A stretch of DNA of 64,000 nucleotides, taken from the NCBI RefSeq assembly GCF_019703855.1, contig NZ_AP024086.1, forward strand, positions 1,198,501-1,262,500. The letters run 5' to 3'. Each line of letters starts with the position of its first letter. Position 1 is the first letter of the stretch. Below the pieces are notes generated by a model. That model was not told the origin of the DNA and did no database searches. It saw nothing but the letters and a program-made list of their open reading frames with translations. Both the position numbers and the translations under genes were made by a program. The stretch comes from Desulfomarina profundi (GTDB lineage: Bacteria > Desulfobacterota > Desulfobulbia > Desulfobulbales > Desulfocapsaceae). Shown here in pieces: positions 1 through 64,000 of the stretch.

Positions 1-748
1 TTATCTCTGCAACTTTTTGTGCTGTATACAGGATATAGAGGGGTTCATTTCTCTTTCCCCTGAACGGATGAGGAGCAAGAAACGGCCCATCGGTTTCAAG
101 GACCATGGAACTCAGCGGTATCTTTTTAACAACATCCTGCAGGACCGGGCTGTTTTTAAAAGTTACGATACCGGGAACGGATATGAGTAATCCAAGATCA
201 AGAACTTTTTTGGCAAAATCAAAATCTCCGGAAAAACAGTGCATTATTCCTCCATGTTTCAATGGTGAAGCATTGCGGAGGATATCGATGGTGTCTGCAT
301 CGGCTTCCCGGTTATGAATTATAACCGGCAGACCAAGCTCACCAGCCAGATTGAGTTGTCTGTCAAACAACTCTTTCTGTATGTTTTTGGGAGAGTGTAG
401 TTTGGCGTAGTCGAGCCCAATTTCACCATAGCCGACAATATAATCCGGATTGGTATGATAAAGAGTATGGAGGGCCGAAAAATCAGAATCGCTACTGTTT
501 TGGGCGTCATGTGGATGGATACCGATTGTTGCAGATATCTGGCTGAACTTTTTTGAAAGCGCAACTGCACGGACGGAACTTTCCATGTCAATGCCTATTG
601 TAACTATTCGAGCAACCCCATGGTCTGCACCATTTGTTATGATTTTTTCCAGGTCCTCCCGATACATTTTCATATCAAGGTGACAATGAGTGTCTATAAT
701 GTAGGCATCACCCTGGAGATTCGGTAATGCTTTCTTGCTGGTCGTCAA
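1..748 (-). CDS. tatD: TatD-family metal-dependent hydrolase (3' end cut by window edge)
   Basis: TatD-family metal-dependent DNase/hydrolase with a TIM-barrel amidohydrolase fold. The N-terminal metal-binding motif DTHCHLD (residues 19-25, H21 and H23) is followed by a GIHPHDA loop, VGYGEIGLDY, HNREA, MHCFSG and ETDGPFLAP. These are the ordered TatD signatures, with the ligand Glu, His and Asp all present. No ATG fits; the start is TTG at 748, preceded by a strong GGGAGGA ribosome site about 7 bases upstream. The frame is still open at base 1, and the last visible residues (VAEI) are close to the usual C-terminus, so only about 10-15 residues are missing. Family membership is certain; the cellular substrate is not. 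Confidence 0.93.
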   Translation of the reverse strand, partial: MTTSKKALPNLQGDAYIIDTHCHLDMKMYREDLEKIITNGADHGVARIVTIGIDMESSVRAVALSKKFSQISATIGIHPHDAQNSSDSDFSALHTLYHTNPDYIVGYGEIGLDYAKLHSPKNIQKELFDRQLNLAGELGLPVIIHNREADADTIDILRNASPLKHGGIMHCFSGDFDFAKKVLDLGLLISVPGIVTFKNSPVLQDVVKKIPLSSMVLETDGPFLAPHPFRGKRNEPLYILYTAQKVAEI

Positions 749-1385
749 ACTGTATTCCTCCCGAAACAGGTTTATCTAAAAATCCTGCAACTCAAGGTCG
801 TTCTGCCGCAGTCAGATTTTTATTCCTTTGTTGCACCTAAAAGGCATAAATACCCAAAGGGCATAAATACCCAAAAGGCATAAATGGTCGAGCTATTGGG
901 TCCAGCCATGCTGGGTTATCAGAATTCTTTTGTCCGGTTAAATCTGAATTGTTCCCGTCACTGTTTATCTGGAGCTGCATTGTATATTAAAACAGGAAAT
1001 AAAGCTTCACAATGAACTAGTGTAATGATTTTTCATATAAAAATATAAAATAAATCTTCATATACGATCAAAACTATCGTATAGTAAAAAGGAGTTTTCC
1101 AGTTTTTTTTAAAAACTGCTGTAAAATACTCAATATTCAATGGTTGAATTGGATTGTTTTTTCAGGATTATCCGAAGACTTCGTCGTTACTCTGTTCAGA
1201 AATGATTTTTCATTCTCTTGGTATGCGTTAGTGGGATAATGTTGGTTTATATAAGTGGTTTTTATGGTGATTTTCTTAAAATGTCAAACAGAACCTTTTG
1301 AGAGATTATTGCTTTATTATTGAAATAAATGCGGGTTTGAGAAAAAGCTGATTCCAGCGACAATATTTAAGATGAGGTTTGTGGC
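749..1385. other. AT-rich intergenic region
   Basis: About 640 bases between the divergent TatD gene and the MglB-like gene. I see no open frame with a ribosome site. It contains a short tandem repeat (841-887) and a sequence at about 796-825 that resembles one at 6239-6267. The right part (about 1000-1350) is very AT-rich and presumably carries the promoter of the downstream plus-strand genes, but no single -35/-10 pair stands out. Confidence 0.5.
841..887. repeat. 17-bp direct repeat, 2.7 copies
   Basis: Unit AAGGCATAAATACCCAA at 841-857 is repeated with one change at 858-874, and its first 11 bases recur at 875-885. It is non-coding, between divergent genes. Function unknown; it could be a regulator-binding iteron or a replication-slippage product. 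Confidence 0.7.
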
Positions 1386-1784
1386 ATGAATTATGGGATT
1401 GTCAGTCAGGAGCAACTCGAGCAAATAGATGGAATATTATCAGAAAAGCTGATAAAGCTCGGTGTCGATTGCGTTATTATAATTGACATGGCGGGTAATA
1501 TAATCACTGCCAAGGATAATGGTGAAAGCAAGTATGATGTTTATTCCTTTGCTGCTCTGGCTGCCGGTAATTTTGCAACGGTAGATGCCATGGCAAAGCT
1601 TGTCGGTGAACAGGAGTTTTCTCTGTTGTTCCATAAAGGACAGGAATCAAATATCCACTTCAGTAAAATTGATGATGAGCTTCTTTTGATTTCCATGTTC
1701 GGCAGAGATATTTCTTTGGGTTTTCTTCGATTGAATGTGGTGGATGTCATAGAGAAAATAAGAAAGGTCTGGGATAAAAAGTAG
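1386..1784 (+). CDS. Roadblock/LC7-domain protein, MglB-like GTPase regulator
   Basis: A 132-residue single-domain Roadblock/LC7 protein. The pattern of a helix, then VDCVIIIDMAGNII, SFAALAAGNFATVDAMAKLV, and a late strand DELLLISMF is typical of MglB-type proteins, which dimerise and act on MglA-type small GTPases as GAP/GEF. The ATG at 1386 has GAGG about 10 bases upstream. The next gene, 83 bases downstream, is an MglA-like GTPase, so the two very probably form a functional pair in cell polarity, motility or envelope organisation. The specific process cannot be read from the sequence. Confidence 0.85.
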   Translation: MNYGIVSQEQLEQIDGILSEKLIKLGVDCVIIIDMAGNIITAKDNGESKYDVYSFAALAAGNFATVDAMAKLVGEQEFSLLFHKGQESNIHFSKIDDELLLISMFGRDISLGFLRLNVVDVIEKIRKVWDKK

Positions 1785-1867
1785 GTAAAGTTGAAAATGC
1801 TTTTCTTGCAGTGTGGATCCACTGAAGTCATCAGCTTTATATTGAAGAAACTACAGGGAGTGGAACG

Positions 1868-2473
1868 TTGAGTTTCATTAATTTAAAAGAAAAAGTAGTA
1901 CAGGTTAAGATTGTCTATTATGGACCTGGTCGCGGTGGAAAGACAACAAATCTTGAATATGTCAATCGGAGGTATCGAAAGCAGATTCTCTCTGAGATGG
2001 TAAGTTTGAAAACCCATGGAGACAGAACATTATTCTTTGATTTTCTGCCTTTTGATATGGGAAAAATCAAAGGGTATGACATAAAAATACAGTTGTACAC
2101 AGTACCTGGACAGGTCAAATATAATGCCACGAGAAAACTGGTTCTGCGGGGTGTAGACGGAATTGTTTTTGTTGCCGATGCGATGGAGAAGCAGCGTGAA
2201 AAAAATATCAGATCTCTCAACCAGCTCCATGAAAATCTGAAATCATATAAGGAGAGTATTTTTAAAATACCTCTGGTTATGCAATATAATAAAATTGATT
2301 TAAAAGAACATGGTATACCAATACTGCCAACCTCCGTGTTGCAGAACGATCTGAACAGTCGATTAAAAGTACCCTATTTTGAAGCAAGTGCGATCACCGG
2401 ATATAATGTTGCGGCTACTTTGAAGAAAATCATCTCTTCATCAGTTATTTCAATTCAGAAAAAATTACTCTAG
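1868..2473 (+). CDS. MglA-like small Ras-family GTPase
   Basis: A 201-residue bacterial Ras-like GTPase of the MglA group. The P-loop is GPGRGGKTTN (about residues 19-28). LYTVPGQVKYNATRK is the MglA switch II region, where 'VPGQ' replaces the Ras 'DTAGQ', and the NKxD base-recognition motif is NKID. The start is TTG at 1868 with GGGAGTGG just upstream. It is flanked by an MglB-like partner and a large acidic protein, and the three genes are closely spaced and probably one operon. The expected role is a nucleotide-dependent polarity or trafficking switch whose hydrolysis is stimulated by the Roadblock partner. This is inferred from the family. Confidence 0.9.
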   Translation: MSFINLKEKVVQVKIVYYGPGRGGKTTNLEYVNRRYRKQILSEMVSLKTHGDRTLFFDFLPFDMGKIKGYDIKIQLYTVPGQVKYNATRKLVLRGVDGIVFVADAMEKQREKNIRSLNQLHENLKSYKESIFKIPLVMQYNKIDLKEHGIPILPTSVLQNDLNSRLKVPYFEASAITGYNVAATLKKIISSSVISIQKKLL

Positions 2474-2484
2474 AGAGAAAGGCT

Positions 2485-5244
2485 GTGGTTGAACAGTATA
2501 ATGAAAATCAATACGATGATGATTTGACAATCGGGTTAGATGACTATGAAGAGAGATATCAACCGGATACCGTTGATCTTTTTGAATTCTCAACCCAGGA
2601 GGAGTCACCTATCAGCAGGTTGAAAAGCCTGATTTTATCGATTGATTGGGAAATTACTGATGAGGTCCTGATGCAGTTTAATGAGGAGCTTGTTGACCTC
2701 AGGGACATATGGGCTGATGAAAAAATTAATCTTGTGTATATTCAGGCCCTCGAGAAAATCAGCAAATATATTTACCAGCAAAAAGCCGAAGCTCATCCAA
2801 ATGCGATAAAATTACTTTTAACGTTTTATTATAATCTTGAAAAAATTGTTTCATCTGGGGAACTCTCTGAGCAGGAGAAAAAAGATCTTCTTTTAGAAGA
2901 TGTTAAGAAGTTTGAATATTTTAAACAGCAGATTGTTCGATACGATAAAAGATCCGGTAAAACCAATGAAGTAGAAAAAGTCCCCGAATCTTCGGGTGAT
3001 GTCCAGGTCGACAGCGATGAACTGTTAAATTTGAAAGCCGCTGTTCTGGGCATTGACTGGGAGATCACCGAAGAGGATTTAAAAAAGCTTCGGGAAGAGG
3101 TTGTCAAGCTTGAAACAAAATTTGCAGAGGAAAGGCCTAAGCTTATTTTGTTGCAGGGCATTGGAACCCTTGGAGCCTACATAAAGGTAAAGAAGAGCAA
3201 TGCCCATGCAGATGCTTTTTCATTATTGCATCTCTTTTTTGAAAGCCTTGAGAAGATTGTTACAACCTCAATGACATTTGAAGAAGAAAAGGAAGTTCTC
3301 TTCCATGCAGTGGAAAAATTTAACGCATTTAAAGAACTTCTTGGCACAACAATTTCTGAGGAATCTTTAAAGAAGCGGGAAGAGGACGCCGGTCAGGAAG
3401 TGGTTGGTGATTCCAGTGAAATTCAGCCCGCACTTGCTGATTTTGATGATGAAGAATCCATTGGTTTCCAGGAAGAGGCTGAAGCTCAGGAGCTTGGTCT
3501 GAAAAGTCCTCTGGATGTGTCATCCCATATCGATCAGTTCTTTGGCGATGCACCGGAAGAAGAGAGTGATGAGCTGCTGGCAGCGGCTGATTTAACTGAA
3601 GCGTTGCAAGGTGTTGATGTTGAAGAGGATGATAAGCAAGAACCCGAGCAGGCCGTTGAGCTTGAAGTAGGAGAACAGACTCTTTTTAAGGATGAACCCG
3701 ATGCTGATTTGTTTGAAGATTCAGAGGAAGATCCTGTACCGTTAGTTGAAGAGAAAGAGTTGGCGTTGCAGGGTGTGGATGTTGAAACCGAGGCAGATGA
3801 TGATTCCGGTGAGGAACCATTGCCGATTGAAGCATCAGGCGAGTTGGCTCCTGCGTTGACTGACAGTGATGAGGAATCTCTTTTCAGTGTTGATTCATTG
3901 GAGGGTCCAATACAGCATCAGGATGTTGAAGAAAAGCTGGAAGAAACTCTCAATGATTTTTTTGTGGAGGATGAGGCGGCTGAAACAGTTCCTTTTGGCT
4001 TTACGGCTGAAACAGATTCTGGTGAGCAGAAAGAGGAGACTGATATAGGTTTTTCTGATCAATTGTTTGAGGAGCCTCTGGAAATAGATGATGAACCGAT
4101 AGCTGATGATGTCAGTGGTCAGGAACTTGAAGATTCGGAACAACTTGATCTTGTAGAAGAATTGCCAGAGCCGGTAGATGATGAGTCCCTTGTCATTGAA
4201 TCCCCGGCTGAACCGGAGGAACCGGAACCTGTAGAGTGGTTTCAGGAATCATTACCGGAAGAAAATGATCTTGATCTTGCTCCAGTTCCGGAAGAAATTC
4301 CCGTTGAAGGTTTGGCTGTTGATGAAAGAGAGGCGGCAGAACCTGTTGATGCCGGGGATGAAGAGCTTTTTAAAGATGTTGCGGATGATATTGACCCTGC
4401 TCTGTTGTCAGAAGAGTTGGATGATGTTGGTGATGATACTTTTTCAACCACGCTGGACCAGAATCTTGATTCTTTCTTTGGGATGGATGAGGGAGTCGAG
4501 GAAGCAACAGACGATGATCTGCTCTTTTCATTACCTGAGGATGAACCTGAATCTGTTGTAGATGAAGCTGGAAAAGAGGATGAGCCTGAAGAGGATGAGG
4601 AAGAAGTTGTCTTTGAACTTGCGGAAGAAGATGTTCAACAGGACGATGACCTCTTGCCTGCTGCATCATCGGAAGAGTCGGAAGGAATAGAAATTCCAGG
4701 CGACTCTGTAGATGAAAACCCCTTGGCGTCTCTGGGCGCCTGTCTCAGTTCTATTGAACTGGAGCTGGATGGGAAGGTTATACAGGGGATATTTGCTGAA
4801 ATAAATCATTTAAGACAGCTGTGGGCCGACAGGACTCTTGAGAAAACATTTTTACAGCTGTTATCGACTGTTACACAGCACGTTGACCAATTTCGCCTGG
4901 AGTCCAGTCATGAATCTTTTGCTTTACTCAAAGACAATTACGATGCGTTGAGGACTCTATCTGATAAAACTGCGGAAGAGGCTCAGGAGATGCTTCTCAG
5001 GGAGACTGCAAAGGTTCTTGGCTGGCAGCAGGAGATTATTACTGCCATGGTCTCACCTGCCGCCGGGAACACAATCTCTCCTGATGAAAACGGAAGTGAA
5101 GATGTGCAGGAAAAAGAAGAGACAGAAGGCCTGCGAGATGAAGTGACTATAGTAACGACAGATATCCATGAGGAAATTGTCAGTTTGAGAAAGACACTTC
5201 AGGAGGAAATTGCTTCTCTTAAGAAGGAATTGAAAAAAGAATAG
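2485..5244 (+). CDS. Large acidic protein with three copies of a helical domain (MglA-associated, unknown function)
   Basis: 919 residues, GTG start at 2485, only 11 bases after the MglA-like stop. I do not recognise a named family. Three diverged copies of a roughly 108-residue all-helical unit are visible: residues about 43-150, 180-288 and 745-855. They share landmarks such as LKSLILSIDWEIT / LKAAVLGIDWEIT / LGACLSSIELELD, then a mid-helix LRDIWADEK / LETKFAEER / LRQLWADRT, and an ending FEYFKQQI / FNAFKELL / VLGWQQEI. Residues 290-740 are an extremely Asp/Glu-rich, low-complexity and probably disordered linker. The C-terminus (about 885-919) is a short Lys/Glu coiled coil. With its position beside the GTPase switch it may be an effector or scaffold; this is inference. 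Confidence 0.85.
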   Translation: MVEQYNENQYDDDLTIGLDDYEERYQPDTVDLFEFSTQEESPISRLKSLILSIDWEITDEVLMQFNEELVDLRDIWADEKINLVYIQALEKISKYIYQQKAEAHPNAIKLLLTFYYNLEKIVSSGELSEQEKKDLLLEDVKKFEYFKQQIVRYDKRSGKTNEVEKVPESSGDVQVDSDELLNLKAAVLGIDWEITEEDLKKLREEVVKLETKFAEERPKLILLQGIGTLGAYIKVKKSNAHADAFSLLHLFFESLEKIVTTSMTFEEEKEVLFHAVEKFNAFKELLGTTISEESLKKREEDAGQEVVGDSSEIQPALADFDDEESIGFQEEAEAQELGLKSPLDVSSHIDQFFGDAPEEESDELLAAADLTEALQGVDVEEDDKQEPEQAVELEVGEQTLFKDEPDADLFEDSEEDPVPLVEEKELALQGVDVETEADDDSGEEPLPIEASGELAPALTDSDEESLFSVDSLEGPIQHQDVEEKLEETLNDFFVEDEAAETVPFGFTAETDSGEQKEETDIGFSDQLFEEPLEIDDEPIADDVSGQELEDSEQLDLVEELPEPVDDESLVIESPAEPEEPEPVEWFQESLPEENDLDLAPVPEEIPVEGLAVDEREAAEPVDAGDEELFKDVADDIDPALLSEELDDVGDDTFSTTLDQNLDSFFGMDEGVEEATDDDLLFSLPEDEPESVVDEAGKEDEPEEDEEEVVFELAEEDVQQDDDLLPAASSEESEGIEIPGDSVDENPLASLGACLSSIELELDGKVIQGIFAEINHLRQLWADRTLEKTFLQLLSTVTQHVDQFRLESSHESFALLKDNYDALRTLSDKTAEEAQEMLLRETAKVLGWQQEIITAMVSPAAGNTISPDENGSEDVQEKEETEGLRDEVTIVTTDIHEEIVSLRKTLQEEIASLKKELKKE

Positions 5245-5282
5245 CGGAAATATCTCCGGTCTGGCTGGGGAGTAAAGCAAAC

Positions 5283-5325
5283 AAAAAAACGCTGCACCAG
5301 TAGTGATGGTGTAGCGTTTTTTTGT
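5283..5325. terminator. Rho-independent terminator (bidirectional)
   Basis: Stem AACGCTGCACCA (to 5299), 7-base loop, then TGGTGTAGCGTT (from 5307), flanked by an A-run on the left and a T-run on the right. It can therefore stop transcription from the plus-strand operon ending at 5244 and from the minus strand. Confidence 0.9.
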
Positions 5326-5353
5326 TTGAGAAATACAGGTTGGCCAGACTTGT

Positions 5354-6235
5354 TTATCGTAAAAAGGCTATGGTGGAAAGGAGGGTATAAAGGAAAAGCC
5401 CAGCAAAAAAAAGATAAACAGCCTGTCTTCGATAATTATTGTCCCGGGAAAGCGAGAAAAACAGGAAAAGGAAAAGGGCTGGGACTATAACTCCAGCGAA
5501 CAGCGGAGGAAAATAGCGGAGGAGCTCCTGGAGGCCGAGGAAGAACCATGGACCGGTAATATATTCAATTCCCGGTAGTTCCGGCTCAAGTGGTGCTGCC
5601 AGGTAAACGGGAAGAATGAACATGAAAATGAGAAGCAGAGGATGTCCTGAGGCTGTAGTCTTATATCTCCGCAGATGGTTCCAGAGAAGTACAAGAAGGA
5701 GGAGGTCGAAGGAAATGATATGGTGAAGATAAACATTTCTCATCCCATGGGATGAGATGGAAAAGAGGAGATCATTCAGTGCGTGCCCGGCAAAGGGTAT
5801 GGATTGAATAATATTTTCAGCAATGAAACCTGCGGATGAGCCTGTAGTGTCATCCCTTAAAATATAACCTGTGAAAAGCAGCAGGAGTGTGACGGGCAGG
5901 GAGGATGCAACAAACAGCCAGTCTTTTCGTGTATATTTGTCAGTTTTTGTATAGGTGAACATAAAATGACAGCAGGAGAACAGAAAGAAAAACTGGCTTG
6001 AATAAAAATGCAGAGATCGGAAATAACCTCCGAACGGAACGATTAATTCAATCGAAACCGAAGAATAATACGGTGTTGAAGGTTGATATTGTATCCCGAC
6101 AATAATACCCGAAAAAAGGGAAACATAGAGACAGACCAGCGCCCAGCTGCCCCATTTGCAGTTTTCCAGGAAAAGCAGTAGTTGTTGGATAATGCCCATT
6201 TTTTCTCTGTCCAGTTTATCAGGAAATCCCGTCAT
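5354..6235 (-). CDS. Cytochrome b/b6-type quinol oxidoreductase subunit
   Basis: Membrane subunit of a bc-type complex, about 293 residues (ATG at 6235; a TTG directly in front is the other option). Heme-ligand histidines are visible as H-x13-H in the second helix (LHF...CHF) and as HH...NHL with the 15-residue spacing typical of cytochrome b6 rather than mitochondrial b. The four-helix b6 domain is followed, in the same polypeptide, by about three more helices. The Qo-site signature normally read as PEWY is GPWF here (GPWFFLGLQELLRYFPP). It lies just downstream of a Rieske gene in the same direction, so the two probably form a minimal quinol-oxidising module. No cytochrome c gene is adjacent. 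Confidence 0.88.
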   Translation of the reverse strand: MTGFPDKLDREKMGIIQQLLLFLENCKWGSWALVCLYVSLFSGIIVGIQYQPSTPYYSSVSIELIVPFGGYFRSLHFYSSQFFFLFSCCHFMFTYTKTDKYTRKDWLFVASSLPVTLLLLFTGYILRDDTTGSSAGFIAENIIQSIPFAGHALNDLLFSISSHGMRNVYLHHIISFDLLLLVLLWNHLRRYKTTASGHPLLLIFMFILPVYLAAPLEPELPGIEYITGPWFFLGLQELLRYFPPLFAGVIVPALFLFLFFSLSRDNNYRRQAVYLFFAGLFLYTLLSTIAFLR

Positions 6236-6318
6236 CAAAGGTTGTTATGCCGCAGTCGGATTTTCATTGATTATCCCGGGAGCATAAACTGCCGAGTTAT
6301 ATTATCCAGCTGTGTCGG

Positions 6319-6717
6319 TCAGGTTGTAACTATGTAATATGGACTGTTTTCTCTTTTTTCAACCGGAAACTGTTTGAGCGGTTTTCGGGCAGGTCCGTGG
6401 AGGACAGCCCCTGTTCTAGCGTAAAAACGACTCTGGTGGCAGGGGCATTCCAGGATGTCTTCCGCATCCTTATAGTGGAGTCTGCAGCCAAGGTGTGTAC
6501 ATTTCCTTGACAGAGCCCAACAGGAGCCATCTTTATCAAAAAGAATGAAATCTCTGGTCACGAGAACACCATCTGCCGGGAGAGGGGTACCGATCTTTAC
6601 GTAATTCGGTTTTTTGGGGACAGTGTAACCTGCAAATTTCAATATGGGATAGAGAAGTGCTGTTGACAGCAACTGGAGAATAATATTTCTCCTTTTTTTC
6701 TGGAATTTAATGCCCAC
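6319..6717 (-). CDS. Rieske [2Fe-2S] protein
   Basis: A 132-residue Rieske protein. Box 1 CTHLGC and box 2 CPCHQS supply the two Cys/His pairs and the disulfide cysteines. An N-terminal hydrophobic segment (about residues 12-28) after a basic KKRR stretch acts as membrane anchor or Tat-like signal, although the twin Arg is within KKRRN. The apparent start is GTG at 6717 and the Shine-Dalgarno sequence is weak. It lies 23 bases downstream of coaD and upstream of cytochrome b, giving a qcrAB/petCB-like order. It would transfer electrons from quinol to a periplasmic acceptor. Confidence 0.93.
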   Translation of the reverse strand: MGIKFQKKRRNIILQLLSTALLYPILKFAGYTVPKKPNYVKIGTPLPADGVLVTRDFILFDKDGSCWALSRKCTHLGCRLHYKDAEDILECPCHQSRFYARTGAVLHGPARKPLKQFPVEKRENSPYYIVTT

Positions 6718-6740
6718 GAATACAGGTTAGATAGAAAAGA

Positions 6741-7250
6741 TTACTGTTTCTCTGAAAACTTATCAATCAGCATTTCATTGACGTGAAAAGGAACCATATC
6801 ACTGACATCCCCGCCGTTTCTTGCGGCATCCTTGATAATTGATGAACTGATGAAAATCCATCTGAAATTCGGCATAAGGAATACCGAATCGACTTCCCGC
6901 TGCAGTTTTCTGTTCATCAGTGCAAGCTGAAATTCATAATCAAAATCTGATACGGCACGCAGACCTCGAACTATGGCTTTTGCTTTCTGCTGATGAGCAA
7001 AGTCAACCAGCAAGCCTGATACGGAATGTACTTCGACCCGGGAGAAATCTTTAAATGTCTGCTCAATCATTTTTACTCTTTCTTCAACTGAAAAAAGAGG
7101 ACTTTTGGCAGGGTTTATACCAACTGCGACAATAACCTTACTGAAAAGATTCAGTGCCCTTTCAATTATATTGACATGACCCATGGTAATTGGATCAAAG
7201 GTTCCGGGATAAACTGCGATAGCCTGTTCTGTTTTAATATGAGTACTCAT
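6741..7250 (-). CDS. coaD: Phosphopantetheine adenylyltransferase
   Basis: Penultimate step of coenzyme A synthesis: 4'-phosphopantetheine + ATP to dephospho-CoA + PPi. The 169-residue length is normal. The nucleotidyltransferase motif GTFDPITMGH (about residues 16-25) carries the T/HxGH catalytic site. The conserved block RGLRAVSDFDYEFQLALMN is present, and the C-terminal ISSSIIKD motif corresponds to the usual ISSTxVKE. Located directly downstream of rsmD, a very common bacterial pairing. Confidence 0.97.
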   Translation of the reverse strand: MSTHIKTEQAIAVYPGTFDPITMGHVNIIERALNLFSKVIVAVGINPAKSPLFSVEERVKMIEQTFKDFSRVEVHSVSGLLVDFAHQQKAKAIVRGLRAVSDFDYEFQLALMNRKLQREVDSVFLMPNFRWIFISSSIIKDAARNGGDVSDMVPFHVNEMLIDKFSEKQ

Positions 7251-7326
7251 AAATTGCTTCCCTGGATTAAATTTCTGCCGATATCTGATCGGTTTTTGAG
7301 TATACGATCACAGGTGTTTATTTTTT

Positions 7327-7929
7327 CTAAATTTTTTCTGACTGCATAAGGTTGGGTTTATAAAACCAGAATGAGGCTTCACCGTAGACACGTCGGTCAA
7401 ACAACCTGAGAAACGAAAGCTCTGTCGGTAGACTTACATTGCATCGTTCTTCAATGATAAGGAGACCATTGTTTGATAATAGATTGCTTTTGTCAAGCAT
7501 AAGCAGTGATTTTAATGAATAATTGCTGGAATAAGGTGGGTCCGAGAAAATTATGTCAAATCCACGGGGGTGCAGGGAAGATAATTTTCCGGTTGGCAGG
7601 CTGTGGGTAAGGTCATGACGAATGACTTTAATTGTGGAAACATTTTTTCTATTTCCGAGGCAGAGGGAAATATTCCGCTGTAAAATTTGAAGCGCAATCT
7701 TGTTTTTTTCGACAAAAAAGACGTTATTTGCGCCCCTGCTGAACGCTTCAAGCCCAACAGCGCCAGTTCCTGCATAGAGGTCTAGCATGTCAGAATGAAT
7801 GATCCGCTGGCCTATAATGCTGAAGAGGGCTTCCCTGGCCCGATCGGAGGTCGGCCGAATGGTTTTACCCTGTCGAGCCGGCGGAGCAATCAGTTTCCGG
7901 CCTTTTACTGTCCCACTGATAATTCTCAA
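7327..7929 (-). CDS. rsmD: 16S rRNA (guanine966-N2)-methyltransferase
   Basis: SAM-dependent methyltransferase of 200 residues. N-terminal MRIISGTVKGRKL and RPTSDRAREALFSII are diagnostic of RsmD. The SAM-binding motif is DLYAGTGAVGLEAFSRGA, and the catalytic motif is FSDPPY, the N6/N2-methylase (D/N)PPY type. Paired with coaD downstream, as in many bacteria. It modifies G966 of 16S rRNA in the 30S subunit. Confidence 0.96.
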   Translation of the reverse strand: MRIISGTVKGRKLIAPPARQGKTIRPTSDRAREALFSIIGQRIIHSDMLDLYAGTGAVGLEAFSRGANNVFFVEKNKIALQILQRNISLCLGNRKNVSTIKVIRHDLTHSLPTGKLSSLHPRGFDIIFSDPPYSSNYSLKSLLMLDKSNLLSNNGLLIIEERCNVSLPTELSFLRLFDRRVYGEASFWFYKPNLMQSEKI

Positions 7930-8027
7930 TGTAATTTGATGAAGTCAAAGAGAAATCTGATTACATGGCACCCGGATCCTGCAATGAACAGGTTAGAAAT
8001 CCTCACTTTCCTGAAGAGAAATCCGTG

Positions 8028-8675
8028 CTAACTTTTGAGTTGCCCGAGAACTGTTTCTCCGGCACGAACTTTTTGTCCTACTTCCACAAGAATATCTGTT
8101 TCAACCGGCAGATAGAGATCAACTCTTGATCCAAATCGTATAAGGCCAAACCTCTTGCCTCTTATCGCTTCATCCCCGGGCTCAAGCCAGCAGATAATCC
8201 TTCTGGCAATCAGACCAGCAACCTGGACACAGGCAATTTTTTTCTGTTTCTCTGTTGAAATCACGGTAGCACAATATTCATTCTGCAGGGCACTTTTTTC
8301 ACTGTCGGCCGAATAAAATTTTCCAGGTCTATAGATTATCTGCTCCACTGTACCGGAAAACGGAATGCGGTTAACATGGACATTAAATACATTCATGAAA
8401 ATTGAAATCTTGAAAACTTCATCATGGATGAAAATTTCGTCCTTGATTCTGTCAATAAGAATAATTTTTCCGTCAGCAGGGGAAATCAATGCATTTTCAT
8501 TATGGGGAATGAATCTTTCCGGATCTCTGAAAAAACTGAGGACAAAGAGCGAGATGAGGAGAAGAACCAGGGTGACAACCGTGAATCCCAGTACTGCCGA
8601 AATAAGAGTACAAAACGCCGCCATGCCAATAAAAGGATATCCTTCCCTGGCAACAGGAATTTGAGGACTAAGCAT
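8028..8675 (-). CDS. psd: Phosphatidylserine decarboxylase proenzyme (short form)
   Basis: Converts phosphatidylserine to phosphatidylethanolamine. At 215 residues this is the short, archaeal/delta-proteobacterial type (PSD-A). Two N-terminal hydrophobic helices (about residues 12-48) anchor it in the membrane. The motifs SPADGKI, FMNVFNVHVNR and FGLIRFGSRVDLYLP are seen. The G182-S183 bond in the last is the self-cleavage site that generates the pyruvoyl prosthetic group. The usual partner pssA is not adjacent in this window; the gene follows ilvN by 17 bases. Confidence 0.94.
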   Translation of the reverse strand: MLSPQIPVAREGYPFIGMAAFCTLISAVLGFTVVTLVLLLISLFVLSFFRDPERFIPHNENALISPADGKIILIDRIKDEIFIHDEVFKISIFMNVFNVHVNRIPFSGTVEQIIYRPGKFYSADSEKSALQNEYCATVISTEKQKKIACVQVAGLIARRIICWLEPGDEAIRGKRFGLIRFGSRVDLYLPVETDILVEVGQKVRAGETVLGQLKS

Positions 8676-8692
8676 AATGGTAGAATGGAAGT

Positions 8693-9178
8693 TTATTTGT
8701 GTTTGCTTGCACGGGCCATTGCGATGACACCGGTTCGCACGATTTCTTTGATACCGATCGGTCGCAGTATGTCTATTACTGCCTGTATTTTGGATGCGGT
8801 TCCGGTCAATTCTATGGCATAACTCCTGGCGCTGACATCAATCACTTTTCCTCGGAAAATATCTATGATTCTTAGAACTTCAGCCCTTGTATGATTTTCT
8901 GCCTTGACCCGAATCAAAACCATTTCACGTTCCACATACTCCTGTTCACTGATATCTGTGACCTTGATGACATCAATCAACTTGTGTAACTGCTTGGTTA
9001 TCTGTTCAATTATGGCATCGTCGCCTTTTGATATAACGGTCAGGCAGGAAATTTCGGGATCCAGGGTTGCGGCAACGCATAAACTCTCGATATTGAACCC
9101 CCGGCCACTGAATAATCCTGTAACCCTGGAAAGAACGCCCGGTTTGTTTTGGAGAAGAACAGAAATCGTATGTTTCAT
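8693..9178 (-). CDS. ilvN: Acetolactate synthase, regulatory (small) subunit
   Basis: 161-residue ACT-domain subunit that gives valine feedback control to acetolactate synthase. The opening HTISVLLQNKPGVLSRVTGLFSGRGFNIESL is the family's ACT signature, and the C-terminal half (GKVIDVSARSYAIELTGT) matches the ALS_ss_C domain. It lies 43 bases downstream of ilvB, in the same operon. Also called ilvH in other nomenclatures. Confidence 0.96.
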   Translation of the reverse strand: MKHTISVLLQNKPGVLSRVTGLFSGRGFNIESLCVAATLDPEISCLTVISKGDDAIIEQITKQLHKLIDVIKVTDISEQEYVEREMVLIRVKAENHTRAEVLRIIDIFRGKVIDVSARSYAIELTGTASKIQAVIDILRPIGIKEIVRTGVIAMARASKHK

Positions 9179-9221
9179 ATGGCTAGCCTTGTCAGGTTGT
9201 ATATGTTTGATGGAGCGGTAT

Positions 9222-10922
9222 TTAAACGAGCAGCATTTCCGTATTAGGTTTTCCGGCAGGAACCATCGGATAGACTCCTTCTTCCTTCTCTATCTTGAAA
9301 TCCATTATCACTGTGTTATCAGTAGCCAGAGCCTCTTCAATGACCGGTACAACTTCATCTTTTGTGAGGGCTCTTAAGCCGACGGCGCCAAAAGCTTTTG
9401 CCAGCTCAACAAAGTCCGGTGTGATATCCATGACAGTCGATGCGTATCTCTTGTTATAGAAAAGCTCCTGCCACTGCCTAACCATTCCCAGGTAGCTGTT
9501 ATTGAGAATTGCGATTTTAACAGGGCAGTTGTATTGCCTGGCTGTTGCCAGTTCCTGGATGTTCATCTGGATGGAACCGTCTCCGGCAATGTCAATAACC
9601 GTTTTTTCGGGAAAAGCCATCTGGGCGCCGATAGCTGCCGGAAGACCGAATCCCATGGTGCCAAGACCACCGGATGTAACAAAGTGACGCGGATAATTGA
9701 ATTTATAAAACTGAGCAGCCCACATCTGGTTCTGGCCTACTTCGGTCGTTATTATTGCATTGCCACCGGTGAGTTCATCCAGTTTTTCAATGACGTACTG
9801 CGGTTTGATGATTGTACCATTGTCTCTGTAGGTGACCGGATGCTGTTTTGTCCACTTATTGAGGAGCTCAATCCAGGGAGTATGAAGATCCCCTCTTTCA
9901 GTCGCTTTAAAACTGGTATTATTTTCAAACCAGGTATTCAGGGCCGTCAGGGCATGTCTGCAGTCAGCGACTATGGGGATGTCGACCCGAACATTTTTAC
10001 TGATGGAGGTGGGATCGATATCGATATGGATGATTTTTGCATTGGTGGCAAAATCTTCAAGTTTGCCGGTTACCCGGTCGTCAAATCTGGCTCCGACCGC
10101 GATAAGGAGATCACACTCGGCAACAGCCATGTTGGCTGTATACCCTCCATGCATGCCAAGCATCCCAAGGGAAAGGTCATGGGTACCTGGAAAGGCGCCC
10201 AGGCCCATCAGTGTCATGGTGACAGGGATATTAAGTCTTGTTGCAAGTTCTGTCAGTTCTTTGTTGGCGTCAGAGAGAATGACACCTCCACCGACATAAA
10301 GAACGGGTTTTTCAGCTTTGAGAATAAGTTTGGCAGCTTTGGCAATCTGCCTGCTGTGCGGTTCATATGTTGGCTGGTAGCTCTGTATCCGGATTGGTTT
10401 TTTCTCCGGGTAATCTATAGTGCACCCTACGAGATCCTTGGGCAAATCAACGAGAACAGGGCCGGGACGTCCGGTTCTGGCGATATGAAAAGCTTCCCTG
10501 ATCGTGGGGATCAAGTCTTCATGCCTGGAAACCAGATAGTTATGTTTTGTGCAGGGACGGGTAATGCCAACAATATCAACTTCCTGAAAGGCATCGTTAC
10601 CTATGAGCGGTCTGGGGACCTGTCCGGTGAGAACGACCAGGGGAATCGAATCCATATATGCCGTTGCAATTCCGGTTACTCCATTGGTGGCACCGGGGCC
10701 GGAAGTGAGAATGGCTACTCCGACTTCGCCGCTGACCCGGGCAAGAGCATCAGCCGCATGGACTGCACCCTGCTCATGACGAACAAGGACATTTACCAGG
10801 TTGGAATCCATCAATGCATCAAAAAGATCAATGACGGCACCACCCGGATATCCGAATATTGTTTTTACACCTTCGTCTTCAAGGCATCTGACAATTGCCT
10901 GGGATCCGGTAATTTTCCCCAT
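9222..10922 (-). CDS. ilvB: Acetolactate synthase, catalytic (large) subunit
   Basis: 566-residue ThDP enzyme for the first common step of branched-chain amino acid synthesis: two pyruvates to acetolactate, or pyruvate + 2-oxobutyrate to acetohydroxybutyrate. The conserved RHEQGAVHAADA contains the ThDP-activating Glu, and the ThDP/Mg motif begins GDGSIQMN and ends in NNSYLGMV. Three-domain length is normal. AAGGA precedes the ATG at 10922, and a good promoter lies about 110 bases upstream. Divergent from leuA. ilvC is not present in the window. Confidence 0.97.
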   Translation of the reverse strand: MGKITGSQAIVRCLEDEGVKTIFGYPGGAVIDLFDALMDSNLVNVLVRHEQGAVHAADALARVSGEVGVAILTSGPGATNGVTGIATAYMDSIPLVVLTGQVPRPLIGNDAFQEVDIVGITRPCTKHNYLVSRHEDLIPTIREAFHIARTGRPGPVLVDLPKDLVGCTIDYPEKKPIRIQSYQPTYEPHSRQIAKAAKLILKAEKPVLYVGGGVILSDANKELTELATRLNIPVTMTLMGLGAFPGTHDLSLGMLGMHGGYTANMAVAECDLLIAVGARFDDRVTGKLEDFATNAKIIHIDIDPTSISKNVRVDIPIVADCRHALTALNTWFENNTSFKATERGDLHTPWIELLNKWTKQHPVTYRDNGTIIKPQYVIEKLDELTGGNAIITTEVGQNQMWAAQFYKFNYPRHFVTSGGLGTMGFGLPAAIGAQMAFPEKTVIDIAGDGSIQMNIQELATARQYNCPVKIAILNNSYLGMVRQWQELFYNKRYASTVMDITPDFVELAKAFGAVGLRALTKDEVVPVIEEALATDNTVIMDFKIEKEEGVYPMVPAGKPNTEMLLV

Positions 10923-11033
10923 TAATTTATTCCTTTTTGAAAGATTTGAAATCGTGATTCAAGTGAAAAACGATGGAATGCACTTCAATGATTTATTGTG
11001 AAGATTAACACTCTTTATCAAAAACGCTCAAAA

Positions 11034-11062
11034 AATATATCTTTGAATAGAATGAATGTCAA
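11034..11062 (-). promoter_or_regulatory. Sigma-70-type promoter of ilvB-ilvN-psd
   Basis: On the minus strand TTGACA (plus 11057-11062), a 17-base spacer, and TATATT (plus 11034-11039). This is near-consensus. It predicts a start near 11027 and a roughly 105-base leader before ilvB. I found no leucine- or valine-rich leader peptide in that leader. Confidence 0.7.
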
Positions 11063-11172
11063 TATACAAAGCCTCTTGTCAGGAATTCCTGCGGATACCA
11101 TGAACTTAAAAATCATGATGGAGTGGGCGGGTTCAAAAAAAGCTACTTGACAAGAACAGTTTATGGTGTATT

Positions 11173-11202
11173 TTCAAAAATCAGACGATATTTAAGTATA
11201 AT
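11173..11202 (+). promoter_or_regulatory. Putative promoter for the leuA leader
   Basis: A consensus TATAAT at 11197-11202 lies 22 bases before the leader-peptide ATG. The best -35 at 18-base spacing is only TTCAAA (11173-11178). A second, less likely option is TTGACA at 11147-11152 with TATTTT at 11169-11174 (16-base spacing). Confidence 0.5.
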
Positions 11203-11224
11203 ATACAAATTCAGTGTGGTTGTA

Positions 11225-11299
11225 ATGAAAAAAACTCTACTCTCTCTACTATCCTGGCTTTTATTTTGTGAAGCCGTGGCGAACACGGGAGAGTTGTAG
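11225..11299 (+). CDS. leuL: Leu operon leader peptide (24 residues)
   Basis: ATG at 11225, stop TAG at 11297-11299. The peptide starts MKKTLLSLLSWLL and has seven leucines, six of them within nine residues (codons CTA, CTC, CTA, CTA, CTT, TTA). Such clusters occur in attenuation leaders. It is followed by a strong terminator and then leuA. The segment GCCGTGGC (11273-11280) inside the peptide gene can pair with GCCGCGGT (11331-11338), the left arm of the terminator, so it is a candidate antiterminator. Ribosome stalling at the Leu codons would allow that pairing and let leuA be transcribed. The mechanism is inferred from the arrangement. Confidence 0.8.
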   Translation: MKKTLLSLLSWLLFCEAVANTGEL

Positions 11300-11329
11300 T
11301 CTAATTTATTCTGCTATATATCCCTTTAA

Positions 11330-11363
11330 GGCCGCGGTTGATAAAACCGCGGCCTTTTTTTTT
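11330..11363 (+). terminator. leuA attenuator terminator
   Basis: Perfect 10-bp stem GGCCGCGGTT / AACCGCGGCC with a 5-base loop, followed by nine T (11355-11363). It lies 31 bases after the leader-peptide stop and 35 bases before the leuA ATG, as expected for a leucine-controlled attenuator. Confidence 0.92.
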
Positions 11364-11398
11364 GTCCTATTGATCAAGGAATCGAGAAAGGAGAACAA

Positions 11399-13077
11399 AT
11401 GAATCCGGAAGCCGTAAAGAAATACAGTCCCCAACCACTGGTAAGTCTGCCTGGTCGTACCTGGCCGGAAAAAACCATTGAAAAACCACCCACCTGGTGC
11501 AGTGTGGACTTGAGGGATGGTAATCAGGCACTCATTCATCCCATGAGTCATGAAAAGAAAATGGAAATGTTCCGGCTTCTGGTTGAAATTGGTTTTAAAG
11601 AAATTGAGGTTGGGTTTCCGGCGGCGTCGGAGGTTGAGTATCATTTCATTCGAACCCTGATAGAGGATAATCTTATTCCAGAGGATGTTGTTATTCAGGT
11701 CCTGACCCAGGCTAAAGAATCGCAGATTAAGAAAACGTTTGAGTCTATCAGGGGAGCGCGGGAAGTAATTATGCATCTGTATAATTCAACTTCCACCCTG
11801 CAGCGACGAATCGTTTTTAATATGAATCGAAAAGAAATTATTGATCTGGCGATAAAGGGAGCGGAGACAGTGAAAAATGAAGCTTCCGCTTATCCGGAAA
11901 CAAAATTCAGATATGAATATTCACCCGAGAGCTTCACCGGGACTGAACTGGATTTTGCCCTTGAAATATGTGAAGCTGTGAAAGATGTACTGCAGCCTGA
12001 TCCACAGAATAAAATGATCATTAACCTGCCGGCAACGGTGGAAATGACTTCTCCAAACGTATATGCTGATCAGATTGAATGGTTTTGTAACACTGTATCT
12101 GACCGGGATTCCGTGATTATCAGCCTTCATGCCCACAATGACAGGGGATGTGCAGTGGCTGCAACAGAACTGGCTATGATGGCTGGTGGAGAGAGGGTGG
12201 AGGGGACACTGTTTGGAAACGGGGAACGTACCGGGAATGTGGACATCATTACCCTCGCCCTGAATATGTTTATCAGGGGGTTGATCCGGAACTGAATTTC
12301 GGAGATATTAACCGGCTCATAGATGTTTATGAAAGAGTGTGCAGGCTGAAGGTTCACCCAAGACATCCATACGCCGGTGAGCTTGTCTATACCGCCTTTT
12401 CAGGATCACACCAGGACGCCATCAATAAAGGTATGATCAGGCACCGGGAGTCGGAAGGGAAATTGTGGGAGGTGCCGTACCTGCCAATAGATCCCCGGGA
12501 CGTGGGGAGAACTTACGAGGAAGTCATACGAATCAACAGCCAGTCCGGCAAAGGTGGCGTTGCTTATATCATGGAGGAATTCGGTTTTAAAATGCCTAAG
12601 AGCATGCATCCCGAATTTGGTGCCATTATTCAGAAAGTCACAGACAGGGAAGGGCGTGAACTGTTGCACGAGGAGATATTCAAAGTTTTTTCTAAAGAAT
12701 ACCTTGCGTCTGACAGGCCCTATGCAATCCAATCTTTTCATGTTCATAAACGACATGTGGCGGCCAATGAGAATGATTCTTTTGCGAATATCGAGGCAAT
12801 ATTATCAGTTCAAAATGAAGAGAGAACTGTATCTGCCTCAGGAAATGGCCCTCTGGATGCTTTCTGCTCCGCATTAAAGGCTGATATAACAGGAGATTTC
12901 CGTTTGCGAAATTACCATGAACATGCCTTGAATGGCGGTTCCAGTGCGAAAGCTGCAGCCTATATTAAGATAGAATATCCAGATGGAACCGTTCGATGGG
13001 GTGTGGGCGTTGATACAGATATAATTATTGCCTCGGTAAAAGCTGTTTTGAGTAGTTTGAACAGGCGGAACAAATAA
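11399..13077 (+). pseudogene. leuA: 2-isopropylmalate synthase, type 2, interrupted by one frameshift
   Basis: First committed step of leucine synthesis: acetyl-CoA + 2-oxoisovalerate to 2-isopropylmalate. The sequence matches the long actinobacterial/yeast-like type 2 LeuA. It has DLRDGNQAL (metal Asp and catalytic Arg), HAHNDRG (metal histidines) and [10 protein letters not shown] in the barrel, then a linker and a C-terminal regulatory domain containing LNGGSSAKAAAYI. The reading frame breaks at the GGGGG run 12276-12280. Frame 1 ends at 12295, while homology continues without loss in the -1 frame as QGVDPELNF. One base is missing. With it restored the product would be about 559 residues, the normal length. 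Start ATG with AAGGAG upstream. It could be a sequencing error; otherwise the strain cannot make this enzyme unless by frameshifting. Confidence 0.9.
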
Positions 13078-13097
13078 TTGCAGGTACTATGGCAGTG

Positions 13098-13144
13098 AAA
13101 AAAAGTAAATCCTTTCAGGGAAGCACATTTCTCTGAAGGGATTT
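13098..13144 (-). terminator. Terminator of the 13179-14105 glycosyltransferase gene
   Basis: Inverted repeat 13107-13123 / 13128-13144 (arms AAATCCTTTCAGGGAA and its near complement, with G-U pairs). On the minus strand it is followed by ACTTTTTTT, so it mainly serves the minus-strand gene. It may also act on leuA from the other side. Confidence 0.7.
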
Positions 13145-13178
13145 ATTGCCTGTCCGGATAGAGTGCTGGCAGAATCCC

Positions 13179-14105
13179 TTACTTTGATAAATGGTCAAGA
13201 GAGGAAAGGGGCAATGGCCCTTTGTTTCTCATTTGACGAACAATATTATATACGGATTTTCGCACAGGGTATCTCAGTTGATCTGAGTTAAAAAAACTTC
13301 TGCAAATGATCCTGTAACCATCAATCATCCCTTTTATGTTCCATAAATATCTGTTTTTTCTGAATGTATGTTGAATTCCCCGGAATGTGTTTATGGCCAG
13401 GTTGGGAAGCAGGTAAACAGTCGGGCAGTTCTTCCAGATATACAATAACGAATTGCGACGCCCGTAGAAATCCCATTTCTCAAAACTGCGTGCAGGCGAT
13501 TCGAAATGTCTCATCGGCTCACTGACTGCAGCGATGGCACACATTTTTCCGGATTCCAGTAATCGGATGCAGAAATCGTCTTCTTCAACCTGATGGTAGA
13601 AAAATTCATCGAACCCGCCTAACCCGAGAAATGTATCTCTTCTGACTGCACAGGCACATCCTATAAAGCTGGCAGCAATGAAAATATCGGAGCCATTTTT
13701 GCCTTGGGGGTGTCCGTTAATCAGGTTGCCGTCTTGAATAAAAGGAATAGCTACAGCTCCAATACGCTGATCATTAAATTGCTGTAAAACTTCCTCAACA
13801 GTGTGAATTCCCGGAAGTTCCGAGTCATCGTCAACAATGAAAACGATATCTCCGGCTGAAAGGTTTGCGCCGTAGTTTCGGTTTCTGATTGAGCCACAAT
13901 TTGTTTCTCTGCAGATTAATTTCACCCGGTTATCGTACTTTTTCCTGATCATTTCAACCGTGTGATCAGTGGAAGCATCATCTATGATCAGTATTTCTAT
14001 GGGTGAATGGCATTGTTGAGCAAGGATGGAATCAATACAGCGTTCAAGGTCTGAAGCCCTGTTGTACGTAGAAACCACAAAGGAAGCTCTTGTTTTCTGA
14101 TCCAT
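13179..14105 (-). CDS. Family 2 glycosyltransferase
   Basis: 308 residues with a GT-A fold. The N-terminal FVVSTYNRASDLERCIDSIL and ILIIDDASTDHTVEMI are followed by the DXD-type nucleotide-sugar/metal site FIVDDDSELPG and by FIGCACAVRRDTFLGLGGFDE with EEDDFC, the acceptor/base region. No membrane helices. The product transfers a sugar to an unknown acceptor, presumably in exopolysaccharide assembly given the neighbouring cluster. It is separated from the rest of the cluster by the divergent PEP-CTERM gene. Confidence 0.9.
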   Translation of the reverse strand: MDQKTRASFVVSTYNRASDLERCIDSILAQQCHSPIEILIIDDASTDHTVEMIRKKYDNRVKLICRETNCGSIRNRNYGANLSAGDIVFIVDDDSELPGIHTVEEVLQQFNDQRIGAVAIPFIQDGNLINGHPQGKNGSDIFIAASFIGCACAVRRDTFLGLGGFDEFFYHQVEEDDFCIRLLESGKMCAIAAVSEPMRHFESPARSFEKWDFYGRRNSLLYIWKNCPTVYLLPNLAINTFRGIQHTFRKNRYLWNIKGMIDGYRIICRSFFNSDQLRYPVRKSVYNIVRQMRNKGPLPLSSLDHLSK

Positions 14106-14591
14106 AATATCCAGTTGTTGGCTCTGTTCTTTCTGTTATAAAATTGATATTTTTAGAGTGGTCCTGCTTAAAAATATTTCAAAAGAAGTTTTTCTTAACA
14201 ATTAGTTTAGCAGATAAATCAATGATTGAATATCAACATTTTTTGGCGGATACTGCCGGTGGAGTCTATAAAGACAGGAAGTTAGGATTGATGAAAATAG
14301 TAAGGGTTTCCTGAATTACGGATTAAAGTTTGTAATTCCGGAATTTTTCTCCTCTATTTGAAAAAAACAAGCCTAAAATAGACTTGAGCAGTTTTCCGAG
14401 TTTTTTAAATATGTTTGGTAAAAACGGAAGTGATATAATTACTCTGTGTTTGTTTTCCTTGGTACCTGCTTGATATGTTAAGGGAAAATCAACTGATGTT
14501 TGTCAGGTCATGAAATTATTCCGAGAATAACTGATTTTAACGAATTGGGGTGAGTATTACAGTTAATATTTTTAATATCAGTAAGTTATCC

Positions 14592-14607
14592 TGGAATAAT
14601 GGTTGCT
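14592..14607 (+). promoter_or_regulatory. Possible second sigma-54 promoter
   Basis: TGGAATAATGGTTGCT has the invariant GG (14593-14594) and GC (14605-14606) exactly 10 bases apart, as sigma-54 holoenzyme requires. The match outside these is poorer than at 14649. Confidence 0.4.
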
Positions 14608-14648
14608 GGTGTTTTGTTTGAGGGGAAAACGACCTCGTTGCAATTTTC

Positions 14649-14664
14649 TGGCTTGAAAATTGCA
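14649..14664 (+). promoter_or_regulatory. Sigma-54 (-24/-12) promoter of the PEP-CTERM gene
   Basis: TGGCTTGAAAATTGCA has GG at 14650-14651 and GC at 14662-14663 with 10 bases between, and matches the TGGC-N7-TTGCA consensus well. Transcription would start near 14675, about 70 bases before the ATG. Sigma-54 control of PEP-CTERM genes through PrsK/PrsR-type regulators is known in exosortase-bearing bacteria. Confidence 0.7.
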
Positions 14665-14743
14665 TACCATTATGCAAGAGAATTTTTCTTCATTTTCACA
14701 ATAAAAAAAGAAAATGAAAAATTCATAGTTACAGGAGGTCGAT

Positions 14744-15490
14744 ATGAAAAAAATACTGTTAACTGTATTTTCCATGGGGGTTGTGACATTGGCTGCCAGC
14801 AGTTTTGTCAATGCAAGTACAATTAACCTGACAGGTACTTTGCGGGATTTCGAATCATCTCACCCTGATTTTCAATATGTCATAGGTGTGGATCCCGGCA
14901 TTGTTGCAAACACGCTGGGTGTTGACGGGAAACCTGTATACGCAGGTGGGGCCGGAACGCTTACGACAACTGGAGCTGCTAACTTCAATCAGTGGTATAA
15001 TGATGTACCCGGCGTAAATACAACTTCGTCGTATACAATTACTTTAGATAACTCAATCACACCGGATCCGAATGTATATACATTCTCGGATATGACCTTT
15101 TTTCCGCTTACTGCCCCGGAAGATCCGGAAAATTTTTTCTTTACATATGAAATTCATTCCGATTTCACTTACCAGGGTGGAGAGACATTTACCTTTTCAG
15201 GAGATGATGATGTCTGGGTCTTTATTGACAATCAGTTAGTAATGGATCTGGGAGGAGTGCATACGATGTTGACCGGATCAGTTGATCTTGATACTCTCGG
15301 GTTGACGATTGGCAATGATTATGATTTTGATTTCTTTTTTGCGGAACGTCATACAACGGAGTCACATTTTAGAATTGATACTTCAATCAATATCAACAAT
15401 GAGGTTCCCGAACCGGCAACTATGATTCTGTTTGGTGCCGGGCTGGTTGGCATGACGGGTCTTCGCCTGAGACGCAAGAAAACAAAATAG
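14744..15490 (+). CDS. Secreted PEP-CTERM fibro-slime domain protein
   Basis: 248 residues, ATG preceded by a perfect AGGAGGT. The N-terminus is a Sec signal peptide, MKKILLTVFSMGVVTLAASS, with cleavage likely after FVNA. The central part contains FTFSGDDDVWVFIDNQLVMDLGG and HFRIDTS, typical of the fibro-slime/PA14-like domain in surface and slime proteins. The C-terminus is a textbook PEP-CTERM sorting signal: VPEPATMILFGAGLVGM followed by LRLRRKKTK. It would be exported, processed by an exosortase and anchored or released with exopolysaccharide. No exosortase gene lies in this window. Promoter motifs indicate sigma-54 control. Confidence 0.93.
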   Translation: MKKILLTVFSMGVVTLAASSFVNASTINLTGTLRDFESSHPDFQYVIGVDPGIVANTLGVDGKPVYAGGAGTLTTTGAANFNQWYNDVPGVNTTSSYTITLDNSITPDPNVYTFSDMTFFPLTAPEDPENFFFTYEIHSDFTYQGGETFTFSGDDDVWVFIDNQLVMDLGGVHTMLTGSVDLDTLGLTIGNDYDFDFFFAERHTTESHFRIDTSININNEVPEPATMILFGAGLVGMTGLRLRRKKTK

Positions 15491-15512
15491 AGAATTATAA
15501 TTTCCGGAAAAT

Positions 15513-15548
15513 AAAAAAGGCGGAAGAATGTATCTTTCGCCTTTTTTA
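15513..15548. terminator. Bidirectional terminator between convergent genes
   Basis: AAAAAAGGCGGAAGA (15513-15527), short loop, TCTTTCGCCTTTTTT (15533-15547). It lies 22 bases after the PEP-CTERM stop and overlaps the 3' end of the minus-strand glycosyltransferase ending at 15546. Confidence 0.9.
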
Positions 15549-16310
15549 TTTGATGACCCATTGGCCGATTTTTCGTATTGGTTTAAGGAACACAGTCCAT
15601 GGATAAGGTTTGATACCATTAACCGTCCACGCTTTTCTGTCCATTCTGTTTGCCTTCAGTCTGCCGGATATTGATTTGTTGCTGGCACCACCAATTCTCA
15701 TTTTAACTATTATTTTATTCAGATACGTGGTTGTTATCCGGTGTTTGACCAGGAATCGAATCATGATTTCATAATCGGCAGCGGAACCCAGTTCAAGGTT
15801 GAAATACCCCAGTTCTTCGTAAATGGAACGCCTGACAAAAAAGGTGGGATGGGGAACCATCCAGCCGGAAAAAAATTTGCGGCGGGCATACTTCCCGGAT
15901 TTCCAGTTTCTTATCGTCTTATCAGTATCTTTACTGTCGACATAGAGAAGGTCACCGTAACAGCTGTCGATTTCAATATTTTTAAAGGCGTTTGCCACTG
16001 TTGAGAGAATATCGTCAGCAGGGTAAAAATCATCCGCATTCAGTATGCCGACAATATCTCCTGTTGCCTTTTTTATTCCTTTATTCATTGCATCGTAAAG
16101 TCCTCTGTCAGGCTCAGTTATAACTGTTCTGTATGGACGTTTTCTGGTGTTTATCAGGGCAAGAGTTGTGTCTGTTGAATTACCATTGATGATAAAATGC
16201 TCAAAAGGTGAGTATGTCTGAGAGTCTATACTTTTCAGGCAGTCAAGGATGGTGGCGGCACCATTGAATACGGGGGTTATTATGGAAATAGTCGGCATTA
16301 ATCGGGTCAT
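15546..16310 (-). CDS. Family 2 glycosyltransferase (WcaE-like)
   Basis: 254 residues. Opening SIITPVFNGAATILDCLKSI, then TEPDRGLYDAMNKGI and GILNADD, a set characteristic of colanic-acid WcaE-type GT2 enzymes. The DXD-equivalent is NADD. The 5' end overlaps the upstream gene stop by 4 bases, so translation is coupled. Last gene of the main minus-strand polysaccharide operon. Confidence 0.9.
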   Translation of the reverse strand: MTRLMPTISIITPVFNGAATILDCLKSIDSQTYSPFEHFIINGNSTDTTLALINTRKRPYRTVITEPDRGLYDAMNKGIKKATGDIVGILNADDFYPADDILSTVANAFKNIEIDSCYGDLLYVDSKDTDKTIRNWKSGKYARRKFFSGWMVPHPTFFVRRSIYEELGYFNLELGSAADYEIMIRFLVKHRITTTYLNKIIVKMRIGGASNKSISGRLKANRMDRKAWTVNGIKPYPWTVFLKPIRKIGQWVIK

Positions 16311-17485
16311 GAGCTTTTCCTGCGCAAATATTTTATCAAAAGTCGTACTGGCCGGAATAAATAATAAATGAGTGAAAGAGACGCCGGTAGACGTATCCAG
16401 AGCCAGTCACTGTGGGTTGGATTGAGAAGTGGTCTGAGGCAGTATCTCAACCAGTCTAAATGATTGCTCATGACTTCGTGATGGAATCCGACATACTGGA
16501 AAAAACCGAATTTGATGTTTTCATGACTCCGGGAAGGAAATAATCTTTCCAGGATTATTGGGTACAATTTTTGTAATTGCGAATAGTTATTGGTGATTTC
16601 AAGGGCGTCCTCCGGGAGTTTTACTCCTGCTATTTTGTTGGAAAGAAGAAGACCCAATGCAACCATTCTGGAAGAACCCTGTCGATCACAAAGGTGCATG
16701 ATGAGTTTCCAGTCAAGATCCGGTCTTACGTGGATAAGTTTGGCAACACAACATATTGCATCAAGTTGATGCCAGTGATGCCGGCATCCATGTATGCAGA
16801 GGTATATCAGGAGATCCTCCGGACTGAGAGAATGTACTTTGCAGCCCGAAAATGTTGTCTGGGTAATTCTTGGTTCAAGGGTTTCCAGGGTAATCGGTCT
16901 TGAGAAATATCTGCCGGTGAGCTCCCAGTGCAATTCAATAATGACATTCCCCCTTATCATTGTAGCGTGATGGCCCTTATCTGCCAGTTTAATCAACTGT
17001 TTTGCATTTAAATCTATATCCGGAGAGAAACCCTGTTGAAAAAGGAGATCAATGGCCTTTGCAAGGGAGTTGCGGGAAACAAGAATATCAAGATCATTGA
17101 ATGAACGCAGGCTGAGATTCCCATAGATCATCTCTGTCAGTACCGGCCCTTTAAAGGGGATGGCCCTGATACCTTCATCATTGAATGTGCTCAGGATTGA
17201 TATCAGGGTTCCTGAAAGAAAGAGGTTATAGGCACCGATTTGGTGGCATTGTTCCTTGAGTGAATCCAGAAAGCTCTTTGGAACGCAGTCTCTCGAAAAG
17301 CTGTTGAGTGTAATATAAAGAAGAGGAACAATTTTATGGAAAGTGGCCAGTTCAACAAGTTTGGACCAGTTCAGTTGAGAATATGACTCCGGGGTTAAAT
17401 TCAGAGTGTCATTTTTTCCGGCGTGAAACGTTACACAGTTGAGAAGCAGTTCGCTTTCCCTGTCAAGTGGATGTTGGCTGTACAT
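16307..17485 (-). CDS. Nucleotidyltransferase-fold protein of polysaccharide clusters
   Basis: 392 residues. The motif IPFKGPVLTEMIYGNLSLRSFNDLDILV carries the G-S/R...DLD pattern of polymerase-beta-type nucleotidyltransferases of the NTP_transf_5 group. Such proteins are frequent in exosortase-linked exopolysaccharide loci. The C-terminal part is hydrophobic near WLRYCLRPLL and SLSLIYYLF. The exact substrate is unknown. Overlaps the next gene by 4 bases and the previous gene's 3' end by 23 bases. Confidence 0.8.
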   Translation of the reverse strand: MYSQHPLDRESELLLNCVTFHAGKNDTLNLTPESYSQLNWSKLVELATFHKIVPLLYITLNSFSRDCVPKSFLDSLKEQCHQIGAYNLFLSGTLISILSTFNDEGIRAIPFKGPVLTEMIYGNLSLRSFNDLDILVSRNSLAKAIDLLFQQGFSPDIDLNAKQLIKLADKGHHATMIRGNVIIELHWELTGRYFSRPITLETLEPRITQTTFSGCKVHSLSPEDLLIYLCIHGCRHHWHQLDAICCVAKLIHVRPDLDWKLIMHLCDRQGSSRMVALGLLLSNKIAGVKLPEDALEITNNYSQLQKLYPIILERLFPSRSHENIKFGFFQYVGFHHEVMSNHLDWLRYCLRPLLNPTHSDWLWIRLPASLSLIYYLFRPVRLLIKYLRRKSS

Positions 17486-18380
17486 TTATAAAAAGTATTT
17501 CCTTTATTGCCCGGGTGGCACTGCATCCTGTTTTTTTCATATATTGTTCAACTTCTGCTATTTTAGCATCAACAAGGAATCGGTACCAGAACCCCTGGAG
17601 GAAATGAAAGGTCATTCCTTCCTGACCGTCAAGAAAACCACACCGAATAATATATCGGTAAAAAAAATAGGCAAAAGCTCGAAATCCATTGGGAAGGTTT
17701 GCATAGATGTTTTCTTTTATCCACCGTTTTGAGCCGGAACCGGGGCGGAGGGAAAAAGTTGCGATGGAGTCGTGGGGCATAAACTTATACCTGAGATTTA
17801 ATAGATCAACAGCTTCCCGGCTGGCATAATGGTTATGCTTGTCAATCCACCAGCTGAGTGAGTTGAGATTGTGGTCAATGATATTTCCCTTGAAGTCAGC
17901 TGTAGGGCCGGGGACCTTGATATGTTCATCCATCCAACGTTTTTCACACTGTCCTTTTCCATACCTGAACAGTCGCAGTACACGGATAGGGAAAAGGCCT
18001 CCATGCTTTATTAATCGTCCCTGAAAAATCATTTGACGTCCACAGAAAATACCTTCTATATCATTGCCCATGGAGGAGAGTTTTCCCCTTATTTCAGATT
18101 GTAATTCCGGTGTCAGATATTCATCCGCATCTAAACGAAGTATCCACTCTGTTGTTTCTGTTTGACTTAAGGCCCAGTTAAACTGGGTTGATTGATTGGT
18201 CCAGGAATGCTGTATGACTTTTGCACCATTGTTTTCAGCGAGAAAAACAGTTTTATCTGTGGAAAAACAATCCACAACCAGGATCGAATCAACTACACCA
18301 TCAAGACTTGCAAGGCACCGTGGTAAATGCTGTTCCTCGTTGTATGTCAAAATTATTGCAGTCAATTTTGGTGCTTTCAT
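17463..18380 (-). CDS. Family 2 glycosyltransferase (WaaE/KdtX-like)
   Basis: 305 residues. LTAIILTYNEEQHLPRCLASL, ILVVDCFSTDKT and WILRLDADEYLTPEL resemble the WaaE branch, with the DXD site as LDADE. Further motifs GGLFPIRVLRLFRYG and DEHIKV are typical of the same branch. Cytoplasmic, membrane-associated at its hydrophobic C-terminal part (FRAFAYFFYRYII). Part of the exopolysaccharide operon. Confidence 0.9.
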   Translation of the reverse strand: MKAPKLTAIILTYNEEQHLPRCLASLDGVVDSILVVDCFSTDKTVFLAENNGAKVIQHSWTNQSTQFNWALSQTETTEWILRLDADEYLTPELQSEIRGKLSSMGNDIEGIFCGRQMIFQGRLIKHGGLFPIRVLRLFRYGKGQCEKRWMDEHIKVPGPTADFKGNIIDHNLNSLSWWIDKHNHYASREAVDLLNLRYKFMPHDSIATFSLRPGSGSKRWIKENIYANLPNGFRAFAYFFYRYIIRCGFLDGQEGMTFHFLQGFWYRFLVDAKIAEVEQYMKKTGCSATRAIKEILFINVQPTST

Positions 18381-18474
18381 AACGTGTTGAATAGAAAATG
18401 AAGAGAATTGTTCGATAACTGTTTATGGATACAAGAAATTTTTATTATTGATCAGGATAACGCAAACCGGCAGG

Positions 18475-19062
18475 TTAACTGTCATGAAGCACTCTTTTCT
18501 TGACAGCTTTTGCCGGGTTGCCGGCAACAACAGTCCATGGTTCAACGTCTTCAACGACTACAGCTCCGGCTCCGACAACAGCACCCTCCTGAACGGTAAC
18601 ACCCGGTCCAATAAAAACATCAGCACATATCCAGGCATTGTCCTGAATTTTTATTGGCAGTTTGAGCAACGGTAAAGCCCGGTGTGTGTAATCATGAGTT
18701 CCTGCACACAGGTGACTGCGGTGGGAAATAGTTGTATTGCAGCCTATGGTGATTTTTCCCAGGTTATAAATAAAGGCATGTTCACCTATGCTTGACCAGT
18801 CATCTATCTCCAGGTTCCATGGCATGAATATCATGGCAGAATTATAGATATTAACCTTATACCCGATACGGGCACCGAATAATCGAAGAAGGAACCGTCT
18901 CCAGGCAAAACAAGGACGGGGACTGAACAGAAAAAGAGGACGAACAAGACTCCATAACTGTCTTGCCGCAAGTTCTTTTCTGCTGTATTTTCGGGATGAA
19001 CGGTTCACCTGTATTTGTAGTGAACGACCAGGCATATTTCTATTTTTATTATTAATATTCAA
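18475..19062 (-). CDS. WcaF-like sugar O-acetyltransferase
   Basis: 195 residues with left-handed beta-helix hexapeptide repeats in the C-terminal half (IGCNTTISHRSHLCAG, WICADVFIGPGVTVQEGAVV, GAGAVVVEDVEP) and the closing motif WTVVAGNPAKAVKKR. The catalytic-His loop THDYTHR is in place. The N-terminal region, WSLVRPLFLFSPRPCFAWRRFLLRLFGARIG, is diagnostic of the putative colanic-acid acetyltransferase WcaF group. It would acetylate a sugar in the exopolysaccharide repeat unit. Confidence 0.92.
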   Translation of the reverse strand: MNINNKNRNMPGRSLQIQVNRSSRKYSRKELAARQLWSLVRPLFLFSPRPCFAWRRFLLRLFGARIGYKVNIYNSAMIFMPWNLEIDDWSSIGEHAFIYNLGKITIGCNTTISHRSHLCAGTHDYTHRALPLLKLPIKIQDNAWICADVFIGPGVTVQEGAVVGAGAVVVEDVEPWTVVAGNPAKAVKKRVLHDS

Positions 19063-19106
19063 AGTGGAATCACAAGGTCGTCATGGGCTCAGATTAAGGT
19101 TCAGGG

Positions 19107-20288
19107 TTAATCCAGTTTAACGCAGCTGGGACGAGTTGTATGCCCCAGTACCCAATCATAAACTTCAAGCATTTGAGAAGCAACCCCGGGCCACATGAAT
19201 TTTTCTTTCACAAGTTTGAAACCTCTGCTCCCCATAATCTGTAAGTCATCTTCATGCGTGATAAACAGCTCTACAAGAGATTGACTGATACTGGAAGGGT
19301 CAGGGTGAGTTTTTACGGCAGCACCGGCTGAAAAACCTTCCGGTAAATTACATTGGGGAGTCATTATTACCGGCAGAGCATGGGACCAGGCCTCCAGCAC
19401 TGCCATGGGCAACCCTTCACTGTAAGAGGGTAGAATAAAGGCATCAGCATTGGCCATGGCTGTTGTTTTCCGCTCATCAAACAGGGGACCGACAAAATGA
19501 ATATATTTATTGATATTCAAATCTGTTGCCAATTTTTTAAGTTGTTTCTCGTGGGAATGTTGATCCCATCCAGCAATGACCAGATGCCATTGTTTTTGTG
19601 CAGTATAATTCTTGCCTTGAATATCTTTCCATGCGTGGAGTAAATTGACTAATCCTTTTTTGGGATGAATTCTTCCGAGATACAAGAGTATTTTCCCGTT
19701 CGGAGGTAAATCGGAGCGCCAGTCCGGTGCTGCTAATCTGGTAGAAGAGCATTTGGGTAAGTTTACGCCATTGGGGATTATTGCGACAGGATTGGTTAAG
19801 CCATATCCTCTGATAGCTTCATATTCGGAATGACACAGGGCATGCAGGCAGGCCGCATTGCGCAGATGAGCATGTTCGTATAACAATCCGGCCACCCGTT
19901 TTTTCCACCGGGAATTACGGATTGCCCAGGGATCGAGCATTCCACGAGGTGAAATAACAAATGGACGACCGGAATCGTTAGACCACCGCGTAGCTGCCAC
20001 CGAGGGATACATCCATAATCCATGGGTATGGATTATATCTAAATTGGCTGCCTGCAGAGTTTTTTTCAATTCAGGGGCATAACTGAAAGAAGCAGGGCCA
20101 CGGCGGCCCATTATATTCAGTTCAGATATTTGCCAGTGTTGAGAATCTTTGTGTGAAAAATCATCTGTAATACTGAAAACATGAACTGAACAATTCAATG
20201 AAGATATTTCGGTCGTGAGTGAGCGAACCGACCAGAAAAGGCCACCTGCTTTTCTGGATATTGATGCTGTTAGAACACCGACTTTCAT
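19107..20288 (-). CDS. Family 4 glycosyltransferase
   Basis: 393 residues, GT-B fold. N-terminal KAGGLFWSVRSLT acceptor-side loop, HTHGLWMYPS, then the C-terminal Rossmann motifs ILYLGRIHPKKGL and FILPSYSEGLPMAVLEAW, which is the E-x7-E nucleotide-sugar site. The upstream gene (20285-21465) overlaps it by 4 bases. Retaining transferase in exopolysaccharide assembly; donor unknown. Confidence 0.92.
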   Translation of the reverse strand: MKVGVLTASISRKAGGLFWSVRSLTTEISSLNCSVHVFSITDDFSHKDSQHWQISELNIMGRRGPASFSYAPELKKTLQAANLDIIHTHGLWMYPSVAATRWSNDSGRPFVISPRGMLDPWAIRNSRWKKRVAGLLYEHAHLRNAACLHALCHSEYEAIRGYGLTNPVAIIPNGVNLPKCSSTRLAAPDWRSDLPPNGKILLYLGRIHPKKGLVNLLHAWKDIQGKNYTAQKQWHLVIAGWDQHSHEKQLKKLATDLNINKYIHFVGPLFDERKTTAMANADAFILPSYSEGLPMAVLEAWSHALPVIMTPQCNLPEGFSAGAAVKTHPDPSSISQSLVELFITHEDDLQIMGSRGFKLVKEKFMWPGVASQMLEVYDWVLGHTTRPSCVKLD

Positions 20289-21465
20289 CGAAATTGCAAT
20301 CCCTGTAATATTAATTGATCATGCCAGCGCGGTTTTTGTGGAGGAGAAGCCAATGCCGTTGCAACTGCATTCCCAAGACCTTCCGCAAACCTGCCGGGCG
20401 TCCAGTTTCTGATAATATCCAGGCTTGTTCTCCCCATGGCAGCCCTGTCACAATTATCCGATGAAATTTCAGTCATGTGTTCTGTCAGTTGATCAACATT
20501 GTATGGATCAAAAGAATAACCGTTGTGACCATTTCGAACAAGATCATGAGCACAACCGCAGCGTTCAGAAACCAGCACAGGCAGACCGGACGCCATGGCT
20601 TCATTGACTACCAGTCCCCACTGTTCAGTCGTACTTGGTTGTATATAGACTTCCGCAGGAGCATAGTAATATGGCAGTTCTTCGTATTGCTTAAACCCGG
20701 GAGATGAAGAGTTTCTTTAAGTTGGAGATTGTCCCTGTACTTTTCCAGTTCAGGACGCAAATATCCGTCGCCGAGAACTATCATATGCCATCCCTCCTGC
20801 TTGAGATGCTTTCTGTACCTGGCAAATGCATCAAACAGGCGAAAGAGGTTTTTCTTCTTAATAAATCTGCATGATGTTAGAAAATAAGGAGACCGGGTAA
20901 TTGGAGAAGAATTTTTTTCGGCCCGGATCTTTTTTGCCATACGATTGAAGTAGGAATTGTCTACCACATCGTACCCCATGAATATTTTTTTTTCGGGTAT
21001 TCCCAATTGTTTCAGGTAATTGACATGCACTGTTCCCCCAACCAGAGCAGACTGTACAAGAGATATGATCTGTTTTTTTATCTGTTCCCTGAACCCGTAG
21101 CGTTGGAAATCCCACTCTGTGGATTCCGACATTATTATCCGGGGAACATGATTTCTGACTGCCCAGGCTAATGTTGTCAGGGCCTCAAATGTTGCCCAGC
21201 CATTAATCGCAATCACCTCTGGCGAGATGCTGTCCAATGCGGACCAGATAAGTTCCTTCTGCGTTTTTTTGCTGAGAGTTCTGATGTCACCATCCGGTAC
21301 AATCACAACACGTCTGAACGATTCTTCTGATTGTACTGTATCCCAGGCATATTCACTTGTGTGAGAAGAAAATTCAATACCGACAATGTCCATTTGTGTT
21401 GCTGCTGCAGCAAGACGAGCCATGTGATACGGTCCAAAGCGATGAAAACAGACGGTGACAGGCAT
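20285..21465 (-). pseudogene. Family 4 glycosyltransferase, interrupted by one frameshift
   Basis: Two reading frames cover one GT4 enzyme. The 5' part (21465 down to about 20700) runs through RFIKKKNLFRLFDAFARY and ends LHLPG. Homology resumes in the other frame as FKQYEELPYYYAPAEVYIQPS, TTEQWGLVVNEAMASGLPVLVS to the stop at 20285. The break is at the coding CCCGGG (plus 20696-20701), where one C or G is missing. With it restored the protein would be about 393 residues with an intact E-x7-E site. It could be a sequencing error or real decay. Confidence 0.88.
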
Positions 21466-21495
21466 AAAGAGTTTTCCTTATGAAGTAATGTGATG

Positions 21496-21622
21496 ATGGA
21501 CTCGTAAAAACTCCGATCTACTGCGTTGTGGGGTGATCGTGTAATGCTCGACGTACTCTATGTACGCCTGCGCTTACACGACACCGCCACGCCTTGTATA
21601 TCGAAGTTTTTCCAGAGTCCAT
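21496..21622. repeat. Palindromic MITE-like element, copy 1
   Basis: A 127-base nested inverted repeat between glycosyltransferase genes. Outer arms (21496-21520 and 21597-21622) begin ATGGACTC and end GAGTCCAT. An inner stem has GTGTAA pairing with TTACAC, and the centre is CGTAC-tctat-GTACG flanked by TGCTC and CTGCGCTT. No coding frame. A related structure with different stem bases lies at 36251-36372. Just to the right, TGATCACGGTT occurs twice (21659-21669 and 21683-21693). Confidence 0.75.
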
Positions 21623-21711
21623 CTGAGAACGTTGAACGACTTTTTACGAGATCATCATGTGATCACGGTTAAGTAAAAAGATTATGATCACGGTTGTTGT
21701 TTTGATCATTC

Positions 21712-22965
21712 TTAAAGGTCAGAGGAAGTGAGACAATCATTAATTCCTTCAACCAATCGCCTGCCATACGCTTCAAGTGAGCCAAAAGAACTTCGATGGC
21801 GAGCGGAATGGGACATATCCTTCAACAGCTTGTGATTAAAACAGAGTGTTGCAATGCAATCTGCAATAGCCTGACTGTTACGGATCGGTACTATGAATCC
21901 CTCCTGATGGTCCCGAACGATTGAACCGCTGTTTGGTGTAGTAATAACCGGCAGTCCGGCGGCCAGGGCTTCGTAGATTACTGTTGCTGAACCTTCACAC
22001 AGGCTTGGCAGGCAGAGTATATCCGCCCACTGGAATTCCTTGAATATGCTCATGCGCGGAACAGTCCCCACCAGTTCAGTATTTGCCGGCACTATTTTAC
22101 GTATCGTGTCAAAGGGAATTTGGTGGCTCCCGACAATTCTGCATGAAACAGGATGGTGTTCCAATGCTTTCATCGCTGCAAGCAGATACGGAATGCCCTT
22201 TCTGAGCCCGACCTCACCGATAAAAAGAACATGCAGTTTTTTCGTGTGAGAGTTCTTTTTTTTAATTGTCAGGAAATTTGACAGTTCAACACCATAGGGA
22301 ATTACCTTACATTTATGCGCCGGTCCACCAGCCGCTGTTATCGCTTCTTTGACGAATTCTGACCCTGCAAAAATGCTTTCAGCAAGAGACCATTCATTCC
22401 GTTCCCGGGAGATGAATTCTTCTGCAAATTTATTGTTCTTTTTTTTGCCCCAGTCAGGAAAGGACTCCACTTCTGTTTCGAGCAGTTTCTGTTCTATTGA
22501 GAATGGTGCAATAGTCTGCTCAACGATCCCGGGTATTCTTTGAGAGCGGGCGGATCTTAATATTCGTTCAGATGCAGAATTAAATCCATAGACTAAATTT
22601 CCTCCCTGGAGGCCTTTTTTGAGTATCAGCTTATTGAAATAATCACCAGCCCACAGGTGTATTTCAGTCAATTCTTCTCTTGAATGTGCTTTGCGACGTC
22701 TGGCTGCATATTTATAACCAAAGGCTGTAAAAGCGGTTATTTTTGTTTTTGGAATGCCATATGGTACCCGGCCCTTTAATCTCTGTAACCCCTTTGGCAG
22801 TATGGAAGATGGAAAATAGTGCAGTAGAGCCGGCCAGTTTTTGACTGCACAGATATCGGTATACAAATGACCTAACAAGTCAACTTGTTGAAGGATGCGG
22901 GGAACAGCATAGTGCATACGGGCACCTAACTGGGTAAAAATGACAGGTTGTTTATCAGGCAACAT
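21712..22965 (-). CDS. Family 4 glycosyltransferase
   Basis: 417 residues. C-terminal Rossmann signatures KLHVLFIGEVGLRKGIPYLL and ADILCLPSLCEGSATVIYEALAAGLPVITT, with the paired Glu of the GT4 donor site. The N-terminal domain binds the acceptor (FTQLGARMHYAVPRILQQ). Separated by 14 bases from the polymerase gene upstream. Cytoplasmic enzyme of exopolysaccharide assembly. Confidence 0.9.
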   Translation of the reverse strand: MLPDKQPVIFTQLGARMHYAVPRILQQVDLLGHLYTDICAVKNWPALLHYFPSSILPKGLQRLKGRVPYGIPKTKITAFTAFGYKYAARRRKAHSREELTEIHLWAGDYFNKLILKKGLQGGNLVYGFNSASERILRSARSQRIPGIVEQTIAPFSIEQKLLETEVESFPDWGKKKNNKFAEEFISRERNEWSLAESIFAGSEFVKEAITAAGGPAHKCKVIPYGVELSNFLTIKKKNSHTKKLHVLFIGEVGLRKGIPYLLAAMKALEHHPVSCRIVGSHQIPFDTIRKIVPANTELVGTVPRMSIFKEFQWADILCLPSLCEGSATVIYEALAAGLPVITTPNSGSIVRDHQEGFIVPIRNSQAIADCIATLCFNHKLLKDMSHSARHRSSFGSLEAYGRRLVEGINDCLTSSDL

Positions 22966-22979
22966 ATGTTTTCAGTACG

Positions 22980-24386
22980 TCAGTTTATTTTATTGATTGT
23001 ATTTGGGTGTTTTAGGCCACTCCTGTTGGTGAAAAAAGTGGTTTTTTTTAAAAGGTTATTTGCAATCCATATAAGTAAAAAGGCGTACAAAACAGGGCGT
23101 GTTTGAGCTCTGATACCACTGTGCAGACCAACTCCAATGGATATCATACATAAAAGAACTGCAAATTCTCCTGCTAGACTGGGGTTACGGATAGCATAAC
23201 GGGAGAAATATCCATAGGAAACTCCTAATAAAAATACAGGAAAAAGGCCAAAATATGAAAAAGCATAAAATATATCCGAGAGAGCTGGGGCAGTCAGGCC
23301 TGTATGACCAAATGTTTTCATGTAAGAGGCAAGGTCTTCACCAATTTTTCCAGGGTCAAGTAAACCGCTTGGTATTGGATTGATGTGTAAGATGAAATGG
23401 AGGAGTGTTTGTAATGGGTTTTGCAAGGAAACATGGCGCATTGTTTTTTCTTCAACACGACGTGAGAATGGAGCCGAAGCATCAACAGGGTTTAATTCAG
23501 GAGAGAGTAATCCAAAGATTTTTTCTTTTGGATCATTCTTTGTGTTGTCACTGGAGAAGAGTGCCTCGACATAATTTTTTATACCTGGGTGATAAAATCC
23601 CCTCTGGTTCAGTCCGACAGAGCCTAAATGATAACCAATAAGGAGAAGGAAAGTTATTATGAAATAATATTTGATGCTTTTTTTTGAATACTTTAACAAT
23701 AAAAATGCGAAAACAAAAAGTGTAAACCCTGTGGCTCTGCTGAATTTATGCATCATTGGTAACATTCCAACCAGCAACCCTAACCACCCGAACAATTTTC
23801 TATTAAGCGCAGATCTGTTTCCTATAATATAGATTGAGGAGAGTAAAACCAAAAGAAACTGGAGAGGAAATATCAAAACGTTTAATGTACGTTGGAAACG
23901 AACCCTGGCTGTATGTTCAGCCCACTGACCCACTCCTCTGGAGTAGGATGCATTCCAGAAATCTGAAAAACCACCTGCATTGTAAACTGCCAGAAAGAAA
24001 ACAACTGCGATAAGATAAATAACCCAGATAGTTTTGATTTTCGGGAGCGTAACTCGTTGAGGGATTTTCTTTCTGATTCGAGAATATTTTGATGTAAAAA
24101 TTAAACCATATCCTGTTAAAAGTGCATACATGCTTAAAGCAGAAAAGAGTAAAGCCTGATCAAGATATTTGGGTGAAAGAAGAAACGATTCCCATGGTGC
24201 CCCTTGGATATAGGCGCATAGTGGAGAGAAGTGGTAGCCAATCCAGAGAAAAAATACACTTAAAAATCTCAGTGATAACAGTTCAGAAATACCATACTTA
24301 TAACTCAAACCGAAAGCATAGAGTAAAGGTAAAAAACCTGCTAGTAAAAACCATGGAGTTTGTGCTGTTGGCCACACCGGTTTCAA
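22980..24386 (-). CDS. Polysaccharide polymerase-like multi-spanning membrane protein
   Basis: 468 residues, about ten hydrophobic segments (for example WFLLAGFLPLLYAFGL, LLFSALSMYALLTGYGLIF, IWVIYLIAVVFFLAVYNAGG, YYFIITFLLLIGYHLG, FAVLLCMISIGVGLHSG). There is a large polar loop (about residues 270-370), as in Wzy/O-antigen polymerases. Sequence motifs are weak in this family, so the call rests on topology and on its place between flippase and glycosyltransferase genes. It would join repeat units on the periplasmic face. Confidence 0.75.
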   Translation of the reverse strand: MKPVWPTAQTPWFLLAGFLPLLYAFGLSYKYGISELLSLRFLSVFFLWIGYHFSPLCAYIQGAPWESFLLSPKYLDQALLFSALSMYALLTGYGLIFTSKYSRIRKKIPQRVTLPKIKTIWVIYLIAVVFFLAVYNAGGFSDFWNASYSRGVGQWAEHTARVRFQRTLNVLIFPLQFLLVLLSSIYIIGNRSALNRKLFGWLGLLVGMLPMMHKFSRATGFTLFVFAFLLLKYSKKSIKYYFIITFLLLIGYHLGSVGLNQRGFYHPGIKNYVEALFSSDNTKNDPKEKIFGLLSPELNPVDASAPFSRRVEEKTMRHVSLQNPLQTLLHFILHINPIPSGLLDPGKIGEDLASYMKTFGHTGLTAPALSDIFYAFSYFGLFPVFLLGVSYGYFSRYAIRNPSLAGEFAVLLCMISIGVGLHSGIRAQTRPVLYAFLLIWIANNLLKKTTFFTNRSGLKHPNTINKIN

Positions 24387-24433
24387 CCTCGGGTAAGATG
24401 AGAGGGAAATAAAATCACAATAGCCATTTTATG

Positions 24434-25752
24434 TTATTTCTTTGATAATTTCTTTATTAAATTTATCATCTTATGAAAAAGAAAGAGCGCGTCATCGTGT
24501 TGCGGAATAAAAGCCGTCAGTCGGGCATTGTGAAAAAAATTAACACAAATGAATAAAAAAACGATCAGAACAATGAATTGAGAAAGTGTAAAACCGATTG
24601 CGATACCTGTGAGCCCCCAGAAATGTGCTCCGATACCACCAGCCAACAGGATTGTTATAATTCCTGCAGTCTTTGCTGCTATTCCGAACAGTGGTTTTCC
24701 GTGACCAAGCAAAGATTGTTCAATGATATTTGATAGTCCAGCACAGACGATGCCAAACAGGAGAATCAGTGCAACAGGGGCCGCGTTATTGAATTTATTT
24801 CCATACACAAGGGGAATGAGGAAAGGTAAAAGTGGAATGAAGAGTAAGGCGATCACTCCTGAGAGTATTCCCCCCTGCGAACCATTCTTGCCAAGGGGGA
24901 AAAACCATTGGATTTGTCAAGCCTGGCAGCTTCAGAGAGTGATACAATGCCAAGAGACGCCGGAAGGCTTGCAATAACACTACTGGAAGACCGGGCAACA
25001 ACATACAGACCCATTTCAGAAGGTGTTAAAAGCCACAAAAGGAGGATTTGATCTATATATTGGCTGAAAAGGGAAAATATGGTCGTAATCTGGTAGGGCA
25101 GCCCTTCCCTGAGAAGCAGTCGAAGGGAAACGTGTTTTATCTGTTGTCGAAGTATTGACCGTTTCAGGACAACTCGTGTTATTGCAACTGTTAGATTACC
25201 TGCCAGAAGAGATATTACTACCCAGAGCAGTTTGTCTTCTGCGAAAAACCAGGTCAGGATTAAGCCTGCGAAAAAGACCGGATAGATCTGGGCACGTGTA
25301 AAATTAAACAATTTAAAATTCCCGGTGCCCTGGTCAATGGCAAGCAGATTCAATGCCATATGGTTTAATGGAATATAAAGCAGAAAGATAGTTGCCACGG
25401 GGAGTATTTTCCGCATTTCCGTCGGTATAAGATATGACAGAAAAAACAGGCAGATCACAGCGGTACAAAAACCGGTTATACACGAAATATACAAAGCACT
25501 TTTAATGAGAGGTGCAGTATCATTCGTTTTTCCGGCTCTCCTGGTCAGGGCCATATTGATGCCGAGCAGTCCAATAGAGGCAAAAACACCCGGCCAGAGC
25601 TGAATGGCCGCCAGTTCACCCCGTCCCTGTGGGCCGAGGAGGCGAGCCAGAAGGGCTCCCTGAAAGACAGTGCAGACCTGAATAAAAAGTGAAGTGGCAT
25701 AAGTGCCGATGTATACCTTCACTCCATAAGTCTTTTCAAATCCAGGTTTCAT
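24434..25752 (-). pseudogene. Oligosaccharide flippase (Wzx/MATE-like), interrupted by one frameshift
   Basis: Membrane transporter of lipid-linked oligosaccharide. The 5' frame (25752 to 24853) has about eight helices, starting with QVCTVFQGALLARLLGPQGRGELA, a typical Wzx/PST first-helix motif, and ends RMVRRGEYSQE. The 3' frame (24856 to 24434) supplies the last helices, LLFIPLLPFLIPLVYG and onward. The break is at a six-C run on the plus strand (24870-24875). One more G in the coding strand gives a continuous RGGILSGVIALLFIP. The restored length is about 439 residues, normal for the family. Confidence 0.88.
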
Positions 25753-25832
25753 TGGAAAAAGTTGTAACTGTGCATTTTCAGATAACGGAAAGGCTAAAAT
25801 CAGGGTGTTGGTGAAAAGTGAATGAAGTGAAT

Positions 25833-26801
25833 TCAGATATCAAACCTGTTCTCCAGCAAAAGCTTTTCAAAATAGGGGACAGTCCTTTTTAACCCCTCTT
25901 CAAGATGGATTTCAGGTTCCCACCCTAATTTTTCCTTTGCTAGTGTGATATTGGGTCTACGCTGGGTAGGATCATCTGAAGGCAGTGGCCTGAAAACAAG
26001 TTCTGATTTTGAACCTGTTAAATCAATAATAATTTCCGCAAGCTCTCTGATCGTAAATTCATCGGGATTTCCTGTATTGACCGGACCGGTAAAATCGTCA
26101 GGACTGTTCATCAACCTGACAAATACCTCTATCAAATCATCCACATGGCAGAAAGATCGAGACTGGGAGCCGTCCCCATAGAGGGTTATGGGTTTATTCT
26201 GCAGTGCCTGGACAATGAAGTTGGAGACAACCCGACCATCATTAGGGTGCATGTTGGGCCCATAAGTATTGAAAATACGAGCTACTTTAATTCGTAATTT
26301 ATGTTGACGCCGGTAATCGAAAAACAGCGTTTCCGCACAGCGTTTGCCTTCATCGTAACAGGAACGGAATCCTATGGGGTTGACGTGTCCCCAGTAATCT
26401 TCAGTCTGGGGATGGATCTGCGGATCGCCATAGACTTCACTGGTTGAGGCCTGGAAAATTTTGGCTTTTATCCGTTTGGCAAGGCCAAGCATATTGATTG
26501 CCCCGTGGACACTCGTCTTGGTTGTCTGCACCGGATCATGCTGATAGTGAATGGGAGATGCAGGGCAAGCCAGGTTGTAAATCTCATCGACTTCGAGGTA
26601 GAGCGGAAAGGTGATGTCGTGGCGGATAACCTCAAAACGGCGATTGTCCATCAGGGGTATGATGTTATCTTTGGTGCCGGTAAAATAGTTATCGACACAG
26701 ATAACTTCATGCCCGTCGTCAAGGAGTCTTTTGCAGAGATGAGAGCCGAGAAAACCGGCACCCCCGGTCACAAGAATTCGTTTGATAGAATGGGGTTTCA
26801 T
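25833..26801 (-). CDS. UDP-glucuronate decarboxylase (UDP-xylose synthase)
   Basis: 322-residue extended short-chain dehydrogenase. NAD-binding [10 protein letters not shown], catalytic SCYDEGKR (Tyr-x3-Lys), active-site TSEVYGDP, and [16 protein letters not shown], a block diagnostic for UXS. The C-terminal substrate region [25 protein letters not shown] is also standard. It converts UDP-glucuronate to UDP-xylose, a donor for the exopolysaccharide. First gene of the minus-strand cluster. Confidence 0.93.
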
Positions 26802-26904
26802 AACAGGTGGTTCAGTTTGATTGAGGTGAATGAAATATTTTCAATAATAAGAAAAGTATAGCATATTTATCACGCAAGAACCAAATCTGATGGCGATCTT
26901 ACAA

Positions 26905-26940
26905 TAAAAAAGGGGTCAGGAACATATGTTCCTGACCCCT
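26905..26940 (-). terminator. Terminator downstream of tRNA-Pro
   Basis: A perfect 30-base palindrome (26911-26940; arms AGGGGTCAGGAACAT / ATGTTCCTGACCCCT). On the minus strand it runs into TTTTTTATTG. It ends the transcript carrying tRNA-Pro and perhaps the ihfA-merR genes. Confidence 0.88.
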
Positions 26941-26951
26941 GCTTTCACAAA

Positions 26952-27029
26952 TGGTCGGGATGAGAGGATTTGAACCTCCGACCCCTTGTCCCCCAGACAA
27001 GTGCGCTAACCAGGCTGCGCTACATCCCG
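26952..27029 (-). tRNA. tRNA-Pro (GGG)
   Basis: Cloverleaf on the minus strand: acceptor CGGGATG pairs with CATCCCG, the anticodon arm is CTTGT-CTGGGGG-ACAAG with anticodon GGG, the T arm is GGAGG-TTCAAAT-CCTCT, and CCA is encoded (26952-26954). Confidence 0.96.
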
Positions 27030-27088
27030 AAACTGTGATTCTATCTACCACGTGTTACAACTACTGTCAACAGTCCGTAACAGGTTGG

Positions 27089-27454
27089 TTATTCTTTTTT
27101 TGACAGAAGAATATTCTGTAATTCCAGCAGCTCCTGCTTGATGGAGGAGAGCTGATCCGGGATCTTCCTCCCGGTTGTTTCATTTCCCTGTGCCGGGGGT
27201 GGTTTTTTGTTTCCGGCGGCAAGAAATTTTCGTGCTCCTGCTATTGTGTAACCATGTTCATGGAGCAGGGTTTTTATCTGAAGAATGAACACTATATCTT
27301 TTTTTCTGTACAGTCTCTGGCCTGACCCGGCTCTTTTGGGTCGAATTTCAGAAAATTCCGACTCCCAGTAGCGCAGTACATGCGTTGGTACCTCGGCCAG
27401 TTTTGCGACTTCACCGATCTTGAAATAGAGCTTATCTGGAATATATTTTTTCAT
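27089..27454 (-). CDS. MerR-family transcriptional regulator
   Basis: 121 residues. N-terminal winged-helix MerR domain, FKIGEVAKLAEVPTHVLRYWESEF, then RLYRKKDIVFILQIKTLLHEHGYTIAGA. A short coiled coil follows (about 95-121) and no effector-binding domain. This small MerR protein directly downstream of ihfA after pheST is a widely conserved position in delta-proteobacteria-like genomes. Its regulon is unknown. Confidence 0.93.
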   Translation of the reverse strand: MKKYIPDKLYFKIGEVAKLAEVPTHVLRYWESEFSEIRPKRAGSGQRLYRKKDIVFILQIKTLLHEHGYTIAGARKFLAAGNKKPPPAQGNETTGRKIPDQLSSIKQELLELQNILLSKKE

Positions 27455-27504
27455 AATATTAACCAGTGTACTCCATAAAAGGATCCAGGTGAACAGAAAG
27501 AGTA

Positions 27505-27834
27505 CTATTCGATGAGCTCTTCCTTCCTGTTGATCCGTTCCCGCAGTTTCTTGCTGGCCCTGAAACTGACGGTATTCCGTTTCTTGATGGTGATGGTTTC
27601 ACCTGTTCTGGGATTTCTACCCTTGCGTGGAGCCTTTTCTCTGACAGTAAACGTACCGAAATGAACGAGTTTTATTTCCTCTCCGTTTAACAGGGCTCGT
27701 TTCATGGCAGCGATAAAACTGTCAACTATCTGTGCGCAATTGCTTTGAGAAAACCCGAGTTTATCTGACAATACTTCTGCAAGTTCTCTTCTTGTGAGGT
27801 TCTGTGGTTTTTTTTCTTCAGTAATATTATCCAT
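27505..27834 (-). CDS. ihfA: Integration host factor, alpha subunit (HU family)
   Basis: 109 residues. LTRRELAEVLSDKLGFSQSN, GEEIKLVHFGTFTVREKAPRKGRNPRTGE and RNTVSFRASKKLRERI are the full HU/IHF signature, with the DNA-intercalating Pro in GRNPRTGE. A 13-residue N-terminal extension precedes the domain. It overlaps the 3' end of pheT by 8 bases. The pheT-ihfA order favours IHF-alpha over HU. It bends DNA and would assist sigma-54 promoters and CRISPR integration. Confidence 0.9.
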   Translation of the reverse strand: MDNITEEKKPQNLTRRELAEVLSDKLGFSQSNCAQIVDSFIAAMKRALLNGEEIKLVHFGTFTVREKAPRKGRNPRTGETITIKKRNTVSFRASKKLRERINRKEELIE

Positions 27835-30268
27835 CGCGGAAGCTTCCCTCGAATCTATCTGTGAGCAAACGTACTATTTTTGAGTGGGATTTTTCCACAT
27901 TTTTTTCCGTAAGCGTCTTTGTTTGTGATCGATATGTTATGGAAAGGGCAACACTTTTACAACCCTGTTGTATCTTTTCACCCTCAAACACATCAAAAAT
28001 TTCTACATTTTCAATAAGCTTATCTCTGCTTGAGCGGACAACTTCAAGAAGCTCACCTGAAGAAACAGCTTTCGGAACTATAAGGGCAATATCCCTTTTA
28101 ACCGAGGGAAATACAGGTAAGCTCGAGAATTTTTTCGCGGTTGTTTTTATATCACAAAGAGCGTCATAATCAAGATCAAAATAGTAGACGTCATGTTTTA
28201 TGGCGAATTTTTTCAAGATCTCATCAGTAATTTTGCCAAGGGTGCCAAGGGTACTGTCCCCATAGACGATATTCAGGGCGTAACTATGTTCCGCAAAAGG
28301 TTCACATTCGCTGTTTTCGGGCTGCCTGAACTGGACACTGTTTTTCGAGCCGAAGGGAATCCCGCTCTGTTCCAGGATAAACTCAACGCAGCCTTTAACG
28401 TCAAATATATCAACAGAGGCCTGTTTGTAATATAAGGGAGAGTTTTCTCCATGACGGTTGCCGGTAAGCACACCTGAAATAAACATTTTTTCCACCGGTT
28501 GTTCATCGCCGGCCACGGGAAAAAATACTTTCCCAATTTCAAAAAGCTTTACAGCTGTTTTCTGGAAATTGATGTTGCGCTTTACATTTTCAAGAAGACC
28601 GGGCAGCAGCAGGGTGCGCATGACCGCCTGCTCTTCACTCAGGGGATTGAGAAGAGCAACACTCTTTGATCGCCTGTCAGAAGCGGAAAGGGAGAGCATT
28701 TCAGCAAAATTGCGTGAAATAAAACTGTAGTTGATGGCTTCAGTATACCCTGCGGAAGCAAGGGCACCGGCAAGATTATTGCGCTTTATCCTTCGTGGGT
28801 CCTGCTCCGGAAAACTGAGATGGACCTGGGGGAGAGTGACGGGGATATTGTCATACCCGTATAACCGGGCAATTTCTTCAACAAGGTCAGCTTCTCTTTC
28901 TATATCAACACGGAAAGACGGAGGATTGACCCAGAGCGTATCCTCATCCTTATCTTTGCACCGTATTCCTATGGATTGCAGCAGATCTGCCATTTCCCGG
29001 CCGGTTAATTCTGTCCCAAGAAGTGTATTTGTTCTGGAAATACGTAATGTCTGTGAGTTAAGAGGTTTTTTCCCGCCATAAACGTCAGCTCCCTCGTCCT
29101 TTGCCGTGGTGTTGCATATTTCACAGATCAGTTCGACTGCGCGATTGAGGGCGTTGATGGTGCCATCCGGGTCGACACCTCTTTCAAAACGATAGGAGGC
29201 ATCCGTTGAGAGATTGAGTTTTCTTGCGCTTTTTCGGATGGAAACATCGTTGAAACAGGCACTTTCAAGAAGAATATCAGTTGTGGATTCAGTAACCTCG
29301 GAATTCATTCCCCCCATGACCCCGGCAACGGCAATGGGTTTTTCCCCATCACAAATCAAGAGAGTATCTTTGTCAATGGCCCGTTTTGTGTTATCCAAGG
29401 TTGTGAAATGAGTTTCATCTTTTCGTGGGGTGCGAACAATTATTTTACTCTCGGTGAGAGTGTTAAAATCAAAGGCGTGGAGGGGCTGACCATATTCCAT
29501 CATAACAAAATTGGTAACATCAACGATATTGTTGATGGGACGCAGACCAATGGACAGGAGCCGTTTTCTCAACCACCAGGGGGATGGCCCGATTGTTATA
29601 TTTTTAATTAATCGTGCTGCGTATCGCGGGCAGAGTTTATCTGATTCCACCGATACCGAAAATTCTTTTGAAGTGGATTTGATTTCCGCGTCCTTGATGG
29701 GAACCTGGAGGGGTTTTTCGGTGATGCCCGCAATTTCCCTGGCAATACCAATAACGGAAGCGCAGTCAGGACGATTTGGGGTGAGATCAACTTCCACCAT
29801 GATATCATCAAGGCCCATGGCCTTTATAAATGACTGACCCGGCTCGGTTCCTTCAGGTAATTCCATAATACCATCATGCTCTTCGCTCAAACCCAGTTCT
29901 CTTTCAGAGCAGATCATGCCAAAGGACTCGATTCCACGCACTTTGGATTTCTTGATTTTAAAATTACCGGGAAGGGTGGTTCCGGGAAGGACAACAACTA
30001 CTGCAAGACCTTCTCTGACATTGGGTGCTCCACAGACGATTTGCACGGTTTTATCCCCAACATCGACCTGGCAGAGAGAGAGTTTGTCAGCATTGGGGTG
30101 TTTTTCACAGGAGGTGACTCTTCCAGTTTTCAGGGGAGCAAGTTCCTGGTAAAGAGGAACTACTGAATCAACTTCAAGACCGAGCATGGTCAGTTTATCG
30201 GCCAGCTGTTCGGGAGAAAGCCCTTCAGTATCGACATATTGCTGCAACCAGTCTAAGGTAAACTTCAT
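27827..30268 (-). CDS. pheT: Phenylalanyl-tRNA synthetase, beta subunit
   Basis: 813 residues, normal length. Domain order: N-terminal tRNA-binding OB fold (KTGRVTSCEKHPNADKLSLC, about 47-66), B3/B4 core with editing site (RPINNIVDVTNFVMMEYGQP), B5 domain, class-II-like catalytic mimic, and C-terminal anticodon-binding FDX-ACB domain (FPSVKRDIALIV). Forms an alpha2-beta2 enzyme with PheS. 77 bases downstream of pheS. Confidence 0.97.
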   Translation of the reverse strand: MKFTLDWLQQYVDTEGLSPEQLADKLTMLGLEVDSVVPLYQELAPLKTGRVTSCEKHPNADKLSLCQVDVGDKTVQIVCGAPNVREGLAVVVVLPGTTLPGNFKIKKSKVRGIESFGMICSERELGLSEEHDGIMELPEGTEPGQSFIKAMGLDDIMVEVDLTPNRPDCASVIGIAREIAGITEKPLQVPIKDAEIKSTSKEFSVSVESDKLCPRYAARLIKNITIGPSPWWLRKRLLSIGLRPINNIVDVTNFVMMEYGQPLHAFDFNTLTESKIIVRTPRKDETHFTTLDNTKRAIDKDTLLICDGEKPIAVAGVMGGMNSEVTESTTDILLESACFNDVSIRKSARKLNLSTDASYRFERGVDPDGTINALNRAVELICEICNTTAKDEGADVYGGKKPLNSQTLRISRTNTLLGTELTGREMADLLQSIGIRCKDKDEDTLWVNPPSFRVDIEREADLVEEIARLYGYDNIPVTLPQVHLSFPEQDPRRIKRNNLAGALASAGYTEAINYSFISRNFAEMLSLSASDRRSKSVALLNPLSEEQAVMRTLLLPGLLENVKRNINFQKTAVKLFEIGKVFFPVAGDEQPVEKMFISGVLTGNRHGENSPLYYKQASVDIFDVKGCVEFILEQSGIPFGSKNSVQFRQPENSECEPFAEHSYALNIVYGDSTLGTLGKITDEILKKFAIKHDVYYFDLDYDALCDIKTTAKKFSSLPVFPSVKRDIALIVPKAVSSGELLEVVRSSRDKLIENVEIFDVFEGEKIQQGCKSVALSITYRSQTKTLTEKNVEKSHSKIVRLLTDRFEGSFRDG

Positions 30269-30345
30269 GGCAAATTAAAATGTTGGCTTATATTTTTGAT
30301 TCCTGAATTCGCAAGCGCCTTGTTATACAGGCGGACTATCAGGCC

Positions 30346-31353
30346 CTAAAACTGCTGCAGAAAACGTTGATCGTTTTCATAGAACAGTCTGATATCGTCG
30401 ATTCCATATTTGAGCATGGCAATACGCTCAATACCGAGTCCAAAGGCAAAACCACTGTAGATTTCGGAATCATAGCCGACCATTCGAAAAACTTCGGGGT
30501 CGATCATCCCGGATCCAAGGATTTCCAGCCAGCCGGTCTTTTTGCAGACCCGACATCCGGCACCGTCGCACATGACACAGGCAATATCAACTTCGGCACT
30601 GGGTTCCGTAAAGGGGAAAAAACTGGGACGAAAGCGAAGAGGTAGCTCTTTTTCAAACATTTCCCTGAGGAATACGGTCAAAATACCTTTAAGATCAGCA
30701 AAAGATATATCTTTGTCCACCAGAAAACCCTCAACCTGGTGAAACATGGGTGTATGAGTTATATCGGAATCACACCTGTACACCTTCCCGGGAGCAATGA
30801 CCCGGAGAGGGGGTTGTTTGTTTTCCATGATTCTGGCCTGCATGGGTGAAGTATGGGTCCGAAGCAGGGTGGAATCAGTGACATAGAATGTATCGTGCAT
30901 ATCCCTGGCCGGGTGATGGGCCGGAATATTCAGCGCTTCAAAATTATAATGATCCGTCTCCACATCAGGGCCTTCAGCCACCGAGAATCCAAGTTGTTCA
31001 AAAATTGCGCAGGCCTCGTTCATAACCTGGGTGACCGGATGGAGTTTGCCCACGGTCGGGAATCGTCCAGGAAGGGTCAGGTCGGGCGCATCGGTTTCTG
31101 TTTTTGCCGAGGCCAGTAGGGCTGCAGATTTTTCCTTGAACAGTTTTTCAATTTCACCTTTGATTCTGTTTGCCATCTGACCCATGCGGGGCCTGTCCTC
31201 TTTGGCGACGGACCCGAGCTGACGCATGATCACGGTGAAATGTCCCTTGCGGCCAAGGAAAGAGATACGGAATTCCTCAAGCTGCCTGTTATCTGTGAGT
31301 TGAGCCAGTTGCTTTCTGGCCTCACTTTCCAACCGTTGTAACTCGTTTTCCAT
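30346..31353 (-). CDS. pheS: Phenylalanyl-tRNA synthetase, alpha subunit
   Basis: 335 residues from the ATG at 31353 ([10 protein letters not shown]); a longer frame starts at 31419 but its extra 22 residues do not resemble the family. N-terminal coiled coil, then class II motifs: [54 protein letters not shown] (motif 2) and [18 protein letters not shown] (motif 3). A terminator hairpin separates it from rplT, so the pheST pair may have its own promoter or be attenuated. Confidence 0.96.
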
Positions 31354-31384
31354 AATAATAGAGAATGAAGAATAAATGCTGGGA

Positions 31385-31436
31385 GAAAAAATATGCCGGT
31401 TGATGGTTTTGTAAACCAAAAACCGGCATGTTTTTA
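31385..31436 (-). terminator. Hairpin between rplT and pheS
   Basis: ATGCCGGTT (31393-31401) pairs with AACCGGCAT (31421-31429); minus-strand reading continues into ATTTTTT. It probably ends the infC-rpmI-rplT transcript, or acts as an attenuator ahead of pheST. I did not find a convincing Phe-rich leader peptide before it. Confidence 0.75.
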
Positions 31437-31513
31437 TGAATCATATGCAGGAAACCCGCCTGTAATCCAAAGCCATGTCCGGCAGGGGAAAGTGCGAATT
31501 TCAGACACTCGTT

Positions 31514-31870
31514 CTATGCGTTGGCTTCTTTTGCCACCTGCACTACCTTGCTGAATGCGTCCGCATCAAGAATGGCAAGATTTGCCAGCACTTTCCGATC
31601 AAGATCTACACCGGCCTTTTTCAGTCCACCCATAAAGGCGCTGTAACTCATGTCGTTGAGGCGGGTACCGGCATTAATGCGGGTAATCCAGAGACGGCGG
31701 AAATCTCTTTTCTTGGTCCTTCTGTCCCGGTAGGCATAGCATAATGCCCGGTCTACTGCTTCGGTGGCTGTACGGTAAAGGCGGGAACGACCGCCTCTGT
31801 ACCCCTTTGCAAGTTTCAGTACTCTGTTTCTTCTTCTGCGAGCCTTAAAACCTCGTGTTACGCGTGGCAT
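31514..31870 (-). CDS. rplT: 50S ribosomal protein L20
   Basis: 118 residues. [33 protein letters not shown] and the block [20 protein letters not shown] are unmistakable. L20 is an early assembly protein and, in many bacteria, represses rpmI-rplT translation. Lies 90 bases after rpmI. Confidence 0.98.
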
Positions 31871-31960
31871 GATTTACTCCTTTTCCCCGTATTTTCAGGC
31901 GGGTTTTATGTCACCGTCAAACGCTGAGTTGCATTTCGACAGTGGAAAAATTGTGTTCTC

Positions 31961-32158
31961 TTACAGATAAGGCATAATCTTTTTGATTGCCTTGGTATTG
32001 GCAGAATCAACCAGACCGGATTTCCTCAGGCCGCGTTTCTGCTTTGTCGTCTTCTTGGTGAGAATGTGGCTTGAATAGGCTTTGTTCCTCTTGATTTTTC
32101 CGGATCCTGTGGCCTTGAATCGTTTTGCCGCACCTCTGTTTGTTTTCATCTTTGGCAT
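31961..32158 (-). CDS. rpmI: 50S ribosomal protein L35
   Basis: 65 residues. [33 protein letters not shown] is the L35 signature; the basic, small protein has normal length. Between infC and rplT as in most bacteria. Confidence 0.98.
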
Positions 32159-32238
32159 GAGATTACTCCTTTACACCTCAATATCACATGGTATCAATCA
32201 GTCGGTTTTCTGATTGTTGAATGTGCTTCGTCTGTTAA

Positions 32239-32781
32239 TTATGGCTTTGGCCCTACAAACATGACAAGTTGCCTGCCTTCCATTTTCGGCATCTGCAGGA
32301 TAACTGCATCATCTTTCAGAGATTCGGCAATTTTATTCATGGCCTCAATCCCGATTGTCTGGGAGTAGACAATTTCGCGACCGCGAAAGCGCATGGTCAG
32401 TTTAACTTTATTGCCGTTCTTCAGAAATTTCCTGATATTTTTAGTCTTGAAATTGAGATCGTGCTCTTCCGTCTTCGGCCGAAATTTAATCTCTTTTGTC
32501 TCGACTGTGGTCTGTTTCTTTTTTGCTTCCTGAGTCTTTTTCTTTTGCTCGTAGCGGAATTTGTCGTAATTCATAACCCGGCATACCGGTGGGTCGGCAT
32601 TTGCCGATACTACCACAAGGTCAAGCCCTGCATCATAAGCTATATTACGAGCTTCATCCGAAGTAACTATTCCCCTTTGTGAGCCGTCCTGGTCGATCAG
32701 ACGTACCTTGGGAAAGCGTATCTGGTCATTAATCTGTACTCTGACTTCACGTTGTACCGGGGCTTGTCTTCCTCTTCTGAT
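32239..32781 (-). CDS. infC: Translation initiation factor IF-3, probable AUC start
   Basis: 180 residues if translation starts at ATC (32779-32781), seven bases after a strong GGAGG. The frame from there is continuous: RRGRQAPVQREVRV, NDQIRFPKVRLIDQDGSQRGIV, then CRVMNYDKFRYEQKKK, the linker, and the C-domain EIKFRPKTEEHDLNFKTKNI. No ATG, GTG or TTG lies in the appropriate place near the ribosome site. The first in-frame ATG (about 32616) would remove nearly the whole N-domain. IF-3 genes are known for rare AUU/AUC/AUA starts, which make the factor repress its own translation. Followed by rpmI-rplT. Confidence 0.93.
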   Translation of the reverse strand: MRRGRQAPVQREVRVQINDQIRFPKVRLIDQDGSQRGIVTSDEARNIAYDAGLDLVVVSANADPPVCRVMNYDKFRYEQKKKTQEAKKKQTTVETKEIKFRPKTEEHDLNFKTKNIRKFLKNGNKVKLTMRFRGREIVYSQTIGIEAMNKIAESLKDDAVILQMPKMEGRQLVMFVGPKP

Positions 32782-32966
32782 AACTGTACCTCCTCGAATT
32801 TACGAGATAAATGAAATATTTGCCGGAAAATACCACCACCGGCACAAAATGTATATGTTTTTATAAAATTAAATGAACGTAAATCATACCCATCATACCA
32901 GAATCTGTGGCTGCAAACAAAAAAATATCCGGGAAATCATTTATTATAGCCCACCCGGTGGGCGTT

Positions 32967-34898
32967 TCAGTCGCCTCTGCCCTGAGCCACTTCCTCAGTG
33001 ACCTTGTCAATGAATTCGGAAACAGTCATCGGCGGCAGATTTTTACCATTACGGAGACGGACGGTTACCGTACCGTTTTCCTTTTCCTTGTCACCGACTA
33101 TAAGCATATACGGAATCTTGCCGACCTGGGCTTCCCTGATTTTAAAGTTCAGTTTCTCATTACGTAAATCTTTTTCGACCCTGAGGCCCGCCTTACGAAA
33201 ACGCTTGAATATTTCCTCGCAATATTCAGCCTGGTCATCAGTAATATTCAGAATTCTTGCCTGGACAGGTGCGAACCAGAGCGGGAAAACCCCCGCGTAG
33301 TGTTCAATCAGTACTCCGATAAATCTCTCCAGGGAACCCATGAGGGCCCGGTGGATCATAATGGGTTGATGTTCACTGTTATCGGCACCGGTATATCCCA
33401 GTTGAAAGCGCTCGGGAAGATTAAAGTCAACCTGAATAGTCGAGCACTGCCATGATCTGCCAAGCTGATCCTTGATCTTGATGTCGATTTTCGGACCGTA
33501 AAACACCCCTTCGCCGGGGTCTATCATATATTCGAGCCCCTTTTTTTCAAGGGCAAGTTTTAATGATTCCGTGGCAAGGTTCCAGTTTTCGTCCGATCCC
33601 ACATATTTTTCCGGTCGAGTGGAAAGATAAATATCGTAATCATCAAAACCGAAATTTTTCAGAATCAGAAGATTCAATTCAAGGATATTGAAAATTTCTT
33701 CCTCAAGCTGATCAGGACGGCAGAAAATATGGGCATCGTCCTGGGTGAATCCTCGAACGCGCAGTAAACCATGCAGGGCACCGGCACGTTCGTAGCGATA
33801 AACTGTACCGAGTTCACACCAGCGGATCGGCAGCTCCCGGTAACTTCTTTTTCGTGTATTATATACACCGATATGAAAGGGGCAGTTCATCGGTTTCAGC
33901 TGGTAGGCCACATCGTCTATATCCATGGACGAATACATGTTTTCACTGTAAAAATCCAGGTGTCCCGATGTTTTCCAGAGATCCTGACGGGCAATATGCG
34001 GCGTGTAGAGCAGCTCATAATCATGGCGATAATGCTCGTCTTTCCAGTAATCTTCCACCAGTCTTCGCAGCTGGGCCCCTTTCGGCTGCCAGAGGATCAG
34101 GCCTGCACCGATATCTTCCTGGACGGTGAACAGCTCAAGTTCCCTGCCGAGCTTACGGTGATCGCGTTTTTTTGCCTCTTCCAGGGAATTGAGGTATTTT
34201 CGCAACTCTTTCTTGTCAAAAAAAGATGTTCCGTAGATTCGTTGGAGGACATCATTTTTCTCATCTCCACGCCAATAGGCACCGGCTACCCGCAGCAGTT
34301 TGAATGCCCTGATAAAAGATGTATTGGGGAGGTGGGGCCCGCGGCAGAGATCAGTAAATTCACCTACCTGGTAGAGTGATACAGTGTCGGTGTCCAGGTC
34401 ACGGATAAGTTCAACCTTATACTTTTCTTCTTCAGCCTCAAATTTCTTGATGGCATCGTCACTGGCAAGTTCAGAACGGGTAAACGGAAGGGCCTGGCGA
34501 ACGATCTCTTCCATCTTTGCCTCGATCTTTTCAAAATCTTCAGGGCTGAAGGCTTCGTTTCTGAAAAAATCGTAGTAGAAGCCGTTTTCAATGGAAGGCC
34601 CGATGGCAATTTTTATGTCTTGGCCGAATACATCACGTACCGCAAGGGCCATGACATGGGCAGTGGAATGGTGAAGGATCTCGAGTGCCTTTTCGGAACC
34701 GACCTGAACCGGCGAAAGAGTAGTGTTTTCGGTCAGTGGCGTAGTAAAATCATGAAGGACGGAATCGATTTCCACCGCAACTGTGCGTTTTCTCTGCTTG
34801 TTGGAAAGCAGGGAGGAAAGAACATCGCCAACAGTCGTTCCGGCCGGAACCAAAACACTGCTATCACTGTCTGCTAAAACTATAGAAATATCCGTCAT
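32967..34898 (-). CDS. thrS: Threonyl-tRNA synthetase
   Basis: 643 residues, normal. N-terminal TGS domain (residues about 1-60), editing domain with HHSTAHVMALAVRD (zinc histidines) and DLCRGPHLPNT, class II catalytic core with QLKPMNCPFHIGVY (zinc Cys), RYERAGALHGLLRVRGFTQDDAHIF (motif 2), PIMIHRALMGSLERFIGVLIEH (motif 3), and an anticodon-binding C-terminus. It lies upstream of infC as in E. coli. Confidence 0.98.
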   Translation of the reverse strand: MTDISIVLADSDSSVLVPAGTTVGDVLSSLLSNKQRKRTVAVEIDSVLHDFTTPLTENTTLSPVQVGSEKALEILHHSTAHVMALAVRDVFGQDIKIAIGPSIENGFYYDFFRNEAFSPEDFEKIEAKMEEIVRQALPFTRSELASDDAIKKFEAEEEKYKVELIRDLDTDTVSLYQVGEFTDLCRGPHLPNTSFIRAFKLLRVAGAYWRGDEKNDVLQRIYGTSFFDKKELRKYLNSLEEAKKRDHRKLGRELELFTVQEDIGAGLILWQPKGAQLRRLVEDYWKDEHYRHDYELLYTPHIARQDLWKTSGHLDFYSENMYSSMDIDDVAYQLKPMNCPFHIGVYNTRKRSYRELPIRWCELGTVYRYERAGALHGLLRVRGFTQDDAHIFCRPDQLEEEIFNILELNLLILKNFGFDDYDIYLSTRPEKYVGSDENWNLATESLKLALEKKGLEYMIDPGEGVFYGPKIDIKIKDQLGRSWQCSTIQVDFNLPERFQLGYTGADNSEHQPIMIHRALMGSLERFIGVLIEHYAGVFPLWFAPVQARILNITDDQAEYCEEIFKRFRKAGLRVEKDLRNEKLNFKIREAQVGKIPYMLIVGDKEKENGTVTVRLRNGKNLPPMTVSEFIDKVTEEVAQGRGD

Positions 34899-34958
34899 GA
34901 GATTTCAGGCATGGCAGATCAGGACAAACTGATCCAACCGATGCACCCATTAAATAAA

Positions 34959-35018
34959 TAGAAAAATAAAGGCTAAAGAATTAACGCCTTCTTGAAAAGG
35001 AGTTCTCACTTTAGCCTT
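34959..35018 (-). terminator. Terminator of tRNA-Val
   Basis: AAGGCTAAAG (34969-34978) pairs with CTTTAGCCTT (35009-35018), enclosing a smaller CCTT/AAGG hairpin. On the minus strand it is followed by TATTTTTC. It sits between tRNA-Val and thrS. Confidence 0.8.
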
Positions 35019-35024
35019 ATATTC

Positions 35025-35099
35025 TGGTAGGCGCGGGCGGGATTGAACCGCCGACATCCACCACGTCAAGGTGGCGCTCTCCCACTGAGCTACGCGCCT
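35025..35099 (-). tRNA. tRNA-Val (GAC)
   Basis: Minus-strand cloverleaf: acceptor AGGCGCG/CGCGCCT, anticodon arm CCACC-TTGACGT-GGTGG with anticodon GAC, T arm GGCGG-TTCAATC-CCGCC, encoded CCA at 35025-35027. Confidence 0.95.
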
Positions 35100-35160
35100 G
35101 CTCAAGCAATAAAAACCGGGTTTTGACCGAGAGAAACTGTCGCAACCTTCGAACCTGTTT

Positions 35161-35189
35161 CAAATACCAGTTAATCATAAGAGTGTCAA
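35161..35189 (-). promoter_or_regulatory. Probable tRNA-Val promoter
   Basis: TTGACA (plus 35184-35189), 17-base spacer, TATTTG (plus 35161-35166) on the minus strand; the tRNA begins about 55 bases after the predicted start. Confidence 0.5.
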
Positions 35190-35238
35190 GATAAAATCAC
35201 TCTCATTTCGCATTTCTCATGAAAAATCATATCGAAAC

Positions 35239-35841
35239 CTACAGGGCCGTTGAGCGACTCTCAATTGCTTTGGCCAGGGTATATTTGTCCGCGTATTTAA
35301 TATCCATACCCATGGGAATTCCGCAGGCCAGCCTGGTCAGCTTAACGGGTCTGTCCTTCAGGGAATCGGTAAGATAGTTTGCCGTAGCTTCTCCGGGAAC
35401 GGTGGAGCTGGTGGCGATGATGACTTCGCTGATTGTGCCATTGGCCACACGTGCCAGCAGTTCCCTGATTTTAATCTCATCCGGGCCTATTCCATCCATT
35501 GGGGAGAGAACACCGTGAAGAACATGGTAATGTCCCCGGAATGTTGCTGTTTTTTCAATGGCCAGCAGGTCCGCGGACTGTTCGACCACGCAAATGATAT
35601 CAGCATGCCGTCGTGGTTCGGCGCAAATGTCGCAGGGGTCACTTTCCGAGAAGGTAAAACAGCAGGAGCAGAGTTGTATGGAATCGTGGAGATCCACCAG
35701 CGAGCGGGCAAGCTCTCTTGCCTGGGACGGGGGCCGACGGAGAATATTCATCGCCAGCCGGGTGGCGGTTTTTTTGCCTATCCCCGGCAGTAACGTGAGA
35801 TTTTCGATCAGCTTTTCCAGTGCCGGAGGGATGACCTGCAT
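35239..35841 (-). CDS. recR: Recombination mediator RecR
   Basis: 200 residues. Helix-hairpin-helix LPGIGKKTATRLAMNIL, four-cysteine zinc site (CSCC...CDIC), Toprim motif ICVVEQSADLLAIEKT and C-terminal RLACGIPMGMDIKYADKYTLAKAIESR. Works with RecF/RecO to load RecA on gaps. In the usual dnaX-ybaB-recR order. Confidence 0.98.
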   Translation of the reverse strand: MQVIPPALEKLIENLTLLPGIGKKTATRLAMNILRRPPSQARELARSLVDLHDSIQLCSCCFTFSESDPCDICAEPRRHADIICVVEQSADLLAIEKTATFRGHYHVLHGVLSPMDGIGPDEIKIRELLARVANGTISEVIIATSSTVPGEATANYLTDSLKDRPVKLTRLACGIPMGMDIKYADKYTLAKAIESRSTAL

Positions 35842-35891
35842 AATGAAATACTCAATTCCTGTGGAATGATGAATGTGATGGGAAATGCGGG

Positions 35892-36215
35892 CTACGGATT
35901 CAGTATATTGGAAATTCCGGGGATATTCAGTCCACCGGTCAACTGAGTCATCTCTTCCTTGCCAAGTTCCCGTGCCCTGCGGACAGCGTCATTTGTCGCA
36001 GCTACAATGAGATCCTGCAGCATGTCCTTTTCATCAGGATCAATGACAGCCTTTTCAATATTGATGGAAAGAATGTCTGCCTTGCCATTGACCGTGACTG
36101 TAACCATTCCTCCGCCGGCACTGCCGGTAATCACTTTTGAGGCAAGATCCTGTTGGATTTTTGCCATTTTTTCCTGCATGTTCCTGGCCTGTTCCATTAT
36201 ACTGCTGAGGTCCAT
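35892..36215 (-). CDS. YbaB/EbfC nucleoid-associated protein
   Basis: 107 residues. ARNMQEKMAKIQQDLASKVITGSAGGGMVTVTVNGKADILSI is the family pattern; the C-terminal helix is LQDLIVAATNDAVRRARELG. Small DNA-binding dimer between dnaX and recR. Confidence 0.95.
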   Translation of the reverse strand: MDLSSIMEQARNMQEKMAKIQQDLASKVITGSAGGGMVTVTVNGKADILSINIEKAVIDPDEKDMLQDLIVAATNDAVRRARELGKEEMTQLTGGLNIPGISNILNP

Positions 36216-36250
36216 TTTAGTCGTCCTTTTTCATGCCTGTCCATAAATGG

Positions 36251-36372
36251 CTTTTTTGCCCGATTTCTGCGTCGCTACGAAAAATAAAAATGCTCACATA
36301 TGCCTGATATGCTGCGCTTTTTATTTCCCTATGCTCCTCAGAGTCTGCGCTTACCTGAACTCGAACAAAAAA
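36251..36372. repeat. Palindromic MITE-like element, copy 2
   Basis: Between dnaX and the ybaB-type gene. Imperfect outer arms (TTTTTTG...CGA left, TCGAACAAAAAA right) and an inner stem AAATAAAAA / TTTTTATTT. The centre is TGCTC-ACATATgcctgATATG-CTGCGCTT. The frame (CTGCGTcG, TGCTC, palindrome, CTGCGCTT) is the same as at 21496-21622, but the stem bases differ with pairing preserved. Confidence 0.6.
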
Positions 36373-36402
36373 TCTCATTTCTGAAGAGACATTTTTTTAA
36401 AA

Positions 36403-38130
36403 TCACCTGCTTCTTGGTCCTATTCTGATATTTCCTACCTGGCCATTGAAGATTTCCGCCGCCATGATGACCAGGGGATCGTCTGCAAGCTCTCTCCGCT
36501 TACGTCGGGGAGATTCTCCATTAGCGTCTCTATCGTCCAGCTCCTTATCAGGTACTATAAAACGTATCTTGATTGATTGCTGAAAAAAATCGAGAACAAA
36601 CTCGGAAAGCTGTTTCAGATTTTCCTTTTGCCTGAGAACCATACACTTCGCTGGTTTGCTGTAGCTCAGGTGCAGTTCACCGTCCACCTGTTTTGCGGAG
36701 TCGGCCTGTTCAAGATTTTGCGCCATCCAGAGTTTTCTCTCCCTGACGTAATCAATAAACTCCAGCCAGTCTTTACGGATATCTCTGGTATGGGGTTGAA
36801 CCTGCGGTTTCTCGGGTTCAGGTTTGGGTTCTTTTCGGGGTTTTTCAGCAATGGCAGCAGGAGGAGGTGATACCTGCGCCTTCGGTGGTATAATTTCAAC
36901 GTTTTCGACGTCTGTTTCTGGTGTAGCCTGTGATTCCGGTGTTTCTGCTGAGAGTTTCTCAGTGACTGGCGGGGGAGGGTCGGAGACGGGGAGACCTGCC
37001 AGAATTTTATCCACTTGCCCAAGCAAGGTGGAGACTGCAACAACGTTTCCCGCTTCAATTATTTTCAGGAAAGAGGTTTCAAGGGCGAGGCGCGGATGGC
37101 TGGAATTGCGGATGTCCTCCATGGTTGCCATGAGCATGCCCAGTTTCTGATGCAGTGTTTCCGGGTGATAATCTGCCGCAATATTCTTCAACTCGGCAAG
37201 CTCGTTCTCCGGAAGGTCGATAAGCTTGGCGCAGCCGTCAATCTTTGAGAAAAGCAGGGCCCGGAACTGGTCAATGAGGTCGATCAGAAAGCGTTTGATA
37301 TCAATTGAATAATTAAAAATATCCTCAAGGGCGCAAAGAACGTCTCCGGTATTGCCGTCAAGGAGGCCGCGGGCCACCGTCATGAGAAGGTCTCGGTCGA
37401 TGAGGCCCAGCAGCTCAATGACATCATCCTTGCTGATTGTTTTTTCACCAAAGGAAAACATCTGGTCAAGCAGGCTCAATCCGTCCCTGACGGATCCTTC
37501 TGCTTCACGGACAATAAGAGAAAGTGCGGCGGGCTCAATTTCAAACCCCTCTTCGTCGGCAAGTTTACGGAAATGATCGGACAGCTCTTCTGCCGATATA
37601 CGTTTTAACTCATACTGCTGGCAGCGGGAGAGAATGGTAATGGGGATCTTGTGGATCTCCGTTGTGGCGAACATGAAATAGACATGCTCCGGCGGTTCTT
37701 CCAGGGTTTTCAACAGGGCGTTAAAGGCCTCTGTTGTCAGCATGTGTACTTCGTCAATTATAAATATCTTGTACCTGGCGGAAGTGGGGAGGAATCGCAG
37801 TTTTTCCTTCAGCTCCCTGATCTCCTGAATACCGCGGTTTGAGGCCCCGTCAATTTCGTACAGGTCAATGGAACTGCCTGCCGAAATTTCACGACAGGAG
37901 GTACAGTCATCGCAGGGAGGGTTGCTTACTTCGGACTGGCAGTTGAGCGCCTTTGCCATGATCCGGGCCAGTGTGGTTTTGCCGACACCGCGTACTCCGG
38001 AGAACAGGATGGCATGGGCGACTCTTCTCCTGGCAATACTGTTTTGCAACGTCTTCACGACGGAGCGCTGGCCTATAACCTGGTCAAAGGTCTGGGGGCG
38101 GGATTTTCTTGCAAGAACAAGATAGGACAT
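36403..38130 (-). CDS. dnaX: DNA polymerase III subunits gamma and tau
   Basis: 575 residues. AAA+ clamp-loader ATPase: ARKSRPQTFDQVIGQ, Walker A GVRGVGKTTLAR, zinc cysteines in CQSEVSNPPCDDCTSC, Walker B FIIDEVHML, sensor 1 FATTE and arginine-finger SRC. A Pro/Glu-rich linker (about 375-455) leads to the tau-like C-terminal domain. I saw no clear A6G slippery site for making gamma. Followed by the ybaB-type gene and recR. Confidence 0.97.
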   Translation of the reverse strand: MSYLVLARKSRPQTFDQVIGQRSVVKTLQNSIARRRVAHAILFSGVRGVGKTTLARIMAKALNCQSEVSNPPCDDCTSCREISAGSSIDLYEIDGASNRGIQEIRELKEKLRFLPTSARYKIFIIDEVHMLTTEAFNALLKTLEEPPEHVYFMFATTEIHKIPITILSRCQQYELKRISAEELSDHFRKLADEEGFEIEPAALSLIVREAEGSVRDGLSLLDQMFSFGEKTISKDDVIELLGLIDRDLLMTVARGLLDGNTGDVLCALEDIFNYSIDIKRFLIDLIDQFRALLFSKIDGCAKLIDLPENELAELKNIAADYHPETLHQKLGMLMATMEDIRNSSHPRLALETSFLKIIEAGNVVAVSTLLGQVDKILAGLPVSDPPPPVTEKLSAETPESQATPETDVENVEIIPPKAQVSPPPAAIAEKPRKEPKPEPEKPQVQPHTRDIRKDWLEFIDYVRERKLWMAQNLEQADSAKQVDGELHLSYSKPAKCMVLRQKENLKQLSEFVLDFFQQSIKIRFIVPDKELDDRDANGESPRRKRRELADDPLVIMAAEIFNGQVGNIRIGPRSR

Positions 38131-38152
38131 GGAGTAGTCAGTTGGAAAAAAT

Positions 38153-38251
38153 GATAGCCGGGCAACCCCCGCACACGGAGAGTGTCACTGCCGTTGCTTC
38201 CTTCCGGACCTGGCGGGGTTCGTGATTCTCTGTTGCAGGGACCCGGCTATC
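38153..38251 (-). ncRNA. ffs: Signal recognition particle RNA, 4.5S type
   Basis: 99 bases. The ends GATAGCCGGG and CCCGGCTATC close a long hairpin. The apical domain has the universal SRP signature CAGGTCCGGAAGGAAGCA with the GGAA tetraloop. It lies between tRNA-Ser and dnaX, a frequent arrangement. Confidence 0.96.
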
Positions 38252-38268
38252 AAAATCATAATCAAGAC

Positions 38269-38354
38269 TGGCGGAGAGGGTGAGATTCGAACTCACGGTA
38301 CTCTCGTACACACGCGTTCCAGGCGTGCACCTTAAGCCACTCGGTCACCTCTCC
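38269..38354 (-). tRNA. tRNA-Ser (GGA)
   Basis: Minus strand: acceptor GGAGAGG/CCTCTCC, anticodon arm CACGC-CTGGAAC-GCGTG with anticodon GGA, a long variable arm (TGTACGAGAGTACC region) typical of serine tRNAs, T loop TTCGAAT, encoded CCA at 38269-38271. Confidence 0.95.
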
Positions 38355-38502
38355 AGCATTGTATCATACTCGCCTGAAAAATGAATGCGAATATGCCTGA
38401 TCAGGTTTACTCTGGTAAACGGATCAAAATGTGAGGTACTATGTAAACCTTCAAAGAGGATTTGGCAATCAAAAAAAAGCCGGTTCCGCGAAAAATATCA
38501 GA

Positions 38503-38994
38503 TTATCCTCTTCCCTGCAAGGTTTGCAGTCTTGAGTTTTTTCTTCTGGCTGCGAAAAATTTCTTCAGCAGTGCACCACATTCGCTTTCCAGCACGCCTC
38601 CTGTAATCGAAAGAGTGTGATTGAGTAATCCATCGGTGCCGATGGCGTACCTGGACACTGCTGCGCCGGTTTTCGGATCGGTGGCGCCAAAGACAAGACG
38701 GTCAACACGGGCATGGACCAGGGCCCCCATGCACATAATACAGGGTTCCAGGGTGACGTAGAGTGTTGTGCCGGGCAATCGGTAGTTGTCTACTATAACC
38801 GCCCCCTTTCGTAAAACCATTATTTCCGCATGGGCAGTTGGATCTTTGCTCCCTCTCGGACAATTACAGCCCCCGGCAATCAAATCATTTTCTCCCACAA
38901 GAACAGCCCCCACGGGAACTTCTCCCTCTTTTTCTGCGAGAACAGCCATTTCCAGGGCCAGTTTCATCCATTTTTTATCAGCTTTCTCATCCAC
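38503..38994 (-). CDS. tadA: tRNA-specific adenosine deaminase
   Basis: 163 residues. Zinc deaminase motifs TAHAEIMVL (His and catalytic Glu) and PCIMCMGALVHARV (two Cys). EVPVGAVLV and FGATDPKTGAA are TadA-specific. Makes inosine at position 34 of tRNA-Arg(ACG). Close to tRNA-Ser and ffs. Confidence 0.96.
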   Translation of the reverse strand: MDEKADKKWMKLALEMAVLAEKEGEVPVGAVLVGENDLIAGGCNCPRGSKDPTAHAEIMVLRKGAVIVDNYRLPGTTLYVTLEPCIMCMGALVHARVDRLVFGATDPKTGAAVSRYAIGTDGLLNHTLSITGGVLESECGALLKKFFAARRKNSRLQTLQGRG

Positions 38995-39101
38995 TGTAGA
39001 AAATCCTTTACTTATTTAGTTGCTTTCTTTGCCTCCCTTTCGTATAACAAAAAAGAGAGTTACGATTTTGAAATATAATTTACCGTCTTGTAATAAGTGC
39101 C

Positions 39102-40538
39102 ATGCATAAAATTTTAATCTATGACACATATAGGACTACCGCGGATATCATGGTTGCCGCTCTTCGTGATAAGTGTGTTTTGACATGTAAGACTAACAAA
39201 GTTGAATTTCAAGAAGAGATTCAGGCAAAGCAGCATGACCTGGTCTTTATTGATATTGACGACGGACGGTCCCTGCCTCTGCTCGAGAAACTTCATAATC
39301 GTGATCCCTATCTTCCCATCATTCTGACAAGTAATAACGAAAAAGCAGAATTGATTGTTCAGGCCATGAACAGCGGTGCCAGCGATTTTCTGGTCCACCC
39401 CATTTCGCCTGAGCGGATCAATATAGCCGTTGACAAGGCGATAAAAATCCGTGACCAGCGGTTTGAGATTGCCTACCTGCGGAGAAACCAGGATGTCGTC
39501 TACGATTTCAGGGATGTGGTTGCCGTCAGCCCTTCCATGAGAAAAGTCATAACCAGTCTTGAACGTTTTGCCGGGACGGATTCCACCATTCTCATAACCG
39601 GGGATACGGGAACCGGCAAAAGTTTCCTGTCCGGAACAGTCCATTTTAATTCTCCGCGAAGAAAAAAGCCCTTTGTAAAAATTAACTGTGCCAATATTCC
39701 GGAAGACCTTCTTGAGTCTGAACTCTTCGGCCACGAAAAAGGTGCCTTTACCGGAGCTGACAAGCAGCGGATCGGTCGGTTTGAACAGGCCGGCGGCGGC
39801 ACCATTTTTCTTGACGAGATAGGCGAGATGAAACTGCGCCTGCAAACCAAGCTCCTCAGGGTTCTTGAGGAAAAATCCTTTGAGCGGGTGGGGGGGAACA
39901 AAACCATCTACTCGGATGTGCGTATAATTGCCGCCACCAACAAGGATCTTGTGGAGCAGGTGGATCTGGGTCTTTTCAGGGAGGATCTCTACTATCGCAT
40001 TAATGTCCTGCCGGTATCACTGCCCTCTTTAAAGGAAAGAAAACAGTGCATCCAGCCCCTGGCCGAAATCCTGCTGGATAAATTCTGCAAATCCACCCAC
40101 CGGGAGATCCTCGGTTTCAGGCGGGAAGCCATGGAAATGATGATTGAATACGACTGGCCCGGAAATATCAGGCAGCTGGCCAATACAATTGAACGGGCAG
40201 TTATCCTGGAAGACGGTCGGGAGATCCGGGCGGAGAATCTTTCCCTGCCCACCAGGAAAATGCGAAAGGCTGTTCGCAGATCTGCTGGAAATGATCCATC
40301 AGCTGGTGAAAAAGAGGCAAGGGAAAGCGGGCGACGGGCGGAAAAACCACTTTCCCTGGCCGACCAGGAGAGGGAACTTATCCTCATGGTACTGGAGGAA
40401 TGCCTATGGGTGCAGAAAAACGCGGCGGCAAAGCTCGGTATCAGCCCCCGCGCTCTCAATTACAAAATTAACAAGCTCGGTATTACCCATCCACACTGGC
40501 GTCGTAATAAGCGAAAGGAAGACAGGGAAAAGGTATAA
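39102..40538 (+). CDS. Sigma-54-dependent response regulator with degenerate receiver
   Basis: 478 residues in three domains: receiver (1-118), AAA+ activator (about 143-370) and Fis-type HTH (about 425-465). Walker A GDTGTGKS (167-174), GAFTGA loop for sigma-54 contact (214-219) and FLDEIGEM are intact, so it should activate sigma-54 promoters. The receiver has the phosphoacceptor-like D51 (FIDID). It has lost one residue of the acidic pair (IYDTY instead of a DD), and the conserved Lys is His99 (VHPISP), so phosphorylation control may be altered. No kinase gene is adjacent. A link to the sigma-54 promoter at 14649 is possible but unproven. Confidence 0.93.
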   Translation: MHKILIYDTYRTTADIMVAALRDKCVLTCKTNKVEFQEEIQAKQHDLVFIDIDDGRSLPLLEKLHNRDPYLPIILTSNNEKAELIVQAMNSGASDFLVHPISPERINIAVDKAIKIRDQRFEIAYLRRNQDVVYDFRDVVAVSPSMRKVITSLERFAGTDSTILITGDTGTGKSFLSGTVHFNSPRRKKPFVKINCANIPEDLLESELFGHEKGAFTGADKQRIGRFEQAGGGTIFLDEIGEMKLRLQTKLLRVLEEKSFERVGGNKTIYSDVRIIAATNKDLVEQVDLGLFREDLYYRINVLPVSLPSLKERKQCIQPLAEILLDKFCKSTHREILGFRREAMEMMIEYDWPGNIRQLANTIERAVILEDGREIRAENLSLPTRKMRKAVRRSAGNDPSAGEKEARESGRRAEKPLSLADQERELILMVLEECLWVQKNAAAKLGISPRALNYKINKLGITHPHWRRNKRKEDREKV

Positions 40539-40550
40539 TAAAACACTGCC

Positions 40551-42329
40551 TTATTCGATGCGTGCCAGCATCTCTTCAATCACCCCGAGACCCGTTTGCC
40601 AGAATTTCGCATCATTCAGGTCAATACCGAACGGCTGCAGCAACTCATAAGGGCTGGCTGAGCCGCCTGCCTCAAGCAGGGTCAGGTATTTTTTCACAAA
40701 GGGTTGCCCCTCCTTGAGATAGAGCCCGTACAGGGCAAGAACCAGCAGTTCGCCAAAGGCGTATGAATAGACATAGCCGGGTGTGGAGAGAAAGTGGGGA
40801 ATATAGGACCACCAGATACCATAATCCTCTCCAAGCTCAACCGAATCGCCAAACATTTCCCTCTGGGTTGACAACCAGAAGGAATTGAACTTTTCGTTGC
40901 TGATTTCTCCCTCCTGCCTGCGCGATTCATGCATCAACTGCTCGAATCGGTTCATGGCCGTCTGCCTGAATACCGTTGCGAAAATGGACTCCAGCTTCTG
41001 GCAGATGAAGGCTCGCTGTTCCTTTTTGTCGTCGATCAAGTCAAGCTGGCTGTTGAATACAAGGAGTTCGGCAAAGACGGAGGCCGTTTCCGCCAGGGGC
41101 AGGGGAGTATCGCTGTTGAAATGTCCCTGTCGTGCCGCCAGAACCTGGTGAATACCGTGGCCGAGCTCATGGGCGACGGTGGAGACATCACGCAGGTTTC
41201 CCGTGTAGTTGACGAGGATATAGGGATGGACTTCGGGCACACAGGGATGGGCAAAGGCTCCGCCCCTCTTGGAGCTGCTTACAGGGGCGTGTATCCAGTT
41301 TTTCATAAAAAACTGTTCTGCGATTTCAGCCATTTCCGGAGAAAAGGTTTCAAAAGAGTCCAGAACCGTGCTCCTGCACTCATCCCAGCCAATCTGCCGG
41401 GTGGGCAGGGACGGCAGCGGCGCATAGCGGTCATAATCCCGGAGCCTGTCCAGGCCTAGCAGATCGCCTTTGATCGTGTAGTATCGCCTGACGATATCAT
41501 ACCGTGAAACCACTGTTTTGATCAGGGTTTCAACTGTACTGTCCTTCAGCTGGTTGCTGAGGTTCATGGCACTGAGCCAACTCTCAAAACCGCGCAGCCG
41601 GTCGGTGATCATCTTGTCCGCCGCAAGGGTGTTGAAAATATGGCAGAGCAGATGTGACTGGTCCTTCAATCCCAGGGTCATATCGGTTGCCGCCTGTTTT
41701 CGCACCGTCCTCTTTTCGTGGTACAGATCGGTGAGAACCTCCTCTTCCGTCCGCCCCTGTTCTCCGAATTTCTGATGTGCGAAGATTTTTTCAAACAGGG
41801 TGGTCCAGCTGTTTCGGCCGACAACTTCCTTTTCCAGGAGAAGTTTTTCCTCCTTTTCGGAGAGTTGATGGGGACGAAACTTGCGCATGGTGCGCAGGTA
41901 ATGACTGTAGGGGGCAAGCAGTGGCGAAGACAGCAGTTTTTCCACATGGCTGTCCCCAAGATTGTTCCATTCCAGCTCAAAAAAAACGGTGCGGGCGGAA
42001 CAGAAGGAATAGAGCTCATGGATCTTTTGATCCAAGGCACCCGCTACCTCGTTGTCGATCCGGGTGATGAAATTCAAAAAAGAAAAGGTGGCAAGCTTTG
42101 TCAGCCGCTCGTCCAGCTGTTCAAGGCGCCTGACCAGCTCAAAGAGATGTTTATTATCCAGCTCGGCCACAGTTTTCGAGTGCGTCGCATGAATGGCCTC
42201 GGCCTCTTCCCTGCAGAAAATGATATCCTTTTCCAGGGCAGGGTCGTCTTCTCCCCGGTAAAGATCAGAGAGGTTCCAGAGAACCCGATCGGTACCGAGA
42301 GTGCTGTTCAGATCTGTGGTTTTTGCCAT
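40551..42329 (-). CDS. pepF: M3-family oligoendopeptidase F
   Basis: 592-residue zinc metallopeptidase. HELGHGIHQ supplies HExxH and the later ETASVFAELL Glu is the third zinc ligand. WNLSDLYRGEDDP at the N-terminus and YSYAFGELLVLALYGLY near the C-terminus are typical of PepF/M3 enzymes. Cytoplasmic, degrades short peptides. 15 bases after trpA's ORF begins on the same strand downstream; convergent with the response-regulator gene. Confidence 0.93.
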   Translation of the reverse strand: MAKTTDLNSTLGTDRVLWNLSDLYRGEDDPALEKDIIFCREEAEAIHATHSKTVAELDNKHLFELVRRLEQLDERLTKLATFSFLNFITRIDNEVAGALDQKIHELYSFCSARTVFFELEWNNLGDSHVEKLLSSPLLAPYSHYLRTMRKFRPHQLSEKEEKLLLEKEVVGRNSWTTLFEKIFAHQKFGEQGRTEEEVLTDLYHEKRTVRKQAATDMTLGLKDQSHLLCHIFNTLAADKMITDRLRGFESWLSAMNLSNQLKDSTVETLIKTVVSRYDIVRRYYTIKGDLLGLDRLRDYDRYAPLPSLPTRQIGWDECRSTVLDSFETFSPEMAEIAEQFFMKNWIHAPVSSSKRGGAFAHPCVPEVHPYILVNYTGNLRDVSTVAHELGHGIHQVLAARQGHFNSDTPLPLAETASVFAELLVFNSQLDLIDDKKEQRAFICQKLESIFATVFRQTAMNRFEQLMHESRRQEGEISNEKFNSFWLSTQREMFGDSVELGEDYGIWWSYIPHFLSTPGYVYSYAFGELLVLALYGLYLKEGQPFVKKYLTLLEAGGSASPYELLQPFGIDLNDAKFWQTGLGVIEEMLARIE

Positions 42330-42344
42330 TGACTGTTCCTCTTT

Positions 42345-43118
42345 TCAGTTTGTCGCCAGCAGATCGGCGAGATACGGGCCGACCGCCCGCGCGCCTTTAC
42401 TGTCCACCAGCCTGATGGTCTCTGAGCCGATGACTGCCATATCCGCTTTGCCGATGAGCGCTTCAATATCCTTTCTGTCCCTGATGCCGAAACCAACCGC
42501 CAGCGGCAGTCCGGTCGCCTTCCTGCATCGCTTCAGATAGCGGCTGAAACCGTCATCAAATTCGGATTGGGCACCGGTTACACCCCTGCGTGCTACACAG
42601 TAAATAAAACCACTGCCATGGTTGTTCAGTGCGGCCATTCTCTCGTCTGTTGAGGTGGGGGTAAAGATCAGGATCGGGGCAATTCTGTATTCTTTTGCGT
42701 AGCCGAAAAAATCCGGGCTCATCTCCGGGGGAAGATCAGGGATAATCAGTCCCTTTATTCCGGCCGCTGCACTTGCCTCAAAAAACGCTTTTTCTCCATA
42801 TTTATAAACAATATTGTAATAGGTCATATAGAGAAAGGGGATGTCATACTGTTCGGCCATTTCCCGGCCGAACTCCAGGCATTGTTCCACGCTGGTCCCC
42901 AGGGCCAGGCTGTCCTGGTTTGCCTTGAGGATGACAGGTCCGTCGGCCATCGGTTCTGAAAAAGGAATCTGCATCTCTATACAGTCCACGCCGTTTTCCA
43001 CCATCCCGGCGATCACCTCTCTGTTGACTTCAAACGAGGGGTAGCCGAGGACAATATGGGTCATCAACAGGATTTTTTTGTTATTTTTGCGATCACGCAA
43101 TATTTTTTCAAGACTCAT
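42345..43118 (-). CDS. trpA: Tryptophan synthase, alpha chain
   Basis: 257 residues. Catalytic Glu and Asp sit in CIEMQIPFSEPMADGPVI. LIIPDLPPE and the phosphate-binding AVGFGIRDRKDIEAL are present. Cleaves indole-3-glycerol phosphate and passes indole to TrpB. Ten bases downstream of trpB; other trp genes are not in the window. Confidence 0.95.
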   Translation of the reverse strand: MSLEKILRDRKNNKKILLMTHIVLGYPSFEVNREVIAGMVENGVDCIEMQIPFSEPMADGPVILKANQDSLALGTSVEQCLEFGREMAEQYDIPFLYMTYYNIVYKYGEKAFFEASAAAGIKGLIIPDLPPEMSPDFFGYAKEYRIAPILIFTPTSTDERMAALNNHGSGFIYCVARRGVTGAQSEFDDGFSRYLKRCRKATGLPLAVGFGIRDRKDIEALIGKADMAVIGSETIRLVDSKGARAVGPYLADLLATN

Positions 43119-43128
43119 ATATTCTCCA

Positions 43129-44364
43129 TCATGAGTTTGTTTTATACTGTTCGGCCCGTTCTATGATAAATTCCTTCCAGGACGGGTCATCAAAGGCATC
43201 GGCGATGGTAAAGATATCCTTGTCTCCCCGGCCGGACTGGTTAATGATGATTGCATCATCAGAAGAAAGGTCTCCGGCCTCCTTAAAGGCCTGAACAAAA
43301 CCGTGGGCCGATTCCAGCGCGGGGATAATGCCTTCAAGTTTCATTGTGAGATCCAGTGCTTCAATGACTTCTCCGTCTGTTGCCGACTCAAAGCGCACTT
43401 TTTTCCGTTCCCAGAGATCTGCCAGGATGGGGCTGACACCGACATAATCAAGACCCGCCGCCACGGAGTGGGTTTCAAGCATCTGCCCGTCATCGTTCTG
43501 GAGAAACATGGTCTTGTATCCCTGAGCGACACCGGGGCTGGCATCGGTACCGGATAACCTTGCGGCATGAAGCCCGCTGTCAAGGCCACGGCCGCCCGCC
43601 TCAACTCCGACCAGTTCCGTCTCTTCATTGCCGAGAAAACCCTGGAAAATACCCATGGCATTGGAGCCACCGCCTACGCAACCATAGACCCGTGCCGGCG
43701 GCCTGCCGTGCATGGCCAGAATCTGTTCGGTCGCTTCCCGGCCGATGATCGACTGGAACCAGGAGACCATCTCGGGAAAAGGGGCGGGTCCGCAGGCGGT
43801 GCCGAACACATAATGAGTTGAATCCACATGGGAAACCCAGTCCCTGAACGCCTCATTGATGGCATCTTTCAGGGTGCGGTTGCCGTCCTTTACCGGCACA
43901 ACCTCTGCTCCCATCTTTTCCATCCAGAAGACATTGGGGCGCTGGCGCAGGACATCCACTTCGCCCATGTAGATGGTACATTCAAAGCCGAATTTGGCGG
44001 CCATTGTCGCCGTGGCCATACCATGCTGCCCGGCCCCGGTCTCGGCAATGACTCTTTTTTTTCCCATCCTTTTCACAAGCAGTCCCTGGCCCATGACGTT
44101 GTTGGCCTTATGGGCGCCGGTATGGTTCAGGTCTTCCCGCTTTATATAAATTTTCGCGCCGCCAAAGTGGTTTGTAAGATTTTCCGCGAAGGTCAGTGGT
44201 GTGGGGCGGCAGGAATAGGTGGACATGAGGTTTGTATAGTCCTGCCAGAAGGCGGGATCATTTCTTGCCCTGTCGTATTCCTCTCGCAGCCGCTCAAATG
44301 TCCTGTTCAGTATTTCCGGGATATACGAACCACCCCAGTTGCCGAAAAAACCCTGTTTATTCAT
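43129..44364 (-). CDS. trpB: Tryptophan synthase, beta chain
   Basis: About 411 residues from ATG 44364 (MNKQGFFGNWGGSYIPE), with GGGGA upstream; an in-frame ATG at 44397 is less likely. The PLP lysine is in HTGAHKANN, the catalytic ETGAGQHGMATATMAAKFG motif is intact, and the phosphate loop is GCVGGGSNAMG. Somewhat divergent from the common TrpB1 (NWGGSYIPE instead of the usual GGxYVPE), but adjacent to trpA, so it is expected to act in the alpha2-beta2 enzyme. Order trpB-trpA. Confidence 0.94.
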   Translation of the reverse strand: MNKQGFFGNWGGSYIPEILNRTFERLREEYDRARNDPAFWQDYTNLMSTYSCRPTPLTFAENLTNHFGGAKIYIKREDLNHTGAHKANNVMGQGLLVKRMGKKRVIAETGAGQHGMATATMAAKFGFECTIYMGEVDVLRQRPNVFWMEKMGAEVVPVKDGNRTLKDAINEAFRDWVSHVDSTHYVFGTACGPAPFPEMVSWFQSIIGREATEQILAMHGRPPARVYGCVGGGSNAMGIFQGFLGNEETELVGVEAGGRGLDSGLHAARLSGTDASPGVAQGYKTMFLQNDDGQMLETHSVAAGLDYVGVSPILADLWERKKVRFESATDGEVIEALDLTMKLEGIIPALESAHGFVQAFKEAGDLSSDDAIIINQSGRGDKDIFTIADAFDDPSWKEFIIERAEQYKTNS

Positions 44365-44504
44365 AAAATTGTCCCCGATATTTCTATTTTTTCGCACCGG
44401 ATCGTCTCTACACCAAGGATTGGATAAAAATCCTTGAATTCAAGGTGTTTTTTCTGATAAGCTAAGTGAAATATACCACTTATTCATTGGTAAAGGAGCT
44501 TACA

Positions 44505-44942
44505 ATGACAATAGACGGTGCCGTGTCCGAAAGAAACGCAGTCGATTCAGAAAAAATACTCACTTTTCCCGAAGGTATTCCGGGTTTTGAAAAATACACT
44601 ACTTACCTTCTTTTTCACAAGGAAGAAAATGATATTCTTGCCTATTGGCTCGAATCCTGTGATTCCCCGAAAGTCACCTTTACTCTTGTGGACCCGGGAC
44701 AGTACGGCATCAGCTATCAACTGGAACTGACGGAAAAAGAGCAGGAGCTGCTCAAGGCAAAGAGTTCTGCCGACCTTGGTGTGTTTCTAATCCTGAGTAA
44801 ACACGGGGAAGGGGAAAATCAGCCGGGAGGGCTCCATGCCAATATCGCCGGTCCCGTTATTATCAACCCAAAGAACCGTCTTGGCCTGCAGAAGGTAATT
44901 GAGAAATCCTCCGTCAATACCATTATCACAGAGAAGAAGTGA
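44505..44942 (+). CDS. fliW: Flagellar assembly factor FliW
   Basis: 145 residues from ATG 44505, chosen because AAAGGAG lies just upstream (the frame is open from 44466). LTFPEGIPGFEKYTTYLLF, the DSPKVTFTLVDPGQY block and PVIINPKNRLGLQKV are FliW signatures. FliW binds flagellin and CsrA to couple filament synthesis to assembly. csrA and flagellin genes are not nearby. Its last 17 bases overlap the convergent gene at 44926. Confidence 0.9.
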   Translation: MTIDGAVSERNAVDSEKILTFPEGIPGFEKYTTYLLFHKEENDILAYWLESCDSPKVTFTLVDPGQYGISYQLELTEKEQELLKAKSSADLGVFLILSKHGEGENQPGGLHANIAGPVIINPKNRLGLQKVIEKSSVNTIITEKK

Positions 44943-46566
44943 TTATTCGGCAGCGGGCGGCAAAATCCTCCGGATAATGACCGTTGATAAAACGGTACTG
45001 GGCCTCGCTGAAGGCTCCCGGTGACTGGGGCAGTCTTGGCAGGAAGCTGTAGAGCAGCGGCTGGTATAATTCTTTTGAGTCCTGATCACATCTCTTGGGA
45101 AATTCGATGGTGGTCACCATGCGCGCTCCCAGGGCCGCCAGAATCTTCTGGGCGGTGAGAATCCCGCTGTCCAGGGAGTTGCGGGTCGCCGTATCCGCTT
45201 CAAAGATATTTCCGGCCACCCGGCCGTTCCTGTCCGGCAGGGTCATAAGCTGCATCTCCCACTGGGATGTCTGGGCCTTGGGCACAAAGAGCATCACATT
45301 TTTATCCTGCCAGATAACCAGATCGGCCTCAAGATCAGGGCGATCATCCATTCGTTTATTACCGGCTATGGCCTTCTCATAATCCCTGAAAAATTCACTG
45401 CCGTACTCTTTTCTGTATTCCCTGATACAGTCTGCCACCAGGTCGCCGCAGCTATAACAGGAGAGTTCACCCACACTCTTTTCCGTGGACCCGGAGTAAG
45501 CGGGAACAGTGTCAGGAATCATGGCGTACTGCTGGTGTATCTGCTGGTGGGAGGCGTGCAGCCGATAGCCGCTCGGAGCGAAATCAAAACCGAAGTTCCA
45601 GCCCCACAAGGTGGAAACGCCAAGTGTGGGAAAGTCAGGATGATGGATGATCTCTTTTCTGAGTTCTTCAAGTTGTTCTTTATTCAATTTTCTCCGTGTG
45701 TTATGGGAGGCCAGGGCCAGGGCATGGGCGATTCGCACAAAGCTCCGCTGATAATAGAGATGGCGCAACCCTGTTATATCTTCACTTCCAAGGTCCCGGA
45801 TACAATATCGGATGGCATCATCGGCCATATTGGCAGCGTAATGGCCCCAGGGAATATAGGAGTTTCTCCGCAGATATTCAAAAACATGGCTTCCGGCCCC
45901 TGAACTGTCTTCCTTGCCTTTCGGCCATTCACCTACAATTTCACTGCCTCCCTGGGCACCGGGACGGATGACCATGACAATTTTATATTCATCGGGCAAA
46001 GCCGGGTTATTAGCCACAGCCTCAAAGAGATCATGGTTATGAATTACAGGCCGCGATATGTTTGCCGCTTCTTTCCGGTAACGCAGTCCCACGGGATTTT
46101 CACGTTCATCAACTATGATTTCGCAAGAAAGCCTCGCCAGCCGCACCAGATCTTTCGGATCCGTGGAGCAGGTGGCCAGGGCATAGAGCAGGGGGGCGGG
46201 AAGTTTTTCCAGGAGATCCGCTTTTGCGCCGGACGTTGCAACAAGATCGGTGAAGGAAACTTTTTCGGGTAGGTCGATTTTGATCCTGTCGAGGTTTTCT
46301 GCACTCCTGTCCGCCCATTCCTTGTCGATATAAGTTCGTCCCCGAAAGAAAAAGGCATTGGGAATCTCAAAGATCCAGTCGCTTTTCTCCACCTCAAAAT
46401 CATCATCCGGATAATTTTGCCCGTTATCAACGGGAAGGTTGTTTTCGTCCATGCCAAGGGTGGAAATTGCTGTTGTATCCCGCAGGTTTTTCACAAAAAA
46501 AGAAGGTTTATGGATACCGTAAACAAATTGCCCGGTCGGGGTGAACGCTGTCTGGATTCGTTTCAT
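44926..46566 (-). CDS. Conserved-looking protein of unknown function next to cas6
   Basis: 546 residues; I do not recognise the family with confidence. Features: a His/Gln cluster RLHASHQQIHQQYAMIPD (about residue 335-350) followed later by VMLFVPKAQTSQWEMQLM. Together these are faintly reminiscent of HIT-superfamily GalT/nucleotide phosphorylase proteins, which have an HxHxQ-like active site and two half-domains. A CYSCGD motif could bind metal. No signal peptide or membrane helix. It lies 70 bases downstream of cas6 on the same strand and may be co-transcribed with the adaptation genes, or be unrelated metabolism. The HIT link is weak. Confidence 0.6.
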   Translation of the reverse strand: MKRIQTAFTPTGQFVYGIHKPSFFVKNLRDTTAISTLGMDENNLPVDNGQNYPDDDFEVEKSDWIFEIPNAFFFRGRTYIDKEWADRSAENLDRIKIDLPEKVSFTDLVATSGAKADLLEKLPAPLLYALATCSTDPKDLVRLARLSCEIIVDERENPVGLRYRKEAANISRPVIHNHDLFEAVANNPALPDEYKIVMVIRPGAQGGSEIVGEWPKGKEDSSGAGSHVFEYLRRNSYIPWGHYAANMADDAIRYCIRDLGSEDITGLRHLYYQRSFVRIAHALALASHNTRRKLNKEQLEELRKEIIHHPDFPTLGVSTLWGWNFGFDFAPSGYRLHASHQQIHQQYAMIPDTVPAYSGSTEKSVGELSCYSCGDLVADCIREYRKEYGSEFFRDYEKAIAGNKRMDDRPDLEADLVIWQDKNVMLFVPKAQTSQWEMQLMTLPDRNGRVAGNIFEADTATRNSLDSGILTAQKILAALGARMVTTIEFPKRCDQDSKELYQPLLYSFLPRLPQSPGAFSEAQYRFINGHYPEDFAARCRIITSSL

Positions 46567-46636
46567 GGCAGTTTGGTATTATCTGTTGATTTTTCCGTAT
46601 TTCCCGAAGATTGCTCAATACAGCATCACGAAACCG

Positions 46637-47632
46637 TCACGGGTTTCGGGTGCAGTCAATCTGCATGTTTCCCAGTCCCCAGGACGTTCCCTTGCCGATT
46701 TGGATGATCTGCCCGCATTGCAGAAATACAAGCAGGGCCGGATGGACGGTATTATAAACAATTTTTCCGGTAATACCAGGCAGGTTTATCCACTTTTCCT
46801 GTCGATAGGAATAGCGGACTCCGGTGGCAGGGTGGAGATTATTTCCAACACAGGAAATTTTTTTCAGGTTTTTGAAGATATGGTTTTCAATCTTTCCCAT
46901 ATTGGTATCCTTTCCGTAGGCCCTTTTCAGGTCACGCAGTCTTCTGACCACTGTTTTCAGGAGGATTTCCGGCAAGACGGTGGGCAGGTTTTTTTTTCCT
47001 GCTTTCACCAGGCAGAGAGGACTGCGAAAAGAAAGTGTAACCCTGCGGCAGGCATCCGGATTTTTGCCATGAACATGTTCACAGGCGATCCACTCGGCCA
47101 GCGAATGGATATATGTTTCCCCTTGCGTGTTTGCACAGGAGCCGGGCGTGAGTGGTTGAAAATCGACAATTCCGGTAAGAAATGGTCGGTTCTCGCTGTG
47201 GATGGATAAAAGACTGCTGCCGGCCATATCCAGAAAAAAAGCGGCTTCCTTAAGCGCGGGGCCAAACAGGCAGAACTCAACTTGCAAAAGAGAATTATCA
47301 TCACTGTCTTCAACTGCTGAAAGCACAAAAGGCCGTGGCGGGGGATGGCCAATCCGCAATATGCCTTTCGCGTCGACCCTCGGGGGAGGAAGTGGGGGAT
47401 CAAAGAGCTGCGGATATGAGCAGGAATGGGACAGCAGGCATTCCGGACAGGAGCGCTCCCGAAAATTTTTGTAAACACAGCAGTTTTTCTTAATCAGAAA
47501 ACCAATACTGCCCCGCAGCCTCGCGCAGAAATCATTGTTGAACTCTATCCTGCTGTTTCGTTTGCAGATAAATCGGAATCGTCCCGTTTCAAGATTAAAC
47601 AGGGGGTTGGTTATGGAACTGGTGGTGTTCAT
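46637..47632 (-). CDS. cas6: CRISPR-associated endoribonuclease Cas6
   Basis: 331 residues. Processes pre-crRNA inside repeats. The C-terminal glycine-rich loop GKGTSWGLGNMQ is the RAMP/Cas6 RNA-binding signature. An internal cysteine group, CPECLLSHSCSYPQLF, is of the type found in the PF10040-like Cas6 group. Start overlaps the RT stop by 4 bases (ATGA). Both arrays share one repeat, so this enzyme probably serves both. Confidence 0.85.
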   Translation of the reverse strand: MNTTSSITNPLFNLETGRFRFICKRNSRIEFNNDFCARLRGSIGFLIKKNCCVYKNFRERSCPECLLSHSCSYPQLFDPPLPPPRVDAKGILRIGHPPPRPFVLSAVEDSDDNSLLQVEFCLFGPALKEAAFFLDMAGSSLLSIHSENRPFLTGIVDFQPLTPGSCANTQGETYIHSLAEWIACEHVHGKNPDACRRVTLSFRSPLCLVKAGKKNLPTVLPEILLKTVVRRLRDLKRAYGKDTNMGKIENHIFKNLKKISCVGNNLHPATGVRYSYRQEKWINLPGITGKIVYNTVHPALLVFLQCGQIIQIGKGTSWGLGNMQIDCTRNP

Positions 47633-48474
47633 ACGATTTTTTTTCTGAGTTTCGGAAGCTTTTTTCCTAAAAAGACAACACCCGGTCCTGCTTCTGCCAC
47701 TCTGGTTTTTTTCTTGTGCAATTTCAGGCCAAGTTGTTGCAATGCCTGGTCGGCGCAGCCAAGAGCGTTATGAGCCTCCTTCCCGTTGGGGGCGAAAATA
47801 AGAAAATCATCAGCATATCTGACAAAAGAGAGATTACGGCTGGCGAGGTGATTGTCAAAATTGGTCAAAAAGATATTGCAGAGTAGAGGGGAGAGGATAG
47901 CACCCTGGGGAATTCCTTTTCGTTTGCCGAAAAAACCTGTCCTGGGAGTACCAACCTTCAGCCAACGTTCGATTAGAGCTGTCAGTTCCGGGTCGGGAAT
48001 AAGCCGGCGGAGAATTTTCAGCAGTGGACGATGGGGAATAGTATCAAAAAATTGTTGTATATCACCATCAACAACCCATTTCCCGCCACAGAGTATATAT
48101 TCACGTACACGGGAGAGGGCCATATCAATGGTTCTGCCGGGTCTGTAACCAAAACTGTCATGGTGAAACGTCTTTTCGGCGATCGGTTCCAGAACTGTGA
48201 GTACGGCTCTCTGGGCGATTTTGTCACGAAGCGTCAGGGCGGATATTATCCGTTGTCTCCCGTCTCCTTTACTGACAGGAAATAATCTCACGGATCCGGG
48301 CTGGTAAGTACCATCTGCCAGTTCTTTTGACATTTGCAGCATATGATAGACGAGATCATTGCGCATTTCCACGGCTGGAACTGATTCATCCCACATGGTT
48401 TTATCATTTTTATGCCGTTTCCATGCGTGGTTGAGAACCTGAGGAGAGGCGGCATCTTTCAGCAGCTTTCCCAT
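47629..48474 (-). CDS. Stand-alone CRISPR-associated reverse transcriptase
   Basis: 281 residues, group II intron-like RT: KGDGRQRIISALTLRDKIAQRAV, DSFGYRPGRTIDMAL, VVDGDIQQFFDTIPH (motif A Asp), GIPQGAILSPLLCNIFL (motif B) and FVRYADDFLIF (motif C YADD, both catalytic Asp). It ends soon after the palm and has no maturase-X or endonuclease domain. It is sandwiched between cas1 (16-base overlap) and cas6 (4-base overlap), so it belongs to the adaptation module. Related RT-Cas1 proteins acquire spacers from RNA. Here the RT is not fused. Confidence 0.93.
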   Translation of the reverse strand: MGKLLKDAASPQVLNHAWKRHKNDKTMWDESVPAVEMRNDLVYHMLQMSKELADGTYQPGSVRLFPVSKGDGRQRIISALTLRDKIAQRAVLTVLEPIAEKTFHHDSFGYRPGRTIDMALSRVREYILCGGKWVVDGDIQQFFDTIPHRPLLKILRRLIPDPELTALIERWLKVGTPRTGFFGKRKGIPQGAILSPLLCNIFLTNFDNHLASRNLSFVRYADDFLIFAPNGKEAHNALGCADQALQQLGLKLHKKKTRVAEAGPGVVFLGKKLPKLRKKIV

Positions 48475-49535
48475 GTATCACCTTCAGAAGTCTGGTATTG
48501 GGGAAGAATACCGGTTACATCGCGGACAATTGCATGTATTGCGCTGCGCAGTGTAATATCTGTTTTATCGGCCGGGGCCGGTTCAGAGAGAAATTCTTCG
48601 AAATCCAGATGCCATGCCGGCCAGTTCAACCGTCTTTCGCTCCATCGGCTGTAATATATAGCGCGGCCGTTTTTATTCAATCTGCTTCCGTTGCTTTTGG
48701 AGGAGGTGAAGTGTTCAGGCGTGAGATCGCGATGGATCAGTTCAAGGACGAAACCGTCAACTGCCGGTCGACATGGTTCAAGGATATCGAGCAGGAGTGA
48801 TTCTCGTCCGGCTCTCGGCAGATGCATAAAGCCGACACAGGGGTCAAGCCCACGCAGTTGCACAACCTGGCGCACCTCGGATAACGCCATGGTATAACTC
48901 AGGGACAGAAGGCCATTGACCGGATCGCGGGGCGGTCGTCTGTTGCGCCCGGTAAAATGCCATTTTGGGGGAAGGATTTCGCTCAGAAAGGAAAACCAGG
49001 CGGTAGCGCCCGTTCCCTCATGCCCCCTGATGGATTCGATGCTTTCCGCCTCTTCCACAGCCAGACGACACCGGCGGAGAATCTCGCCCGTTGCGGCTGC
49101 TTTTTCCACGATTTCTTCGGCAAAAAGAGAGCAAAGGGTTTCATCCTGGTCATCGCGACAGAGCAGCTCCAGAAGCTTTTCCTGCACAGCCAGTTTTCTG
49201 TCAATGAGAAAACGGGCAATTTCAGTGGAAACAGTTGGGGAAGCAGCACCCTTGTGCTGGGCCAGACGAACCATAACAGAGGTGGAGAGACCGCTGCCGA
49301 GCCAGGCGGGGCCACCCTTGCCTCTGCCAGGGAAAAGGATGGCGGGAACACCGCAGTCTGCCAGTTTGCGCCAGACATCACAGGAGACCATAGGGCTGCC
49401 ATATACTACCACCCGGCCTACCATATTGATCGGTACCCGCTCCGGTTTACGGCCGGGACGATCAATTCTCAGTACTTGCCCCTCACTCTTCACCACGATA
49501 TCCCGATGATCAAGGAGTACCACAATCTCTCCCAT
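48459..49535 (-). CDS. cas1: CRISPR integrase Cas1
   Basis: 358 residues from ATG 49535 (MGEIVVLLDHRD), which has GAAGGAG upstream; an upstream ATG at 49562 adds nine unlikely residues. The catalytic metal ligands lie in RGHEGTGATAWF (Glu), CVGFMHLPRAGRESLLLDILEP (His, Asp). With Cas2 it inserts new spacers at the leader end. 132 bases separate it from array 1. Overlaps the RT gene at its 3' end. Confidence 0.96.
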   Translation of the reverse strand: MGEIVVLLDHRDIVVKSEGQVLRIDRPGRKPERVPINMVGRVVVYGSPMVSCDVWRKLADCGVPAILFPGRGKGGPAWLGSGLSTSVMVRLAQHKGAASPTVSTEIARFLIDRKLAVQEKLLELLCRDDQDETLCSLFAEEIVEKAAATGEILRRCRLAVEEAESIESIRGHEGTGATAWFSFLSEILPPKWHFTGRNRRPPRDPVNGLLSLSYTMALSEVRQVVQLRGLDPCVGFMHLPRAGRESLLLDILEPCRPAVDGFVLELIHRDLTPEHFTSSKSNGSRLNKNGRAIYYSRWSERRLNWPAWHLDFEEFLSEPAPADKTDITLRSAIHAIVRDVTGILPQYQTSEGDTWESC

Positions 49536-49667
49536 AGCCGTTTCTCCTTCCCTGCCCAGCATTCAAGGTTGCAGCTGCATTCTTATTGCCTGACTAAGGA
49601 TAGAGCGACGATGGTCGTCCGTCAAGAGGGAAAATGATATGGGTGGAAAGATTCACTGGAATGAATA

Positions 49668-50710
49668 AAAGCAATCCTCTTCCTTAGCGAGGATACTCTG
49701 CAACACTGAAAGAGTTAGGAATGGTTTAACAGATGCATGTCTCAATCCTCTTCCTTAGCGAGGATACTCTGCAACCGAATATGTTGGATTTGTCGCAAAG
49801 ACTGGACCGTCTCAATCCTCTTCCTTAGCGAGGATACTCTGCAACAAGAAAAGCTTTGGACTCCAGCACAATTCTTTGTCTCAATCCTCTTCCTTAGCGA
49901 GGATACTCTGCAACAACTACGGAGATGCTCTTGGTACCTTCATTATAGGAGGTCTCAATCCTCTTCCTTAGCGAGGATACTCTGCAACTTACCGGCCCTG
50001 CCGGATCAGGAAAAACTACAATGGTCTCAATCCTCTTCCTTAGCGAGGATACTCTGCAACACTCTTATCATAAAGAATGGAGATTACAAAATAGGTGTCT
50101 CAATCCTCTTCCTTAGCGAGGATACTCTGCAACAAGCACTGTTCTTGCAGCTTGAGGAGAGTTGTTCTTTGTCTCAATCCTCTTCCTTAGCGAGGATACT
50201 CTGCAACTTTAATAATATCCAGTCATTGAGCGCAATGTGGTCAGTCTCAATCCTCTTCCTTAGCGAGGATACTCTGCAACTTTTTGTTGTGAATCAACCC
50301 CTCTTGGCTGTGGATGTCTCAATCCTCTTCCTTAGCGAGGATACTCTGCAACTAATGAGCTGAGGTCAACCGGCATACGTCGGTTATGTCTCAATCCTCT
50401 TCCTTAGCGAGGATACTCTGCAACAGGTAGTGGCAGAGTGTATAGATCCAAATATGAGTGTCTCAATCCTCTTCCTTAGCGAGGATACTCTGCAACAAAA
50501 CCCAACTGGTTGTATACGGCAAACAGGAATGCGTCTCAATCCTCTTCCTTAGCGAGGATACTCTGCAACAGAGACCCTTATTTATTCCGTGAAATTATTG
50601 CGGTCTCAATCCTCTTCCTTAGCGAGGATACTCTGCAACGGTTGAACATTCTGGTGGTCGAATTGAAATTCGGGTCTCAATCCTCTTCCTTAGCGAGGAT
50701 ACTCTGCAAC
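49668..50710 (-). CRISPR. CRISPR array 1: 15 repeats of 37 bases, 14 spacers
   Basis: Repeats start at 49668 (first four bases degenerate), 49739, 49809, 49878, 49952, 50024, 50097, 50171, 50244, 50316, 50388, 50460, 50533, 50603 and 50674; all but the first are identical. Spacers are 32-37 bases. As read on the plus strand the repeat begins GTCTCAATCC and ends ATACTCTGCAAC, with an ATCCTC/GAGGAT hairpin. On the minus strand it starts GTTGCAGAG and ends ATTGAGAC, a good match to the 8-base 5' handle (ATTGAAAC type) of type III crRNAs. The leader-like sequence at the right end and the degenerate repeat at the left end agree: transcription is leftward. Confidence 0.98.
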
Positions 50711-50940
50711 TGCAGCCGGTTCCAATTCCGTTGCAAAATCAGTATAATATACTGTGTTCTTTTTGACACTATTTTTCAGCAATTTTTTAACCAGATAAAC
50801 GAACACTTTATTTGAAATTCCGCTAAATCGGAACGTTATAAATAAAAGTGAAATTACAATATGTTAAAGAGTTTTCGATGTAAAATAAAGGGCAAGTTAT
50901 GTGTATACGTTCATAAGGGCTGAAAAAATAACCTGATCAT
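50711..50940 (-). promoter_or_regulatory. Leader of CRISPR array 1
   Basis: The first 67 bases next to the array match the flank of array 2 at all but about five positions. A 15-base palindrome CAGTATAATATACTG (50740-50754) begins 30 bases from the repeat. On the minus strand GTGTCA (plus 50764-50769), 17 bases, TATACT (plus 50741-50746) form a promoter that would start about 20 bases ahead of the first repeat. Confidence 0.8.
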
Positions 50941-50986
50941 TTGTAAAATCATGGGGTTGACTGGTTTTCACCTTACAGGAGAACGT

Positions 50987-51364
50987 TTATTTTTTAAAAG
51001 TAAACCAGGCAAGAACTTTCTCTTTCCAGTTTTTACTGGCTGCCTGAGGTTTTCCGCCAACCTTTTTATGTCCTTTCCGGCCTTTACCCGGCAGGATCAG
51101 GGCTTCGGACGATCTCCCGGTGCCGCAGCTCCAGACATCGCCAGGTCTGGTGATGGGGTAAGCTCTGATATCATCCTTTTTCGCCAGAATCAGAACCTCG
51201 AGCCGTGAAAGCAGTTTATTCAGATCATCTTCACTGCCCTGGACAAAAAAAACTGAACCCTGGACGTTGATGCCCTCTTTTTTTAAAAGCCGGTAAACCC
51301 TGCCCAGTCTTTTCGGGTCGGCGATATCATAGGCCAGCAGGTACCAGCCGGATCGAGGTCTCAT
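50987..51364 (-). CDS. cas2: Cas2 protein with long basic tail
   Basis: 125 residues from ATG 51364, preceded by GGAGGAA. Ferredoxin-like Cas2 core WYLLAYDIADPKRLGRVYRLLKKEGINVQGSVF, with the conserved Asp13, followed by ...DDIRAYPI. The C-terminal 35-40 residues are a basic Gly/Lys-rich extension. Thirteen bases downstream of a second cas2 gene and upstream (in transcription) of array 1's leader. Confidence 0.92.
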   Translation of the reverse strand: MRPRSGWYLLAYDIADPKRLGRVYRLLKKEGINVQGSVFFVQGSEDDLNKLLSRLEVLILAKKDDIRAYPITRPGDVWSCGTGRSSEALILPGKGRKGHKKVGGKPQAASKNWKEKVLAWFTFKK

Positions 51365-51377
51365 TTCCTCCCCCTGT

Positions 51378-51665
51378 CTAACTGAATGGCCTGAACTTAC
51401 CACGCAGGTTTGATTTTCGGCCAATTCCCCGGCCGAGAATTTTGCGCCCGGGTTCAACCCAGGCCATCAGCAGATGATCGGTGGCAAGATCCATCACCTG
51501 CCCAAGTTGCATAAAAAGCTCCTCCGCCTCTGCCAGGGTCAACTGACATTCAAATACCGACTTCTGTCCACCCAGCCGCCATTCTTTCAAAATCTTCCGG
51601 ACCCTGTAACGCCGCTTGTTCTTACTGATATCGTAGGCGATTATTATTGGTTTTCTTTTTTGCAT
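51378..51665 (-). CDS. cas2: Second Cas2 protein
   Basis: 95 residues from ATG 51665 (MQKRKPIIIAYDIS), with GAGGA upstream. The Cas2 core IIIAYDISKNKRRYRVRKILKEWRLGGQKSVFEC includes the conserved Asp (D12) and the F-E-C strand. Its start lies 44 bases inside the end of the RAMP gene 51622-53838. Clearly different from the neighbouring Cas2, so the pair may form a heterodimer in the Cas1-Cas2 complex or serve distinct roles. Confidence 0.9.
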   Translation of the reverse strand: MQKRKPIIIAYDISKNKRRYRVRKILKEWRLGGQKSVFECQLTLAEAEELFMQLGQVMDLATDHLLMAWVEPGRKILGRGIGRKSNLRGKFRPFS

Positions 51666-53838
51666 GGGGGAATCCTCTGAAGTTGGGAAGAGGAGGTTCA
51701 TTCGTGGAACTGTTACTCTTATATTTATCTAATGGGATTAACCCTTGTTTATCCTCTTGATTCTTGAGGCGATCATTTTTTGAAAACCATTTGTAAGTTT
51801 CCTCTTTTTGATTCCCAGGGCCGTATTTAATGTTAGAACAGGGATTGCAGCCTATAAGCTCCAAGGCATCTTTCTGTATTGTGGTTGAGCAATTTTCCCC
51901 TGCGAAAAATGATTTCCGTATATTAAGATACTCTTCTAAATTTTTTGGACAATCATTAGAATAAATATGGGAAAAGCGATTCGCATTAAGGCCCTTTGAG
52001 CTATATCGATGTTGTCTGTTTAATAACTCTACTTTGTTTATCCGTATGGAAACAGAGCCAAAACCTAGGGGTTTGCCCATTCCAATTTTATGTTGAAATT
52101 TCTTATTGGGTGAAAGGGAATAAATAAGGAGTCCAAGTTCTCCGTCAGTAAGATTGTTGAACCTGACTTTAAATTGAAATTTACAGCGGGGGTTGATAGG
52201 TGTGACTTTGCTTTTGAGCTTTTTATTGTTGTCTGAAGCATTTTTGGGTACAAAGCCTTTATGGTGGAGATACTGTTTTCTCCCCAGGGGAATGTACCCC
52301 TGACGAAGTGTCGAATCAATTTTCAGCTCATTTTTACTGATATAGCATGTATTGTTAGCGAAACCTTCTATATTATTGGGGAGGTTTGTTTTTCGAAAGT
52401 AAACTGAAGGAGATGGTGGTTTGGGGGAGGCTAAAATATTAAGTGTTAATTGCGTTCGACTGTTTAAATAATAACCCTGATCAGGAGAGTCATATGCTCT
52501 TGCATCTGAAAATTTAACTCTGCCAAGAAGTGATCGCATCTTACTTGGGGTTTGATTCCCGTCTGGTTCCTCAACAAAGCCAAAAAGTAATTCTGCAGGG
52601 CTGAGTTTATTTCGCTTTGGATTTATTGGTAGCAGTTCGCTGTCAATCTGGGAAAAAAAATCATGGGTTGAAGCAGGGTGTTGGGTATCTTCATTGTCAA
52701 TTTCTTTACGCCAGATTTGAGAAATAGAAATTTCAGCCACTTTTCCCCCAGACTTATCAGGTTCAAAAAAGACAATATCTCTTTCTTGAATGGAATATTT
52801 TGGTTGGCGATCAATAAAATCATTGCTGCCTTTTAAGGTGAATGGAAGCATATCATGCTCTTCACCATTTTTCGTTTTTCTTCTCTTGTTTTCTGTATCT
52901 CTTTCTTTGGCAAGACGTGTAAATTTCGCGATGGCTTCGGGCATTATTTCGTATGTTTGTTCACTTTCTATCCCTTCAGGGAATGGTAAGGCCAGTTCGT
53001 ATTTTTTATTTCCAGGGATTTCATTTTGTCGGGATTCAGAATAAAAAGTACGTAAAATAACTCTTTCTCTCCCTTCTATTTTGCAATTTATAGGTGGTGT
53101 TGAAGTATCTATAGCGCAACCAAGAAGGTAAGGACCAACCTCTTTGCCTTTTGCTACACGAGTAATAACACCTTTATCATATGAATATTTTCCGATGGGT
53201 GTGAGCCAGTGAAATTGCTGGTTTTTAAGGGAATATGATTTTGGTGTATTTTTTAAATTTTCCCTGTTGTAACAATATGTTTTTAATCGAGGTGGTGTAT
53301 GTGAAAACATCTTTTTGTAATTTTCAGGAATTTGGAAATATTTAGGATTTTGTTCTGATTTTTTCAGTGTTGGTAATGCCAGGGGAAGAAGGCGCAATTG
53401 TCCATTTTCTTTTACGATCAGGCCGACCGCAGAAAGAGCTTCATGAGTTGTTGCCCTTCTTGTATATGTTTTGTTTTCCAAAACACGCAGGGCTGAATTG
53501 CTTGCTGCTTCGGCAAGGGATGAAATACATCCTTTAAGAGTTGATGCGGGGATAGCGGGTTTGTTTTTGATCTCAAAAGGATGGATGATGGTAGGGCCGG
53601 TAGCGGTAGGCTCATGCCGGCCGCCAATTATTATTGCGTTTTCGGTTTCTAGAATACAGGTTAAAGTTCCGGAGTGTGTATTTGAATGATAGCGATCATG
53701 ACAGGCTGTACCTAGATTGGCAAAATTGAGTTTCTTTTTATTCAGAATATCGTTGACAGCAATTCCATCTGGTTGAAGTGATTGTTTTTTGTTGGTTTTA
53801 GTGACCGGAACAAAATGATATGGATAATGGAAAGTCAT
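51622..53838 (-). CDS. Large RAMP-superfamily type III protein (TIGR03986-like)
   Basis: 738 residues. The N-terminal part has HSGTLTCILETENAIIIGGRHEP, PFEIKNKPAIPASTLKGCISSLAEAASN, a RAMP start with the conserved P-x-S-xx-KG loop. The C-terminal part has FKVRFNNLTDGELGLLIYSL and HKIGMGKPLGFGSVSIRI, a RAMP glycine-rich loop. A roughly 400-residue insertion separates them, as in the TIGR03986 group of CRISPR RAMP proteins. A C-terminal CNPC pair could bind zinc. Backbone or capping subunit of the effector complex. Last gene of the effector set before cas2. Confidence 0.8.
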   Translation of the reverse strand: MTFHYPYHFVPVTKTNKKQSLQPDGIAVNDILNKKKLNFANLGTACHDRYHSNTHSGTLTCILETENAIIIGGRHEPTATGPTIIHPFEIKNKPAIPASTLKGCISSLAEAASNSALRVLENKTYTRRATTHEALSAVGLIVKENGQLRLLPLALPTLKKSEQNPKYFQIPENYKKMFSHTPPRLKTYCYNRENLKNTPKSYSLKNQQFHWLTPIGKYSYDKGVITRVAKGKEVGPYLLGCAIDTSTPPINCKIEGRERVILRTFYSESRQNEIPGNKKYELALPFPEGIESEQTYEIMPEAIAKFTRLAKERDTENKRRKTKNGEEHDMLPFTLKGSNDFIDRQPKYSIQERDIVFFEPDKSGGKVAEISISQIWRKEIDNEDTQHPASTHDFFSQIDSELLPINPKRNKLSPAELLFGFVEEPDGNQTPSKMRSLLGRVKFSDARAYDSPDQGYYLNSRTQLTLNILASPKPPSPSVYFRKTNLPNNIEGFANNTCYISKNELKIDSTLRQGYIPLGRKQYLHHKGFVPKNASDNNKKLKSKVTPINPRCKFQFKVRFNNLTDGELGLLIYSLSPNKKFQHKIGMGKPLGFGSVSIRINKVELLNRQHRYSSKGLNANRFSHIYSNDCPKNLEEYLNIRKSFFAGENCSTTIQKDALELIGCNPCSNIKYGPGNQKEETYKWFSKNDRLKNQEDKQGLIPLDKYKSNSSTNEPPLPNFRGFPHAKKKTNNNRLRYQ

Positions 53839-53839
53839 A

Positions 53840-55465
53840 TTACACCTCCTTGGTTAAGGTGTTTTCAATTATTTTTTCCAATTCTTTTACTTGAGGGACA
53901 GCAGCTGCAAGCCAAGCTTCGTCTTCAGAAAGAGATTGGGAAGGAAACATATTATTTGATTCTTCTTTTAGAGTAACCTCCGCCGTGCAGTAACCAAACC
54001 CTTTTGTCTTTCCATATCCAAAAGCGATATCGCCTTCAATCAAATCACGCAGGGTAAGGAAAAAAAGCCCGAGCAGTGGCTCATCAATTCGATCACAATC
54101 CAGGGTTATGGAGCCGGTGAGTTCAGGGTCTTCACGATGCAGGGCATTGAATTTTTTGTCTCCGGCAACGCCGCCGGTAAAGCGGTCAATGGCAACAAAA
54201 TCCTGCAATCTGAGTTCCCCTTCTTTTCCTTCTTTTGCGCTAAACTCACTCACCATCAGGGGCGAACGGTAGCCTCTGCCGCCACAGATTCTACAGACCA
54301 GACAAAGCTTTTCAGCAATATCGTCTTTTTTATTAATATCCGGGCAGCAGAGTTCTTTTTCTCCAGATGGATAGCAGGCAAGGTTAGAAGATTCCTGCGG
54401 TGAGAGGACTTTCCCATTAATTCTATCCCCCATGGTACGAACGATCCTTTCCATCTGGGAGCGGAACGCACCTTTAAAGGAAGTGCCGGGCAGAAAAATT
54501 CTATTTTTATGGTCACTGAGATAGACATGACCCAACCCTGCTTCGTTCTTTTTGGGGTTCTTGTAAGTTGAAGAGGGATCATTTACAAGCAAGGGTCCGT
54601 TAAATTTTAAGGTGACGTGCAGGGTTACAGTATTGTTTTTTTGGGCCAATGGAGTGTTAATTCCCGGGGCACTTAATTTCGGTAGAGAATTAAGTCCGGC
54701 AGCGGAATGGTTTTCCAGCCATTTGTGTAGAGCATTTTTATCGGTAATTCCATGAAGGCAGATATCATCCCCTATATGGCATTTACCAAACCCGACAGCT
54801 TGCCCTCTACCCAGGATAAGATTGTTTTCTTTCTTTAAAAAAGAGAGGGTTTTAAAAAGTAATTCAATATCATCTTCACCCAACCCTATTGCCTCGATTC
54901 CAAGAGTAAAGACCGTACCGGGCGGTACGGCCTCATAAAAAAAGAGGCGGTGTTCTGCCGCGCTACCGGTACAACGATCAATGGCAACACCGTTGATAAT
55001 CCAGCTCCATCTGTTTTCATCCCAGTGGCGGCGTTTATACTCTTTGATATCAATCTTTTTTAAAAGGAGTCCCTGGCAATCTTCTTGATCCTCTTTAAGA
55101 ATATGCTCATTGTCAGGTTTTGACAGGTTGGATTGTGTTTCATTAAAATAGGCATTGGCAAATCGAAGTTTGCCACCGCATTCATTATTCTCTTCACCTG
55201 TGCCAAAGAGTGCTTTAATCGTATCTTTTGTGATATTCTGGTTGTGCTCCATCAGATCCCTCAGCAGCCCCCGCAGGGTGGAGCCGGGGATATAGGGTTT
55301 GTTTCTATAGTCCCTGACTATTGTTGATACCTGGGATTTTTCTGTCGTATCATCAAGGGAACGGGTGTCTGTTTCTCCACTGCCGATATGGAGAGAGCTG
55401 TCAAGGATGATGGATGCGCTGATGTGGTATCGTGTTTGAAATGTGGCTGTTTCTTCATGTGCCAT
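53840..55465 (-). CDS. Double-RAMP protein (two Csm3/Cmr4-like domains)
   Basis: 541 residues from ATG 55465, behind GGAGG and overlapping the upstream stop (TAATG). Domain 1 (about 8-240): ASIILDSSLHIGSGETDTRSLDD, then PYIPGSTLRGLLRDLME and LILGRGQAVGFGKCHI. Domain 2 (about 275-515): LHVTLKFNGPLLVNDPSS, FLPGTSFKGAFRSQMERIV, CLVCRICGGRGYRSPLMVS (the C-x2-C-x2-C Csm-type zinc patch) and AFGYGKTKGFGYCTAEV. Asp residues in RSLDD are candidates for Csm3-type RNA cleavage. Two backbone subunits appear fused in one chain. Confidence 0.87.
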   Translation of the reverse strand: MAHEETATFQTRYHISASIILDSSLHIGSGETDTRSLDDTTEKSQVSTIVRDYRNKPYIPGSTLRGLLRDLMEHNQNITKDTIKALFGTGEENNECGGKLRFANAYFNETQSNLSKPDNEHILKEDQEDCQGLLLKKIDIKEYKRRHWDENRWSWIINGVAIDRCTGSAAEHRLFFYEAVPPGTVFTLGIEAIGLGEDDIELLFKTLSFLKKENNLILGRGQAVGFGKCHIGDDICLHGITDKNALHKWLENHSAAGLNSLPKLSAPGINTPLAQKNNTVTLHVTLKFNGPLLVNDPSSTYKNPKKNEAGLGHVYLSDHKNRIFLPGTSFKGAFRSQMERIVRTMGDRINGKVLSPQESSNLACYPSGEKELCCPDINKKDDIAEKLCLVCRICGGRGYRSPLMVSEFSAKEGKEGELRLQDFVAIDRFTGGVAGDKKFNALHREDPELTGSITLDCDRIDEPLLGLFFLTLRDLIEGDIAFGYGKTKGFGYCTAEVTLKEESNNMFPSQSLSEDEAWLAAAVPQVKELEKIIENTLTKEV

Positions 55466-57342
55466 TATATATCCTCCCATTCAGGACATGATATACCGTG
55501 AAACGGCAGGTTGACGCATATTTCTCCAAAACCGTGTTTTGCCAGCCATGGACAGTTCTGCCAGTCAATCGGTTCTCCGTAGATGTCACCTGCCCATCCC
55601 GGCAGGGGCAGGTTGTTTTTTTGCAGTTTAGCCAGTGTTTCACCAATCCGTTTAGTGGCCCTTTTGTTGCCTTGTGAAGAAAGAATAAAGACCGAACCTG
55701 CTTTTACGAGGAGATATGGATTATATGGTTTTCCTTTCTGAAAACGCCGGGATAAATAGCGGCCATAAAGGACCTGGCAGCTGAAGTGCCTGTCGAGTTG
55801 TAGATCTTTGTCTATTTCATGCCAGTATTGTTGGTATTCTCTGGTCAGTTTATCAGAGGTGCAGTTATCCGGGCCTGCAAGTACCTTTGGGTGAACAATC
55901 ATAGCATTGGTTTGGAGGGTGATAATCCATAGGGGGTTGTCGGGCGAATCTGTGCGATAAAGTGGCTTGCATTCCAGCGGGTGAGGTTTTGCTGCAGTGA
56001 GCTGTGTTTTCAACTCAACCTTTGTTTTTCCAAGGCCGAAGAGACCATATTCAAACAGGGTGCAGAGCTGACTGGATATACGTTTTCTTGTTTCAGGATC
56101 GGCAATAACAGGGTTTTCATTGTAGCAAAGATCGATCTGGCAGAGCCATTCGTGGTTGTCGGGAACAATACATTCCATGGCGAAAAGTTCGCTTTCCATT
56201 GCCCGGCGCCTTTTACTATCAATGGCAGTGCGAACTCTTAAAATTCTGCGCAGATTTTCGGGCCAGCCAAAGTGTCTTTTTACCGCTCGCCAGTCTCTGC
56301 CTTTCCAGTCGGCAGCAAAGGAGGGGGCCTTTCCGGCAATAAGACCGGGGCCGGATTTTAGTGCGATATCATAGGTATTGTCAGCTGCCCGTACTGTAGT
56401 TAATGGTGGTTGTTTTGGACGAAATGAATAGTCTGTGGGTCCGCTTTCCGATGTGCTTTCAATCGGAAAGGCATGGTTGATTTTAATTCGGCTGAAATGT
56501 TTTCCCAGCTCTGTCCACGGTAGGGGCAGGGAGCCGTCAATGGGTGAGTTAATATCTCTGCCGGTGATGCGGTTCAGGGTATGGGCCATAATTCCCTTGA
56601 TAGCCCCACCTGAAATGATTTCCTCTCCCTCGAATCTGTTCTTCAGGGGCAGGTGCCCTGCAAGACAGAAAGGTGCCAGCGGGGTGAGAGAGAGGTTGAA
56701 CAAACCATCGCATGTCTGTATCTTTTCCAGTGGGGGAGGTTGCGGAAATTCCTTGCTTTTATGATCAATCGTCACTTTTTTCAGTCTGCCATATCCGATA
56801 CCCTGCTGACCGCCAAAGGCCGGAACGAGCCTGAATACGGTGTTGATTGTATGAAACAGTTTTTTTAATTCTTCGTCGTTTTCTGCTGCCGCTCTGATTA
56901 TTCCGGTAAAGACAACTTCCCGGCCCGGTGCGAATGGCAGTTCCATAAAGACAAGTTGACCGGAAGAGACAGCTCCCCGGTCGGAATCAATTTCAATACG
57001 GGTGGAAATCCCATGGTCGGGAGGGTTCTCACAGGTAAAATCAGAGAAGTGGAGCAAGCCTCTTCCCGGCTGATTGTTGGTGCTGGTTTCAGGTTTAAAA
57101 CCGAACAATTTCTGCATTTCATCTTCAGTTAACCAATTATAATCCAAACAATACTGTTTGAGATTACCTTTGATAAGAGAGTTTGGCAGGTACAATCGAC
57201 CCAGGTGATCTCGAGCTGCAGTTTCACTGAAGCCCGGACTTGCCTCGGTTGCTCTGGTGAGTATAGGGGCTTCCAGAGTTAATTTGATATGGAAGGTGAT
57301 ATCCAATCGAGTGACAGGATTTTTTCCGGCTGTTGCTGTCAT
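55465..57342 (-). CDS. Double-RAMP protein, second
   Basis: 625 residues. Domain 1 (about 10-205): ITFHIKLTLEAPILTRA, LYLPNSLIKGNLKQYC, ISTRIEIDSDRGAVSSGQLVF and AFGGQQGIGYGRLKKVTI. Domain 2 (about 220-465): LFNLSLTPLAPFCLAGHLP, ISGGAIKGIMAHTLNRI and LFEYGLFGLGKTKVEL. A C-terminal stretch of about 160 residues follows. Each domain has the RAMP loop before a helix and the late glycine-rich loop. Start overlaps the cas10 stop by 4 bases. Backbone part of the type III effector; subunit identity cannot be fixed by eye. Confidence 0.82.
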   Translation of the reverse strand: MTATAGKNPVTRLDITFHIKLTLEAPILTRATEASPGFSETAARDHLGRLYLPNSLIKGNLKQYCLDYNWLTEDEMQKLFGFKPETSTNNQPGRGLLHFSDFTCENPPDHGISTRIEIDSDRGAVSSGQLVFMELPFAPGREVVFTGIIRAAAENDEELKKLFHTINTVFRLVPAFGGQQGIGYGRLKKVTIDHKSKEFPQPPPLEKIQTCDGLFNLSLTPLAPFCLAGHLPLKNRFEGEEIISGGAIKGIMAHTLNRITGRDINSPIDGSLPLPWTELGKHFSRIKINHAFPIESTSESGPTDYSFRPKQPPLTTVRAADNTYDIALKSGPGLIAGKAPSFAADWKGRDWRAVKRHFGWPENLRRILRVRTAIDSKRRRAMESELFAMECIVPDNHEWLCQIDLCYNENPVIADPETRKRISSQLCTLFEYGLFGLGKTKVELKTQLTAAKPHPLECKPLYRTDSPDNPLWIITLQTNAMIVHPKVLAGPDNCTSDKLTREYQQYWHEIDKDLQLDRHFSCQVLYGRYLSRRFQKGKPYNPYLLVKAGSVFILSSQGNKRATKRIGETLAKLQKNNLPLPGWAGDIYGEPIDWQNCPWLAKHGFGEICVNLPFHGISCPEWEDI

Positions 57343-58838
57343 ATTCCACCTCCGTTATCGTTCATTGGACAAATATAATCCCATAGCTCACAGATATGAA
57401 TCCACATGGATGGGGGGCATTTATCCGTTTCAGGCGGATTGTTGAAAAATGACAGCTTTGCTAGATTTTCAGCGCTTGAGAAGGCTTTTTCATCAACCAC
57501 ATCTCTGGTCCTTTCCATTTCTTTTTCAAACAGCAGGGTACTGTTATCCCTGCCATCCTGAACGGCGGCTCTGGCCAGGCTATGCACCTTTCGGCGTGGG
57601 AATAGTTCTTTCAGTTGAATGAACGGTTTCTGGATGGCAGCTATCTTAGTGCCATCAAGAGACAGAGGGGCGGAATTAAGGGTTCCCGGAAATTGCTCTT
57701 TTCTGTAATGGTGAAGATCCTGGCTGATATAGTCAAAGGATTCCAATACGCAATATTGGAACAGGTTTTTTCTCCTGTTACAACTCTTTGCTTCTTCTGT
57801 CAGCTCTTTGGCCAACCTGGTAATACGATGGATAGGGGCATTATGGTGACAGAAGACGATTCCTGCGCCATGATAGAGAGGTTCTCCCTCAAAGTCCCAG
57901 GTCTCTATATGCTGGTAGAGCAGGGCCAGGGTCTGCCAGCCCTGCCAGGCGGGGACTACGAGGAGGAGTTCATCGCCACCCCACATAAGAGTCTCCATCT
58001 GTAAACATTTTTCATTGTCGATTGCTATGGAAAAATAGTCACTATTTCTCGCAAAGTTCAGCAGGTTGCTGAGAAATGTAGCTCTTTTTTTGTTGAGTTC
58101 ATCATCAAATTTTTTCTGGGTATATTCTGTTTTGCAAAATTTCTGCTGCAATGTTCCAAAGCTGTTACCATCGGTGTAGATAACGGCCATTTTATGTTGC
58201 AGAGTCTTGCTTGGGCTGTTTGCGGTGAGTTTTTCAAGGTCATGGGTGAACTTGTCTGTGATCCCTTCATTGAGAGTGCGTTGCAGCTCATTTTGGTAAA
58301 AATGGTGTTTTTTGTTCCGGCCATAATCATGGCGAATTTTAACAGGTGGAGAGACGATTTTTTCAGGTGCTTTAATGGCAATTGTGGTGGTTGCCGGGCG
58401 CAATCGATCCAGGGAGCATTCCCATATGTTATTTTTATCATTCCATTTGGGGCTGACCAGAGTAGGTTGCTGATATTGCCTCCAGTGATTACGGGCAATA
58501 ACTTTTTCAAGTTGATTACGAAATTTTTCATCATCGGTAGTGATGATATCCACAACAAAGGTGGCATAACATAAGTTTTTGTCTTTTTTTAAAATATCAT
58601 CAACTTGCTGTCGTATTTCTTCCGGTTTATCGGCGCTGAATTTAAAGAGTCCGACAGATGCTCCGGTACTGATTTCTTCCAGGGTAAAGTGCTGATTTTT
58701 TTCCTTAAAAGTCTTTTTGAGATTCCGGATTGCTTTCAGGAGCAAAAGGCCGCCGCCCCGAATAACACTGAGCTGTTCCGTGTCCTCAATAAAATTGGCA
58801 ATGTTCACCGCTTCTATACGCAGGTAGTTGGTTGGCAT
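57339..58838 (-). CDS. cas10: Small Cas10-like protein with GGDE palm, no HD domain
   Basis: 499 residues. A first palm-like region (about 1-125: LRIEAVNIANFIEDTEQLSVIRGGGLLLLKAI) and a second palm (about 215-340: KMAVIYTDGNSFGTLQQKF and METLMWGGDELLLVVPAW) match the paired cyclase palms of Cas10/Cmr2. The metal motif is GGDE rather than GGDD. D in YTDGNSFG is the other metal ligand. No HD-nuclease motif at the N-terminus, so target DNA cleavage is unlikely. It probably makes a nucleotide second messenger on target-RNA binding. 55 bases downstream of the DHH/CorA gene. Confidence 0.85.
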   Translation of the reverse strand: MPTNYLRIEAVNIANFIEDTEQLSVIRGGGLLLLKAIRNLKKTFKEKNQHFTLEEISTGASVGLFKFSADKPEEIRQQVDDILKKDKNLCYATFVVDIITTDDEKFRNQLEKVIARNHWRQYQQPTLVSPKWNDKNNIWECSLDRLRPATTTIAIKAPEKIVSPPVKIRHDYGRNKKHHFYQNELQRTLNEGITDKFTHDLEKLTANSPSKTLQHKMAVIYTDGNSFGTLQQKFCKTEYTQKKFDDELNKKRATFLSNLLNFARNSDYFSIAIDNEKCLQMETLMWGGDELLLVVPAWQGWQTLALLYQHIETWDFEGEPLYHGAGIVFCHHNAPIHRITRLAKELTEEAKSCNRRKNLFQYCVLESFDYISQDLHHYRKEQFPGTLNSAPLSLDGTKIAAIQKPFIQLKELFPRRKVHSLARAAVQDGRDNSTLLFEKEMERTRDVVDEKAFSSAENLAKLSFFNNPPETDKCPPSMWIHICELWDYICPMNDNGGGI

Positions 58839-58893
58839 GGTATCTTGTCCTCGGCGGGAGTTATGTTGGCAGTTATTTTGTAATGAATGGGGC

Positions 58894-61461
58894 TCATGAT
58901 AAAAATTTTTTATATAGTAGCCGGAGAATAATAGTGGTTGGGATTAAAATGAAAACTCCATGGATTATATACGGTATCCAGTGAGCAGAGATAACAGATA
59001 TATTTGTAAAAAAAGATGCTTTGAGGCAAGTCAGCAATTCAGGAGGGAGATGAGAGATAATCATTGATTTAATCTGAGAAAAATGAATAAAGAGGAGTTT
59101 TTTCGGTGTGGCCTGTAACGTTGCCAAAAATGTCAGGATAAGAGCGATTATGGCAAGGCCAAATCCATATCTGTTAATAAGCGATGCCCTTTGTGCCTGC
59201 AGAAATTCATCGAGTTGTTGCAGCTTCTGCCTGACTTTCTCGAAGAGCTGTTCAACTTTCATTGCTTTACGACATTTTTCGTAGAGTTCTTCACCCTGTA
59301 GTGCCGCACTTATTTCTCTATGGAAAAAGATACTGTCAAAGCGAATAAATTCCGTTCTCAGTTTCTGTATTTTGTTGGCGGTTACAAAATGGTTTACTTT
59401 TGGCATGAGCTCTTCACTGGCAAGAGATAACCGATGAAGATAATTAATGAGAGAAACCCGGTGGTACAGTGTTAGAAGAGCCATAAAAACGTAATGGTTG
59501 TGAATGGTGGGTGCAATTTCATCGGCAAAAAATCTGCCGAATCCCATGTAGATATTTGAATAATTCGTATATCCGTAAAGGTTCCCTGAAGGGCCGTACC
59601 AACGCCTGTCTGTATTGTTTTGAATGCTTGTTTTTACAACATCGGGATCATATAAATATCCCACCGGTTCATTATTGCCTTCTGTGTCAACATAGAGTCC
59701 AAGTGAGTACAGGGCTTCGTAATATTCTTGGCCTGCCTTTTTTTCAGGTTTATTCCCCCACAAACCAAAATGGGAAATCAAAAAGAGCCTGTCGTCTAAA
59801 AGGGGGACGATTTGTTTATTTTCTGTCTTAACCAATCTTCCCACAAGCGTTTCAATCACAGTTGAAATGGGAGGAACAAGGTCATTCTTGAGTGTATTAC
59901 CTGTGGCAGTCATTGATAATTTTGAGGTGATTTTTCTTCCTTCAGTCTTTAATTCAACAGTATCAGGATTTTTTCCTTCACTTTCCTGGGCCACAAAGGT
60001 CATATAGAGGATGCGCAGCAGGTTGTTAACCTTTAATAAATGGGAGACAGCTGTCAATGGAAGGGTTTTGCGGAGATTGTTATTCTTGCACAGTTGTTCG
60101 AAAAGTTGGAGAGGCTGTTCCAGCGAATCAAAATTTATTTCTTTTTCTATGGCAGGCAGACAAACTTTGAAAGACAGAATCTGGATATTATTATTTGGGA
60201 AAGAATAGATTGCCAGATGTTCAATATCTAATTCGGCTTTAAATTTGTCCTTAGCTTCTTCAGGGGTGCCGGATAGTTTTTTTTCTTTATGGGTGACAAT
60301 CAGCTGGTCTTTCTGCTGGTTATTTTCATGGGGCAGAACAATTCTTTTTATGTGTGTACTTTTTTGGTTATCAGAACTGAAAAATAGTTTTCTGACTGTG
60401 GGGAGAAAATGGAGCGCGGCTGCTGTTGAATCGGCATCAGATATGGTATGAGGGCTTTCTATGGCTTTTTCTTGAAGTTTTACTTGCTGAGATTCGCCAT
60501 CTTTTTCCAAGATAAAAGGAAAGAGGAACGTAGTGTTCCAGGATCGTACAGGTCTGCCGGAGGTCAGGCAAAATTCCAGGAGAAGGGTCAGAAGTGTGTC
60601 CCAGGGTGCTGTATCTCTTCTTGCTAACGCTCCGAAAAAACGGCTATGTCCGCCGCCGTACCACATTTTAAAGTGGGCCTTCAGTCTTTTGTCATTTATG
60701 ATATCGTAAATAGGCTCACGCCATTTGTTCGGGCCATATAGCTCAACACGACAGGGTGTGATCTTGTTTCTCGTGGGATCGATACAGTCATGATGGCTGA
60801 TGATAAGACATTTTTTCAGAATTAAATGTTTGTTTGTACGTTGACAGTCCAGCCACGTTTTTTTGTCGGGAAAACGAATGATTTCCGCAAGAGGTTTCTG
60901 GTATTTTTCGGGAATGACGCAGACTTCCAGATCGCCGAACGACCATTTATGGTGGATAGCTTGCTCGACTTCGTTGTAAAGCTCAGGTGCAACACCCGTA
61001 AGTTCTCTTTCTCTCCTGCGGATTTCGCACATTGTTTCATAATCCGCCCCCGCCTCCAAAAGACCATAAAGAAAATCCCTATCATTTGCGGCAATATACT
61101 TCATCTCACTGTGCTGTGGGTCGCTGAAACGAATATTTAGATGTTCTGTAAATTGTTCCAGGCTGCTAAGCGGATGTGTTCTATCGAGATCGTCATATTG
61201 GTGGTGATCAACAATAATGATTGTATGGCCTTCACGGCGTAACTGCTCCTCTTTTTCCGGTCCTGGGATTTCAACAATTATGACGGTTGTTTTCAGATCC
61301 TGGAATGTTTCTTCCGGTTCTGTTTCCAGTCTTGCCCCCCATGGTTGATGGGATTTCCTCACGTCGAGTCCTAATTCCTCTGCAAGCTTGAGTATTGTAT
61401 GGCTTTCAAGATCATTTTCAGGACAGATTACTGAAACAGTGTGGTAGGAAATATGGTTCAT
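58894..61461 (-). CDS. DHH/DHHA1 phosphoesterase fused to CorA-like membrane effector
   Basis: 855 residues. Residues about 1-285 carry a DHH phosphoesterase: IIIVDHHQYDD (D85 H86 H87), AANDRD (125-130), ISHHD (221-225), and the DHHA1 substrate motif YGGGHSRFFGA (268-278). Residues about 290-760 form a cytoplasmic region ending in a helical stretch (LYEKCRKAMKVEQLFEKVRQKLQQ). Two membrane helices follow (about 766-783, GLAIIALILTFLATLQ; and 828-850, WIPYIIHGVFILIPTTIILR), arranged as in CorA channels but without the GMN motif. CorA-type effectors of type III systems are opened by SAM-AMP and have a separate DHH-family phosphodiesterase (NrnN) nearby; here both seem joined. First gene of the effector operon. 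Confidence 0.85.
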   Translation of the reverse strand: MNHISYHTVSVICPENDLESHTILKLAEELGLDVRKSHQPWGARLETEPEETFQDLKTTVIIVEIPGPEKEEQLRREGHTIIIVDHHQYDDLDRTHPLSSLEQFTEHLNIRFSDPQHSEMKYIAANDRDFLYGLLEAGADYETMCEIRRRERELTGVAPELYNEVEQAIHHKWSFGDLEVCVIPEKYQKPLAEIIRFPDKKTWLDCQRTNKHLILKKCLIISHHDCIDPTRNKITPCRVELYGPNKWREPIYDIINDKRLKAHFKMWYGGGHSRFFGALARRDTAPWDTLLTLLLEFCLTSGRPVRSWNTTFLFPFILEKDGESQQVKLQEKAIESPHTISDADSTAAALHFLPTVRKLFFSSDNQKSTHIKRIVLPHENNQQKDQLIVTHKEKKLSGTPEEAKDKFKAELDIEHLAIYSFPNNNIQILSFKVCLPAIEKEINFDSLEQPLQLFEQLCKNNNLRKTLPLTAVSHLLKVNNLLRILYMTFVAQESEGKNPDTVELKTEGRKITSKLSMTATGNTLKNDLVPPISTVIETLVGRLVKTENKQIVPLLDDRLFLISHFGLWGNKPEKKAGQEYYEALYSLGLYVDTEGNNEPVGYLYDPDVVKTSIQNNTDRRWYGPSGNLYGYTNYSNIYMGFGRFFADEIAPTIHNHYVFMALLTLYHRVSLINYLHRLSLASEELMPKVNHFVTANKIQKLRTEFIRFDSIFFHREISAALQGEELYEKCRKAMKVEQLFEKVRQKLQQLDEFLQAQRASLINRYGFGLAIIALILTFLATLQATPKKLLFIHFSQIKSMIISHLPPELLTCLKASFFTNISVISAHWIPYIIHGVFILIPTTIILRLLYKKFLS

Positions 61462-61631
61462 GTAAAAGTTCCATTGCGTTGGATATTTTTTGTAATTCTT
61501 AGCATTATGGCTGAATTATCAAATTAATGCATTAGAAAATTGAAAACTTTTACCAGAGAAGCTCCACCATTGTTAAGAATTGTTACCGACCTGTCTTATG
61601 TTGGTTCTGATAGGGGGGGGACCAGCGACAA
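61462..61631. other. Upstream region of the effector operon
   Basis: AT-rich stretch between the effector operon start and array 2. A weak minus-strand promoter may lie near TTGATA (plus about 61516-61521), but no clear -10 fits. Contains an eight-G run at 61612-61619. Confidence 0.35.
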
Positions 61632-61953
61632 TGCGGAAAAGGTAGTAATTTCAAGGATACTCTGCAACTGCAGAAAAAAATTAGAGGAACAGCTGATTTC
61701 GGTGTGTCTCAATCCTCTTCCTTAGCGAGGATACTCTGCAACACAAAAAGAAGTGATTAGGAGAAATTTTAAAAAGTCTCAATCCTCTTCCTTAGCGAGG
61801 ATACTCTGCAACTCAACAAAAAATCCACCGACCGGCTGGAGATCTCCGTCTCAATCCTCTTCCTTAGCGAGGATACTCTGCAACCTTGACCAGGGCGGCG
61901 ACATCACGCTGCTCTGGTCTCAATCCTCTTCCTTAGCGAGGATACTCTGCAAC
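61632..61953 (-). CRISPR. CRISPR array 2: four intact repeats plus one degenerate
   Basis: Intact repeats at 61706, 61776, 61848 and 61917 (to 61953), identical to array 1. A degenerate terminal repeat occupies 61632-61668, of which only the last 14-15 bases on the plus strand (GGATACTCTGCAAC) remain. Four spacers of 32-37 bases. As in array 1 the decayed repeat is at the left end and the leader at the right, so transcription is leftward towards the effector operon. Confidence 0.96.
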
Positions 61954-62190
61954 TGCACCCGGTTCCAATTTCGTTGCGAAATCAGTATAATATACTGTTT
62001 TATTTTTGACACTATTTTTCTGGAAAAAATTAACCAGATAAATGAACGGTTTTTTGGAAAATCCTGTTTTGCGGAATAAACTGACAAGTTCTATGATAAC
62101 AGTATATTACATATGTGTATCAGGGAAAAACCGTGCCTGTTGTGTGCATAAGTCTATAAGTGCGAAAAAAATAACCGAATAAATAGTATT
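61954..62190 (-). promoter_or_regulatory. Leader of CRISPR array 2
   Basis: Homologous to the array 1 leader over the first 67 bases and again in the distal part (about 62130-62185). Palindrome CAGTATAATATACTG at 61983-61997, again exactly 30 bases from the repeat. Promoter GTGTCA (plus 62007-62012), 17 bases, TATACT (plus 61984-61989). Confidence 0.8.
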
Positions 62191-62479
62191 CTCAATGGGT
62201 TATACTGTGTTCCCAGCGGTTTTTTTAAAGACGTTATCTTTTCCGACCGATTTGCGGCTTTTGTAGGAAAAATTTACTCTATATATAGAGAATTGAGGGA
62301 AAAATAATTCTTCATCATGCATCGTCGAAATGGAGACGCTGTTACAATTCTTCCAGAGAGTCAACGAGACGGAACCCGACATCCTTCTATGGCAACAGGT
62401 GCAGACAGATCATTCGTTGTGGTGTTGTGGCTAAAATATGATCTGTAATGGTCTTTTTGGTGTTTTAATAATCAATATA
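62191..62479. other. Intergenic region between array 2 and hipB
   Basis: About 290 bases without a credible gene. Separates the leftward CRISPR locus from the rightward hipBA genes. I see no further repeat or hairpin of note. Confidence 0.4.
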
Positions 62480-62507
62480 TTGACAATAACATCCATTCTG
62501 CTATACT
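62480..62507 (+). promoter_or_regulatory. Promoter of hipB-hipA
   Basis: TTGACA (62480-62485), 16-base spacer, TATACT (62502-62507). The ATG of the first gene begins only seven bases later (62514), so the transcript may be leaderless. HipB-type proteins normally repress such a promoter. Confidence 0.7.
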
Positions 62508-62513
62508 TGATAC

Positions 62514-62816
62514 ATGCTGCCAAATCTCCTTACACCCAATGAAATGCAGGCGCAGTTGGCCCGGCGTTGCAAAACCCTGCGCCTTACCGCCGGTTATAAA
62601 CGGGCCACCCTGGCCAACCGCTCCGGGGTCAGCGAAGGATCGTTAAAACGTTTTGAGGATATTGGTGAAATCTCACTGAAAAACCTCTTGCGCCTTGCCC
62701 ATGCCCTTGGACGTCTTCCGGAATTTGCTCCCCTTTTTCAACCACCCGAGGCCGAAAGCCTTGCCGAATTAAAATCAACCGCAGAAAAACCGGTGCCGAA
62801 ACGAGGCAGGATCTGA
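62514..62816 (+). CDS. HipB-like HTH antitoxin
   Basis: 100 residues. XRE-type helix-turn-helix: CKTLRLTAGYKRATLANRSGVSEGSLKRFEDIGEISLKNLLRLAHALG. A flexible C-terminal tail ends KPVPKRGRI. Located two bases before the hipA-like gene. Start at 62514 follows the promoter directly; a second ATG at 62544-62546 is possible, neither has a ribosome site. It would bind the operator and neutralise HipA. Confidence 0.88.
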   Translation: MLPNLLTPNEMQAQLARRCKTLRLTAGYKRATLANRSGVSEGSLKRFEDIGEISLKNLLRLAHALGRLPEFAPLFQPPEAESLAELKSTAEKPVPKRGRI

Positions 62817-62818
62817 TA

Positions 62819-64000
62819 ATGGCAACCGGATACCGTGAAATAGAGGTATTTTTTACTCAAAGCCCGAAATTATCTTCACCGGTGGGGATGTTAGCCGAAA
62901 AAGACGGCTCGATCTTTTTCGAATATGATCAGCAATGGCTTACCCGCGGGCTGGAGTTATCCCCTTTTACCCTGCCGCTGCAAGCTGGGCTTATCCGGCA
63001 CCGGGATTTTCGATTCGGACCTGTTTTCGGCCTGTTTGATGATTCCCTGCCGGATGGGTGGGGGCTGCTGCTGATGGATCGTTTTTTTCGCAGCCGGGGG
63101 TTGATCCGCTCACGGTTTCCATACTTGACAGGCTGCTTTATCTTGGCAGCAGAACCATGGGTGCGCTTACGTATCATCCTGCGGATCACAGAGAAAATGA
63201 TACCTGGTTCCCCGGGTTGAATAATCTTGCAGAAGAAGCAAGGCAGGTGTATGCCGGAAAATCTGAAGATATCCTCCCGCAACTTATACGGGCAGGCGGC
63301 AGCCCCGGCGGCGCCAGGCCCAAGGTTCTTGTCGGGTATCATCCTGATACCGGGGAAATGGTATCAGGAGAAGGGGAAATTCCTCCCGGCTTTGAGCATT
63401 GGATTGTCAAGTTTTCAGCCCGTGAAGATTTTGATGATCCTGGCCCTGTGGAATACGCCTATGCCGAAATGGCAGGGGCCGCAGGCATTGCAATGGAAGA
63501 GAGCCGGCTTTTTACTGTTGGTGACAATGACCATTTCTTCGGGGTGAAACGCTTTGACCGGCAGCCGGGGAATAACCGGCGTCATATCCATACGCGTCAT
63601 ATCCATACATTTGGCAATCTTGTTCATGCGGATTTCCGTGTGCCGGGGAGTGATTATGCCGATCTTTTTAAGGCCACCAGCCTGTTGACCCGTAACTACC
63701 AGGATCTTGAACGTGTATATCGACTGATGGTCTTCAATGTTCTGGCCCATAACCGTGATGATCATGTGAAAAATTTTTCGTTTCTGCTCGATGATACAAC
63801 AGGTGAATGGTCGTTTGCGCCGGCCTATGACCTGACCTTTGCCAGGGGGCCGGGAGGAGAACATACAACCACGGTTCTTGGTGAAGGGCTGCGACCGGAA
63901 AAAGATCGGATGCTGCAACTGGCAGAACAATCAGGTATCGCCCCCAGGCGATCATCTGCCATTTTCAGGGAAGTGGCAGAGGCTGTTGCCGGATGGCCTG
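62819..64000 (+). pseudogene. HipA-family serine/threonine kinase toxin, frameshifted and cut by window end
   Basis: Type II toxin-antitoxin kinase. The N-terminal domain (YREIEVFFTQ, FGLFDDSLPDGWG) is in the first frame, which breaks at the GGGGG run 63096-63100. It resumes one frame lower as VDPLTVSILDRLLYLGSRTMGALTY. The kinase core follows: AGGSPGGARPKVLVGY, HWIVKFSARED, FGVKRFDRQPG, catalytic HNRDDHVKNFSFL and metal-binding PAYDLTFA. One base is missing at the G run. The 3' end lies outside the window. As sequenced the toxin would be inactive; a sequencing error is equally possible. Confidence 0.88.

What the first reader, a model, noticed from the sequence alone, without database searches (positions are those of the whole stretch)
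46637..49535. Unfused cas1-RT-cas6 adaptation cassette, in reverse order to known fusions
The three genes overlap by 16 and 4 bases and read cas1, RT, cas6, whereas natural fusions read Cas6-RT-Cas1 from N to C terminus. The RT keeps its YADD and motif A Asp and lacks intron domains. This could be a state before or parallel to the fused proteins, with spacer capture from RNA.
Basis: partly seen in the sequence, partly recalled or inferred. Interest (0 to 1): 0.6.

Follow-up and report, generated by a model that had tools for sequence, protein, structure and literature searches.

The report
Unfused CRISPR reverse transcriptase spacer-capture module
This is a bacterial CRISPR immune locus whose reverse transcriptase is a separate gene instead of being fused to the spacer-inserting enzyme Cas1; it belongs to a distinct family of such unfused systems and probably lets the cell record invaders from their RNA.

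Summary
On the minus strand, cas1, RT and cas6 are intact, separate and overlap by 16 and 4 nt, inside a type III-D operon with two cas2 genes and CRISPR arrays. Cas1-RT order is not peculiar to this genome: the RT falls in a fully supported clade of 22 never-fused RTs (Desulfobacterota, Gamma/Betaproteobacteria), and in 16 of 19 informative loci the order is cas1-RT. The clade lies outside the supported lineage holding RT-Cas1 and Cas6-RT-Cas1, so a parallel lineage fits best; 'before fusion' is unresolved. The cas6 contact looks secondary: in two relatives cas6 directly follows cas7, and here the adaptation module lies between cas7 and cas6. Most of these RTs end 6-13 residues after motif 7, with no thumb; no intron RNA is present. 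The 30 spacers are purine-rich on the target strand (23 versus 5, flip-test p=0.0001; type I controls p=0.60), as expected of crRNAs antisense to transcripts. RNA capture itself is not shown; no protospacer was found. Unfused CRISPR RTs are already described (clades 9, 13), so this is a new member of a known kind. A III-D DHH-CorA effector nearby may be more novel.

The parts
48459..49562 (-). cas1 (integrase); probable start codon at 49535
   Evidence: Pfam Cas_Cas1 E=4e-63; catalytic residues conserved
47629..48474 (-). stand-alone reverse transcriptase, fingers and palm only (281 aa), YADD
   Evidence: RVT_1 E=8e-40; PADLOC CRISPR RT 305 bits; clade of 22 unfused RTs; model pLDDT 92, closest solved folds group II intron RTs
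46637..47632 (-). cas6 (crRNA maturation endonuclease), 4-nt overlap with RT
   Evidence: Pfam CRISPR_Cas6 E=4e-11; PADLOC Cas6 155 bits
51378..51701 (-). cas2a
   Evidence: Pfam CRISPR_Cas2 E=6e-14; two cas2 genes in 17 of 19 clade loci
50987..51457 (-). cas2b
   Evidence: Pfam CRISPR_Cas2 E=5e-16
49668..50710 (-). CRISPR array 1: 15 repeats of 37 nt (GTTGCAGAGTATCCTCGCTAAGGAAGAGGATTGAGAC), 14 spacers; degenerate last repeat at 49668
50711..50986 (-). AT-rich leader of array 1, conserved before all three arrays of the island
   Evidence: leader comparison
61706..61953 (-). CRISPR array 2: 4 repeats, 3 spacers, same repeat and leader; a third array with a 1-nt variant repeat lies just outside the window (64302-65267)
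51622..53838 (-). Cas7-type RAMP (TIGR03986), III-D
   Evidence: TIGR03986 266 bits; PADLOC Csm3/III-D 263 bits
53840..55480 (-). double Cas7 RAMP
   Evidence: Pfam RAMPs E=9e-37; PADLOC Cas7_IIId 177 bits
55465..57342 (-). Csx10/Cas5-like III-D subunit
   Evidence: PADLOC Csm4 CAS-III-D 178 bits
57339..58838 (-). Cas10 with GGDE palm, no HD domain found
   Evidence: Pfam Cas10-Cmr2_palm2 E=4e-10; PADLOC Cas10 123 bits
58894..61461 (-). DHH phosphodiesterase-like domain fused to CorA membrane effector
   Evidence: PADLOC CorA 208 bits (residues 256-815), DHH_CorA 48 bits (residues 16-180)

Best explanation
[quoted passage not shown] Most likely the RT copies RNA (transcripts of invaders, perhaps cellular RNA too) into cDNA held by the Cas1-Cas2a-Cas2b integrase, which inserts it at the leader end of the arrays. 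Cas6 then cuts the array transcript into crRNAs for the III-D effector, which senses matching RNA and signals through Cas10 to the DHH-CorA membrane effector. Shown here: the genes, their intact active sites, the operon-like layout, the clade, and co-inheritance of RT with cas1 and cas2a/cas2b. Inferred: physical complex, RNA capture, signalling. Cas6 touches the RT because the module sits inside the effector operon between cas7 and cas6, not because Cas6 belongs to the capture machine (inferred from two relatives).
For: Gene content and intact catalytic residues. RT clade 100/100 and congruent Cas1 clade, with the window next to the same relatives in both trees. Cas1 immediately upstream of RT in 16 of 19 loci, two cas2 genes in 17 of 19, fusion in none. 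cas6 coupled to cas7 in L074 and L086. No intron RNA (positive control). Spacers purine-rich on the target strand, 23 versus 5, p=0.0001; RT-less arrays of relatives, nearly all type I by repeat, n=125, 49.8% purine, p=0.60. RNA-spacer acquisition is established for RT-Cas1 of Marinomonas, Fusicatenibacter and Vibrio vulnificus (PMC11014452).
Against: No experiment and no protospacer. Strand bias could come from selection for useful type III spacers after unbiased DNA capture; no RT-less type III control was available. Other arrays of the clade show only weak bias (52.3%, p=0.006). The RT lacks a thumb, so activity alone is uncertain. Two clade loci carry decayed RTs (L068, L089), so the RT is dispensable at times.
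Confidence: 0.75

Rival explanations
1. The unfused RT clade is the state from which RT-Cas1 fusions arose (pre-fusion), so the window preserves an ancestral arrangement.
For: No fused member in the clade; holding it together with the main fused lineage is not rejected (AU p=0.43) and in the larger set gave a higher likelihood. Silas 2017 proposes adjacent genes first, fusion later (PMC5513706).
Against: The clade has its own long stem (0.8-0.9 changes per site), the order cas1-RT that cannot give RT-Cas1 by read-through, and lacks the 46 or more residues that fused RTs of the main lineage carry between RT7 and Cas1. Toro 2018 favours several origins (PMC6013744).
Confidence: 0.25
2. The genes were once fused and split again (fission).
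For: Silas 2017 invokes fission for some unfused cases; a second unfused group (L011, L070, L071, L037) nests inside the fused lineage here.
Against: The window clade lies outside the supported fused lineage (98/95), and joining it with the L011/L070 group is borderline rejected (AU p=0.049). No linker or partner-domain remnant remains at the RT C-terminus.
Confidence: 0.1
3. RT, Cas1 and Cas6 form one three-part complex, an unfused counterpart of Cas6-RT-Cas1 in which Cas6 is needed for RNA capture.
For: 4-nt overlap, suggesting translational coupling of RT and cas6. In the fused protein Cas6 affects RNA spacer acquisition (PMC8102632).
Against: cas6 is directly next to RT in no other clade member and is coupled to cas7 in L074 and L086. 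Window Cas6 gave no phmmer match to the Cas6 part of the fused proteins, and the RT is not a supported sister of Cas6-RT-Cas1.
Confidence: 0.12
4. An ordinary mobile group II intron RT that happened to land beside cas1.
For: Closest solved folds and best NCBIfam match are group II RTs.
Against: No intron RNA, no X/D/En domains, clade-wide linkage to cas1 and cas2 across classes, congruent trees.
Confidence: 0.02

Closest known systems
CRISPR-associated RTs not fused to Cas1 (clades 9 and 13 of Toro 2018; branch 7 of Silas 2017)
   Same: Group II-like RT without intron RNA, separate gene linked to cas1 in CRISPR loci (PMC6013744).
   Different: Published member sequences were not held, so identity with clade 13 could not be tested; clade 9 is from Chloroflexi, this clade from Desulfobacterota and Gamma/Betaproteobacteria.
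RT-Cas1 fusions (e.g. Vibrio vulnificus, type III-D)
   Same: RT plus Cas1 plus Cas2 beside a type III-D effector; from my own knowledge V. vulnificus also needs two Cas2 proteins.
   Different: Not fused; different RT clade; no linker or thumb region after RT7.
Cas6-RT-Cas1 (Marinomonas, Thiomicrospira; PDB 7kft)
   Same: The same three activities encoded in one operon; FADD/YADD RT; 7kft is matched by the clade profile.
   Different: Three proteins in the opposite gene order; RT not shown to be sister (joining them not rejected, AU p=0.18); cas6 linkage is local.
Methanosarcina RT next to cas6 (Silas branch 11, Toro clade 1)
   Same: RT gene adjacent to cas6 (PMC5513706).
   Different: That locus lacks cas1, and its RT splits from a node shared with class F introns (PMC5541045).

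Membership tests
CRISPR-associated RT, unfused type | RT of group II-like family without intron RNA or maturase domains | tested here: met
   (control 99)
CRISPR-associated RT, unfused type | Separate gene linked to cas1 across species | tested here: met
   19 loci with both genes, none fused
CRISPR-associated RT, unfused type | Falls in published clade 13 or clade 9 | not testable with these tools
   published sequence sets are in supplements that are not held
RT-Cas1 / Cas6-RT-Cas1 family | RT and Cas1 in one polypeptide | tested here: not met
   separate overlapping ORFs
RT-Cas1 / Cas6-RT-Cas1 family | RT inside the fused lineage of the tree | tested here: not met
   outside the 98/95 fused lineage; AU tests do not exclude a sister position
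Mobile group II intron | Catalytic intron RNA and X/maturase domain | tested here: not met
Type III-D CRISPR-Cas | Csx10-type Cas5, III-D Cas7 proteins, Cas10 | tested here: met
   profile matches
RNA spacer acquisition | RT-dependent capture of RNA | not tested
   needs experiment; indirect strand bias only

The most novel reading that the evidence does not exclude
An independent lineage of RNA-capturing CRISPR modules in which a thumb-less, fingers-palm RT acts as a detachable subunit of a Cas1-Cas2a-Cas2b integrase. It would have arisen in parallel with the fused proteins, with Cas2a/Cas2b or Cas1 supplying what the missing thumb and linker do elsewhere.
Probability: 0.35. Interest if true: 0.6.

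Novelty: new member of a known kind. Interest (0 to 1): 0.4.

Why it matters
The fused RT-Cas1 proteins are hard to dissect because all activities share one chain. A never-fused clade with separate RT, Cas1, Cas2a and Cas2b genes allows each part to be removed or swapped, and makes testable whether fusion is needed for RNA capture and whether RTs were recruited once or several times.

Tried and rejected
RT against plasmids: no match. Spacers (all 30) against annotated phages: no match; two spacer cores and the repeat against IMG/VR: no exact match. Open-frame count as a strand test: uninformative (56 target-strand versus 54 crRNA-strand frames), replaced by purine skew, so the purine test was chosen after a first test had failed. 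Group II intron hypothesis: rejected. Tree placement of the clade relative to group II classes: left open after AU tests. Papers on V. vulnificus RT-Cas1 (PMC6821258), Mohr 2018 and the Toro 2019 RNA Biology paper were not held, so the two-Cas2 requirement there is from my own knowledge.

Full report
Observation. The minus strand of 46637-49562 holds cas1, RT and cas6 as three complete ORFs that overlap by 16 and 4 nt. Profile matches leave no doubt about identity (Cas1 E=4e-63, RT E=8e-40, Cas6 E=4e-11). Cas1 keeps its catalytic Glu/His/Asp and the RT its motif A Asp and YADD. Upstream on the same strand lie DHH-CorA, cas10, csx10, a double Cas7, a TIGR03986 Cas7, cas2a, cas2b and a 15-repeat array with its leader. 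The full order is DHH-CorA, cas10, csx10, cas7x2, cas7, cas2a, cas2b, leader-array, cas1, RT, cas6. Two more arrays with the same leader lie upstream, one of them just outside the window. The single-contig genome holds one other cas1, beside an array with a type I-like repeat.

Relatives. Searches of the order and of the 84,980-species genome collection found about 20 close RTs (41-57% identity), then a sharp drop to group II introns and RT-Cas1 fusions, mostly at 33-42%. Of the close relatives, 19 loci including the window hold both RT and cas1. None is fused, 16 read cas1 then RT on one strand, and 17 have two cas2 genes. Exceptions to the order are RT-cas2a-cas2b-cas1 (L069, L073) and a divergent RT (L072, Desulfocicer vacuolatum, the closest at 57%). 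The window order of cas1 and RT is therefore the clade norm, and the RT position is plastic.

Cas6. No other clade member has cas6 directly after RT. In L074 and L086 cas6 starts at the very end of the cas7 gene. In the window the adaptation genes and array stand between that cas7 and cas6. I infer insertion or rearrangement within the effector operon, which makes the cas1-RT-cas6 'cassette' a by-product.

Phylogeny. In an 85-sequence quick tree and a 47-sequence careful tree the window RT is in a fully supported clade of unfused RTs (100; 100/100). The RT-Cas1 and Cas6-RT-Cas1 proteins of the main lineage form another supported group (98/95), with a second unfused set nested in it. Cas1 gives the same clade with the same neighbours (99; one truncated clade Cas1, L084, was labelled 'noRT' by my script but belongs to the clade), so RT and Cas1 travel together. 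The deep position is open: joining the clade with the main fused lineage (AU p=0.43), with Cas6-RT-Cas1 (p=0.18) or with one group II class (p=0.18) is not rejected; joining with the other unfused set is borderline rejected (p=0.049).

RT anatomy. Most clade RTs stop 6-13 residues after the RT7 FLG motif (a few have 28-72), whereas fused RTs of the main lineage carry 46 or more residues before the Cas1 match. The model (pLDDT 92) has fingers and palm only and matches group II RTs (GsI-IIC, E. rectale). Rfam finds no intron RNA at the locus; the same library finds it around true group II RTs, including one elsewhere in this genome.

Spacers. Thirty spacers, oriented by the repeat, are purine-rich on the strand the crRNA would target: 56.6%, 23 spacers against 5, strand-flip p=0.0001. 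One encodes a Walker A motif (TGPAGSGKTTM) in that sense. Other clade arrays show a weaker bias (52.3%, n=126, p=0.006), and RT-less arrays of relatives, nearly all type I by their repeats, none (49.8%, n=125, p=0.60). Coding strands of this window are mostly purine-rich. I read this as crRNAs antisense to transcripts, as a type III system needs. It fits RNA capture but also selection. No protospacer was found.

Known or new. Unfused CRISPR RTs are described (clades 1, 9 and 13), and a Methanosarcina RT next to cas6 is known. The window adds a well-resolved unfused clade with conserved cas2a-cas2b-cas1-RT. It may equal clade 13, which I could not test. I file it as a new member of a known kind.

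Side finding. III-D loci with CorA were said in 2025 to encode no known SAM-AMP cleaving enzyme (PMC12669027). Here a DHH domain is fused to CorA in a III-D locus. In the same phylum, DHH-CorA fusions occur beside III-D-like genes and fused RT-Cas1 in G180 and G110 (in G110 the DHH domain is identified by its VIDHH motif only, as PADLOC matched CorA alone), and on contigs of G201 and G212. In G244 the DHH domain is instead fused to Cas7, with a separate CorA. NrN-CorA fusion itself is known from III-B loci (PMC10600005).

Noticed in passing
window 58894-61461; L241 12320-14785, L242 3465-6392, L240 9789-12047, L239 967-3321: DHH phosphodiesterase-like domain fused to the CorA membrane effector in type III-D loci, mostly in genomes that also carry CRISPR RTs; a 2025 classification says III-D CorA loci lack known SAM-AMP cleaving enzymes.
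   Followed up: partly
L243 10129-13131 and 3709-5340 (G244): The same DHH domain is fused to the C-terminus of a III-D Cas7 (TIGR03986) while CorA is a separate gene: a domain that swaps fusion partner between Cas7 and CorA.
   Followed up: partly
window 57339-58838: Cas10 of the locus is short (499 aa), without a recognisable HD domain, and its cyclase motif reads GGDE rather than GGDD.
   Followed up: no
window 51378-51701 and 50987-51457; L092, L094, L096: Two different cas2 genes accompany nearly all unfused loci and also several RT-Cas1 fusion loci, suggesting a Cas2a-Cas2b heteromer tied to RT-type integrases.
   Followed up: partly
L068 9433-10158; L089 9998-10672: Decayed or truncated clade RTs left beside CRISPR arrays without cas1: remnants of lost modules.
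   Followed up: no
window 44926-46566: 546-aa protein directly downstream of cas6 on the same strand, with no match in Pfam, NCBIfam or PADLOC; relation to the CRISPR locus unknown.
   Followed up: no
64302-65267 (outside window, G000:C1:1262802-1263767): Third array of the island with a repeat differing at one or two positions but the same leader; its variant base is fixed across the array.
   Followed up: partly
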